From Ischnura elegans (Eukaryota; Arthropoda; Insecta; Odonata; Coenagrionidae), in NCBI RefSeq assembly GCF_921293095.1, contig NC_060248.1:79119243-79183242 (forward strand): a stretch of DNA of 64,000 bases, written 5' to 3'. The notes beneath the pieces are model-generated. The model did not search any database and was not told the origin of the DNA. It saw only the letters and a list, made by a program, of their open reading frames with translations. Below are positions 1 through 64,000 of the stretch, one piece after another (the stretch's first letter is position 1; each line of letters begins with the position of its first letter). Position numbers and translations under genes: made by a program.

Positions 1-139
1 TGCTGCAAGTTTGAAAAAGCGTAACTAGGAGGTTTGATTCAAGCTTGCCGCAAGCTTGCAGGCTTGTCATGACAAGCTTGCTGCAAACTTGCAACTTTGT
101 CATGACAAGCTTGCAGCAAGTTTAGCATGCTATCTGGGG
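1..139 (-). repeat. Internally repetitive palindrome-array element (cut by window edge)
   Basis: The stretch is a patchwork of short palindromic words, CAAGCTTG and TTGTCATGACAA, spaced by variants of GCAGCAAG. On the minus strand it opens with CCCCAGATAGCATGC (139 to 125), which resembles the CCCACATAGCACA end of the elements at 31022 and 4913. I infer it is a truncated member of the same family with a different core word. No coding potential is seen. Confidence 0.5.
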
Positions 140-874
140 TACAACTTACAATCATAGAGCTCGCTATGATGAAAAATACTATATATTCACCGATTTTGAG
201 ACTTAATTAGCCCATTCAAGTGGCACAGGTGACTTTTCTCACTGCTATTCGTTGATATACTAGAAAAATAAACTTCACACACAGCTTTGATCTTGATAGC
301 TTGATTGTGATATGTCATACCCACGGTGAACAACGGAGGATAACACGCCACTGTCATTTTCATAACTGTCCATTTATCGATAGCGTAATAGCACTGTTTA
401 CAATTCAATCACGATGGAAATCTGAAAATACAACTCTTGGCCGATGTTTTTCAACCTTGTCAAACTTAACTGTCATAGTGCATTACAACCACTGCACTGT
501 TATTTCCAGCAGTAGGTTAACGAGAGTTGTCACGATGAAAATAACACTATTTTGGCACAAAAGATGTTTTAGTAAAAATCGAAAATCTCCAAGCATAGCG
601 AACTAAGTTGTATTCTCTTGGTGTTCACCTTATAATACAAGCACAAGCAGTCCTTAACGACGAATTTTCCAGTACCTACGAAGAAATGGATGAAATTATT
701 GACTGTCAAAGCATAGCGGGCATTAGAAAATATCAAAATTGTTCTAATTACACAAATGGATGAGGTGACGTCGATAACATCAACTTACAATTAACGTATC
801 CACCTCCAACGGCCGTGGCTCATTGTCAGACTGCTACAACGATGCTACTGACTTCTTGGTTTAACCACTGTTCC
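140..874. other. No supported feature
   Basis: AT-rich single-copy-looking DNA. The open frames here (187-408 minus, 301-606 plus) are short, have no recognisable domain and no splice context, so I regard them as chance. Confidence 0.5.
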
Positions 875-924
875 AGTTTATATTTTATGCGCTTACTCAT
901 GAGTAAGCGCATAAAATATAAACT
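875..924. repeat. 50-bp perfect palindrome
   Basis: Each base from 875 to 899 is complementary to its partner counted back from 924, with no loop (centre CATG). It could extrude as a 25-bp cruciform. No target duplication or transposon end is evident. Confidence 0.9.
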
Positions 925-1177
925 ATTATAAATAAAGATATTAATATTGTAAATAATACAAAATTTGAGGGCTTCTGAGCCTCTATCGTCGGATATTTTG
1001 CTTTACATTGGAAATAACCAACACGTATCACAAACGAAGCTCTCACAACTGCTCGCAACTCATAAACAATCAAAACAATACACTAACGTGGTCTGCAGAC
1101 GACCAACTTGCGACCAACTGTGTTACCATCTCCGGCACACGGCTCGTTAGCTTAGGCAATTAAGGCATTGTTAGAAT

Positions 1178-1480
1178 ACGTCGCGTATATTTATGGTCTA
1201 CAGGTAACTTCCATCATTTAAGTTACCTGTAGACTAGAAATATCCCAAATGCATACGCCTTCAATTTTTCGTGTATTATACGCCGTGTATATTTATAATT
1301 AGCTGTTTCAGGCGTAACTTTATGAAATCTACTTGACATGATGAAAATACATGGCATGATATTTGTGTGGAATAACTAATGTTTTCTTTACTTTTCATCA
1401 CGCGTATATTTTTGGTCTACAGCCTTACATCGGTTAAGTTACCTGTAGACTTGAAATATCCCAATAGGGAAATTGCATAC
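1178..1480. repeat. Hairpin-unit repeat, copy A
   Basis: Two units (about 1183-1249 and 1401-1471) share GCGTATATTT(A/T)TGGTCTAC, then a word related to AAGTTACCTGTAGAC, then GAAATATCCCAA. In the first unit GTCTACAGGTAACTT and AAGTTACCTGTAGAC pair as a 15-bp hairpin. The sequence between the units is also found in copy B at 4190-4585. I infer these are end or subterminal repeats of a DNA transposon. Confidence 0.7.
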
Positions 1481-1719
1481 TTTTTATAAACAGTATGCTG
1501 ATATACTACAGTAAACACTTAGTACCGCAATATACTTTTTTCCGCTTAAAATTCAGTTTATACACTAGAAAATGACTCCCAAAAGTCTCCCGAGTTTCGC
1601 GGGCTAAAAAATACCGCCCCCACTAATCTTTGGCCGTGACGTCATAGTTCAGTAGGAGTCCAAGATCCAAGCCCAGTAACTGCAGGTTTGGAAGAGCCAC
1701 GTTGCGTTTAAAGGAGAAC

Positions 1720-1878
1720 ATGGGTGAAGTAAGGAAAAATTGCAAGTGGTGCATCGTTCCTCTGTGCAATAACACCCCAGAAAACATTTTCGTCTGAATT
1801 CCCACGGAGAAAATTAGAAGAAAAGCCTCGATGCATGCCGTCTGTCGGGATGAGCGTTACGGGAAATTAGGAGTATAA
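1720..1878 (+). pseudogene. THAP zinc-finger domain fragment with an in-frame stop
   Basis: From ATG at 1720 the frame reads 25 codons including KNCKWCIVPLCNNTPEN, then TGA at 1795-1797, then continues in the same frame with PTEKIRRK and MHAVCRDE to a TAA at 1876-1878. The pattern C-x3-C followed by N, a basic P-T-E-K-x-R block and x-x-x-CRDE fits the first half of a THAP DNA-binding domain (C2CH zinc finger), where a Trp or another residue normally stands at the stop. The second half with the closing Cys-His pair is absent or lost. It lies between the hairpin-repeat blocks at 1178 and 4190, which suggests transposase origin. A degraded host THAP exon is the alternative. Confidence 0.5.
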
Positions 1879-2147
1879 TAAACGAAATGATAAACCCGTG
1901 TGCTATGTGAGCGAAGATAACTTTAATATAAATAATATTTCCATATTTCATTGACTGAATAACTTGAAACTGAGATTTTTCGATCATTCGGCCGTCGTAG
2001 AATAAAAACTCAACTTCACAACAAAAATCGAGATAGGTGTTTCTCGATGGTTACGATGGACTCAAATTATTTACGGCACTTGTTCAATTTCAGTCATGGA
2101 AGGACATAGAAAATTCCATATTGTTTAAAATCAAGGGAGGAAATATG

Positions 2148-2177
2148 AAAATATAGAGCAACGTTGCTCTATATTTT
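2148..2177. repeat. 30-bp perfect palindrome
   Basis: A loopless palindrome centred on AACGTT (centre between 2162 and 2163), within otherwise AT-rich DNA of the THAP-element region. Confidence 0.85.
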
Positions 2178-2719
2178 AATATTTTGTACGTACGTTGATC
2201 CTCATGCATTCGAGTGCCAGCCAAGAAGACAGCGTTTTCTTCTACTGTCGGCGTCAAAATGATGCGCCGCTGTACTTTGCAAATTTATATCCTGGCTTCA
2301 CTACATGCTATAATAATGAACTATACGTCATTTTATCCTAAATTCTGATTTATTTTATTACAAAAAAATTGAAAAATGTAGACACGGTCAGTGCAATAAA
2401 TGACTCTGCGCACCGAAAAATTAGCCGTTTTGTCAACTTCATGAACTTTGCAACTGAACCTAAGGAAAACTACTACGTGTACAGCATTCATCTTCCACAT
2501 TAATTTACACTCATCAGTGCGGATTAATAAAATGGCTTTTGGGTATTTTTCGAACTTATATTTTGTTATAAATTAATGAAAATATTTAAACATTATCTTG
2601 TCCCATAGTTTACCCCGAAAAATAAAGAAAGTTGTAGATGGAAAAAGAATGGAATCCAGAGGTGGTCACAAAAATGAATCGCAGCATTCTTTGATTTTAT
2701 TCTACGCCGTTGCTTGCTT

Positions 2720-2781
2720 TTCAAAAAAAAAGTTGAGTCACAAGAGGAATATACCTCTTGTGACTCAACTTTTTTTTTGAA
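2720..2781. repeat. 28-bp perfect hairpin with 6-base loop
   Basis: Arms 2720-2747 and 2754-2781 are exact reverse complements, including a run of nine A opposite nine T. The loop is AATATA. It includes GTGACTCA, an AP-1-like word, on both arms. It may be a recent inverted duplication or a very small foldback element. Confidence 0.85.
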
Positions 2782-4189
2782 CATATGTTCCGCGGCCTTT
2801 GATTTGGAAACTATGGAGATAAGAATGGACATGTGTGGATCAGCAATTTCCATTCAGTTGGTTGTCAGGATAAACCAAGGATCCATTTAAAGGTTGTCAG
2901 GCCATCGTATAAAGATAGGACTGATGTGCACCACAGGGGAAATGGTGTGTTTGAGGGAAAGTCAAACCCAAAGTTGCCCAAAGAATGTGCAGTTCTATGT
3001 TGCTCTTTCCCCAGTTAAAACCAAATAGAAATTGGATTGGGATGATATTTTCACCACGGGTTCCAGTGATAGTGAGAGTGCAGGTGATCACGGTCATCGT
3101 CGAAAGTCATCCCTCTAGGATTTCCGATACGGAATTTTTAAGTGACAACCGATCGCAATGACGATGAGCTCGCCTTTAGAGAAGGTTTCAGATATATCGT
3201 GAGAAAAGCTCCCAAAATGTATTAAAGACTCTGTTTGGAAAACATGCACATTTTAATGCTAATTTAGGAAGTGTTTCATTTCAAAAGTAACTTATGAACA
3301 CCTGAAGACGTTGTGTTTATTATATTGATCGAAGTGCGATTGACCGATTCTTTCTGCAGAATAGGAAGTGGCTTCGGGGTTTTTAGTCACAAGATGGTAG
3401 ATTGTGTTGGAAGTTCGTCTATATTATCGCTACTAAATTGAAAAATTAATAGTCTGGCCTCCTCAGAGCTTCCTGTCGCCCTCCAGACAAGGTATTTTTA
3501 AGTTGAAAGTATCATCGACAGCTTCGAGGTGGAAATAAGTTCACCATAAGACTCTTCCGGACTGCCAAAAGAATACACATTTCACATGAGTATACGCTTT
3601 CGCCAATATTATACGCAAGTCTCACTTTGTTATGAACTATAAAACATTACAGATGCTCATCAGCTATCTTTCCATTTCTCGGCATCGACTTTCCGAGCCG
3701 ACGAAGTCTACAGTTTCACTAAAATACCCTGTTATCGTGATGGAATCAGTAACAGGAAGCTTGCTAGGATCAGCCTAAGAATAACCATATGCCTTCATCT
3801 TTACGCAATCTATCGCTTTCAATGGATGAGAAATAGATCAAATAATAGCCCTGAAGTCACAATGAACAACTGCGATACGTCTGCACTTCAATAAATGAAT
3901 CATAACCACGCCGTCGCATGTATAAGTATGCAACCTATACTATGGCCGTGCCGCCGTCTCTCCTCGTACTGAACTATGACGTCACTTTTCTACCAGCCAA
4001 TCATCGGGCGTTTTCGCTTCTCACTTGCATTTGAAAATTCTCGTGAACTTTGATGCATTAAATATCGTAAACCACGTCATAAAATAATAAAAAAAACTTT
4101 CACCGAGGTATGCAAACATATATTTTTATATAATTTTGGGGCTATTGATTATATCTGAAATATATGCAAGTTCCCTATTGCGGTAGTAG

Positions 4190-4585
4190 TACATGGCGTA
4201 TATTTTTGGTCTACAGCCTTCCATCGGTTAAGTTACCTGTAGACTAGATATATCCCAAATGTATACGCCTTCAATTTTTCGTGTATTATTTATCGCGTAT
4301 AATTATAATTAGCTGTTTCAGGCGTAACTTTATGGAATCTACCTGTCATGATGAATATACATGACATGATATTTATGTGAAATAACTAATGTTTTCTTTA
4401 CTTTTCATCACGCGTATATTTTTGGTCTACAGCCTTACATCGGTTAAGTTACCAGTAGACTTGAAATATCCCAATTGCGGTAGCAGTACATCGCGTATAT
4501 TTATGGTCTACTGGTAACTTCCATCAGTTAAGTTACCTGTAGACTAGAAATATCCCAAATGTATACGTCTACAATTTTTCGTGTG
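4190..4585. repeat. Hairpin-unit repeat, copy B
   Basis: Three units (about 4196-4258, 4411-4473, 4491-4560) carry the same GCGTATATTT-TGGTCTAC / AAGTTACC(T/A)GTAGAC / GAAATATCCCAA pattern as copy A. The spacer about 4275-4410 also aligns with copy A (for example AGCTGTTTCAGGCGTAACTT), so the whole block was duplicated rather than the units alone. Confidence 0.7.
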
Positions 4586-4742
4586 CTCTCAGGGAAGTAT
4601 TCTGGCTTCAGAAACGAGAGAGTTTTTTTTCTTTCTCCCCTCTCCTATACTCCCTACTCGGAGGAGGATCTCGAGACTTTCTCTCGGAGTTCCTCCTTGA
4701 GGAGGTGAGTGTTTTAAGAGGAAACCAAAACTCCGAAACCCT

Positions 4743-4913
4743 GCATAATGGGACACTAGCTGGACGTCCGCTGGACATCCAAGATAGGACAGTGTGCGGA
4801 CGGATGGCCAGGACAGCCGGCGGATGTCCTCTGGCTGTCCTGAAAATCCGCGGACACTGAGAGGACGCGACGGACGCGCAGCGGACGTCCTCTGGCAACG
4901 ATGTGCTGTGTGG
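4743..4913 (-). repeat. Internally repetitive element, GGACGTCC type
   Basis: The body is built from variants of GGACGTCC and GGATGTCC with short spacers, far more GC-rich than its surroundings. On the minus strand it begins CCCACACAGCACA (4913 to 4901) and ends about GTCCCATTATG near 4743, close to the ends of the element at 31022-31220. A long minus-strand open frame (4589-5029) crosses it but has no recognisable domain and is best explained by the repeat's base composition. Confidence 0.55.
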
Positions 4914-5098
4914 GATGCTCCGGACACTGCCACCTGAACCGATTCGTATTGTTGGGCTACTACTAGATGAGCAGATTTGATTCGGTCAGCGATTGTTGAG
5001 TGTTTTTGCAGTGGAGGTATCGAGTTCATAGTTACCTATCAATTTTGATTTCACTGGACATATATATGTACAAATAGAGTCCTCGCTCAAAAAAACGT

Positions 5099-5285
5099 AT
5101 GCTAGTCATCTAGTAGATTTTTATGATATCCACTAAATTGAAGACATTTTCTAGACTTCTAGTAGATATTTAAAATATCCAAGACATTGAAGATATTTTA
5201 TAGACATCTAGAAGATATTTAAGATATCCAAGACATTGAGGATATTTTCTAGATATCTAGAAGATAATTTGTGCTATTTGAGTGG
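5099..5285 (-). repeat. Internally repetitive element, AGATATCT type
   Basis: About 50-60-base tandem units are built from TCTAGAAGATAT, ATATCCAAGACATTGA and GATATTTTCTAGA. On the minus strand it starts near 5285 with CACTCAAATAGCACAAA, matching the end of the element at 31022, and its internal words (ATCTTCTAGATGTCT, AAAATATCC) also match that element. It is an AT-rich sister of the neighbouring GGACGTCC element. Confidence 0.6.
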
Positions 5286-5740
5286 CAAGGAACAAGTTTC
5301 AGCCAACTAGGGAAAAATACCTTTAAGTTATTCCAGTGACGCACAATTCAAATAAGAGCCTACCCGATGTTTTTAGGCATGAAAATATTTCGGAGTAGAG
5401 GTTCTCATTTGGTATGAAATTGTATCCTATATAAATATCATATATTTAATTATGAAACGTCCCCTGAAACTCGTATAACGCACACTTTGGTACATAATCC
5501 GGTTTATGTGAGCGAGAGCTTCCACGGTCACAGTTACCATCAGTTTATAGTAATAAGCGAAAATGAAATAAGAAATCTTAAATAATTAATCCGCGAGTAG
5601 GACCGATCACCTTTCGGGTGCTATTGAGATTCCTAGAATATCAGGTTTCAAACACCGCCATTTACGTAAAACATTTCTCATTTGTTCGATCGGTGTTTGG
5701 TTTCGTCACAAGGCGGGCACGATATTTCAGCTGCTTCAAG
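5286..5740 (+). promoter_or_regulatory. Upstream region of NOP9
   Basis: About 450 bases between the last repeat and the NOP9 start codon. The promoter and 5' UTR must lie here or a little upstream. No TATA box at a convincing distance stands out. The reading frame of exon 1 stays open back to about 5618, but the first ATG in that frame is 5741, so the upstream part is taken as untranslated leader. Confidence 0.4.
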
Positions 5741-5924
5741 ATGGATCCCTCCACAGAAAAGCGTGGTAAACGTAAACGAAAGAAGGGTTTTCTTCAGAAA
5801 GCGAAGGGTTATGCTAAGAGAGGAAATTTTGGGAGGGGAACTCATATTACTGAAGATGTGTATCAGTATTTCTTTCGTGTGTTGGAGATGTCACGTCAGA
5901 ATTTCGAGTCTGAAGAAGATAAAG
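5741..5924 (+). CDS. NOP9: NOP9 coding exon 1
   Basis: 61 codons plus one base (phase 1). It encodes the basic tail KRGKRKRKKGFLQKAKG and the start of the first helical segment (ITEDVYQYFFRVLEM). The donor is AAAG|GTAGGT. The 69-base intron that follows is the shortest in the gene. Confidence 0.9.
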
Positions 5925-8900
5925 GTAGGTCTTCTTCGTGATGTGCTAATTATCGAAAACATTGGAAGCTAAGTTATCTGTTTCCATTTTCAGAAGTGTT
6001 TGTCACTAATGCATTCGATGAGACCGTTGGACAAGAAATGTATCTTTCCTGCAACGAGCTCGTTTCCCGTGCCATAGAAACTCTTCTTCCTATGGCACCG
6101 AAGGAAGTTATTCAAAGATTCACCAAAGCTTTCAGTAAAGATTTGCGGCCATTATTTGGAGATCCCTTTGCAAGTCATGTTCTTCAAAAACTCCTGCTTG
6201 TTGTGGCAGAACAAACCAAGGTAATAACCGATTTCTGGTCTTGAATTACCTTGGCTACTTTCTTGGGGCCGTAACTGTATAATGTCCTTTATTCTAGGAT
6301 ACTATGAAGAAGAAAGGTGCGTCTTCCGGTGTGTTCGACGACTGGGTGATTCGTGTTGGACGTTTTGCGTTTAATAATCTTGAAGAGTTCGCGTGGGATA
6401 CATACGCCGTCCATGTCGTCCGAACAGTGCTTCTATGTATCAGTGGTGGAAAGGAATCTACGCATACCGCGAATAAAGCAGGCCTTTTAAATCCAAGATC
6501 TATAGAATATATGGAAAAGTGTGACTGTGAACTTCCAAAGCAGTACAATGAACTGCTACAGGATTATCATCACAAACTGATTTCGTGGCCTCAGATCGGT
6601 GGTAAGCCAATTATACGCTTTCCTCTTAGTTTAGTTTATATGAAATGCTTTAAATGTTTACGTGAAAAATAAATTACCTAAAGAATATCCCCTTTTTACG
6701 GAATTTCGTGTGAACCTTCTGCTGTTGGAGGATTGCATGTGGTTTCAATTTATATTTTTACTTTGTTGTGATGAATATTTCGAAATATTCGCGGTAGGAA
6801 TCAACAATAAAATTATTTGTGTTCTTTTTTAATGTTTCACGGCGTTAAAGCAAAAGGTATTGAGACAATCAGTCTATTTCTCTTTAAAGCTCATGAGTAT
6901 TCGTTATTTGCTTGAATCTTCTGTCTTTAAATTAATGATTTTGTCTCCATTTCTCATATTGTAAGCTCGAAGGTGATCATATAGAACTCAGTATAATCTC
7001 TAAAGCATAATAAATTACTTTGGGTTAATTGCAATTGTGGAGAGTATAAATATATCACTAGTATTGAAATTATCGTTTTCACCTTATGTTTATAGATATG
7101 GCCTTTGAAGGACTGACATCCGGTCTTCTACAATCCTTATTGTTTGCTCTCAAGAGAGCAGGAGAGACAACTTTGTGTGATGAATGCGTTGATGTGCTAA
7201 CTAAGAAGTGCTTCAAGCTGCATTCCACTGGAAAAGAAGAACTTTTTCAGTGTGATTTTTCCTTGCATCTCCTTGATGCAGCACTGGCTGTTGCATCTCC
7301 TGATTTTTACAGAAAGGTGTATGAAGATTGTTTTAAAGGGAAAGTTGTGAGACTTGCCCTTCACAAGAGAGCAAATTTCTCTGTTCAAAGGCTGTTTGGC
7401 TTCTGTCCTGACAAATTATTGGTAAGCGCTTACTCAAATTATTATCTTTTGTATAATCCCCAATTATTCTAATCTAAAATTTTCCATCATGAATGAATTT
7501 GTGCTTTTGGCATAACTTTTTGTGGAATGCACTTTTGATATCGTGAATAATTGGATATCAATTTTCCAATTTATAAGGTGACGTGGAAAAGTTTTTTTGC
7601 TGCTTACATTCAAAACTGACCTTATTTGTAGTTGTGAGCTATTTAGGTCTCCACTGCGTTTAGTTTTTAGACCTATTGGTAATGGATTTTGGAATTGCAG
7701 ATATTTTGAATTTTACCACCTCAATGGACATGAAGAAGTCTCCTTTGCTAGCATTGTTTTTATTCATTAGCTATGTAATCATTTCATCTCATTATGGAGG
7801 ATAAATTTGACCTGGTCCACTTGCAGTTAAATTTAACTAGAAATTTAACCATGGTTCATCGATGTGAGCCATTTAAATTTGACAGAAGTGGCAACCGGAT
7901 ATTTGGGCAAAAACAATTTGGATTCAGGAACTTTCTGGGCGTGATTTTCCCAAGGGAAAATACTTCCTGCAGTGTGTGCATTAATTTTACACAATCCTCT
8001 CAATCAAAAGCTTTTTAAAAACCCATAAACCTGCTTTATGGGTTTTTAAAAAGCTTTTGATTGAGAGGATTGTGTAAAATTAACCCTTTCACTGCTGTTC
8101 AATCTGCGGAAACCTTCTCCTCACATGCGGCGAAAATGTTAAAATGCGTCTCGTGGGCCCATGGAGCAGGTACTTCCAGGATGGGTGTGGTACACCCTCC
8201 GAAGGGTCACTAATCCCCGACCCTATCCTCGACGAACTCACCCTCGCAGGACCGTCTCATCGGCCCTACCAGCGGGAGCCCTACCTCCGGAAAAGTGACC
8301 GCTCTGACTGCAATTTGAAAATCAATCAATCAATCCGATCATCGAAATATGATAGTTTTCATCGCACTCCTGCCAATCAAGCAATCAAGTACGTCTTTGA
8401 ACCGTGTCTCTGCGATAAAAAATAACGATTTTGTTAACTTTGCAACAAAACGTGGCTGCGGACCACCGGAAAATGGCCATTATATCAAAGTTAACAAAAT
8501 CATTATTTTTCATCGCAGAAACACGGTTCAAAGACGTACTTTATTGCTTGATTGGCAGGAGTGCGATGAAAACAATCATATTGTGATGATCGGATTGATT
8601 GATTGATTTTCAAATTGCAGTCAGAGCGGTCACTTTTCCGGAGGTAGGGCCCCCGCTGGTAGGGCCGATGAGACGGTCTTGCGTGGGTGAGTTCGTCGAG
8701 GAAAGGGTCCTGGATTAGTGGGTCCCTTCGAAGTGCTTCGTGGAAGTGCTGACCGTATGGCAGGGAGGAAGAAAAAGTAAGTCCACCGCAGTCTGTCGTG
8801 CGGACGTACTAGGTACGTCCACAGCAGTGAAAGGGTTAATGCACACACTGCAGGAAGTATGCATAGACTGGAGGGATAGGTGACTAATTTGTAATTTGCA

Positions 8901-11900
8901 CATGGCTCTAACTGAATGAATGAGGGTAGCCAGCTGAGAATCAGGGTGAGCAAGTATTGGCCAAGGTGTGAAAAAAGGCTGAACTGAAAAATATCTTCTT
9001 TCCTGGATTAAATTTGCCCTCTGCAAGATAGTTGTTTGCTCATACCAAGGCTTCAGATCCAATTTTGTTTTTCAAACCTCTGATTATATATACCTCTGCT
9101 GACCAATCCCTAAAATATTAAAGTTTGCAAAATTTCCGGAGGAATTTGGAGAAAACATATATGGAGATGTTACTAAATATGTAACCAAGTTTAAAGTTTA
9201 TTTTAAAAAGTCTGTGTTTTGCAATGAATGAGAATGTTCTACAATGTTCTAGAGGAAGCTATCAGCCCCAAATTGTCTGGCTGCATGTGCCATTGTTAAT
9301 ATGTCCCTGAGAATGAATTTCCTGATAAAATTGATGGCTTAGCCAGTAAGACAACAATAGCTTAAGATGCAATCATTTCAAGTAGTTCCTCATTGATTGA
9401 TTAAATTTCCAATTTAATGTTTGAGTGTAGAATAGGTAGAATATATATGTATGAGGAGTTAATGCTTACACTTTATTTTATCTTTCAAAAGAAAAAGGAT
9501 CCCATGATATATGTACGTGTATAGAAACACTATTAATATGAAACCTCATTAATTCTTAGCTGCACTAGAATTTTGATTTGTCCCTCACTCCTGAAGCTAT
9601 TGCTTGCTCTCAAGATTCCTTTTACAAAATTTTTCCTCTTAAAAACTATTGAAATTGGCTCACCCTTATTTTGAAGAGGTTTATAGGATAAGCAATCAAT
9701 AATGGAAAGTTTGGTAACTAAAAAAGAGAATGATTGTGATGAAGTAACCAGCCATTAACCAGATAAAAAAACGACTATCGTCAGTTATATGAAAGGCATA
9801 ACTGCAAAATTTTGTGAATGGAATCTTGAGAGCAAGCAATAGCTTCGGGAGTTAGTGGCAAGTCAAATAGTCAAATAGTGGCAAGCTAATAATTAATAAG
9901 GTTCTATACTAAGAGTGTTCAGATTCAATGGCTGTAGAAAAATGTGCGAAAGGAGTTGGTTATCAAGCTGTAAGTTTTTTTTCGACTAGTAAGTTTATTT
10001 AATGAAAATGAAATACTAAAGAAATATAAATGATAACCTCATCTCATATCGAAGATGTGCTTACATTTCATTTAGATTGGTGATTATTTCCAGATGGATT
10101 ATGTTGTCATTAAATGAGAAATTTGTTTACTGGGATTTAAATGTTTCACTTTCTCTTCAGTTAGGGCAAAAGGTAATTTTTGCATTGTGCTCTATTTTTG
10201 ATTTAAATTAAAATTTAACTAATCTCGAGATTTTAACTGATCAACCCTGCCAGGAGGCATCATTTCATTTCTTGATGATTTATCTTATACATATTATTAT
10301 TCTGCCCTGTTTTTCTATTTCCATATTAAAGAATCTTTGCTCTCAGCAGGATTTTAGAGTAATTGGTATGGAATTGTATTTTATATTTGTTTACATACCT
10401 TGGTAACTTAGGCAAACCATTTATGTAGTATGCCTCGGTATACGTTATTTCGGCTAAGAATTAGGAATTATTTTGCCTAGTGTATGAAGTCATCATTAAT
10501 TATGGATCAGCCTTATTAATTATTCATTTCTTTATCAATCACACAGCTGGAAGAGATCTTGGCTGAATTTACAGAAGCAGATGATGATGGCCTTAAAGCT
10601 GTTTTCTCAAGTGGCCATCATTTTGTTCTCTCTTACATAGCTCAAGCTTGCCAAAGACTTGGACACAAGCAAGGTGTCTTCATGCAGGTATTTACATTAT
10701 TAGATTTAATGTATATATAGTAGACTCTTGTTAATACGAACAACGTAATTACGAAGCTCTCGTTATTACAAAATAAATAAACAAATCGTTGGTCCCGACG
10801 AAAAGGCCTCTCCAAGCTATTGGAAAAGAAACGTTATTACGTAATTTTCATTTTTACGAAATTACAAACCTCAGTCCTGGTCCCGGCTGTTACAAAATGA
10901 ACTTTATTATGAAGTCCCACGCATAAGCAATGGCATTTAGGTGGATATTCACTACGCAAAGTTTTAATAATCGCGCCACGTTTAAGTTCTCTTTGTGTAC
11001 TGTGACCAAGAGTGTCAATTATGGCTATTTCTTCACCATAAACGCAACATCATATAATAAGCTTCATTCCTGGAGAATCATGGTGACCGACTCATTACAG
11101 CTTGTAAATTTGATGCATAGTTAGTCCTCTTCCTACGCACATTCGATTGACGAACTTTCACAGATATGTACCAGCATGCAAAAATTTCAAATTTCGAATT
11201 TGGCGCCTTGTCATTTAGCCATTACTGCACGGAGCGGCGGAGGAACTCGCACTCTAGGCATAATCTGAACAAGGTATCATTGGATTTGGTGTGAAGTTAG
11301 GAACTGATCAGCGTTTTGCACGTTCTTCCTTGCCGTGGAGAGCAATTTTTTTCGGCTCTGGCTGTGTTGCACACCCAGCTAGATCAATTCGTCTCAATCG
11401 TTAGTTAGCGCACCATTTTTATGCAGTGTTGCATTCTGCAGGATAACTATACTCCTCGATGTCTTGCATACAGTCCGGCCGGCGAGAGTTTCCCCGATGG
11501 TGGCACAATAGGAGGAGCGGATAACCCCGCGCCAGCACGGTTTACAGCCAATCGCTGTTTCCCAAACGCACCTCACACCAGCGCATACTCATACAACGTT
11601 GTCAAAGCACCGACATTAGCATGATCCACCAAAACATGCCACATCTTCGAGTCTCCAAAACAAGTGATTCTTCCGCTGGGTCCTTCATGCTCGTCATCCC
11701 TTCCGGCTCCTTTCTTCACGGAGCACTTTGTAGATGTTTCCCTTTCTTGCCTGGCAACGCTGCCCCGACCTAGACCATTCTGCCTGTCACATGACAACTC
11801 TCAGCAGCCAGATTGTAGGTTTATCAACTTAGGAACAAGGTCTTGGAACGCAACTAGTTCGTATATCGAACTTACTGTATTCGGAAAGATATCAACCCTC

Positions 11901-14900
11901 GATTACCTCTGTGCCATAATGGGCACTTTCTCAATCCCTCTGAGACTCAATCCCTCTGAGCCTTAATCCCTCAGAGCCTTAATCCCTCTGAGACTTCATC
12001 ACGAGGAGACGATTCGCGAGCTCCTGAGTACCAATCTCGCGAAGCGCCAGAGTACGTCGTGACTGCCTGATCCACGCGTGCCGCTGATCCTCGCGTCCTG
12101 TGAAGTGCTCACAATTTATAGTGAATTCACCAACGGTGTCGGCCTCTTTATGCCATGTGTGAACTTTAACCGCCTATTTCTCGTCAATTCATTCTCGCGA
12201 CGTGTGTGTGCGTTGCACCTCATGCCGCAGAGAGCAATTTTTTTCGGCTCTGGCTGTGTTGCACTCCCAGCTAGAGAGCTTCTCTGTTGAGAAATTGAAA
12301 TAAATTTTCCTGTTTATATATATTTCCGTGTAATTTAACTGCGTTTATCTTGTACGGTTTTTTCCACGATTCCTAAAAGAAACGTTCATACGAACTTCGT
12401 TATTACGAACCTCCTGTTTTTCGGTCCCGTGAACTTCATAATAACGAGTCTACTGTATTTAATTTTTCATTTTATGTAATTTATTTTATTTGCTATATTA
12501 TTATTAGAATATGCCTTCGATTTTAGTGGCAAACTATTGTGTGTAGTCTGAAGATACCAGGTTGATTTTGAATATAGTCCATTTCCAAAATGATATTCCC
12601 TATGTCACAAGGATCAATAGAAAGCTTGTGATTCATTATTTGTATCCATGTTCAGAAACTTGATTCAAATTTTTTCTTGGCTGAGCAGAAAGTCAATTTG
12701 GTAGCAGTTCGACACCTCTTTTTCCATTTGTCTGATTTGGCAAAACATGTTGTACACAGGAATTAAATTTCTGAGAGGAAACCAAGTTAGTTTCATAGGT
12801 GAAATTCAATGTCGTCATAGTTTGATCAAACACTATTAAATTTGTGTTGAACATCCTCCAATCTCTGTCCTCCGTTTTGGTTAAGTTTATTTAAGGTGAG
12901 GATAAGAAATTTCAGATTTGGAATTCATGAAGTTATTTGGTGTTATAACTTGGCGATGTGACATTCAGAGAATGAAGGCTTGCATGGAAGGAGTTTGTTA
13001 AAGTGGTGAATGACATTGCTTCCAGTACCTTACTCGATCAGTACCCAACCATGGGTGTGTGGCAGATGATGTAAGGATACCAACTATGGAAATTATATAG
13101 GGAGATAAAAATGCTTTTTTTATTCATTTTTAGGCTAATTTTTTTATTGCCCTCTTTTAAAGATTATTCTGGAACCTATGCTGTTTGCATTATATGTACA
13201 GTGGAACTTGGTTAGTATGTTTCTGAAGGGACCACGAAAAATGAACGTACTAACCAGGAAAACGTACTAACGAGGAAAGTAAATAATAGCAGTCGGGGTT
13301 ATTGCAATCAGTGAAAAAGTCGTCATAATTACAATTACTATCGGTAGTTCTCATAGGATCGCCTTCCTGAACTCTTTTCACATTTAAAATCAAGAAAATG
13401 AGTGCTACATTGAAAAACAATACCATGTGAATAAAAATCGCAATTTTTCATAGATTTCCGAAGACGATTCCATGATTACGGCGTCTATCTCCCGTGATTT
13501 ATCCTATATATATTTACAGAATGAGGACGAGTGAAGCTCAGACAAGCGAAGACAAGTCATTTTTCTTTCTCACAGCGTACTCGGAGAATATAACAACAAC
13601 CCGGAGTAAGTCAACTGGTTTTTTAAACATCATAAAAATTGGGCAAAATTATATTTACTTTCAAATTACGGCAACAGCCGTAGACATTCGCTTCTGGAAT
13701 GATACCATTTCGATTGTAAAATCGATCGATATATCGACTGATGACACGCAAGATTATTAGATTACGACGTAATTACAAGAAAATTTTATATTAGACAGTT
13801 GAAATTTACTTACAAAACTTGTCTAATGTCGTCTGCTTTCGTTCCTAGATCAAGTATTTTTAAGCTAAGCTTCGCGTGGAGATCCAGAGGACCGTCTGCT
13901 CCCGCAACAGTAGTCAAGTAAATACGCATGATGTCGAGTTTATGGAGCAGTACTGCTTTAGATAATGTGGGAATTGTCTAATACCGTTAAGACTCATTTC
14001 TTCATCATGATAACTCGTGCAATAGCAACAATTGCCCACTCACGAACTTTGTGCGCAGCAGTGGGCACTCCCAAGCGCTCCAAAGGCAACAGAAGGTGAG
14101 GAGCTCGGGGTGGGGAAAATTGGGGCTTCTTATTGGCTGTAGTTTTTCGTAGTCAGACATTCCCGAAAAATGGGCGCATTTTATTTTTCATCACGTCACA
14201 AGAATTCAGAAATGCATTTGGATAAATTACGGTAGAAGAAAGAGATGTGGAATTAATGGAAGAATGTTAATGGCTAATAATAATAAATTAAATCATGAAT
14301 TCAGACGTTTGCGACCCTTAAGAAGACACTAGAGAACGAATTGCGGGTCTCGTCACGGCAAGCAATTGAGCGTACTAACCAGGAAAGCGCAATTTTTTCA
14401 AACGTACTAACCAAATTCTTTTACCTGTATTTTGTTCGGATGGTACCGGGACCGAGGGAAATCGCCGTACTAAGGAGGAAAACGTACTAAGGAGGAACGT
14501 ACTAACCAAGTTCCACTGTATTTCTCACATTTTTTTTCTGTCTGTCGTTGGAAAAGTGCCAAATAATATTTGCCATGTCATGTGAAGTAATTGAGAGATA
14601 ATGCTCCATGATTTTCATCCATGCTCAGAAAATAAAAAATATGGGAGAGTGCTAAGAAATTGTTCAAAAAGCAAACATTGACTCCATAGATGTGATGCTT
14701 GATATCAAGCCAATGACCAAGAGCAAGTGGTATTTTAGTTTTAGCATATTTTTTTATAAAGTTTACAATGCCAAGAATATATCTTGGTAATGTATATGTA
14801 TGTATTTAAAATAAGTGAAATTAATCTAACAATTAATTAATTAATTTATTTAATCCAGTCTAAAAACAGCACGAGGCCAATTACAGAGGATTTTAGAAAT

Positions 14901-17900
14901 ATATCTAAAAACCTCACTAGAATCCCAAATTCTTTGCCTACCTCTTCCTCCCACTTGTTAAAATCTATTAAGTCGGCCACCACAAACCACGATCTCATCT
15001 TCACCAAAGCTGACAAAGGTTCTAGTATCGTTATCCTCAACAAAAGTGATTACCTAACGAAGTGCTATGACTTTATATCGACCAATGAGTTCGAACTGCT
15101 AAACAAAGACCCCACCCCCATTTTTCAAGATCAACTTAAATCCATAGTGAACAGATGCACTTCCTTACTCTCACCTCGAGAAAGGAGACATCTTATTAAA
15201 ATGAATCCATTGCCACCGAAAATGTACGGCTTACCCAAAACCCACAAGTCTAACGTGCCCATACGCCCTGTGGTTTCCCATTTTTCTGCTCCCTCCCACC
15301 TCCTTTCTTCAAAGCTAAATACACTCATACGGACCCTCTCGGGGTTCAAGCCTACGCACAGCATTGAAAATTCCTCTGAGCTAGCAAAACGTCTTTCAAC
15401 AATAACCCCCCCACCAAATGGAAAACTGGTATCATTTGATGTTTCCAACCTTTTTACCTCCATACCTGCCAAAGAAGCCATAGATATAACTCTAGATTGG
15501 CTCAGAAAATCATCCGTCAATGACGACTTAGTGAGTGACATCAAAAAACTATTATCAGTGTGCATGGACCAAAATTATTTTCAATTCAATCACCAGTTTT
15601 ATAGACAAAACCACAGCCTCTCTATGGGCTCTCCTCTCTCGCCTATCCTGGCTGATATCTTTATGGATAACCTGGAAAGTAAACTGTTCAGCTCTCATCA
15701 CCCTCTTTTAAAAAACTTGTGCTACTACTTTAGATATGTGGATGACATTATTTGCTTATGGACCGGTAGCAAGAGACAACTGGCCTCCTTCCTTGGGCTA
15801 CTCAATTCCCTCCACCGATCCATCAATTTTACAACTGAACTCGGAGGTGACTCAATCCACTTCCTAGATCTTACGATTTCCCTCAAAGAAGGCAAACATG
15901 ACTTCTCAATCTACCGGAAAAGTACCTTTACGGATGTACTTATCCCCGCAGACTCAAACCATCCTTACTCCCACTAGATTGCAGGCATTAACTCTATGCT
16001 AAACAGACTCCTTTGTATCCCAATGACTGCTTCAAGTTTCAACCAGGAACTTGATGTTATTAAATCGATATGTTCTAATAACGGCTATCATGATGACCTC
16101 ATCCGTAAATTACTGGCCAAAAAAACCCGAATAAGAGTATCGCCCACCCTAACCAGTTTGCTGCCGGTCCCCAAAACAGAACCCAAACGGTGGTGCAAAT
16201 TACCTTTCCTTGGCCCCCTGTCTTACAGTGTTCACAACCTCATACCCAAAGACAAATACAGAGTGTGTTTTTACTCCCCGACCTCCCTTGGTAAAGTGAT
16301 TTTTAACTCCAAGGACAAAGTGAATCCTGAAGACAAAAGTGGTGTCTATGCCCTGACATGCGACGAGTGCAACGGTGTGTACGTTGGTCAAACGGGCCGC
16401 AAGTTTAAAACTCGTGTCGATGAACACAAAAGAAGTGCTCGTTTGAAAGACTCCATTTCCCATTTTTCTAAACACCTGTCCGAATCCGGCCACAACAGTG
16501 ATTTTAAAATTAAAATTTTACATGTACATGACAAAAGTGTAAAACTGGATATTTTAGAAATTTTAGAAATCACCAAATGCACTCTTGCACGTAACATCGA
16601 AATTTTTAATGATATGACTGTATTCAAATGTTCTAACTTTTTATCTACTGTTTTAAAATCTGACTTCTTCCTTGACAATCCTTCCTCCTCCCCTTCTCAT
16701 TAACCTCGTTACCACCTGACTTTTATCTGCCTGCCCCCACCCCACCTCCCCAAACTTTTATACTTTTTGTTTTGAACCTCCTATCCAACCAACAATGCCC
16801 AACCAACAATGCTCAATGCTCCTCCTCATTTAGTTCCCCCCCCTCCTCCTTCCCTCACACTATTGTTGGATAAATAAGGCTGGATGTTGTATGCTTTTCT
16901 CAGTTAGTCTTGATAATGACAGTGTAAACGTTGAAACTAGTAGACTGAAAAAATATAAGGTTGTGGAATATTACTGTGTTTTTATTTCACCATGAATATC
17001 TCATCGTTCCACCAAGTAACGCCTAAATCTGTTGATTTTATTAACCTCTAAATCCTTCTGAGAGGTGACTGAAGGAAAGTGATGTCCAGATAATCAGTAA
17101 TTTTTACTCAGGATAGACTTGCGTAGGGCAGGGTTCCCACTCAACCGTGAAAACCTTAAAACCGTGAATAAGCCGTGAATTTTGTCTACCGTGAAAAAAC
17201 CTGGAAATATCAGTGCAACCTGGAAATAGCCGTGAATTTCGTCATAAAACCTTAGAAATCTCTCAAACTGGATTGTAGAACTACGATAGGCAGATTAAAA
17301 GAAAAATCGATGTTTCAATTATGTTTCAAGGCCGAGTCACGTGCAGATACTGTCCATGCATTTATCTGTATTCGAAGTGTTGTTTATGTGTATTCGTAGC
17401 GCAATTATTAATTGGTCCGTGTGCCATGACAGCACATTGACCTAAAGCCTGCGATTGGAAGACATTAACCCTGGCAAAAAAATCAGGCACTTGTTCACTT
17501 CCCTGCCACCCTGCTCATCCATTTTCCCACTCACACCCTTAAGCCGGACCTGAATTTTGCTAACGATAGGTGAAGTAATTAAAGGTAGCACTTTCATTGC
17601 TGCGTTTGCAGTCAAGGCATCTGTTGTGTTTATTACATTTTTAGTTAATGTGTGGCCAGTGATTGTTTCATGATCAATATTTCTGCCTAAAATGCCTTAT
17701 CTATAAACCGTGAATTTGATGACATTTAGACCGTGAAAACCTGGAAAAAACCGTGAATTTAATGATGTAGTTAGAGTGGGAACCCTGGTAGGGTGAATGG
17801 TAGGCTGGTAGACTTGGCTGGATTAATTTTCAGACTCCAAATCTCAGGCCATTGGTCTAAGTTTAGTGTTGGCTTGTAATTATTTTAGTCTTCATACAAA

Positions 17901-20900
17901 TGTCCCATGCTATATATATTCAGGCTTGGCTATATTTCTTCTATGAATTTGTCACCTAATAGAATGCTTATTGCATCATTCTGTCAGTATTGCAGTTACT
18001 GGGATGGCACAGAGAGATGGGAAAATTTTAAAATTGCTGGAAAAAATGCTGAGAAAATTTTCCAAACATACTTTATTTTAAAAACATGGTATCTATGATT
18101 GGAAATTTTATGTTACATTATATTCTATTTATTTCTCTTGGCAAGGGCATTTTGCTTTGCTTAAAATTGACATTTTGTTGATCCTGAAGATTTTTCATGG
18201 GGTACGCACAATGTTCTTGATGAGCATGAAGTTGTGGTGTTACGTCGTTAAATCTTGGAGATTGTGCTCGTAAGCCCCAGACATAGGGAACTCCAATCGT
18301 CGGTCACAAGCTGGTTCAGGGAAAGACTCCACAAACAAGAAATCAGCACTTAAGAAACAATTGTCAAAAAAATTTACGAGTTATTTTCAATCAGTATCTA
18401 TTAGAAGTATTCAAAATCAGAATTATTACAGAAAACAACGATGATAACTAATGATCCCATAGGAAACATTACCAAACTAAGTATGTACTAGCTGTATAAT
18501 TTTGCTAAAATCACCCATGTCAGTCACGGCATCCGTCTACCACGAGTGCCCGAGCAAAAAGAGGCCTTGCGTACTCAGAGACGTGTCAGGGTGGAGGGGT
18601 AAAAAGGGCGATGTTCAATCAGCTGCGAATCTGCCCTAAAAGCGCCCCTGTTGACTGACACCTCCGCCAAGCATCAGTCGTCCCAGCTGGGGGAGGAGGG
18701 GGGAACAGCATGCAGGCCGGAATTTTCCCCTCAATCTTCTGGGTTGGAGACATCACTCGAATCACTGGGAAATTCATTGGAATTCATGGAGGGGGGAGAC
18801 ATAGTGGGGTGAGGTGTTGGAGGGAGAGAGAGTTGTGATAGGGCTATGGTAATACTTCTCACTCCAAAATGTATACTTGTGCCTCAGCACCGATTTCCCC
18901 TTGATTGCCAAGGAGTAGGTATTCTTCCGCCGTACTACCTACCTATATTAGACTTGCTCTCCATGTATGGCTAGTTCGGAGGCTGGTTTCGGAGGCTGAT
19001 TTCGGAGGCTGAATTTCGGAGACAAGAGTTTCCGAGACTTAGAGTCTCCGAGCCTTTGAGTCGAAGGGCCTTTGCGCAAAAATCCTTTGTGGGAAAAACC
19101 TTTGCGCGAAAAGTCCTTAGCGGGAGAAGTTCTGCGGATAAGTTCAGAGGAATTTCTGGGGGGGGGGTACCAGAAATTTTGGGCACTAAAAAATGCCACA
19201 AAGTACTCAAAGGAAGAATCCCTTGTTTTGGTGATTTGAAGAAAGGGCTTGTTTTGGTGGATCAGGCTTATTTCGGTGCGGCATATGAATTTGACAATGT
19301 TGTATGACTAGGCGAGGGTGTGAAGTGCGTTTGGGGGACAGCGATTGGTTGCTAACTGTGCTGGCGCACGGTTTTCCGCCCCTCCTTTTGTGCTGTCATC
19401 GGACAACTCTCGCCGGCGAGACTGTATGCAAGGAATCGAGGAGTTTTGTTATCCTGCAGAATGCAACACTGCATCACAATTGTGTGCTAACTCACGATTG
19501 TGATGAACTGATCTAGCTGGGCGTGCATTGCATGCAGAGCTGAAAAAATAGCTCTCCGGGGTAAGGAAAAATGGGCAAAACGCTGAACGGTTCCTATATT
19601 CACACCGGATTCAATGATACTTTGTTCAGATTGTGCCCAAAGTTCGATTTCCTCTATGCCAAACTGCATAGCATCGGCCAAATCGAAAGGCGCCAAATTC
19701 GAAATTTGAAATTTTTGCATGCTCTCATCTCTGAAAGTTCGTAAATCGTATGTGTGTAGGAAGAGGACTACCTGTATGTCCAATTTATGACTGGTTATGA
19801 GTAGGTAACCATGACTCCACAGGAATGAAGCTTATCATGTATATAATGTTGCGTGTACACTGAAGAAAGAACCATAATTGACACTCTAGGGCCTAGTACA
19901 CGAGAAGAACTTAAATGTGGAGCGATTATTAAAACTTAGCATTTTGTATATCCACATGAATGCCGTTGCTTATTCATGGAACTTCGTAATAAAGTTCATT
20001 TTGTAACTGCTGGGACTGGGACTGAGGTTTGTAATTTCTTAATAATGAAAATTTTGTAATAACGTTTCTTTTACTATAGCTTGGATAGGCCTTTTCATCG
20101 GGACCAACGATTTGCTTCGTAGTAACGAGAACTTCGTAATAACATTGCTCGTATTAACAAGAGTCTACTGTAATACTTAATTCTCTAACACTATCAACAT
20201 TTTAGTGCCTCTCCATTGTTCATTACAGGGCTACCATCATTAAAACTTCCCCATACTTTTTGCCAACCTGTATTTTAAGTTAAACTATTTTTCAGCTGCT
20301 TTCAAATTTAAAATGACGTCCTCTAAAGTGGAATCCTTTTATATGAGATTGGTGAAAACTATGCCGAAAATTTTTTGGTAAAAATTTTGCTGTCTAGTAC
20401 ATATGTATATGTACATCATAATTCTCCAACGATATTATAGCATTGATTGAAGATGTATTGGAAAGTGAAGATATCACTCATATGAAAAGCCTAAGCAGCC
20501 TAAACCAAATAGAGAATAGCATACACGTTTTGCTCCTCCATGTATTTTATTTTCATAGGACTATAAATTGTACCACTGATCAATACATCCTCTGCTTGTG
20601 CCACTCTTTCTCAGAAAATCCTCGTGAGGAGCATTGGATGCTTGTGGATGATTCTAGGGAAACGGGCTTTGATCTTTTAATTTGTCCCGGAGCATGTTAA
20701 GCTAGATGTGTAATTTTTTTATGCACTGGTGGCAGCAGGACAAAGTCCCCAACTGCTAAACCTGCAGTTTGTGAGTTCAAGTCCCACCTGGGGAATTAAT
20801 CTGTGTTTATAAATCAAAATGACCTCATTCGGAGGGCTGTAGGATCTTTAAAGGAATCATTCAATAAGTCATTCATAGCTCATTGCAATAACAATGACAC

Positions 20901-23900
20901 AATGGAAATGAACCATTCCTGTGGTAGTGAGCCGTCATTCACACACTGTAGGCTGTCACTTATTCAACTTCCCATTAACGTCCATAGTCTGGTAAATCTG
21001 TGATACCATAATTGGTAATTTGAGCCAACGGTGGATCTATGCGTGGGATTAGGGTGCTATTGGGTCCAAATACACTCGATAAAATGGAAATTTTTGGAAG
21101 TTGCCCCTTAGTGCAAAATTATTCAGTTATATTTTCTGATATATTTACCTACTTTAACGAATTTAACCCTTAAACAGCGGAGTTTTTTTTCGGAGTTTTA
21201 TTATGTTTTTCCGTTAAAAACTGATTGATTACCTCCTAAGGATTCAGATAAACACTTAGTTTTAAAATTCTGTTGATTCGTTCTTGCTAGAGGGGGTGTG
21301 CCCATATGGGCACGCTAGCCATTCCGGCCACCGGTCTGCATTCTGCAGAAGAATCGCTCGAACCATCATAATTCTTATTTTTACTGCGTGATATGCCATA
21401 TATTTTCGCATTTACCTATAGTACTTCTTTTATTTGGCAATTTGAAGTAATTTCAAGTCATTATACTATATTTTTTTCGGTTTAAACATTTTTTTGGCTG
21501 TCCAAAGATCTTAACAGTATATAACACAGATTTGAAAACAGTTATTGAATAAAAAAACACGTTATCGATGAGTTTATTAACAAAATTAGTCCTTTATTGC
21601 TGGTAGAGTTTTTGAATACTATATATTGGGTTTTCAATTGCCGGGTATTATAGTTAGAATTTCATTGAAGGCAAACACCAGGGCACTTAGCACAGTCTGA
21701 GCGCGCGTGGGAAGAATATTCTTCATAAGAACATCGGCGTCTATGAAACGGGACAAATTGGTTATCCCTGCCATCATACCTTATGTCATCAGACTGGCTA
21801 TGATTAGTTGCACTTGATAGGGAATATTAAATACGACCACCAGCTCTGGGAAAGGTACATTTTCGTTACAAAAACACTTGTGCAATCTCTCGCCTAAAGG
21901 TTTACTGCGGTATATTTGAACCAGAATTTTCCATATTGATCCAGGCATTTACAATGACAGCATCAAGGAAATAGCTTCATGTGGACCATCACCATGTTTT
22001 CCTCTGATAGCATTCCTGTACCTGTTGATATTTTGATCCGTGAGATCAGTTCCGCCTATCTAAATATTGTATATAGAGCTGCTCTGCCACTGCTGGCTGC
22101 CTTACTTGTACCATTTTTGAGGTAACACGCGGGAATCTCGTGACCTTTGTGAGTGGGTGTACACATTGGCAAGGTGGTGACTTGACAGTCACTACCGAAA
22201 AATCATTCTATCTAACAACAACAATATTCCCTTTTTTCTCCCGTGCGAAAGCATGGGAGGAGCGGGGCCGCTTAGCTAGCTGTTTTTTCGACCTTTGAGT
22301 ATCCTTTTTCTCACAACTGTTCCAGTAGCCTCACATCCTTGAGATTTTAACTGACTTATAAGAGGAAAGCTAGTAAACCTATTGTCAAAATAAATGGAAA
22401 AGATTTATCGCTTGCTCTAGTAAATTGTCCAACATGATAAGCAAATACGAAGAGCATTTACCTACGAATTTATGGTAGTTATTTTTTTCTTCAGCACTCA
22501 GTCCCTGCTATATGCTGAAGTCCACCAAGTAATCTTGAGGAGCATTCAAGCACTATAATTTAAAGCCGAAACTTATAGTTTCACCCCGTATGAACTGTTT
22601 GTAGCCATGATTGCCAAAATATTTTATCATGGATTCATCATGTTTTAGCTTTCTCATCCTTAACCCTTCCACCATGCACTTGATTGTTGGGTATATATAC
22701 CAGTGGTAGAAAATAGCCCTATCATTCTTCATACTGGATAGTTGAGCAAAGTATAACGCAAGCACCATGAATAAAAGTGTTGAATAGTATAAAATGTATT
22801 TTTGTACTAAAAATTAATGGAAATATTACAAAAAAATACAGCAAAAAATATTGAAGTCGTTAAAATCGAGTGATATAAGAAAAAAATGAAAGATTGACAA
22901 AAAATTAGCATTTTACATCGAAATTATTTGATAACAGACCCAATAATGACGTTTGTAGCGAAGGACACCAGCCAAAAAAGACACCCCCGGCTACCGGCTA
23001 GCGTGCCCATATGGGATCACCCAAAAATAAATTCAAATTCCTTGTTTCATACGAAAGATATCACAATACTGGCAAAAGAAACCGAAGTTGACATCATTCA
23101 TTATGAGGATAAGATTAAATACTTAGCCGAGTATAAAAAATAAAAAGGAAAAAAATCGCATTTATTGAAGACACTTCGCCATTTTTCCTCTTTTTCCACC
23201 TCGAACAGAGTGAGTAAGAATACCCATCATGCCACAGTCAACTGCTGGTACAAATGCTGGCCGTAAGCACACGAACCGAATAAAGTGATACATTGTAATC
23301 ATTTTTGGAGAAAACAGCATGCTCTATAATGTTTGGGTCGGAATTTATACGAAATTATTTAGACCACTGCAGCTGTGCCCATATGGGCACGCTAGCCGTT
23401 CAAGGGTTAAATACAAATTAGCTCTAAACTTATGGCCTATTTTACTTGCTTTTGGTATGTTACAATCCAGTGGCAGATCCACAGAGGGAATCCAATTCAC
23501 CCTAGTTAGAAAGGTAATTTTGCTTGGACCCCCACTACTGCTGAGAGTTTACCTCCCACTTGTCCCAATCCTGGATCGGCCACTGATTTGAGCCTAAACT
23601 TGGATATTAAGAATAACCACCCTGAATGGCTTTCTTACCTTCTGGGCATGTGTTTTGTAAAGTTTTCTGGTTTTCGTCCCAGGAAAAGCTTGATTTCAGG
23701 CTATGCTAATGATGACTTCTGGTTCATAACTGACATAATGTTACTACTTCCTACAGAATTGGAGAAAGAAAAGGATATGACTTATAATTGAAGTATTCAT
23801 TGTGGCTTACAACAACTTCCTAGAATCATGGCCCTTCTTTTAGACTTCTATCTTTAAAAAACTGTGATGTCATAATGTTACTACCATCAAAGTTTTTCCA

Positions 23901-26900
23901 AAAATGGCTTTGGACTTGGGAGCCATAAGGAAAGTGGTGATCTGTACATTTGCTCAGGTTGCTCACTATCCGTCATTTAATCCAAGGTTATTTAAAGCCA
24001 ATTTCAGGATTGTTGAGTTTTGTTCATGGTTAATTTTTTTTCCATGAAAGAAAACAAGTTGGCACCGCTAAATGTACACCTTATATAATTGTTAGAAAAA
24101 CAGTGTCGTTTGAAGTGCTCTTCTCAGATAAAGAATAGGCCTATTTTAGGTCTATTAATTTCAGGACAGGTTGTATGGCCAGAGTGTACTATTAAGATAA
24201 CATTAGTAATTTAAAAGAGTAAATTAATTAAATAAATGTTCTTAATTTAAAGAGTTAGTCAACGTTGCATAATTTAATATCCTTCAATCTCAGTTGTTAC
24301 AGTTTGTGTAGCTACTAATTCCATGCTCATTATGACGTAGTGAAGTAATTATTGTCTTTGCGGAAGTACTTTTCATTATGCTATTGATTGAGTAATATTT
24401 ACTGTCTTGTTTGTCAATAACTATGGTAAATGTGATGTAACTTGTGAGAATTTAATGCATATATTTTGACCAGTACTAACTCAATTGCTAGTTCCCTTTT
24501 CATGGAAAATTAAATTTAAATCTTTGTAGCTAAATAAGGAAAACAATGTCTCTTTCCTTACCATTCAATATGTTATTATGAAAATTAAGCTAGTCTGGAA
24601 TTTCATAAAAATGTATAATTTCATCTAATTATGAATTAATTCATGAATAAATATCTTGTATAAAGCTGCCATTTACAAATGTTTCTTATTAAATTTTTTC
24701 AGGAGTTAATGAAAGTTTTTGACTGCTACCAACCTGAAAGCCGCCAACTTCAATTTGTTCCACAAGTTCTTCAAATGGCTGTGTACAAGGAAGGAGAAAG
24801 TGCAGGAGGATCTGATGAAAAGTTTAAGATTGAACTTCCAGGGTCTCTCATCGTCCAAGCCATGCTTCACTTCAACAAACCGATCAAAGTAATTATACTT
24901 GATATCAATTTACCCCATTGATGTGCATATTCATCTATTGCTCATCTCTCTCTTCAGTGTACTGATTTATTCTTGCCCTTTCACCAGATGGAAACGTACC
25001 AAGTAAGCTGAGTAAAATATAATAGTTAGTCAAACCAATAGGTTAGCAAAAGAAAAGATGAGTAAATTTTGCCAAATATAGATGCTTTTCTTGATAACTA
25101 GGTTATTAATCTAAAGCCAATATCAGCATTTTTGTGGGGAACAAGATACATGTATAGTTTCATGTTGTATGGCAGTACATATCTTGGGAAACCAAACCTA
25201 AGCTTTGTAATACAAAATGTCCATGCCAATATATACTCTCCATTTTCAACCACGGCCAATTTTTGAGTGGATTTCAACATGGGCTCAAAATCATCAGAGC
25301 TGGAACTGTGTCTTACTCTCTTATGTGTTTAGTTAGCCAGTATGTATCCAAATCTTATTTCAGATGTGGATTGGTTAAAATGAAATGTCTGTTGCATGGA
25401 AGCCAGTGACATATTTGGATCTTGCGTTATCTGAGTTGGTAACGTTATTGGTGGAGTTGCAACTACAATTTGTGCTTTCTGAGAATCTAGTTTTTGTAGC
25501 CAATGCAGGATACAACATGAGGAATATGGAAAAGTTTGAAAGTCATCTTAGACCCCTTTTTTATGAAAATCAATTGGAATAATAGCCTTTGTACTTTTAT
25601 GTGGATGAGAAAAACAACAAGCCCATCTCCAAAAGGAATATTTTGAGGGGGGCTCACTTGACTAGGAGACACATTTTTGGTGGGGGGGCTGATTAAGAAG
25701 GAGTAAACCTTGGACTATGTCCCCTAAACATTCTTAATTCCTCTCCTCCCTTGCAATCCTACGGGACTCACTTACTGACAGAGTACTAATGCAGACGATG
25801 GAAGAAGCGCCATGTACAGCTACATACCATCAAATAGCCTAATCATAGATGGTAAAATGTTGATCAAAAGATATTAGAATGGATACAATGAGCTATTGTA
25901 GAGGAAAAATTTGTGTATAGTGCGACTTTCTTCAAATCACTAGTATGAATTACAAGATTGATTGTGATGATTGAGATTTAGAAACCTTCAAAAACTGACC
26001 AGAGAGGAGGACATTGATGGTCAAAGAGATGGAAAAAATGAGGAATGAGGTGGTGTACAAAATATTTTGTGGAGACTTCTGTGGAGCACCATGTACTTCA
26101 TAAAAACAGTGGGGTTTCCAGTTTTATTAGAGTTAACAATTAAATGAGGAACTTTTTGGAAGGGAAAGGCAATTCCTCCGAGGTAGGTCAAGAAGAGTGT
26201 AGTCAACGGTGATAACAGGGGCAAGAAGCAGTTCATTCGGAATAGGGAGGAATGTAGCATTTTAGTAAACAAATTCTTGTTTTATAGCAATAATAAAAGG
26301 GAAGATGGTTTTATATGTAGTTTTATTGCTGAATTCATAGCATTTCAGTTACCATAATTTTTGTGCCCTTTATGTTCTTGTACCCTTTACGTTTCTGGTG
26401 TCTCACGAGCACTTTGCCATTGCTTATCAGATGATACTTGTGGGCTATAATTTTTGGGGAATAACCATGGAGTGATGTTGGAGTTTTTCCTGTTGGTCAC
26501 GACTTTATCAAATCTATTTCAGTGAGATAAAGATTATCTATTGCAGTTATTGGAAATCAAAGCTTTCTAACCTCTTATTGTTTCGTAAGTATAGTCCTAA
26601 GTTATTTTTAAAGATTTATTGACACCAATATGTGTATTTCATCCACCTAATTTGTTTATGCCAGTCAATAAATACCTTAAATGTTATTTCCGTTCCACTC
26701 GTTATAATTCTGTCAAATATTTCCATGTTGTTTTGTTTTTGAACTGTAATAAATGGACTTTGAATCTTTCAGATCATAAACAGCCTATTGGAAATGCATC
26801 CTTCAGTCTTACAGGCTGTCTGTTGTGATCATAGAGGAAGCTATATAATGGATCATGTTATGGATAGTGAATTTGTTGGTGCTAAGAGTAGGGAGAAGAT

Positions 26901-27580
26901 ATTCAGAAAGCTGATGGTAAGATCGTGACTCTAACGTAGCTATATTACTCAAAGAAGACTCTGTGCTTGTTTAATGTTATACTTGATCACAGTTTAAGTT
27001 TCAGTCACTTTGGCTCTAGCAGTAAGGTTGTGAAATACACATGTAATTGATGCTATGTACTAATTCCATCCCTCAATAATTTTACATCATCAAACTTTAT
27101 ACTAATCTTGCATCAAATGGGCAAATTACTTGGTAGTCAAGATATATCTCTCTATTTGGGAATAAATGTTTGAAGCTTAAACGTGGTTACACTTCTCATT
27201 TTTTGATGCTGGTTATATACAATTCTTTAAAATTTTTATTGTTGAAACCAATTCTGAAGGTTATATGAATATTTGTTTGAGCTGTTTTCTTTCTTTCATA
27301 CTAGGGTGCATATGTTGCATTGGCTACTTCCAAGTGTGGTTCCCGAAGCCTGGAATCCATGTGGAAGCAAATGGGTGTTAGTTTTAGACGACAAGTATTG
27401 GATGAGTTGAGTCCTCGAGAAAACCAAATAATGGCTTGTCCCATCGGGCGTATCATAGCATCCAAAACGTTGTTACCTCTTTACAAGAGGAATTTTGAAG
27501 ATTGGAAACAGGCTCAGCTTGGGGATGAGAAAAAGAGGACATTATTTGCTGACATTATTGGCACTGGTGAAAAATCGTAA
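5741..27580 (+). CDS. NOP9: Nucleolar protein 9 homologue (Pumilio-repeat pre-rRNA-binding protein), 8 exons
   Basis: Coding exons: 5741-5924, 5994-6220, 6298-6601, 7096-7421, 10547-10687, 24703-24888, 26773-26916, 27305-27580. They total 1788 bases, 595 residues plus TAA, and all introns are GT-AG with matching phases. The N-terminus is a Lys/Arg tract (residues 7-27) like a nucleolar signal. The rest is alpha-helical Pumilio-type repeats, with blocks such as FGDPFASHVLQKLL, DHRGSYIMDHVMD and TSKCGSRSLESMW. The C-terminal block with GRIIASKTLLPLYKRN is the usual Nop9 ending, and the length is close to the roughly 640 residues of mammalian NOP9. In yeast, Nop9 binds 18S precursor RNA in the nucleolus and restrains Nob1 cleavage; the same role is inferred here. 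ATG 5741 has A at -3 and G at +4. No frameshift or stop was found. Confidence 0.93.
5994..6220 (+). CDS. NOP9: NOP9 coding exon 2
   Basis: The acceptor is TTTTCAG|AAGTG and the donor CCAAG|GTAATA. It completes a split Glu codon and ends in phase 0. It encodes a clear Pumilio-like repeat with SHVLQKLLLVVAEQ. Confidence 0.9.
6298..6601 (+). CDS. NOP9: NOP9 coding exon 3
   Basis: The acceptor is TTCTAG|GATAC. The donor is GGTG|GTAAGC, chosen over the alternative four bases upstream because only this leaves phase 1 to match exon 4. It encodes DTYAVHVVRTVLLCISG, a Pumilio-type helix, followed by a less conserved linker. Confidence 0.88.
7096..7421 (+). CDS. NOP9: NOP9 coding exon 4
   Basis: The acceptor is TTTATAG|ATATGG and the donor TTATTG|GTAAGC. 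It encodes FEGLTSGLLQSLLFAL and HKRANFSVQRLFGF, two helical repeats. It ends in phase 0. A 3.1-kb intron with foldback elements follows. Confidence 0.9.
7985..8079. mobile_element. 95-bp perfect-palindrome MITE flanked by TTAA
   Basis: Arms of 45 bases (7985-8029 and 8035-8079) are exact reverse complements around the loop CCTGC. TTAA stands on both sides (7981-7984, 8080-8083). TTAA duplication is typical of piggyBac-mobilised elements, so I infer a minimal non-autonomous element; an inverted duplication is the alternative. Confidence 0.6.
8084..8835. mobile_element. Foldback MITE, piggyBac-type ends
   Basis: The ends are CCCTTTCACTGCTGT and its complement, directly inside TTAA at 8080-8083 and 8836-8839. 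Inner arms (about 8145-8442 and 8486-8790) are long, imperfect inverted repeats around a 43-base loop; they hold AATCAATCAATCAAT and CTACCTCCGGAAAAGTGACC. There is no transposase. The CCCTTT-TTAA ends resemble those of the piggyBac copy at 21167. Confidence 0.8.
9528..9917. mobile_element. Foldback element in NOP9 intron 4
   Basis: Inverted arms of about 100 bases: CTCATTAATTCTTAGC and GAAGCTATTGCTTGCTCTCA on the left recur in complement on the right (9821-9917). The inner 180 bases are unique. Ends near CACT(C)TTA; no clear target duplication, so the family is not assigned. Confidence 0.65.
10547..10687 (+). CDS. NOP9: NOP9 coding exon 5
   Basis: The acceptor is CACACAG|CTGG and the donor ATGCAG|GTATTT. 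It has 47 codons, phase 0 at both ends, encoding GHHFVLSYIAQACQRLGH of one repeat. The next exon is 14 kb away; the joined sequence reads smoothly into LMKVFDCYQPESRQLQF, so no exon seems to be missed. Confidence 0.88.
10718..12455 (+). mobile_element. pogo/Tc1-type DNA element, non-autonomous
   Basis: The terminal inverted repeat is (C/T)AGTAGACTC(T)TGTTA at the left and TAACGAGTCTACTG at the right. TA flanks both sides (10716-10717, 12456-12457). Subterminal words TTACGAA, GTTATTAC and CGTAATTACGAA repeat. No transposase frame was found over 1738 bases. A stretch of about 55 bases holding AGAGCAATTTTTTTCGGCTC and GGCTGTGTTGCAC appears twice in the same direction (about 11337 and 12229), so the element has an internal duplication. 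Five rounds of AATCCCTCTGAG(A/C)CT lie at about 11933-11998. Confidence 0.8.
13199..14518 (+). mobile_element. pogo/Tc1-type DNA element, non-autonomous (second family)
   Basis: Ends CAGTGGAACTTGGTTAGTA and its complement, with TA at 13197-13198 and 14519-14520. Subterminal GTACTAACCAGGAAAACGTA words repeat at both ends. Open frame 13494-13760 inside has no recognisable domain. The element is 1320 bases long, and mobilisation by a pogo/Tigger-like transposase is inferred from the TA target and CAGT ends. Confidence 0.85.
14841..16703 (+). pseudogene. Penelope-like reverse transcriptase / GIY-YIG endonuclease, one in-frame stop
   Basis: One frame is open from 14841 and interrupted only by TAG at 15975-15977, after which the same frame goes on to 16703. 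The RT blocks run in order: FTKADKGSSIVILNKSDY, YGLPKTHK with PIRPVVS, motif A SFDVSNLFTSIP, motif B SMGSPLSPILADIFMDNLE, motif C YFRYVDD (the catalytic Asp pair) and HFLDLTI. After the stop come INSMLNRLL and the nuclease block GVYALTCDECNGVYVGQTGR with a later TRVDEHKR. The fused RT-GIY-YIG order identifies Penelope-like elements, which use the nuclease to prime reverse transcription. The first 150-200 residues of a full-length protein are missing. TAG is read as a nonsense mutation; readthrough is unlikely but untested. Confidence 0.9.
14841..17000 (+). mobile_element. Penelope-like retroelement, 5'-truncated
   Basis: A 5'-truncated copy starts next to the AATT-rich tract at 14830 and runs through an RT/GIY-YIG frame to a 3' region with GTTGAAACTAGTAGACTG (about 16931-16948) and a tail near 16966-17040 that resembles 41858-41945. 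Truncation at the 5' end is usual for this class. The precise 3' limit is uncertain. Confidence 0.8.
17129..17787 (+). mobile_element. hAT-like non-autonomous element
   Basis: Ends CAGGGTTCCCACTC and GAGTGGGAACCCTG are a perfect 14-bp inverted repeat. GTAGGG precedes (17123-17128) and follows (17788-17793) the element. CAGGG ends fit hAT and related families; hAT normally duplicates 8 bp, so the 6-bp match leaves the family open. Many copies of (A)CCGTGAA(T/A) and CCTGGAAA line both ends, a subterminal repeat pattern. There is no transposase. Confidence 0.8.
17794..19194. other. No supported gene; intronic, partly GC-rich
   Basis: Inside NOP9 intron 5. 18540-18850 is G-rich and CpG-containing, and 18960-19170 is a run of related short words (TTCGGAGGCTG, GGAGACAAGAG, TTGCGC(A/G)AAAA). 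It lies next to the inverted pogo copy and may be part of it. No coding function is recognised. Confidence 0.4.
19195..20170 (-). mobile_element. Inverted, truncated copy of the 10718-12455 pogo-type element
   Basis: The complement of 20170-19195 aligns with 10718-11690: same end (CAGTAGACTCTTGTTAATACGA, TA at 20171-20172), same inner words (GGGACCAACGATTTGC, GCGCCAAATTCGAAA, CCACCAAAACA). The match stops near 19195 and the second end is not found. It lies in opposite orientation to the first copy in the same intron. Confidence 0.8.
20726..20793 (+). repeat. tRNA-like SINE head (degenerate)
   Basis: CTGGTGGCAGCAGGAC resembles an A box region, and GTGAGTTCAAGTCCCACCTGG carries a B-box-like word with a T-arm of four of five pairs. 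AACTGCTAAAC resembles a serine-type anticodon loop, but the stem is poor. It is more likely an old SINE fragment than a functional tRNA. Confidence 0.35.
21167..23406 (-). mobile_element. piggyBac-family transposon, decayed
   Basis: TTAA flanks both ends (21163-21166, 23407-23410), and the ends read CCCTTAAACAGCGG and, in complement, CCCTTGAACGGCTAG. A 16-bp palindrome GTGCCCATATGGGCAC lies near each end (21298-21313, 23375-23390) followed by GCTAGCC, and a partial inverted copy lies at 23003-23020. The element contains a minus-strand transposase remnant. Confidence 0.9.
21660..22768 (-). pseudogene. piggyBac transposase remnant
   Basis: Reading leftward from 22768, the piggyBac blocks appear in the family order: LKHDESMIKYFGNHGYKQFI, LNAPQDYLVDF (about 22540-22510), YFDNRFTS with GCEATGTVVRK (about 22390-22310), GGTDLTDQNINRYR (about 22060-22020), DAVIVNAWI with FRREIAQVF (about 21960-21880), and a cysteine-containing tail with RRRCSYEE and DCAKCP (about 21740-21665). 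Two catalytic-type aspartates (in FDN and GGTDLTD) are still present, but stops (for example TAG codons near 22549 and 22503) and frameshifts break the frame. The N-terminal part is missing. The element cannot mobilise itself. Confidence 0.85.
23411..24702. other. Remainder of NOP9 intron 5
   Basis: AT-rich DNA with no transposon end or coding signal I can support. The short open frame 23588-23791 has no known domain. The acceptor for exon 6 lies at its end (TTTTTTCAG). Confidence 0.6.
24703..24888 (+). CDS. NOP9: NOP9 coding exon 6
   Basis: The acceptor is TTTTTTCAG|GAG and the donor ATCAAA|GTAATT. It has 62 codons, phase 0, encoding YQPESRQLQFVPQVLQMAVY and SLIVQAMLHFNKPIK, a repeat typical of the second half of Nop9. 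Confidence 0.88.
24889..26772. other. NOP9 intron 6
   Basis: 1.9 kb, AT-rich. Contains a short G-rich tract at about 25650-25690 similar in style to the one near 38330. No gene or transposon end is supported. Confidence 0.6.
26773..26916 (+). CDS. NOP9: NOP9 coding exon 7
   Basis: The acceptor is CTTTCAG|ATCA and the donor CTGATG|GTAAGA. It has 48 codons, encoding INSLLEMHPSVLQAV and CDHRGSYIMDHVMDSEF, a well-kept Pumilio-like repeat. Confidence 0.9.
27305..27580 (+). CDS. NOP9: NOP9 coding exon 8 (terminal)
   Basis: The acceptor is ATACTAG|GGTGCA. It has 91 codons and then TAA. It encodes KCGSRSLESMWKQMG and the family's closing block GRIIASKTLLPLYKR with EDWKQAQ. Little follows this block, as in other Nop9 proteins. 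Confidence 0.92.
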   Translation, partial: GAYVALATSKCGSRSLESMWKQMGVSFRRQVLDELSPRENQIMACPIGRIIASKTLLPLYKRNFEDWKQAQLGDEKKRTLFADIIGTGEKS

Positions 27581-27960
27581 TCTTCCTTTTTCAAGAGAAG
27601 TGACTGACAATATCAGTGTGAAAGTTTTTTATACATTCATTGTATAATCAGTGTGTAAGGTTCTGTGTGAATAGGAACTAGTACTGTGGAGTGGAAAGGT
27701 TTCAATGCATTTACTACGAACTGTTAATTTCATTTTTGGCGATTAACTTACTGCTTTAGCGGCACTCGAAGCTTGAAATAGTTTTTTTACCTTCATTACA
27801 TTTTACCTAACTTACAAAACTTGGGTTTGAATTTACCTGATATGTTGTGATTATTTTTTTATAATTACTTATAAATTAACTTTTTATTTCTTTTGTCTCA
27901 AAGGTGATAGTATAAAATGTCTTCATGACTACGAATAAAACTGATGAAACTACTGCTATA
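27581..27960 (+). terminator. NOP9 3' UTR and poly(A) signal
   Basis: AATAAA at 27934-27939 is the first good signal after the stop, giving a 3' UTR of about 375 bases. The UTR includes 27838-27909, which is repeated exactly at 29399-29470. Confidence 0.6.
27838..27909 (+). repeat. 72-bp exact direct duplication, copy 1
   Basis: Identical over all 72 bases to 29399-29470. AT-rich, ending in TTTTGTCTCAAAGGTGATA, and lying in the NOP9 3' UTR. Confidence 0.9.
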
Positions 27961-28402
27961 ACCTCTTTAATTTTTGACTTCATTTGTTGCTTTCATTAGT
28001 CAACTCTTTTATTATTCAACTCAATGAGGTCTGGGAAAGTTTGCCCACGTTGTGTCTGTTGAGAATCTTTTTTTTTAAGTATATTATATGCAATGTTGAA
28101 CAATAATTTTTATGTTATTGATTTGTCATCTACATCTTTACCCTATGATTTTAAATTTCCTTTGTGTAGAAAAGTTTACAGTTATGTGATTCAACAAGGC
28201 TTACCCTAGAATGAACATCTACACAGAAGTCCACACCAATAATGACTATCAGTATCTTGTTTCTTCATAATGCTGGGCAGAAGTTATTTTGTATTTCTCT
28301 TTTTGTTATTCATTTGATACATAAAATGGAGATTATTTAAATATTGTCAGGACTAATCTTAATGGAAGGTGTGTGAAGAACTCCTCATTTGCCAATTATA
28401 TA

Positions 28403-28984
28403 CAGTGGAACCTCGTTAAAGCAAGTACGGGCTATAGCGACACCCCCGCTATTACGAGAGATAGCCGATGCACCGTCAATTGGCCCTATAATAAGCGTGT
28501 TAGAAAATTCGTTTTTACGAGACCCTTTCGGTGTTGGCTCTCGCCATAGCGAGGGTTTCACCGCCGGAAGACTTTCATGAAGACTCCTTAACCTCTGTAA
28601 TTGCTAGCGATCTGTTAGAAATGAAGTTAATGGAGTGCTCAGTCTCAAATTTATGTGGTAAACTGTCGTTCGATAAATATAATTATGACGAAACAATGCT
28701 TTGCATGATTTTTATTCAGTGCGGCGCTTATAAATTGTTTGAATAGTTAGTCGTTATTTGAGTAAGGAAATTTAGTGATGCAAAAAAACATCGCCTTTCG
28801 CCTGGATTTATGCTTCCGTTTATCGGATAGATGTTTATCTGTCGCAGCAACACTCCTGTTCCTGTATATCTGTTCGCAACAGGTATATTGGCTATTATTT
28901 GCTCCACCTCCGGTAAAGCGACAATTCGCTATAGCGAGTGTTTATTAGTGCACCGTGGGGTGTCGTTATATCGAGGTTTCACTG
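28403..28984 (+). mobile_element. pogo-type MITE (third family)
   Basis: Ends CAGTGGAACCTCGTTA and, in complement, CAGTGAAACCTCGATA, with TA at 28401-28402 and 28985-28986. Subterminal CTATAGCGA and CGCTAT words repeat. It is 582 bases long with no transposase. It inserted just downstream of NOP9. Confidence 0.85.
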
Positions 28985-29398
28985 TATTGAGCACTTATTT
29001 TGGTAATTTTTGATTTTTTATGAAAGTATTTTATCATCATCATAGAAGAGACCTAGGTGTAAGTGCCCAAGGTGTTAAAATTTCATCTCCTAAATTTGGC
29101 ACCATAATGTGGGAATGAGAGATGTCATTCACTGGCTATAAAGCTGGACATAAAAGCCAGTGATCAACACCATGAATATGCTAACCTGGTTCGACCAAGA
29201 AATTTTCTTGTGCACTTATCACATTTTAATCATTTATTAAGATGGATATCATGTCTGTTACACGCTGTGAGGGGATTTTTAGGAAAATTTTGTAAATACA
29301 TATACCTAGGAAAATTTTGTAAATACATATATCTCAAAAGTCTATGTACTTATTTTTGGTCAATTAATGTCCACTTGTGGAATGAAGGTTCCACCCTA

Positions 29399-29470
29399 TG
29401 ATATGTTGTGATTATTTTTTTATAATTACTTATAAATTAACTTTTTATTTCTTTTGTCTCAAAGGTGATA
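29399..29470 (+). repeat. 72-bp exact direct duplication, copy 2
   Basis: Exact copy of 27838-27909, 1561 bases downstream, in the same orientation. Next to it begins a C-rich tract (29471-29640). Confidence 0.9.
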
Positions 29471-31021
29471 CCCCATCATCAGCACAAACTGCACTACTTC
29501 CACTCTCCTCCCTTCTTACCACTCTATCACGTACAGAAAAGCACCAATCCTGCGCTACATTCAGATCCACCCTCCCATCTCTCCCCAGCACTGCCCCCCC
29601 TTCTTCTTCCTCCTCACCATGCAACCGCCCAAGACGCAAGATGCAAAAAATTTTCATGTTTAATGCATCAAAAAAGTTTCTTGAAATTTCATTCAGCCAT
29701 AAGTGAGTGCGTGATGCTAAACTGGAATTTTTCTGATCAGTATCATTGCAAGCAAATGATTCAAGTGGTTGGAAACTATAATCCAACTTATGGCATGAAA
29801 TTTTTCAATCCATGCACTCACAATGAGGCCTCTTATCATCATTACAATGAAAAATTAAATACACTCGAAATTCTGATTGCTTTGCCAATCACTCAAATGA
29901 AAAAATGATCGGAAAAAAGGGAACATCCAATTCATCTCAAGCACACTGCTTGTAAACTATCCAGTCCCATATTAGTCCCATGTGTTTCACATCACTCCCT
30001 GACTGACTCTGGACTTCAATTTCAGATCTAAAATGTTTAACCCTCTCAATGTGACTGACTGATATATTGACTTTAGCATCTCAGACAAAAAGAGTGGCGA
30101 GCAAATGTACGTATCTGCTATTGTTAAATGTGTTACTTTTATTATACTGCTATATTTACATACCTTTTTAGTTGAAAATTTACTTATCATACTTGAGAAG
30201 TTCAACATGAATAATTTAAAGAAGTCAAAACGGCATAAAAGGCATAAAAAATAACTTCACAATGCTATTTTCCTTAAGGTGCTTAGTTATATTAAATTGC
30301 TTTCACATTATTTCTTGTGCATCAGGATGAAAGCTAGTGTTGAGGGGTTTACTTTAATTCATATAGACTGAAGCAGTACTTCATTTCTAAAATTATGGGT
30401 ACTGAATTAACACAAACCATACGTACATAATTTTCAAATGTAGCCTTAAATAAATACGCCCCCTTAAATTTTCGATTTTTTAGAACTTTTATTTTAAGTC
30501 ACAATGAAGAATCATGTCTTCGAAATAGAAAAAAAAGCGATGAAATATTTTGGTATGAACCAGTTTTCCTGGGGAGGTGCTGGAAAGTGCATTCCGGCCG
30601 AAATTAAGCCCTGACCTCGGGGGCGGTGCTAAGGATTCAGGGCCCCTCCGTGCACAAATTTTTGTGAGGCCACAATTTTCCCAGTTCACTACATGCAGTT
30701 CACAGTACCCAGTGTTATAACCGCGGGGGAATGAGGGCATAGATCCCCCCTGCAAAACCTCAGTGAAATAAAAAAATTATTTAAAACTGTTGTCTAGTAT
30801 TGACATATAATAACTGCATTTGCATTAAGTTAAAGATCATTTATAAATATGGCAGTGGGATGAGCCACAAACCCCTGGCCCTTACCTAAACCTTCGGATG
30901 TTGCCTTAGGGAGGTCGCACCCCCAAGCCATTCATTCCATCCCCACCCCAAAGCATGTTCCTAGGTATGCCACTGATATAAACTATGTTTGTAGTAATGG
31001 AAATGAATTAAAGGCTTCGTA
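29471..31021. other. No supported gene; C-rich tract then AT-rich DNA
   Basis: 29471-29640 is rich in C and CCTCC words; open frames on both strands (29465-29908 plus, 29445-29786 minus) have low-complexity content and no known domain. 30590-30960 carries degraded CCCC/GGGG-rich pieces that look like old transposon DNA but without ends I can define. Confidence 0.4.
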
Positions 31022-31220
31022 CCCACATAGCACAAAATATCTGCTAGATGTCTGCAAAATATCCAGAACGTCTTCAGCTAATACCTAGAAAATATATTCT
31101 AATAACTTGCAGACATCTTCAAAACATTTAGTAGATATCTCAATGTCCGCATTTCTGATATCTACAAGAAAATTGAGAAGATATTTTCTGGACATTCACA
31201 GTCAAATTGGACCCACTGGG
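31022..31220 (+). repeat. Internally repetitive element, AGATATCT type
   Basis: Begins CCCACATAGCACAAAATATC and ends about GGACCCACTGGG. The body is made of ATATCTGCTAGATGTCTGC, AAAATATCC, CTAGAAAATAT and TAGTAGATATCT words. It is the clearest-ended member of the family also found at 1-139, 4743-4913 and 5099-5285. Confidence 0.6.
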
Positions 31221-31407
31221 AAAATTCAGGATAAATGACTCGAATATATGATATGGTTTGGTGTAACTAGAGTTTATTTTTCAGCGGACAACCAGGTGGT
31301 GGAGTATGAGGTGATGGTAGTTTATCTTCTGGGGATTCTTCCTGATTATTAGAACCTGTAAATTTGTTTTCAATTGGCAATGAGTCCGTAAAATATTCGT
31401 TACTAAA

Positions 31408-31480
31408 TAATAGCCAGTTTAAATGACGAACGAACGATTCGCTGCACTGAATCGTTCGTTATTTAAACTGGTTACTATTT
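31408..31480. repeat. Imperfect hairpin
   Basis: Arms about 31408-31440 and 31449-31480 pair with a few mismatches (AATAGCCAGTTTAAAT against ATTTAAACTGGTTACTATT; GAACGATTC against GAATCGTTC). It stands at the left edge of the CpG-rich promoter-like region. Confidence 0.7.
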
Positions 31481-31489
31481 CCTTGCTCG

Positions 31490-32174
31490 TCTCGGTGGTC
31501 CCTTTGGCCGGGGCCGCCCGGGCCGCGGAGTTTTCGGGGCCCTTATCACCGCAACTGCTGAAGACCAAGGGATAACTCGAACTTATGACTACGAGTGGTT
31601 CAATTTTTCATTTTCGATTTTCCCGCCTTCTATCCTATTGTAAAAACTTCCAACTTTGGCCGGAGGAGATCGCAACAGTCGCCACTCCGACCGTTGCGAA
31701 GTCGATCGTATTCCGGCATGTCGCCCGGAGAACACAGTCGATAGAGGTCTCTGCGTCCGTGGGGGCGACTCCGGCGCGGAAGGAGAAGAGCGAAGAGGAG
31801 CAGCCGAAAGTGGATGGGGGTGACGAAGGACGAGGTCGGGAAACCTCCAGGTGACGTCATGACGAGACGTAGGTGCGCGGAGGAGAGGGAGTCGGCTCTT
31901 GTGTGGACGCCCGGGGGATGGGGGTGTCCTGGCGCAAAAGGGGTTTTCAAGGCAGTCCTCCCTCCCCTTCCCAGTCGCTGTCGCGGTCCCGTGGGGAGAA
32001 CGTCGTGAGAAACGAGAATCGCCGGCCGTGAAGCACGAGGTGCCGTATCGAAGAAGAAGCCGAATTCTTTTCGTTGCCAGTTCGATTCCTGCAGCACAGA
32101 ACCCTATATCCTGACACAGAAGTCAAGGGAAATTCCATCAGCATCCTGCTCCATTGCTAGTATTTCGAGCACCG
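31490..32174 (+). promoter_or_regulatory. CpG-rich promoter and probable non-coding first exon
   Basis: A sharp change from AT-rich DNA to CpG-dense sequence (for example GGCCGGGGCCGCCCGGGCCG at about 31507), ending at a strong donor ACCG|GTGAGTG (32174|32175). Together these suggest a promoter and a 5' untranslated exon of a plus-strand gene lying mostly outside the window. No start codon opens a recognisable protein before the donor. Long frames on both strands (31585-31854 plus, 31630-32097 minus) fit GC-rich chance frames. Transcription itself is not shown by the sequence. Confidence 0.45.
31852..31859. promoter_or_regulatory. CRE-like site TGACGTCA
   Basis: The full 8-bp palindrome bound by CREB/ATF-type factors lies in the middle of the CpG-rich region, where such a site is often functional. 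The same word also occurs in the repeats near 1636 and 3970, so presence alone is weak evidence. Confidence 0.4.
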
Positions 32175-35100
32175 GTGAGTGTGAGGAAAACCTTCGTATG
32201 TTTGTATGTGTGTGTCTGAGTGATTCGCTACAGGGCTGGGAGAACCGTGCGGGGTCGAATCAGTCGTAATTTGTGTAGGCGTGGTCGTTACCTAGCAACG
32301 TGATATCCGCCGCCTCCGAAAGTTTTGACCTGGGTGTTCGTGGTGCATTGCGCCCGGCTTTCCGACCCTGCGCCGGTTCGAGGAATGTTTATGAGGCGAG
32401 GTCACGTTAGGAGGTAGGGGTGAATGTTTTCATCCTTGGTTCAGCCCGGGGCTCATGCGGAGTACCGAACTGATTGATAATATTCTTCAGTATACTGGAA
32501 ATTTTATATCTTGACCTTTGCACCCGTTTTGCGCTGTGCACATAGTTTGTCCTAATTATCTGGTGAACATTGTGTTCGTTCTTGTTGCTACACATATCGA
32601 TTGCGCCGATGGCTGCGAAAAATCCATAATTTTTGCGTTTATGTGAAAGTGCCTTTTTTCATTGCTAGGAGCTCTATTTACCTGACCGTTTGATCCCCAG
32701 AATATGCTGTTGTTGTGAAAATTTATTTTGTTTACGAATTTTTAGCCCCTTGTTAATCGTAATATGCCATTCTATCATTTGCATCATCTGTACCGATACA
32801 TTAAAGTAACCCCCATCGAAGTAACCGAGTCACGAAAGTGAACCCACTTAGTCGCTTTATAATTTCTGGTACGGGCGAATCTTAAATAATTTACCGACCC
32901 GTCCGGTGAATTTAAGAAAACGCGGCTCATGCCGGGCTCTTCGCTGGAAATTCGTTGCCGCGGCCTCGCCGGCCGGTCTTCTTCGCCTGCCCAAATCTGA
33001 CTTACGCTGTCATTCCACTTTCATGCCAGCCTTTTCATCTCCCGTGTGATTGGAAGCAATTCTTGCCATTTTTCTATTTCAATTTTGTGTTATAAGTCTC
33101 CTTCAATCAGACACGTTGCGTTGGGTCCAGAGCACCTACTTGTGGAGTAGCGAAAATTTGGGGTTAATGACAGCCGCCCGCTAAGCGCTGTATGCTCTTG
33201 TCTGTTCTACATCTTTTATTTATTATTTACTACCTACATATTTCATTGAAAGTTTACTCCAGACCCGATGGGTCCTATATTTTATTTTTTTATTTTTCTC
33301 CATTTTTGTCGGACCAGGTCCAATGGTACTTTAATCAGTGTGATTAATGGTCCGCGCGCCAGCGGTATAATTAATAAAGGTCATTAAGGTCTTGTCAGCG
33401 TACATTGTTTCCAACACAGATTCCTTCTGCAGTGGTAGGCCGAAGATTTATGGTGTTAAGGTTTTAATTTAGTAAGGCTTAGTGATATATCTAATTCTGA
33501 TAAGTGAATATTCTGTTGAAATCACTCATTCGGCAACACTTTTACCTGCGCTTAAGAAGAATATAATTACTGTCGGCGGGTTGAAGCGGCATAAGTTGAA
33601 AGATTCAAAATAAAAATCTGTTTATTGGGTTAACATAAATTATATAAAGTTAGAGTAAGGATTAGGTATGTAAATTTTGCCTTCCCTTCTTATTCATGTG
33701 TCCAAATAGTAGGGAAGAATGCATTATTTCTTTTGTTGCGTTTGTAATCCTTATGGAAATTATTATTGGATGATTTCGGTGAAGGTTGTGCATGCAAGTT
33801 GTGTTGGAGTTATAAAGATGACGGAGGTTCTTAGTTTACTGTGGAATTTATGCGCAAATAATTTCAACTGTCTGTCAACTTTCTCCACGGTTTTGTGGTA
33901 GTGCTTACGATCTTTGCAAAATTTGCAATTCATCAGTGATCGTTATTTTTTATGGAGTTGTTTTGCCAAGATGACCCTGAATTTTCTTTTGTACTTTGTG
34001 CATTGATGCTTTTGGTATATTCATAATAAGAATATAATAAATTTGACCTAGATGACAGAAGATAATTAGTTTATTTTTAAATAATAAAGAGATACATCCC
34101 AAAACAATCATATTGGAATATTTATTGTTGTTATCATTATTTGAAACCCATTTTATCATAGCTATAACTACTACAGATGGACGTCTTTTGCACGGGATGT
34201 GTAATTTCATTATGATACCGGAGATTATATGCACATTCAAGAAACGGGTGTATTATTTCTCGTGCTGACGTAAAAATATTTTGGGGGAATAATATATTCT
34301 ATCGTTGCGTAAAATCGTGTACTTTTTTATTTTGTTTTTGTGTTGAAGTGTCATTTGTGGTTTATTTTTAAATATGTTTCAGCAAAATTTGTAATAAGCG
34401 GTAACGAGGTTTAATAAATCCTTTAATGGAGGTATTAGACCTCACCTTAATGCAAAATGTTATCTCTATCACTGGAGATAGGATTTTATAGCATATTTAA
34501 TCATGTATGGAATAATTGAAGATATTTAATGGAAACAGTTTTGTTTTTTCGTGTGCACAAAGTAAAGTATGGATATTGTGTCGACGCAGGTATGATGCTA
34601 ATACATGGGTAGTAATTGCTTAGTTGTGCAGAAGGTGGTTCTGAAAATCAGAAACTTTGCCGTTTTACTCTTTTAAATATACCTATTCCGATATGAGTTT
34701 TAATGAAAAGGTTTGTATTCCTAATGGTACCGCGTAAAGCACTCATCATAAATGGCCTTTTTACTTTCGTTCAATTAATTGTATTCCCAAAAACATGGTA
34801 TATGGCTTCTAATGGAAAAACACCCCCATGTGCCCGGCAGTGTTTTTCAACCTTGACACTGTATTATGTGCTAGGGATTGGTGAGAAATGATAATACTGA
34901 TTAAATAAGGGATTTTGTGAATCCATTGATTGTGGTAAAGATAACAACGGTATTTTGCGTTTCAATGCAATCGTGAGAACTCATTGGTAAAATTTCGCTA
35001 TTTTTGTGCAGATTAGGTCAAAAATGATAGGTGTTAGCTCGTGACCTATGGGCGCAATATAGTATTTACTTTCCCTTCTATCCCATATTTTGCTGCCCGG

Positions 35101-38100
35101 TTTCACTGATAATGTTCCGGACTTACCAATTATTTTCAAATTTTTGTTTTGACGCAAATTCATTCCTTTGCATCCCCCCTTCGAATTAATGAATTGAATC
35201 GCGATTTTTGATTGAAAGTAAGCGACCCTGTCAAAGTTGAAAACGGAGATCAGTTGGAGTTTGGGCGTGGGGAGGGGGGGGGGGGGTCGCGTATCGACCC
35301 TGGAATCGATTGGTTTAAAGGAGAATCTTGAGCGCTTTCGCCCTGTAAACAATTTTTTTTGGGAAAGTTCGAAAGGGGAGAAAATGGAATTTGCAAAGGA
35401 GGTGAAAAGGCTGACTATTTTCGATAAAAGACATTGCCCCGGCAGAGAGTGGTTTAAATTTTTGGTATATATGCAGCGGGCTGGAAAAATTAAATCCATT
35501 GATATACGACACATGCGGATTACCATTGGAACGAATCATTTCCACTCGATCGGTCTTTTTTCTAGATGTATTCTTCGTTTAGAATTTAGGCTTTCATCTT
35601 GAAACTTTCACGGAATAAAAATTAGACCATTGTGAGCATTTTCCTGTGTTAAGTTTGAAAATTTACATCAATATGTTTTCAGATGTAAATTTTTTACATT
35701 TGAGTTGCGAGCGAATGTTGACAAAAGTACTTCTCTATACGCTCCTATGATTTCAAGGCGATATCATAAGTTCTTATCCGTTAGACGGTGCAAATACTAC
35801 GTAAAAAGACTAAGTACGACCGGCCGAATGGGAATTGCACTTTTCAGAACATTTTGTTGTTCGCATTTCATCGGTCCTTTGCCTTTTTCTACCCAATACT
35901 TTTTTGTTACCATTCCCTTTCCTTGTCCTGTAGAAGAGCACGGCCTTGGGGGAATTATTTCACTCAACTGTCGCACGGCCGTAGTACGTTCATTAAATGA
36001 AACCGAATCCTTTTAATGAATTTCGACTTCGGGTCTGAATGAATCACCCCTTTGTAGAATACTGAATTTACTCCCTTTTGGAGGTTTCAGAGCACCCTTA
36101 CCTGGATGCTAAAGCACGGCGCACGTGCTAGTAAATTTGTACTTGGAATTTGATTATTTTTATACAAAATCATTTGCAAGTATGTTCTATTCGAGAATAT
36201 TTACCTTCCGTGATGATTATGCCCCGAGATATTACTATATTAATTTAATTACTATAATAATTACTTCGCCTCTGCTCAGGCTTTATTTACTTAATTTTGA
36301 TTCTAATTTAATTCGAGATTTCATGCGAGATCATTCGAAAATTCGAGAGTTCATTCTTTTGTCCTCAATGATTGAGAGGATTTTTTCTCTCAAAGTATTG
36401 TAAAATGTGAAAATCGATCAGAAATAAAATCCCTGTCACGTATATCACTGTTAAGAATAAGTACTACAGAAGGTATAGAATAGAGTACGAATTAATTTTA
36501 TTTCTCGCGGTTTTTGTCCCAAATAAATGCATATTCAAATCATTCTCATTTTATCAGCGTATTCATTAGGGATTGTTTGTGAAATCGTCACTGCTGAGGC
36601 ATTCCCTTCGGTCGGAGTGCCGCCATTGCAACGAAATATCAAGCAACATTTTATTGGTAGTTATATATTTTTGGTCACTTTTAGCCCACCTTTGTTGCGT
36701 TAACGATGTCTATAGAGTTTTTGTCCATTTACTCGTTTAGGGAGAGCCTTCCACTGTCAAAAGGAATCCCTCGCAAGTGTCTAAACAACAACGAACTGCG
36801 CGAGTGTCATGTGCAAATCTAAGGAGTAGCTGAGAAGCTTAGCTGTGACTCGCACGGCATGAGCTGATGCAGTCATCCAAATTGTTTGCGAAAGGGTTAA
36901 GGCCCTCGCTATTTTTTGTCACGAATCGCTCAAGCAAACAAACGAGAAATTGAAAAATGTGTTCATGATAAAATATAAGCTCGAATAGTATTTTCCACGA
37001 TTTAATTTATAACTCCACCACTTACCGTGGTTTCGACACTCGATGCAATTTTCAAAGTCTCCTTGTATAGTAGAATCATATATTTGTGTGGAAATTACTA
37101 TTGGTGATTATATTTTATCATGGATATATCGCATTTCCACCGCGTCAAGCTTGAAACGTTTTCATACGTGGAAAAATACGATTCTATTTTTTTTACAAGC
37201 TCTGTAACAATAGGCTGTTAAAAATCTGAATAAGCCCATAGTCAAGGTGTTGTCTATATTGGATACTGATATTGTTTTAGTAAGACTTGTCGCCTTAAAC
37301 AGAGATGGGCGTTACTGAGCACTGCCACGGTATCTTTCTTCATCTGTAAAGGAAGGAAGAAGGGATAGCGGTGAGTGACACTGACAGAAATGAAACTTGA
37401 TAGGATATTCAGGCCCCTTGTCAAGTCGACCCTTTCTGCCGTCAGACGCGGTCTTCAGATAACCTAGAATATTTACGTTGAGCCAAAATGCTACCTCAAG
37501 AGTGCCAAGGCTATATGACTTCTTGTCTCAGACATTTTTCTTTCCAAAAAATAATAGGGATAAAGGAAAACTCATGGCAATGGTCCCACAGCGCCGGACT
37601 GCAGTCCAAGACGTTCATAGGATTTTGGTTATATAAGAAATTGCATACACAAAAGATTTTGGGCTCAATTTATCGCTGCTATAATTAATTTTTAGGAAAA
37701 ACTTCAGTGGCAGATGTCTTTAATGTGTAATTACCCGTTTTTTTTCGTGTATTTCATTGCCCCTCGTGTGGGACTGCTTTACTGTGATTAGTCGTACCTG
37801 GCGGGTGTCGTTAATCTTCTTCAGAGGTATGTCTGGCAACGGTGGTGAGAACTTCAATTGCTTTTACTCTTTGATTGCCATCGGTTGATTTTCTGCCACA
37901 AAATTTATGTCGCGGGTCTAGTCTTTTTCTAGTATAAAGGAATTCGAGCTTTTCCGACCTGAGAGTCAAAGGAATGCATTGAATGGTGACACGTAATTGA
38001 GCATTGGACCCGTGTTTTGAATCTCTTAAATTTTGTTTGTTTTCGTAAAAGTTCTTTTGCGTAAATAAATTTCGTTTGAATGACACGTAATTCATTCTTT

Positions 38101-39093
38101 TAAATTGTCATACTTTTAGATTAGTTAAACGAGAAATAGAAAGTAGTATAATTTTAAATGTTATCTAAATGAGTAATTCAAAGGTAGAAAGGTTCTCCAG
38201 CTTTTGAGCAGAACAATAAAATTATTGCAGCACCTATCGACATACGATTCCGATAAGTGTCTTCATTCTACGCATTTTAATCAAGGCCGTTGCTAGAAAA
38301 CTTTTCTGGGGAGGGTTTGAATGGGAGCGAGTATTCTTGGGGGGCTCACTGCGAGGCGGTGAAGCTAAGAGAGCACATTTCAAACATTTCGGAGTAGGTT
38401 TGAGCGCCTTTACCCCGCCTCCGCACGCTACGGCCTTTGATTTAATCTAATGTGCAGTAATTTATACTAACCAGGCAGCTTATACTTCATAGTGCAGCAA
38501 ATATTTTCGTTCCTATCTTTTATAACTGTTTGGACCGATATGAATAATTCATCCGGAATTATGTATGTTATATCGATGAATTGTAGAATGCGATTCATCT
38601 CTTAGTCGTTTGATGCTTTATGACGTAATTAAATCGCAGATCGATTCGGAACTCAGTTCTCCAAATGATATTTGTGGATTATGCAGACCAGGCGAATATC
38701 GATGAATGAATTCATTTGTCTCATTAAGGAAGAGTGGAGTTGGTTCCCTGAAAAATGTTCGGAACCGATCCAAGATTTTTTTAACCGTGTAAATTTTTTT
38801 TAAATCAGTAGCCACGGTGCTTTACTATTTTTCCTGCTGAGGAGGGGTTTGGCCTTAATGAAGTTTTATATTATCTGATATAATTATCTACCCTAACAGA
38901 GTGACATTGAAATTATCATGTGTCGCCTTGATGTGTAAATGGAATGATGGGTCCCGTTTAAATGATAAATTAAGTTGTATGCATTTGTTCAGGTTATTAA
39001 TTTGATATTATTTTCGTTCATATTCTTCGCCTAAGGTTTCCAGACACCTTGACCATACTACTGACATCCACGCCCGTGGTAAGTACCAGTTTC
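32175..39093. other. Long AT-rich non-coding stretch, possible first intron
   Basis: CpG content falls away gradually to about 33200. After that the DNA is AT-rich with no exon, domain or transposon end I can support. Notable simple features are a run of 14 G at 35273-35286 and a G-rich degraded patch at 38310-38440. Open frames up to 181 residues (34981-35526 minus) show no domain and no codon-like pattern. Confidence 0.5.
32287..32299. promoter_or_regulatory. X-box-like RFX site
   Basis: GTTACC-T-AGCAAC is two perfect RFX half-sites with a one-base spacer, 113 bases after the inferred exon-1 donor. X-boxes mark many cilium genes in animals. Function here is inferred only. Confidence 0.35.
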
Positions 39094-39132
39094 TTAATGA
39101 TGATTAACGTCTCGGAGGTTAATCATCATTAA
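39094..39132. repeat. Short hairpin
   Basis: Arms TTAATGATGATTAAC (39094-39108) and its exact complement (39118-39132) around a nine-base loop. No terminator role is implied in a eukaryotic genome. Confidence 0.7.
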
Positions 39133-41756
39133 ATAATTCCGGCGAAGAAAAAGAAATCGATATATCTAGTTATCAATTACTTGAGCTTCGCACTGTCTCA
39201 TCGCCAATATAAACTTGGTATCGCAAAAGAAAAATTTTAATTTTCCAAATGAGATAGTTTGCGATACTAATGAGTCGAAGCCCGTGTTGCTTCCGCTTTC
39301 TATTCGGAACATTTGGCCAACTGCTTCCCCACTTGCCAGTTGAAGCGACGACTCCTCTCGCGTGCGTACGCACTCTGCGATATTTTTAGTTCACTGTCCA
39401 ACGTAATGTCGCTGCACTCCCATGCTCTTTCCCTCTCGTTTCGCGGCAGGGGTTGCCAAGTGCCATCTATAATCTTTCCGTCTTCCTTTTGCTATTTATT
39501 CTTCGTCACGCCTGTCTTCTTTATTTTACCTCGGCGCAATCTCCATCGAGATTGCATGAGAGAAAGGAAGACCGAAGGGTAATGAAATACCCTTGTGGTA
39601 GCGGATAATTATGTAAGGACTCATGTCCTTGAGTGCGGTCTCATAAACACGAGCTATAATATGATATATAATGAGTTCTCGAGAACAAGGGATAATAGAG
39701 GTTATTTTCTATTGGAACACTCGGCAAATTGATATTTAAATAATGAATATGTACTCGTAATGGCCCTTGGAAATTGCACGAGCCTTTATGAATAAAATTA
39801 TTTTGTGCCTGTGAAAATATTTTATTCTATGAGAGTCTTATCCTTCTTATCATGTGCTCATTTTCTAATATCAGTGTGCACTGGTATGCTGGATGATAAT
39901 GTATTTCACATCATAATAATGGAAAATCAGGACTCATAAGAATCGTGCAGCCAAAATATCAGTCAACATTATTTCAGTTTTTTCGCGGACATATCGTCGT
40001 TATTTTATCGAGGTAGAATCGAAGCAACAAGATGTTAAAGCAATTTTATTTGGTATCACATTCTTTCCAATTGCTAACCTGCATAGTTTACACTTTCTTT
40101 CGTAAAAGAGTGGAGTCCTATTTGTAAAAAAAATAGTGTTTCCCTGATCACTGATCATTACATTTGTTGCTTTACTGTGGAATTATTATTTCATTAGGAC
40201 TGAATTGCCAGTATGTTTAGGGCATTATAAAATGCCCATTTCAAATGATCTCATCTTTACCCTTTTCTGATATAGAAGTTTTGTTGAACGATAATTTGAA
40301 TTTGCGAAAGAAGATGTACATTAGTAAATATTTTAAATTAGGTTTACTACTCGCACTTTGCTCTTTTCAATGGATCTGAGTAAAAATGATAATTTTTTAT
40401 GTTACCATTCAAACTCTGCTTAACACAATCACTTCTCATGATACTCTCCTTAGTTTTTTACTTTCTAATGCCATCTTCACCACTCTATCCGGATAGACTG
40501 TCTTAATTACTTAGTTAGGTCATGCATTAAGCCTCCAGTAGATGGAGTATCTTTATCAAGAACTAGGTCGTATCCTAAGGCTCCGGTAATACTTTTTATA
40601 TAATTCAAGGAATTCCAGGGTAGTTGGTGCAAGCTAGCTGTTCGCCAACCTAGAGCATTTTCTCATCTATCCTATACAAAACTGCAAATCTAAGTGGAGG
40701 ATTTTGGTATTCGATTAAATTGTGAAGTTTACGTTGGAATGTGATAAAATTTCCTCGGTGCACCTACGTTGAATTGCGTCTTTAATTTCATTATGAAAGA
40801 GAGTTTACGAACCTGCATTATATTTTACGGTACTGTTTTTCATGAGATACAGCGAAGGAACTTGTCACAAGTAAGTCGATGGACATTGTCCATTGGACAA
40901 TAATCCTTGTTTGTAATTATTTGATAATCGTGAATTTCTAATTTTTTATAAACTCGACCATTTTTATCGCTAGAAACACACTAATATTATTATTTCCTTT
41001 TGGCTCATATCGTCCGCTTACCCTTGTAAGAGTTGCTGTATTTAGTATCAAAATAGTAGGCAATCGGTCTTTAATGATTAGTACAGATGTAACTTTCTTG
41101 GTATGATATAGAAGAAAAAATCATTTCTATACCTTCTCTTGAAAATTGGTGGCAATTATCTCTCCCATTAATTTACGATTCAAGGTGATACATCGAATTT
41201 CTTCGCGAAGTCGACTCTATGACTCTAAAGCCGTCATTACGAAGTGATGTCTTTGAAATAACGAAGACTATCTGATTTTTGGTAGGCACCTGTTTCACAA
41301 TATACCGTATTATCACAACTGATATGATAGGATCTCCTAATATTTCGGATCTAAATTATGAACAGTTGTTGTAGCTATAATGCAACAGCTTTCGTTTTGA
41401 GGTACGTAATTATATTTTGCGAAAAAAATATTTTCCATTCAATTTATTTTCCATTTTTTCTATTATCCGCCTCCTTTCTCCTGTTTATGCATGAAATCCA
41501 AACAGAATCATTTTGCACACGAAGAAGCTTTTTAAAAATCGACAAAATTATTGCTGATAAATGTTGCGGCGGCCACTGCGTAGAAGGCTCGAAATAGAAG
41601 TATCTATTCAAGATAAGGGCGGTATTTTAAATCCGCTTATCGAACGTGTCAAAACTTTTTCGGCGTGACCATCGGCTTCCGCTCTGCAGATCGGCTAATA
41701 TGATGGATGGAGAAGTTGAGAGGCTGGCTTCCGGATGAAAAATTAGTAAGCCAGTG
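39133..41756. other. No supported gene
   Basis: Mostly AT-rich. 39280-39580 is somewhat more GC-rich with pyrimidine-rich blocks and one 89-codon frame (39313-39582), but no domain, splice pair or promoter signature is convincing. Confidence 0.45.
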
Positions 41757-41945
41757 AATATCTTATAGAATAAAATGAAATAACTTTCAGCATCTAGCGC
41801 TATCGTCAGGTGATGTCACTAGATGCTGAAACCCGGGTCGTGCTATTTAAAATAAAGTGTGGAATAAAACAAAGTTATTTTCTTTTATTCTATAATGAAG
41901 CAATTCCACAAAATAACGCCTGAGACCGTGTCTTATATTAACAGT
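41757..41945 (+). mobile_element. Penelope-like terminal repeat fragment
   Basis: GTGTGGAATAAAAC and ATTCTATAATGAAGCAATTCCACAAAATAACGCC (about 41859-41923, given here in part only) resemble the tail of the Penelope element at 16962-17020 (GTTCCACCAAGTAACGCC). CAGCATCTAG and CTAGATGCTG form a hairpin at 41789-41829, followed by GAAAC. It precedes the endonuclease fragment at 42470. Confidence 0.5.
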
Positions 41946-42469
41946 GATTATCTCTTTAAATTGCCATCATTATTTTCTAGGATCTAAAAATTACCTGCTT
42001 CTTGTACCGATGCTGGTGATGATATCGAAGCATCAACTCTCGAAATTTTCTCCCTGCTGTCATGGCGTGCAAACTTAAACCGTCCTCGGCTCGTGTTTGC
42101 CCAATAGTGGATGCTTTGGACTACGGAATCTAAACTCTCCGGTATGGGATGGGAAAGTTCTCTATACTCTGCCTTGCTTTTTCCGAGGACAGCCTCTCTT
42201 GTCCTCCTTTTTTCTCACTACCTCGTCCCATCTTCTCTTTTGGCTTCGTCCTCTGCGCCTGAATTTGACGCTAAAATTGCTTAAAGTTACCGCGAGGTAT
42301 CTGCTGTGAGGTAGCTTGGTAGAATTTTCTGCTATATTAATCGAAAGAACATCAGTGGACTCTTTTTTCTACTCATAGACATCATCTATCCGCATCGCGT
42401 TGTGCAAAATCCATTTCCTTGGTAGTTGGTAAAACCGTCATGGATGGAATTCCACTGCAAGTCGAAGAG

Positions 42470-42786
42470 GTCTGCCGCATTCCTTGTCAAACATGTGGGA
42501 ATGACTACATCAGCGAAACAGGCAGATCAGTGTAAACACGCTTAGGGAAACACGAGAGAGATATTCGACTGTGGCAGTCAACGAAGTCCGCGGTAGCGAA
42601 AACGCAGCGTTGGGCCACGAAATCGACCTTAAGGAAACAAAAATTGTCGCCAAGTAAAAGCGTTTTAAACGAGAGTCGTCAGAGACGTCATAGGAATAAA
42701 AAAAGGAAGAGAAGAACAATTTTAAAAAGAACACCGGCCTCAAACTAAGCCGTACTTGGCTACCCGTAATCATGAAAAACACCCAA
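42470..42786 (+). pseudogene. Penelope-like GIY-YIG endonuclease fragment
   Basis: The frame reads VCRIPCQTCGNDYISETGRS, TAA at 42533-42535, then TRLGKHERDIRL; after a frameshift it reads GHEIDLKETKIVAK and, further on, GLKLSRTWLPVI. This is the zinc-binding CxxC plus GIY-YIG core of Penelope-like nucleases and their usual C-terminal block. Several stops and at least one frameshift are present, and the RT part is absent. It differs from the 14841 copy (for example CQTCG against CDECN), so it belongs to another lineage. Confidence 0.75.
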
Positions 42787-42879
42787 CAATTGACTCCTAT
42801 CTCCTCGCGCTCCTACCCCCCAACCCATGGCACATACCTATGCAGGGTGGAGAAAAATTTCGTCACGAAATGTTAACAA

Positions 42880-42970
42880 TAGATAGCCGATGCTAGTATG
42901 TACCAAAATTACTGATGATATTAATGTTGAAAACGCACAATTTTTAAACTATAGAAACTTAAAGCCAAGC
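42880..42970 (+). repeat. Three-copy repeat, copy 1 (diverged)
   Basis: Shares GATGCTAGT, ACCAAAATTA, GATGATATTAATGTTGAAAACGC and TTTTTAAAC-type words with the complement of 43165-43255. It is the most diverged of the three copies. Confidence 0.55.
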
Positions 42971-43062
42971 GCCTGGATTGGCCGCGAGTTTGCCCTGTCG
43001 CCAGATGCCCTTAACAACTCATTGCTTCGAATGCTTTGCCTACCGGAGATCGCGATGTATCA

Positions 43063-43260
43063 ACGGATTTTCAAAAGAATCCCGCCAGTATAGTGATTGG
43101 ATATAAAAATTGAGTATTCTCATGAAGCAATGCCGATTTCCCTTAGAGACGAGCTCAAAGAATCTGTAGCTTAAAAACGGTGCGTTTTCGACATCATTGC
43201 TAATTTTGGTTCCGACTGGCATCAGATACCCATGGTTATAATTTGACGCAATTTCTCTCC
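43063..43260 (-). repeat. Three-copy repeat, copy 2 (longest)
   Basis: Its right part pairs in complement with 42880-42970, and its left part with 43829-43921. The open frame on its minus strand (43040-43423) is therefore repeat-derived. Confidence 0.7.
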
Positions 43261-43828
43261 TCCCTGTATGTGAGAGTATAATTTCCTTGTTCATCAAATT
43301 CCCTTGATAGAGCGAACAGCATTGGTCGGGAAACGTTAGGGCCCACTCGAACGCGGTGAGATAGCCCAAAAAGATTTTAACTACCATGACGAGTACCCGC
43401 GGATGTTTTAGCGAAGAATCCATTTCCTTGCCTACTCATGTCATCCCGCTCATCAATGTACAGTGAACTTTCAAACAAGCCGTAAAAAATGCAGTTCCGG
43501 ATCCTTTCCCACATTAACTTTCGCTACATCTGCTGTTTCGGCTGCATGACGCACAACCGGCGAGCAATTGCCGCTCCGTGGCCGGGTCAACGGATCATCG
43601 TCCTTGAACATCCCCTCCCTGAAAAAAATTCCCTAAGCGTCGAGGGCAGTATATTTTTTCCCCATAAAAAATCAATCGTATCTCGTATTCCGTCGCCATG
43701 GGATCCGCTGGCCCTTTTAAAGGTTGACCCCGCGTCGTGAGGTTATTTGGACATTCAGAATGGAGGTTGGTGGGGAAGTAGTGAAGCCAAAAAAGAAGTC
43801 GGCATCTCAGCCAATCGTATTCGTGTGG

Positions 43829-43921
43829 AAACTCGTCTCTTTGGGAATTGGCATTGCTCCATGAGAATACTCAATTTTTATATGCAATCACTATACTGGC
43901 GGGATTCTTTTGAAAATCCGT
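43829..43921 (+). repeat. Three-copy repeat, copy 3
   Basis: Nearly identical to the complement of 43063-43155: in the stretch from ATGAGAATACTC to AAAATCCGTTG I count one base difference. With copy 2 it makes a foldback of about 860 bases. Confidence 0.75.
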
Positions 43922-43929
43922 TGTGCACG

Positions 43930-45455
43930 TGAAGCTAATGATTTATACGCTCGATTGAGAAAGGAATATGTGTGTCCGTACTCATCATGCCATGACACTG
44001 ACGTAATCCTGGTTTTATTTCAGTTAGTGTCTGTGGAGTATAGTACTTAGCGCAGCCGATTTTTATCTCGATTTTCGTTAATAATGTTGTATTTTAGTCA
44101 TTTTGGTTCTTATAGGTAGGTTTACACTATCCAAGCTGTGTAGTTGTATCCAATCCATCTACTTAAGAAACAATGATTCCTTTGAATGTATAGCGTTTTG
44201 CTGTTGAATGTGCGACTGGCATAATTGTTTTGTGAATTACGTGTAATAAAATTATTGTATTTTATTTAAACCTCATTTGTTATCACTAGTTATTTTATTA
44301 AATTACTATCAGATAGTTATGCTTAAGTGAAATGGAGTTGATACAACTTCTTTCGCTTCAATAAATTGTTATCCTTGTGAGCTTTGTACTTACTTAGTAG
44401 TGACCACGGATTGCACATGATCTCTCGGGTACTTACAGCTCCCGTTGAGTTTTGTGGTTATTTTGATTCTGCCAAGTCCAAAATTCCTAATCGGCCTCTA
44501 TCCATTAATGTGAGGGTTCCAAAGGAGAGTAAGAGTGAAACAGCGTGGGCAATGACGTAACGTTTGACGAGAATCTTTATTTTTGAGTGCGGAAATAGCT
44601 ATATTCGGTGTCCCGCGACACGAGATGTTGTCACTTTCGTGGTTACTATCGATCCTATTCTTTCCAAATTGGGCCAATTGGAAGATCGTTTCAATTGATC
44701 TCACATTTCAACGTAAAGTATATTTTACTATTTTCGTTTATTAAAGTTTTGACAAAACATTCTTATGCCTTTATATCGAGCACTACGAATTTGATGAACT
44801 ATTCCTTGTATCTCTTTACTCGCCCTACTTCGTTACTTTTTACCTCTATATTCATGGCTTGAAGGAGCTGGCTTACGGAGTTGTATCTTTTCCTATGTTT
44901 GCGCTGTACTCCCCGTGTCTACCGACGGCATACGTTTTTCAAGCCGGGACCCGTGCGCTGAAAAAGTCATTTCTAATGTCAGCAAAGTTGATGGATGGTT
45001 TTTTTATGTTACTTATTGATCATGCAAAATGGTGATTTGTTTCCGGCTTAAAGAATCGATTATGGAGTGCTTACATGTTTTCCTTTTGTTTTTTCCATAT
45101 TTTCATAGAAAATAATTGTTTGGTCGTTTCACGTCGGCGTCTCGTATAAGGAGGATTTGCATTTGGGTTAGAGGGGTGGTTCTCAAGTTTTCTCATTGGT
45201 ACTCATCTGACCTCTCGGTATTTATTCGCTTTTCGTTATTCACATGAGAGAAGTCCCACTGCATACGGCAGAATGTGATATATTGAATGTCAACACTTGT
45301 CATATACCTTAACCAATGTTGCGCTGAATTTTTATTAAATGTAAGTACTGTTTAGTTTTTCAATTTCTTAAAAAAAACGAGAGATTCTCTCTCTTTCTAT
45401 TTCGTTTTATTTCTCACTTATTGGTTACGTACATACACATAATTTGCATGGAATA
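43930..45455. other. No supported gene
   Basis: AT-rich DNA. Short open frames (44498-44704 minus, 44608-44862 plus) overlap each other and show no domain. Confidence 0.5.
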
Positions 45456-46116
45456 GGGTAGTTTCCTTAATCAAAGAAAACGAAAGGCATTGATTGCGAT
45501 TCGTTACCCACCATTAGTGTATTCATAATATACAAATTATTTCGTTTTAGAAATACCGGTTTAGACGAATGGGAATGGTCCATTTTTATCCTCATTTGAA
45601 AACGGCCAGATTGGCGCCCACGCGATGCCACTCCACGTGACGTCACAGGGACCTAGTTTCTATACGAGTAGATAGGAGTTATACATCGTCTGAGATTACC
45701 AATGCATGCATGAGGCGCAGAGCTCAGGGAAACATGTCTTAATAATCACTTATTAAAACTGGCTAAGGTCGGAAAGTTTTCTTCGTTTGATAAGGTATTA
45801 ATAATCCTTATTTAAGCCAAGCGCTACCAGATAGCAGGGTACTAGGCTACCCGCTAGCAGCCTGCGTCGTATCAGCGCTCAAGCCTCCCTCAAGGTCACC
45901 TCACAGGGCGACAGCGGGAACGAGAAATACGTCACACGGAGAGATTTCCCGGCATTCATACTTAGCCGTCGCGTTTTCGCGCGCTTGAAAATTTTCACTT
46001 TTCATTTAATCGCGAAAAATAGATATCGTCATTTAAAAATCTAAATGCGTGAAATACGTACTCCAGGAGTAATATTCTTTCGATTTAGGCAATAAAAAAA
46101 TAATAGGAAACCACCC
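45456..46116. mobile_element. MITE-like element with TA target
   Basis: Ends GGGTAGTTTCCT and, in complement, GGGTGGTTTCCT, with TA on both sides (45454-45455, 46117-46118). The interior is unusual: GGCGCCCACGCGATGCCACT and CCACGTGACGTCACAGGGAC near 45613-45653, and a short GGGTACTAGGCTACCC palindrome at about 45836-45851. No coding frame. Family not known to me. Confidence 0.65.
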
Positions 46117-46391
46117 TATTGAATAACATTTCCTGCGGTTGTGCAATAAGTGGGAGACCAATGATGTTCGCTTATTATTCCCTCATCTTCTTGGCATCGT
46201 GCACTTATCGTAATATACCAAGATCTCAATAATAACTATCGTTTTTCCTCTGTCTCAAGAAACGTGAGGCATTAAAACATGCGTGACATTATGTATCTTT
46301 CTCTTTAATTAAAAGTGATAAACGATCCTATTCACCAGCCCGCCAAGGTCAACTCCGTTAACTACGCGGAGGTATAATTTGCATAATAGAT

Positions 46392-46595
46392 AGTGTAGCT
46401 AGTTTTCTTGTGAATAAAATTTACGATTCTTTAAAAAAAAATAACCGGCATTTTTTTAAAAGCCAATCCCCTCGATCTGCTAAAAACCGCGGGTGTAGTG
46501 TAGGTAGTTTTCTTATGGATGAAATTTTCAATTCATCTAAAAAACGGCATTTTTTAAGCCAGTCTCCTAGGATCCCTGCTGAAAACCGCGGGTGT
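46392..46595. repeat. Two-unit tandem duplication (about 100 bp)
   Basis: Units 46392-46496 and 46497-46595 share AGTGTAG(C/G)TAGTTTTCTT, CGGCATTTTTT and AAAACCGCGGGTGT. They differ by substitutions and small indels, so the duplication is not recent. Confidence 0.8.
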
Positions 46596-47319
46596 GTTTG
46601 AAGTCACGTTTGCAAACGAGGCGTGATTGGTGGACACGACCATTTCATCGGGTCACGGAGTACGACTGTGAGAGTCCGGCCGTTGCCTCTCCTCCGCCTA
46701 AATATATTTTATTTTATCTCTCTCGCCCTTCCCCTCTCTATGGCTAATCTCCCCCGCGCGAATCTGCTCATAAGACAGTCTGAAATAAATCGTGAGAGCC
46801 TCGAGGGCACTTTGATAACGTCGCCCCCGGACTTGCATCTACGTGACTTCACTCAAGTTTTTTGCAAAACGTGCGTGAAAAAAAAGCTGTAAAACCCATC
46901 GGAAACCATCCGTTTATTAGGCTGTGCGAGCGCCTCGTGACTGGCTTGCGCTTACTTAGTAGTAGCGCTTGCGTAATCTCAACCTTGTAAGCTGTGAACC
47001 TTCTTCTTTCATAACTATGCAGGGGCCAGGGTGTATGCTGTACGTCTGGGGACTGCATAATTGAGTAGGAAACGGGACTTTTTCTTTTTGGGATTATTAA
47101 GAAGTCTACAGTGTCATGGAGGCATTGTTGATTTTTTTGTTCCAATTGATTAGTCTTACTCTATATGTGTTTGTCTTTACCTGTAATGGTAATTATTCGA
47201 ATTCATGGGAGCGTGAATATATGTCTTTCTGCCAAATAACCTATTTTCGTAAAAAAATCGTTAATTTGAATTATCCATTTTATACCAGATTAAGAAACAA
47301 ATTGTCAATTATTCTTTAG
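46596..47319. other. No supported gene
   Basis: 46620-46860 is moderately GC-rich with CpGs but has no donor, acceptor or domain that I can tie to a gene. Confidence 0.45.
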
Positions 47320-48679
47320 AATTCGACGTTTTCCTCCGTGACCTTCTATTCAGTTGAATAAATTAATAATGCCAGTATTATATTTCTATGATAGCACACA
47401 TAAAGAGATATATTAAAGTTGGCGGGCTAAATATTTTTCGGTAGTGGTCATTTATTTGTCTCGCCACTTCTTCTCGCGACTTACGAATGGGAGAAACATA
47501 GATATAGATATAACATGGGAGATAGTGCCTTATTCACTAGCATATGAATGAAAATAGTTTAGTGTGGATAAAAGAAAAAAGGGTTGTGATGTACGTTGGA
47601 TGTAATAACTATTCACCGAATTTCTTGAAAATAATATAATATTTATAGACACAAAATTAAGACCGATAAGAATAGGCTTGCTTGAAACACACACAAGGAG
47701 GGGTAATTAAAAACCTGCGAAAAAGCCCTGGTAGTTGCCAAGCCATTATATGGCTGAAAGGATGTTAAAAGAAGAGACGTAGATGCATGATATGTGTTGC
47801 TGAAAAAATGGGGTGAATGCGATGGAAACATAGTTAGAGTGTGATCGTGACTAAGGAGAGAATATCACGCAATGCATTACCTAATACGTAGTACATCTCG
47901 TGTTTGGTCTTTATTAAGTGGAGGTATAATTTGCCGTAATTATGTGGAAAGGGAGGGCTAGTCTTCCATTCACGATAGCTAAAGTTTTGCATAATTAGTA
48001 TAGCTGTAATTTTAGATAATAATTCATTTGTGTGCAGACTCACAATTTTAACGCGTCTTTCTTAAGATTTCCGTTATCGTTTTTTATGTATTTCCTTCCA
48101 TCTATTTCATTAATCCCGTAATTTCTATTCCTAGATTATCTATGAAATATAATAGTCCATGGATGCTAATTAACCTATTACTTTCATGTGTAACATTTTT
48201 TTCCTTAAAAATGTTTTGGTTTAGGCATCCCTAGTACGTCTCTGAATTGGCACTTTATTAAGAAGTATCCATCGTAACGGCTCGTAAAAAGAGTAGCTAG
48301 TCGAACTTTCGTATGAATGTTTGATACTTTTGTTGAGCTATTTCTTTGCGAACCTTCCCGCAAATTAATGACTATTCCCGGTCAATATTTGGCACGCCAG
48401 CTTTATTCAATGTCCTTTCGTGTGCCATCATAGAGATATAATATTGGCCTTATTATTCCGTGATATTTTATTGACCTGAAGAAGGATTTGGTTCTTTCCC
48501 GGCGAATGCTGTTGATGAAATCTTCTCGGGAAATCAGCCGGGTGATGATGGCCATTGCTGGGCAGCAATGGCCATCATCACCCGGCTGATTTCCCGAGAA
48601 GATTTCATTTTATTGACCTTATTAATCTGTAACCTTCTTATTCAACTGAATAGAAGGTCACGGAAGAAAACGTCGAATT
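47320..48679. mobile_element. Possible foldback element bounded by 42-bp inverted repeats
   Basis: 47320-47361 and 48638-48679 are reverse complements with a single mismatch (AATTCGACGTTTTC at the outer ends). The 1.28 kb inside has no transposase and includes the 94-bp palindrome at 48515. No target duplication was found. Confidence 0.5.
48515..48608. repeat. 94-bp palindrome (46-bp perfect arms)
   Basis: Arms 48515-48560 and 48563-48608 are exact complements around GG. TTTTATTGACCT occurs before (about 48468) and after (about 48608) it as a short direct repeat, so the right arm looks like a snapback copy of the left. Confidence 0.9.
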
Positions 48680-51600
48680 ATCGATTTCTAAAATAAGAAC
48701 ATTAACTATTCTTTTCTATATCTGGCGCAAATGTTTTTGTCTTTCTTAGCTTATAACTATATGTACTCTTTTTTTTAAATTTAATGTCTTCAAAGTTAAC
48801 AAAAAAAGAATTGGAGACCCATTCATGTGGAGAATGAGATGATGAGCAAGGTTGTTTAAAGGTCACATGACTGATGCACGATGACCGCCGCCAATATCCA
48901 CTCTGCATTGGAATAGACGATGGCCTTGATATCTGGTCGTTTCCTACTTGTGTCTCCTCCCAGTTCTTGCACAATACATCTCCCATCCCTCTCTCTGGAG
49001 TAATTCAATAGATTATGCATGATTCGGCGTTATGTACGAGCATTATCATTGCTTTTTTTTCTGTGCGACGATATAGGAAGGATATACGATATCTGTACAG
49101 TTCATTGGAGGAAATTAAGTTGATAGCTCGTGTTAGAGATGAAGCGACATCAATCTGTGAAATTGGATTCTTTGTTACATCACAAGAGTGTAAAGTGTGG
49201 TTAATTGATGCATTGAAGCGCCCCTGCCAGATCGCCAGTGGCATGTCAACCTTGGAAGTCCTATCGACTTTCGCATTCGCACTGCTGACTCAACAGACGC
49301 ATTCTAAGATATGAACAGTTATGATTTTATCGGATGCATCAATTTCCTGGTAGAATAACTCAGTAAGTTTAGAAGTCCTCAGTTAAAATGTAATATGGCC
49401 GAATGGAGGTAACCCTTACAAGGAGCTCTCTGTCTTCTTTTTAAAATTTTTTAAAATTCTGTCACTTTTTTATCTCTCAAATAACTTTCGCTGTAATTCA
49501 CTTCACAAACATTTTCAATTCCTGTATTATATACTTAAAAATAAAAAAAAAGAATATGAAAAACTCACCTTTTCGAAAAATAGTATAAAATGCACTTAAA
49601 TGTAAAAAATAATCTTTCCATTACTTGAAGAATAAAGCGTAGGTGCTGATTTCATTATAAATGAGTGAAGAAGAGCCTGATACGTGAGTAAGGCCCAGAA
49701 CATAAAACCTTTTCAGAGCTTTGCGATTCCTGGTTGTTATATATTTTAATGTGTGTCTGAAAACACCTGTCAAAAATTTCACCGGGAAATAGTAGTTTCC
49801 TCACGAAATAATGGCTTCTCTGGATACCCTGTCAGTCCTCACCTTGTTTTCTGGATTTTTATTTGCGAATATGTTATCTCTCCATTTGGGTGTCATTTGA
49901 TGCTCTTTTTACTTCCTTCTATCCGAGGCAAACTTAAAATTTCGTCCACTTTGTTGTTTCGTAACAGTGGAGCAGTTTCGCAAACTCTGTCAGCCCGTTC
50001 AGCGAAGGCTGCCCCGTGATAATTGTAGGTCCTTCTCTCGCTAGTCACCGTGTCGGAAAAGGTTATGTTCTGGACAGGAATAGGATAGAATCCGAGATAA
50101 TGGGTTTCCTATAGCTCCTAGCACATCTTAGGGGTGGGAAAGTGGAAGGAGAGAATGAAATTGCAGGGCGCCCTGAAGTGACGTCGCGGCGCCCGATCGA
50201 CGTGCAGCACTGCAGGCGCCCCCGTTCCATGAAATTCGGTATGCTAATGCATGAATGGGTCAATTTTTATAATTATTTAAAGTTAGTATATATGGGGATT
50301 TTCAAATGTCTGGGATTTTGTTTACGAGTCAGTGTGAAAGTGACGAGAACGTTCTGGAGTAGGTACAAACTTAGCGTAAGAAATTATGGCGTAGAAATAG
50401 AAATTTTGTGGATATAAAAATCTTAAGGGTTCTTAAAAATTGGAGAAATTAGCACTTAATTACATATTTAATTGTAATTTGATGAAAAATAACTAACACG
50501 TCTTCGTGCACCTGTGCCTCTGAAAGTCTAGTATACAATGTAGTGCTAAAAATGAGGGTTTCAATCTTTTGTAAAATAATGTATGTATGTATTTAATTCC
50601 ACTTATTTTTCTAATTGAAGTGTTTTACCATGGTGTGTATCGGGTTTTCGCTCTTGGACGAGTAAAATCCATAGCCGTATATAAGCACTCGAATCAGTTT
50701 TCATTTATAATGTTTAAATGAACAGAAATTTTAGAAACTTCTTTTAATTTTTATAAGTTGAAGAATAACCGGGGATTTTCATAAGCCCATTATTCAAAAT
50801 TTGATTAGCTATAAAATAGGTCAATTTTTATCCACGAATAAACAAATGAACGACGAGAACTATTTTTGGAGTACAGGCATGGAAAATGAAAACATTTTAT
50901 CAATCCTATTATATTTCTCATTTGGAGAAATTGAGACTCCATGAAATAATATCGTGTGATTTTCCCAGTATTAATTAATATGCCTTTCTGTGTCTGTGGA
51001 AGGTGTTTTCAAGCGTTTAAAATGCGCCATCTGAAAGCCGGGTAACAGTGCAGTATTATAAATAAAGCTTTCAGTGGTATAAAACGCATTGATATGATTT
51101 ATATCTGGAGTATTGGAGGCGTCTCACTCCAGGATGAGTATTATAGACAGCCGTTATTGTTTAAATAGGAATGTATCTCTCTTAGTAATGCCTAGATTTT
51201 TTTATTATTTATAATGCGAAGGTTGTGGTGAGATGACGGAATTAGAGCTTATCGAAATATTTGTGTGGAATTCGCCGAAGTTATATATCGTAGACGCATT
51301 AAAAATGTGTGTGCAAATTTTTTTCAAATTTTAATCGTTCGCCGTAATTAAAATTGGTAGTTTTAGCTGTTTACGTGGGGTACTATTCGTGGATAGGTAT
51401 TTTCGAATGAGGATTATCGTGCGAATGAAAAAATAATTTCCAGATGATTTGCTCGTGCTTGATATTGATGATTTTATTAATTACTAATAATTTGCTTCCG
51501 TTTATTATTTTTTGCGTTCATTCTTGTTCTTTTGAGTTGTGTGATGTATGTTAAAATTTTCATTGCGTACAACTATACCTTTCGGGCTGTATTTCAATTT

Positions 51601-54593
51601 TAATTCCCCTTGTTTGTCTTACATTACTGTTTTAATCATTTAATGGTTGAATATTTTTAAGAATGGAGATAATGATTTGTAAAAATCTTCCTTCCTTGCC
51701 TAACTTCATGTAGATTTGGAATTCCATAGCATTATAATTCTATTACTCACTTCTACGAAAGGATTCAATGTCTATTCTGTCTGGGCGAATGCTATTTTGA
51801 TCTGCGAAGGGTGCGCCTAAATTTTCTGACGCAATATACGCATTGGTTGGGCTTCTCCCTTGTATAAGAGTTGAGTATGTGAGCGAAGGTGTAGTTCATA
51901 ATACAGAGGAGCCGAAAATCGTCTAATTGTGAATGAAGTTTTGTTTCTGTCTAATGACACTGGCTTGCTTTATTTATTCGCATAACTCGCTCAAAATCAA
52001 ATTTGGATAATTCGGCTATGCTAAGCAAAGGCTTTCGTTTTTCTTATCCTATTTTCCTTATCGTATGTTCCTAATCGCCCAAGTGTTGGGTGAGCATCGT
52101 AATGAGCGAATGTATTTAGGGATCCGGAAATGTTGGAAGATAGTTTGTTTCTGATTTTATTTGTGAATATCTCATGCCTTACTTAACATTTCCAAAAACC
52201 TTTGATTTTCAATTTTTACACGCTTTTTCTTAACTTTCTTCCTCTGCCAGTCTGTTTCATCGGTGGAATCTTGTAATTGATTACCCGTTTTTAATTGTCC
52301 GATTGGCTAAAAAATTTCATCAAAGATCAGAATTAGATAACAGTTCATTCTTACACTATTTCTAAGTCTTTATAGGCAGTATGGCAAAAATTTTCGACTA
52401 TTAAAATTGGTATTACCTACTCGCTTAAAACTTTTACTATCATCTTGAAATTTTAGAGAAGGTAGAGCAGGCCCTGGTGAAAAGTTTCCTTTATTTTTAA
52501 TTCGAAAATATTTTCATCAAGGCAGTTTGTTTATATTTGAGAAACAGACAAATGCGGGAGGATTCGTCGTCTTAAGGATTTTTTTACCGTTTGGAGTATT
52601 TTAAACTCTTTGAATAATGTTTAAATAAGGTAAATTAGGTAAAATAATTAAATGAACAAGGTTATTTTACAATCGCATGTTATTCGGTGGATAAAGGTGA
52701 GTAAACGTCGAGCATTTAGAGGCTATTGCGTCATGTTTTTGTAACGTATCACCACAATATTTTGCAGTTTTCCTCGAATTCAATGCGAATTTCCTTACAA
52801 TATTTTGTAAAAACTCTTGATAATTTCTCATAGCGGTGTTTAAAGTTTCATTTTTTTTAATAACTGCTCATGGTTTGCGAAAGAAATGTTATGAAGCGTT
52901 CTGTAATAAATCAATCCTTCGAGATACGAATGTGCCCCACATTTGGTTTTGCCGTTGTTATCAGTCGTCCTTGCGTTTAATCATTTGCTATCTCAAAATT
53001 CATAAATTATCGCCACCTAATGCGGGGAAAAATGTGCTTTCCTCCTTGAAGGACTTCTCTGAATGTTCGTACTCATTTGGCGAACTAATTGATGTGCAAG
53101 TGCAGTGTTGACGAGTGCAAGTATCAACTTGAAAAAAAGGCTCAAGGACGAATTCCCAGACAATAATTACAAATCAGAGTGATGTCTGATTTTTATTTTG
53201 CCCATGAGGCACCTTTGAGGTTGCTGTTATTATCTTTTCAATTGTTTTTTTTTCTACTGCAAAAAGAGATCTCTTAAATTCAGAAGGCGGGGCCTAATGT
53301 GTGTCATTTGACAGAGAAAGCAAAAAAAGGAGGAAAAGCGTTGAGAATGTTTTGAATACGTTCAAATGTGGGATCGCCGATTACTGATTTAGCGCTATCG
53401 ATTAAGTTTTAAATTATTTTAATTTAATGATTCAATGGATAAAAATTTGAAAATTGCGAACTGTACTTTTTTCTTAGTTTAATCGCTCCTCCATTGACTG
53501 CTTCTCGAATTCAATGACTCCACTGATAATAGTGAAATGATTTTGGTTCAGGATAGAATTACTTGTTAAATGAGTTTGTGGTGTATACCCAAGTACGTAG
53601 ACAAGTATGGAATAATGTAGTTTTTTATATTAATTCAGTTGTTATGTTATTTTATTCCTAAAGTTTAAAGATGTGTAATTTCATACCCAGTTTAAACAGG
53701 CTGTGGAGACTTCCTATTGGTTTTCGTATTGTGTGTGCTGTACTTGCGGAATTTTTCGTGTTCAAACTCGAACTTCCGACTCGGTCGCTCCAAGGTTAAT
53801 TTTTTATGTCGTTATGGCGTCCACCTGTCGTCGCTTTGACTTGTCCCAGTTGGAAAACTGCCGTCGTGGACTAGAGTGGTTTGGTTGTTCGTTTAATTAG
53901 CCCTAAACATTTTCCCAGTACCAGTGTGCTGCTTCTGCTCTTGGATTTCTGCCTCGTCCTTTTTCACAGTCCTCACACATCTTGAAGTAGTCGTCCCACG
54001 CTTTAGTTTGGTGTAGCGTCTTGCCAGCTCTTCGACGTTCGTCTCTCGACACACCATAATTGCGTGGTTTGTATCTCGTATACTTCAAAGCTCATTCCTT
54101 GATACCCCGTGCTGAAGTGTGGCGTGGATGTCATCGAAGTTCTTAGTGGCCCACGTCTTCTGTCCTTCGACTATGCCGGATGAATTTGCTGGTATCGTTT
54201 TCTCACGCATCTACTTGTTCAGACGGAGGATTTTGTAACATGGTTGGTGGAGGAACTATTTTTTTTAATTGAAAAGCCATCCGTCTCATAAAGAAATTGA
54301 AAATTTTCAGTAATATCGTAATCATCTTCTTTTTTTGTTAGCTATTTTCAGTTCGCTTACTTTTTGACGAATCGCAGAATTTTTTGACAACGAGCAGGAA
54401 TATTCTTCATATAAAGCGTCAGTTTTCGTCATCCAAGTATTACTTTTAAGTATTTTACGAGGCTGATTGAGAACTTCAAATACTGCCAGTGTTGTTTTAC
54501 GTATGATCATTAAGGTAGGGTGACATGAATTCGGGTCATTTTATATATTCGCGCAATTGGTTGCTTCTGAGGGGGGAGAGTAATGTTTTCCAA
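48680..54593. other. No supported gene
   Basis: Six kilobases of AT-rich DNA. The best open frames (49015-49314 plus, 48702-48986 minus, 52836-53111 plus, 53703-53900 plus, 53903-54088 minus) have no recognised domain. 50140-50230 is a small CpG-rich patch with GGCGCCC words. 53690-54250 is more GC-rich and looks like a degraded coding remnant of unknown kind. Confidence 0.45.
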
Positions 54594-54988
54594 GGAAGTT
54601 TTTATTCGAGAGAAATTCGTTCGGCATGAATGCAAGGATAATGTACAAGAAAATAATTTCTTGGATTGTAAATACTAAACATATGAATTTGGAACGCAGC
54701 CGATGGTTAAGGGTTCGATTGTAGAAGTGTCTTGATAAAGTGAAATATAGTTTCAGAAGAGTAGACGATTAAAAATTGTCATTTATTTCAGCTACAGTAT
54801 TTTAAATCATCTCGACCACTGCAATTTATTGTTGGTTGTCTGATTAAAAGAAAATTTCATCAGACTTGCATCAGGAAGTGTTTTTATTCGAGAGAAATTC
54901 GTTCGGCATGAATCCAAGGATAATGTACAAGAAAATAATTTCTTGGATTGTAAATACTAAACATATGAATTTGGAACGCAGCCGGTGG
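54594..54988. repeat. Direct duplication of about 113 bp with 166-bp spacer
   Basis: 54594-54706 and 54873-54988 match except for a few bases (AATGCAAGG against AATCCAAGG; GCCGATGG against GCCGGTGG; a small T-run change at the start). The spacer is unique. A recent local duplication is the simplest reading. Confidence 0.85.
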
Positions 54989-56318
54989 CATCAATTTAGG
55001 CCTAAAAACGCTCACATATGACTCCTACCTGTTCTCCAGGTTCCTCATAACTGACAAGTGATAAGTCTCGTTTAATGTTAATAATTATCCCTAGTATTTG
55101 CCAGGTGAAATTTCTAATTATTTAATCTGCATAATCGTGAGCCTAAGTCGGACGTCGGCGAAAAGATGGAATTGAAAGCAATTTTATTTATATTTTAAAA
55201 TTGTGAATGCTCGTGGATAATAGTTATGGGATGATGAAACAGCAAAAAGAACTTAAATTTGGTCATACTGGAAGCCTATGCGTCGCATTTTTAGATGTGT
55301 TTTGGCCTGATTGCAGCCAAGTACCTACGATAGAGTTTTCGAGTGACGTGCTCTCTCTATTACCAATTGATAACAGAGCCATAACGCGGGGAGGAATATG
55401 CATTTTATATTTATAACGCTGATTTGTTTGTAGCTTCTGTAAGGTTGTCTCAATATTGGTAGTAAGAGTCTCCAACTTAACTTTCTCACTACTATCTCAG
55501 CTCTAAGATTCCCCTCGGCTATTATTACCTGCTCTATTCCATTTCTTGTAATTGTAGTCAGCCATTTACTGCTTCCGGAGTTCCAATGAATGCACCGGAT
55601 TGATGGGAAATGTATTTAAAAACCCTCTCCTCTGGTGTCTCATTTTCCTTTCCCTCAGCCTCACCTATGTAAAAATAGATTCTGTGTATTTATGTTTGGC
55701 TTCCGCCCCCTTGCTCGACATGCGGTATATTATAGAAGTTAGATGATAGGGTTACAGAGTATCCCGCATTAGTAAATTTTTCAGTTGTGTACTACGGTTT
55801 TCAATCAGTTTTTCTGCTCACATAGCTAAAAAACAGTGTCGTCATCGTGTCAACAATTAAACCTATTTATAGCAGTTTGAAAGAAATGTTGGATGGTGGA
55901 GGTTCAAACGATCTCGTTATCACTCAGTGAATGTGTCTTAAAATAAACTGTTGGAATTTACGAAAAATTAAGGATGCCCCTAAGTAAAAAATGCCTATTT
56001 TTAGTATCATAAATGAGGTTTACTTAATTCGCTACTCCCTCAAGCTCTTTGATACGTGCCATCTTCCCAATCGCTCCTGCCACTAATATTTATAATATTA
56101 AATAAAAATAAATTTTTATAAATAACTTTTCTATCGCGGACCAAAAAAAAACACGAGTAAATTTTTGTTCGATCGATTTTTCAATGGAATTTGATGCAAA
56201 CGATTGTCTTGTTATGACTCTATATCATTCTCGTCCCTTTAAATGGCAGAGCAATTCGAATTTCACAAAAATGTAACCATAATTTGGGCTCTATTTTTTC
56301 CATACCATATTCCAAACC
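54989..56318. other. No supported gene
   Basis: AT-rich; frames 55207-55416 plus and 55263-55475 minus overlap and lack known domains. Confidence 0.5.
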
Positions 56319-56675
56319 ATATTTTTTCATGGCGAACTTCATCCTTTGGTGTATTTAACTCTGCACCCGTGCGCGTGACTGCGTACAAAGTCACTTGTTC
56401 CTTCAGTGCTTTGAAAATCGTCGCCGCAGACCAGCGGAAAATAAGGGTTTTTTCTCCCCGACAGTGGCTTAGTAAGCACGACCCTCGCCACATGTGCCAC
56501 AGTGTGGACTTGTGACGTCAACATCTTGTTCGGTAAAACCCATACCGAAGTTCGCTCTGAGAAGATGGCTTGGTGGTGTAACTGGTAGCACGCCTGACCG
56601 GCAATCGGGAGATCCGGGTTCGAATCCCGGCTAAGTCAAATATTTTTTCATGGCGAACTTCATCCTTTGGTGTAT
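56319..56675. repeat. 36-bp direct repeats around a 285-bp segment
   Basis: 56319-56354 and 56640-56675 are identical (CATGGCGAACTTCATCC at the core). The segment between ends with the tRNA-like sequence at 56567-56637. This could be a long target-site duplication around an inserted element or a local duplication. Confidence 0.8.
56567..56637 (+). tRNA. tRNA-like sequence, anticodon position GGC (probable pseudogene or SINE part)
   Basis: A complete cloverleaf can be drawn over 71 bases: acceptor GGCTTGG/CTAAGTC with two G-U pairs, D arm GTGT/GCAC, anticodon stem CCTGA/TCGGG, T arm CCGGG/CCCGG around TTCGAAT. A and B boxes (TGGTGTAACTGG, GGTTCGAATCC) are good. The anticodon loop reads CCGGCAA: position 33 is C rather than the near-universal U, and GGC is not a usual animal alanine anticodon. 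Both argue against a normal translating tRNA. Confidence 0.55.
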
Positions 56676-56960
56676 AATTTGGGCTGTTTACCGAGACAAC
56701 TGTATTTGAGATGATTTGGTCTACTGAATTCTTTCTAACTTACTTTGGTCTACTGAATAACTTTTCAATTCTTTTACTCACAATTGCAGATATAATATTG
56801 TAAATTTTGAGGATAACAAATGTATCGCTCTGCCCTCACTGCCACGCTGCTGACATTTCTTAAAACCAAGGAGGTTGTAAATATACTGGAGGGGTACCAC
56901 TGGTTCCGAGCTTTGAGCGCAGTGTGGCAGGAATGGGGGTGCTTGGGTAGGATAGCCACG

Positions 56961-57222
56961 CAGTGGCGCCGACTCCATGGGGCCTGAGGGGGCCCAAGCC
57001 CCCTCAAAAATTCGTTATGGGTGTAAGGAAAAAATGTGTCAGGCTTGTTGATTTTCCCCGGAGTGTCCAGATATCGAGAATCGAGTTATCAGGGTTCTAA
57101 TGTTGGTCATACGACTCTTCTAAAATGCTTAAAAAAACTTAAAACTAACTACTTATAAAATTTCCCGGGGCAAGATCACCAGTTTGGGCCCCCCCAATAT
57201 TTTTTGTAAGTCGGCATCCCTG
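56961..57222. mobile_element. hAT-type MITE with perfect 8-bp target duplication
   Basis: TAGCCACG is present directly before (56953-56960) and after (57223-57230). The ends are CAGTGGCGCCGACT and, in complement, CAGGGATGCCGACT. Inside are GGGGGCCCAAGCCCCC and a matching GGGCCCCCCC. 262 bases without a transposase; the 8-bp duplication and CAG ends fit hAT. Confidence 0.85.
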
Positions 57223-57230
57223 TAGCCACG

Positions 57231-60200
57231 CCTACTTTGACTAAAACATTGATAATCCCATAAGAGTCAATGCTAACTATTTGGTGAAATATTCGGTCAT
57301 GATCGTTGTTACGTTGAAATAAACTATCGCAAAAGAATACAGTAAACCTTTTTCTATCATTATGGGAAGGCTTCGTGAAAATATACCTCGAATATCTTTT
57401 CCCAAGGAAATATTATTGTCGATCAACACGGTTCCGCTGTGCAACTAGCTTAGCCGAAAATAACATTTTACAAGTGTAAAATATCCATTCCCCTGCACTT
57501 CTACTGGTAATTAATAACATTACAGCCAATGGAAATCTTACGATAGCGGACAGGTCGCAATAGTAGTACGAAAGTATGTTCACGACGATATATTATCACC
57601 ACGATATGACTACTACAGATAGTTTAATATACACAGTAGTATGACGAACGATCGTAAAACTCCGACGACAATCAAGAAGTAATTGTTGCATTTTCATTTT
57701 ATAAATCAGAGGCGATATAAGGAATAGAATACTTGATTATATGCGTACAGTGTTTGAGACTTAGTCCGAAAATTGTCAAACCAAGATGGCGGAATTTTGA
57801 CCACGCTTAAAACTCGAATACAGCGCCTCCAGATGTTTACAATCTCATCGCTGAAAATCGATAAAAATTCAACCGACGTAAGAACTAAAATCAAACTTCT
57901 ATTTGTCGGACTGGAGCCTCATTTATTTAGTCCCCTTGGTTCCAGCCTTTGACAAATGGCAGTGGCGCGCAAGTCGACCCTTTTTAATTATCAGTTTAAC
58001 AAAGCAAGTTTCCTTTGTCCAAGTTCAAAAGACCCGCCCTGTTTAAGTCGCCGGTGGGTCAGTGGGTAGCAGAGGTCCAAAAATATGTATGGCCTCTGGG
58101 CTTGCGCTGCGGTTGGAGGTGGAAGGAATGGGGTGGAGGGTTACGTTATGTAACGAATGAGGGGAGATGGGAGGGGAAGTGGAAAAGCGTTGCTGTGTGA
58201 GGGTGGAAAAACTCGCGTTAGAGATAACGCGATTAGCAACAGATCGCCCGAGCCTCTTTCCTTAAAACATCACGCGTTTTATTGAATTATCCTTAAAATG
58301 CATTCAGACGCTTTCCGGTAATTCCCTAGCATTAGCACTAATTGCAGTTTATTTTGCAGCTAATATGCAGTGCCCTACATATCGATGGCTAAGATATAAC
58401 AGAACGTATCTCAAGATTTGGCTAGTGTGAGTTAATGTTGTTAATAAAAAATTAAATTCAAGCAAAAACAACTCTTTGTTCGCTAATGTGTACTTATTTT
58501 TCTGTTTTATGTATTTTTGGTTTTTAATTTCAACTAAAATTATATACATTTAAAAAAATAATATTTTTTTCTCTCCTGAAAAGTCGCTATATTTGAGATG
58601 CGTGTTGTTAGAACTTAACCATCGATATCTGTTTTTAGTTTTACGTATCTTGTCTACGTTCCTAGAAGTTCTAGGTTTATTTAGCCGACAACTGCGTGTG
58701 AATTTATTGTTTAAGGCACCGAATATTTATGTTTGGGGAGTAGATGAATCAATTATGCTTAAGCGGCGATAAATTTGCCGTGACTTTTTAAGCATTCTCT
58801 GCTATAATTGTGTTTTTTTTTTGCTAAAATTCGTTTGATATTCAATTCTGTGTATAAAAGTGGATTTTAGCCACTATAATTCGCAAAATAATCAAGGCTG
58901 GAGCCTTGACGTGAAAAACTCGCGGAAAATGTATATTTTTTTTAAATATGGAGTTCTTGATGTTGGTAATTTGTTTGCATGTGAATAAGTAAATTTAGTT
59001 TTTTTTACTGTGATATGGAGTGCAGAATGGTTCTAAAAGTATAGCTACTCTCATGTATGACGCAATATGGGGCCTTGGTTGCATGCTGTGTCTCTTTCTG
59101 TTTCTCTGTCTATAAAATTTATTCTCTTTTAAATTTTGATTCTTTCTCTCTATGAGGAGGAATTGGATATCCCTTATGGATTATCCATTGTGAACAAATA
59201 AACCTTCAACCACTTAGTTACATGATATACCTCCGTGTGGACTAATTTTCAAAATGAAAAAAATAAAATGAATGGATAAACATTTCAAAAATTTTGATTT
59301 TTTTAGTCTCCAATTGTGAGAATTATTTTCTTCCAAAGAATTAATCATTTGGACATTGATACATAAAAGAAAATATTTTATTTTTTGACAAATTACCGTC
59401 TTGTTTCACCACAAACTCGCTTTACAAAAGGCAGAATGGGAAGTAACGCCTGTGCAGCTCGAGTGCATATTTCCTGCAATTAGTTGATCGCTCTTACGTA
59501 TCGCAAATTCGTAAAGTACTTTAAATTATATATAAATTTTGTTTGTGTCGTTAGGAAAGTCATTTATACTCATCACTGATTACTGCCGGAATATTGGTTT
59601 CTTTTCTGTTACTGTTTATTTCGTAATTTCGCCTGAATTTTCGCAAAAGTTTGAACTTCAGGTTTCTAACGGTAGTGGTTAATGTTTTATTTTTATGATT
59701 TAACTTCACTCAGATCCGAGATTCTGAATTCAGTCCAAAACCTTTTTGTGCGGGGCGAATTTGATTCAGAAAAAGTCATGAAGCGGCCCACGTTGAGGTG
59801 TACTATACCAATTACAGGGATTAGAGTGTATAGTGAGTATGGCATTTTGTTGAGGATATGTTTTTTTTCACAGTCATTAAATATGGCGAAAATGTCAAGA
59901 AATGACCCCTTTGGCATCCTACCGTGATGCATGATTATACCCTTTGGAGCTCAGCGCCAGTCAAGAAATTTACGTCGTCAGTCAACTGTGAGCTCTCATG
60001 CTAGAAATAATTTCCATGCGTAATTACTGTCGTCATTTTTAGCGAAGCTAAAAGAATTATTTCTTCCAGTGGAACTTTCCTTCTGGAGGAACGTTAAGGG
60101 CCTCTGGCCAAGCATCTTTCGAGCTCCAAAAAAAAACCCCTCAACATTTGTAGAAGCTTCAGCAGTGGATTGTTTTTTTTTGCATTAGCGATGGAAAACC

Positions 60201-63200
60201 CTGGCCTCATTCAGGCCTTATAAATAGTTATTTATATTCGTTCTTTCCTTTGAAATATAATGATTAAAATGGAGTTCGTTGGAGTTGGTCCATCAAAAGC
60301 CTGTTGAATACGAAGTAATTATAGAGAATAATTCCTTCGAATGTCATTAATATAAATCCGTGTTTTCTCATTTATTCATCAAATCACAGACGTTAATGGA
60401 TTTCATTTTTGTCTTTGTATGTTATAGTCCAATCTACGATTGCATTCATGACAAAAATGGCGCTAATTTGCTCCAAGGGCTTGGGAATGGAGAAAAACAA
60501 ACAGTATGTGGAAGCATCCGTGTGGGTAGTGGTAGGCACTCCACAGATTAGGAACTTGGACAGTGAAATAGCTTACTAGAAAGGAGTCGAAGCCTTCGAG
60601 ATCTGGTTCTGGCAACGGGTGGTGAACACCAAATGAGCGAATAGGGTGAGAAATGAGGTTTACCGGGGAATAAGTTCGTGGTGCACGTGGTACGTGGTTA
60701 TTGTGGTGCGCCGTACGCCAGAGAAGGACCCGGTAGATAAACCATGTGAAAGGACAGCAGCTACGTAAGGATATAGAAGAGCAAAAAGTTCCTCCAATTT
60801 AGGTCTAGAGATAGGTAATTAAGGCCATTAAGAAAGAGCAAATGGAAAAAGAAAATTGGGCAACTGAAGGAACTAGGCTGGGAAAGGGAAATCTTAGGAA
60901 TGCAGCATTATGAATGATTGTAGTTATTATGCAAATGGTGGATTGTTGAAAACTGATATTTATGCAGTAAGCATTCATTAATGTTGTAGGTATGATTGAA
61001 CGGTAAATTGATTGTGATTGCTACAGTTGCCATACCTCCGCCAGATTCCTTCGCTATTGGAATCCAAATTATGCTCAAGACTATGCATTCCAGTCGTTCG
61101 TCGCTTGGAATGTGCTGCGATGGTTACATCATCATAAAGTAGCATTGTTTTCCTCTCTGAGTTTTCCGCTCCGAGTGAAGTTCCTCTACCTGGCATCTAT
61201 TGCGTGTAGCAAATATATTTCATCTAATCGATTTTTTCTGTGTTTCCGTTACTAATGTCGGACGACCATGCACTTCTTCGCATGTTCACGGTGACCTGTT
61301 GCCACCGCTTTCCAATCCTTATGAGTTATGTACCCAGTAGTTCTCCACCCTTTTGGTAGTATTACAAAATAAAACCACGCGAGATCACTCAGTGAAGGTA
61401 TGTTTGAATAGGTGAGGCTAGAGCTCACCTTGGCCACAGACGTGTGAATGTCAAAATTCTGGCTTGGGGAACAGTTCCATCCCTGAGCCAGCTCGTAATT
61501 AAATTTTATTTGTCGTTATTATAAGGTTTCACCTGAAATTTAAACGTAGTAACCTCCAGTCAGAACCCAAGCGCTCTATCCTCGCTCCTACGAGTAAAAA
61601 AAGAAATTTCGGCATTCGATAGGGTGAAGAGCGTCCTAAATGTCATAATTCGTATCGTGAAGAGCTACAATTTTTCCAGTTTCAATGGCACGTTGTCATC
61701 TGAGATCACCCATTCATTATTCACTCCAATTTGTCTGATGCTAATGCCTATTTCTCACGGAAGGGTGCGTGTGAATACGAAGTGATGAGTTTTATGATTG
61801 CGAAGTCGATTGCAGAGTGGCTGTTGGTTGTCGCGACTTTTTTCTATGGCGTGTCATTCCTCCCACCAGAAGATTATTTTGCTAATCTTCTTATCTCTTT
61901 TCAGCGAAATTACTCCATCCCGAATATGTATTAAATCAGGCAGTGTCATGTTTCAAGGTTCATCGTCGTTGACCTGAATTGGTAGCTTATAAGTTTTGGC
62001 TCCAGTATTAGCTGTGACCTCAAAAGTTGGGAATTGGTAATAAAAATTATTTGAGGAAAAGTGAAATATTGAACGCATGGATTGAAATTAATTGAACTAA
62101 AAGATTTTCACTTTTATATTAAAAGATTTCCTCTGGGGTATTTCACTGTCAAGCCGCAAGGGAATCCCAATAAGTCGTAAGCATTGTAGCTCTCTCTCCT
62201 TCTATGGGTAATTGCAGTTGATTTTTTTCAATCTGATCCTCCAAAATACGTATTATTATAATCATAATTTGGTGGTGCTTTCGTTTAGGCGCGACCTTCT
62301 CCCGCTTGTCGATATTCACCTGTCTCCTGAAAGCGCCGCTCATTCTTAGAATTCATTATCCCGTCTCTTTTCCTCGTGGCGACCTCATCCCATTATGCAA
62401 ATTTTCTCATGACCCCCTCCCCTCGGGCCTGGAGGTGGGTGGGGCGTCGGACATTTACCTCCCGCTCGCCTCTGCTCTTCTGTTTCATGACCTTCCCGCA
62501 ATCCGCTCCCTTTTTTATGGCTCGCCGCCGCCATGTCGGCAAGCCGGCCGGGGGAAACTCGTGTAGCTTTCCTGCTGCAAGGTGGAAGTCTGCCTTCCTC
62601 CCCCCCCCCCCCCCTGCTGGCTGTCTTATGGTCTCGTGAATAATATGCCAAGCCCATAGCGTCTCCATTTTTCTAAATTTAGCTCCGTCTTCCACAAATT
62701 CACTTGGCGTAACTTCAGTTGAAACAGCGCTTAAAACTTCACCTCACTCCGGTCACCTCAACGTCATTTACAATTGATGTGAATTAAGTGAAGGCATTTC
62801 CTTGCCTTCAGCATCGATCATCGCAACAAAATTTGGTTTAACTTATGTGGATGCATCACTCGAGCTTTGTTCGCCATAGCTTAACTCGGAATGAGTTAAC
62901 GCATCTTGAAACGCTTACTCATTTCGTGCTACTTCTGTGGTAGCAACAATTTATCATTATTATTATTAATAGTATTTACAAATACTTATCTCAGGTCATC
63001 AAAACTGAATTTGGTGTATTGTAAGTGAACGAATCATTGTGCCTTCAGCTCCGTTCGCCAATACTTAACTTAGCATTACTTAAATGGACGCATCGCTCCC
63101 GCTCAATAATCACGTCATGATCGCGCCGAAGGTGCGATTAATTGCTGTACCGGTGAGCCTTGGCTCACCCCAACCAGCCAGTTTACAATGATCATATGCA

Positions 63201-64000
63201 ATGGCGCACGTGTTCTGTTGTATGTGTATAATGTTGTTTGTGAGAGACTAAAACTTATAACTAGATTTTCATAATACAAAAATAAAGATCGATTTCATAA
63301 TAGCATAAGATTTACATATTTTTTCAGAAGTTTGAATAACTTTTTTAAATGTCATTTTATTATTATTAATTTTTTCTTTATATTAGATCATATTTTGCAA
63401 TTTCCCTTTTTGTTTGCTAAAATACAAGAATTTTCAGTAGATATTCTTTTTATTTCAATTTTTTTAAATTTTATTTAAATAATTTGAATCAATATTTGAT
63501 GAAGAAACCTATGAGTAGGATATTAAGACAAGAACAGACTCATAGGGTGACTTGGTGAGGCAGTGTGTGTGTCTTTGGAATACTAGGATCATAATTCCAG
63601 ATGTCTGTAAGTAAAGTGTTATTAGTGCCCTCTTCCTGTCGTATTTTATGCTTTTGTCGAGTGTTTTATGTGATCGCTCTTTCTTATACGTGGTTTGAGC
63701 TAATGACTATTGTAAGTTGCGTTCCGCCGCTTGAAGTGGACCAGCGGGCGATCTTCCTAAGTTATCGACTCCCTAGTTACGCCAAGTTAAGCCGCGTTAA
63801 GTTAGTTGTGAATGAGGATTAAAGTGCCTCCCCATAGCCTTCCAGAAGCCCTTGTGTGGTTTCATGAATGAGTGAGGAGATGGGGTGATGCGACCGGACA
63901 AGATGGTTTTGTGGGGTGAATTGGGGACGTGCTTGTGTTTATTTTAAAAAGGGTTTGGTTTGTGAAGGGGTCGGATCGATCGACCGAGTGTCGCACGGGA
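57231..64000. other. No supported gene
   Basis: AT-rich DNA with a GC-rich island at about 62340-62640 that includes a run of 15 C (62600-62614). Frames there (62306-62657, both strands) are low-complexity and overlapping. No exon, RNA gene or transposon end is supported to the right edge. Confidence 0.45.

Follow-up and report, generated by a model that had tools for sequence, protein, structure and literature searches.

The array-bearing segments of the window are very probably broken and nested ends of TRC-group DNA transposons, that is, of animal CACTA/EnSpm elements, in which the tip and the array behind it would have separate parts in transposition. The tips are conserved, and the repeated palindromes just inside the tips vary from family to family. 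The window is the whole stretch of 64,000 nucleotides that was analysed (C3:79119243-79183242 of a 1.72-Gb genome in 110 contigs), and a genome-wide search for copies was run in the same assembly. A first-pass annotation had described palindromic arrays and a common end in four segments of the window, and both were found at or near the places given. It had recognised no named transposon class for them; the elements fit the TRC type of CACTA/EnSpm, with CCC tips, target duplications (TSDs) of 2 bp and, in a complete element called H, an ORF related to Transposase_21. The elements are collected in Table 1.

Table 1. Elements in and near the window (window coordinates unless a contig or locus is named).
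Element	Position	Strand	Description
A	1..138	-	Element end, very likely TRC-type; tip CCCAGATAGCATGC at 138; array of CAAGCTTG words
E family, second stretch	139..1465	-	Interrupted at 139 by A
E	4172..4594	-	Fifth element end; tip CCCTGAGAGCACA at 4594; GTAGACGTCTAC-like words; inserted in B
B	4595..4914	-	Left end, cut at 4594 by E, from a non-autonomous family of 4.7 kb; tip CCCACACAGCACA at 4914; words GGACGTCC
C	5023..5282 (about)	-	Solo left end belonging to the D family; degenerate tip CTCAAATAGCACA; 49-bp units with AGATATCT words
D	31022..31357	+	Solo right end, read tip inward, of a ~1-kb family; tip CCCACATAGCACA; words AGATATCT/AGATGTCT
G	locus L076		1750 bp; tips CCCTAGTAGCAAC / CCCTGGTAGCACC; TSD GA/GA, one copy
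H	C3:79107100-79115743		8644 bp, complete, 3.5 kb upstream of the window; TSD TT/TT

With at most two mismatches, CCCACATAGCACA has four matches in the window, where shuffled sequence gives 0.88 on average, and none of 100 shuffles reaches four. One of the four matches (1899-1911) has no array, however, segment A is absent from them, and the bare core CCCNNNNAGCA occurs eight times, which we estimate to be about the number expected by chance. The window by itself therefore argues only weakly for a shared end: the proposed excess over shuffled sequence held in so far as no shuffle reached the count, but with A missing and one match arrayless it is only modestly unusual. Palindrome scores, compared with 300 shuffles of each segment, exceed all shuffles on both scores in A and B, on the second score only in C (first score 22, shuffle maximum 30) and on the first only in D (second score 4, tying the shuffle maximum).

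The reality of the shared end is settled by the genome copies rather than by the window. Among the best-scoring matches, the copies of A, B and D end sharply at the shared CCC. For A, the best 40 of 164 candidates are near-full matches of 89-100% identity, and 32 of the 39 non-self copies among these 40 begin exactly at CCC. For B, each of the best 40 of 244 candidates is listed with 100% identity along at least 172 bp; 28 of their 39 non-self copies begin exactly at CCC and the other 11 at most three bases outside it. For D, the best 40 of 472 candidates include 39 non-self copies at 82-87% identity, and the flanks, printed for 30 copies, diverge outside CCCACATAGCACA, segmental duplicates excepted. 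The copies bear out the earlier description: the elements are mobile, their end is conserved and their palindromic words are particular to the family. Element A extends about 310 bp or more to the left, beyond the start of the window; its CCC tip is seen at one end and its array carries large tandem units. Three B copies are 97-99% identical along 2.6 kb; together with the 39 non-self copies listed as identical, this points to a possible recent spread of the B family, which makes the family a natural test case.

In 10-kb stretches around nine D-family copies, eight contain elements, about 0.5-1.4 kb long, in which the inverted tip recurs at either end; the ninth copy (L080) is interrupted at its far end by another element. 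A LINE with variable 5' truncation, suggested by the fixed CCC end and the variable far ends, was considered and rejected, as the far ends carry the same inverted tip. The D-family copy in locus L075 matches the window at both of its ends: its left end corresponds to C (5280-5023, 88.5%) and its right end to D (31357-31023, 84%), and by these matches C and D are two solo broken ends of one ~1-kb family. As left and right ends of the same family, they reduce the four segments to three word families. The arrays of the four segments described at first pass are real, but their separateness did not hold for C and D, and a fifth end, E, had been overlooked.

Several of these ends interrupt one another, and interrupted sites could be compared with uninterrupted ones. 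Window E is 97.4% identical to the first 423 bp of a 2429-bp copy in locus L094. It truncates B at 4594, a site that locus L101 reads through uninterrupted, and the tip of A abuts E-family sequence that is uninterrupted in L094; each of these cases has one junction in the window. In L080, another family is nested in the D copy, and a comparison by eye with L072, where the site is unfilled, gives the duplication CA; two further bases differ beside the insertion site. Between the two E-family stretches of the window lie about 2.7 kb (1466-4171) that have no match to the E copy of L094, and these are perhaps another insertion.

CCC terminal inverted repeats are present at both ends in the D family, B, E, G and H. 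Degenerate tips were seen in window C (CTC) and in loci L016 (CCA), L017 (GCC), L022 (CTC) and L024 (CCA), and the element nested in L080 has CAC as its left tip. All eight B copies with both ends carry a 2-bp TSD (TT, TA, AA, TC, TA, AA, GC, GC); nine copies were tried, the ninth being excluded because its right end is not at the expected place. In the D family, 11 of 16 copies have a matching 2-bp TSD and five have no match. This count derives from a table of 21 rows, 11 of them flagged, from which four rows without a left tip and the segmental duplicate L010 were excluded, leaving 10 of 16; L025, whose right tip contains a deletion, was added by eye. None of the 21 rows was flagged for a 3-bp TSD, and a CACTA tip was not found in the family, the tips being CCC. 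One copy of E is flanked by AA/AA. Element G contains a 154-aa ORF (L076 3369-3830, minus strand) with a cysteine/histidine pattern that looks PHD-finger-like by eye; this ORF may be a captured coding sequence.

The two tips of element H (CCCAGATAGCACAAG) are identical at 15 of 15 bases, the first 11 of which are also those of the A tip, and arrays of TTGTATACAA/TTGTAATACAA words stand at both ends. H encodes a 716-aa ORF which in tblastn matches five Transposase_21-type ORFs of the genome at 27-31% (E 6e-40 to 2e-32); of these five, L075, L081 and L084 pass the PF02992 cut-off, and L085 and L086 are below it. Compared with Pfam, the H ORF itself gave no match reaching the cut-off, DUF1258 (E 2e-4) being below it. 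By these similarities the ORF is transposase-like and related to Transposase_21 proteins. Further open stretches follow downstream of it, with a weak match to DUF4806 (E 0.014, below the cut-off). No transposase was found within the copies of A, B or D, of which the D copies measure 0.5-1.4 kb and A was seen in part, and a full B copy of 4695 bp has no ORF of at least 150 aa and no tblastn match to six transposases. The connection of A, B and D to a transposase would run through their tip class and architecture.

Arrays also accompany transposase ORFs elsewhere in the genome. Ten Transposase_21-type ORFs were chosen from 74 matches, mostly for long open frames, and their 3' sides were scored. 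Six (L081, L084, L085, L086, L089 and L090) have arrays scoring above all 17 window controls (maximum 39); compared with the highest of 30 shorter flank controls (53), five of the ten regions exceed it and L085, at 52, does not. In L087, L088, L091 and L092 no array scored above the window controls, and faint ones are visible by eye in L087 and L091. In each of two families that encode a transposase, three copies share, by eye, a GGG right end at one position and diverge directly beyond it. The Transposase_21 ORF of L075 was considered as a source of transposase for the D family and rejected, since the D copy does not include it and the array that separates the two has a different word. The same locus contains a 480-bp array (1440-1940) of alternating palindromes, CCAGTACTGG and ACCGGCCGGT, with a period of 21 bp. 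In L092, a tandem repeat of ~100 bp (1580-2100) is located downstream of the Transposase_21-type ORF, with AAACAG/CTGTTT words inside it by eye.

Words appear to be passed on within families, each family having its own: AGATATCT in C/D, GGACGTCC in B, CAAGCTTG in A, TTGTATACAA in H, AGACGTCT in the element nested in L080 and GTAGACGTCTAC-like words in E. A GAYRTC core is common to several words (AGATATCT, GGACGTCC, AGACGTCT, GTAGACGTCTAC and GGATATCC). The L084 element has another tip than H and yet the same word, so word and tip are not always coupled. Subterminal arrays are present at both ends in the D family, B and H. The spacing of the words was determined in 12 arrays, which are partly non-independent (the D family supplies three of them, B and H two each). 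Of 119 gaps from word to word, 50 measure exactly 11 bp, and in 10 of the 12 arrays none of 300 shuffles reaches the in-phase count of the 11-bp register. The phasing fails in both H arrays, where 86 and 143 of 300 shuffles reach that count. The words were picked from the arrays themselves, which biases the counts of sites; we think that the spacings are less affected. A spectral test of the palindrome centres for a 10.5-bp period was clear (0/200 shuffles) in only 2 of 15 arrays.

We propose that the tip would be the site of cleavage and joining by the transposase, and that the palindromic words are putative sites bound by a dimer, either of the transposase itself or of an accessory protein comparable to TNPA of maize En/Spm. 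Spaced by one helical turn (11 bp), these putative sites would lie on one face of the helix. The word would differ between families because the binding protein and its word change jointly, and it would agree within a family because the copies descend from a master element. More tentatively, animal TRC elements in general might combine a fixed scaffold, consisting of palindromes 11 bp apart and a constant CCCNNNNAGCA tip, with a lineage-specific word as the changeable key, a generalisation that we regard as possible and somewhat less likely than its opposite. If it is true, the word decides which elements a given machinery mobilises, and one genome may therefore host many mutually blind families that share a cutting site.

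The first-pass annotation had explained the arrays differently: slippage, gene conversion or templated copying would rewrite each array as a unit within its copy, and the words would be homogenised and drift in concert. Words that are alike within a family and unlike between families would agree with such rewriting, as would the 49-bp tandem units of C and a copy of A in locus L119 which, by eye, differs from the window copy by one extra 11-bp unit near the tip. Homogenisation was assessed in the D family, in 27 copies (30 loci minus three near-duplicates). Identity between copies is 0.909 for words at the same position; for words at different positions it is 0.698 between copies and likewise 0.698 inside a single copy, which indicates that D arrays are inherited and not homogenised in place; the within-copy homogenisation of the core word that had been suggested was not seen in these 27 copies. 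The 39 non-self B copies, whose identity over at least 172 bp is given above, speak against rewriting as well, and we consider it very unlikely. As judged by eye from the A copy in L119, gain and loss of array units does occur, and over long times it is a possible process in the arrays.

Conceivably, too, the arrays do not serve as binding sites and consist of inert tandem or fold-back repeats gathered beside the tips. Tandem and inverted repeats near element ends are common, four of the ten transposase regions are without a clear array, and H departs from the phasing, all of which would suit inert repeats. Against this, several families have words that are palindromic, D, B and H have them at each of their two ends, and 10 of the 12 arrays keep an 11-bp register; moreover, the subterminal repeats of En/Spm are described as cis-determinants recognised by TNPA (PMC2613891, in the text accessible). 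We therefore hold inert repeats to be unlikely, if less so than rewriting. Scarcely credible, by comparison, is a separate transposon class without relation to CACTA/EnSpm, in which the CCC start and the 2-bp duplications would be coincidental: that none of the A, B and D copies was found to contain a transposase would be in keeping with it, but H shares the tip class (11 bases with A), the TSD length, the arrays and a Transposase_21-related ORF, and the tip of a Tribolium TRC element is similar to that of D. The assignment to TRC-type CACTA/EnSpm elements with subterminal arrays of putative binding sites is thus the reading that we follow below.

Known TRC elements of animals (SmTRC1 and its Tribolium and Aedes relatives) have the same CCC tips, 2-bp TSD and Transposase_21 in the available text of their description (PMC1636069). 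SmTRC1 has a 3' tandem repeat which resembles the arrays described here, and by eye the Tribolium TRC tip CCCTAGTAGCACCGAATAT agrees with that of D, CCCACATAGCACAAAATAT, at 14 of the first 19 bases (PMC1636069). In contrast, palindromic words or an 11-bp register are not mentioned in the available text of that paper, and 'palindrom' and 'subterminal' have 0 occurrences in its main text (PMC1636069). Spongebob was assigned to TRC on the basis of its CCC tip and 2-bp duplication, and Spongebob / EnSpm-4N1_HM shares with the present elements the CCC tip, the 2-bp TSD, the TRC group and the occurrence of non-autonomous copies, in three species; the Hydra tip differs (CCCAGCCAACATTGAC), and the accessible part of the source contains no description of arrays (PMC4298943).

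Plant CACTA elements have duplications of 3 bp and carry direct as well as inverted repeats in their subterminal regions, as far as the available text goes (PMC8978399). In soybean CACTA elements (Tgmt*) the tips are conserved, the subterminal motifs vary from element to element and there are TNPA-like binding proteins, according to the accessible text (PMC2613891). En/Spm and Tgmt* resemble the elements of the window in their conserved tips and in having, in the subterminal regions, direct and inverted motifs that are particular to each family and presumed targets of TNPA-like proteins, and they differ in the CACTA tip, the 3-bp TSD and motifs of 12-20 bp, compared with palindromes of 8-12 bp here (PMC2613891, same text). 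Fungal EnSpm elements are described, in the portion available, as having CAC..GTG ends and 3-bp duplications (PMC12730594). Outside Repbase and most subscription papers, and within the accessible parts of the sources, no text was found that describes palindromic arrays in the subterminal regions of animal TRC/EnSpm elements. A literature search with raw sequence returned, among the matches listed, only a 10-base term, in unrelated papers. A pattern scan of viral contigs gave 40 matching stretches, which we take as chance.

The class of these elements is ordinary; their family-specific palindromes on an 11-bp register are a neat feature that is perhaps under-described, and we found little description of subterminal arrays in animal CACTA-type elements. 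The puzzle of a conserved end with an interchangeable core is turned into a testable reading, in which the cores would be subterminal binding arrays of CACTA-type transposons. With several families, different words and a common 11-bp register, a single genome provides material on the joint change of words and binding proteins, which the soybean CACTA authors left as an open question in the text available (PMC2613891).

Other features were seen in the window alongside the transposon ends. Exons of a NOP9-like PUF-repeat gene were recognised by eye at about 5740-7472 on the plus strand (PF22493 in 7068-7472), the gene starting a few hundred bases from element C. At 14841-16703, also on the plus strand, a reverse transcriptase (RVT_1) is followed by a GIY-YIG domain, which we take to be a Penelope-like retroelement. 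The NOP9-like gene marks the DNA as eukaryotic, and the layout of the gene, the Penelope-like element and the transposons suggest an animal. Near-perfect inverted repeats with no spacer are located at 2720-2781 (31-nt arms) and 875-924 (25-nt arms). Finally, 262 bp at 56961-57222 are 89% identical to C1 sequence around a B copy and represent another dispersed repeat.
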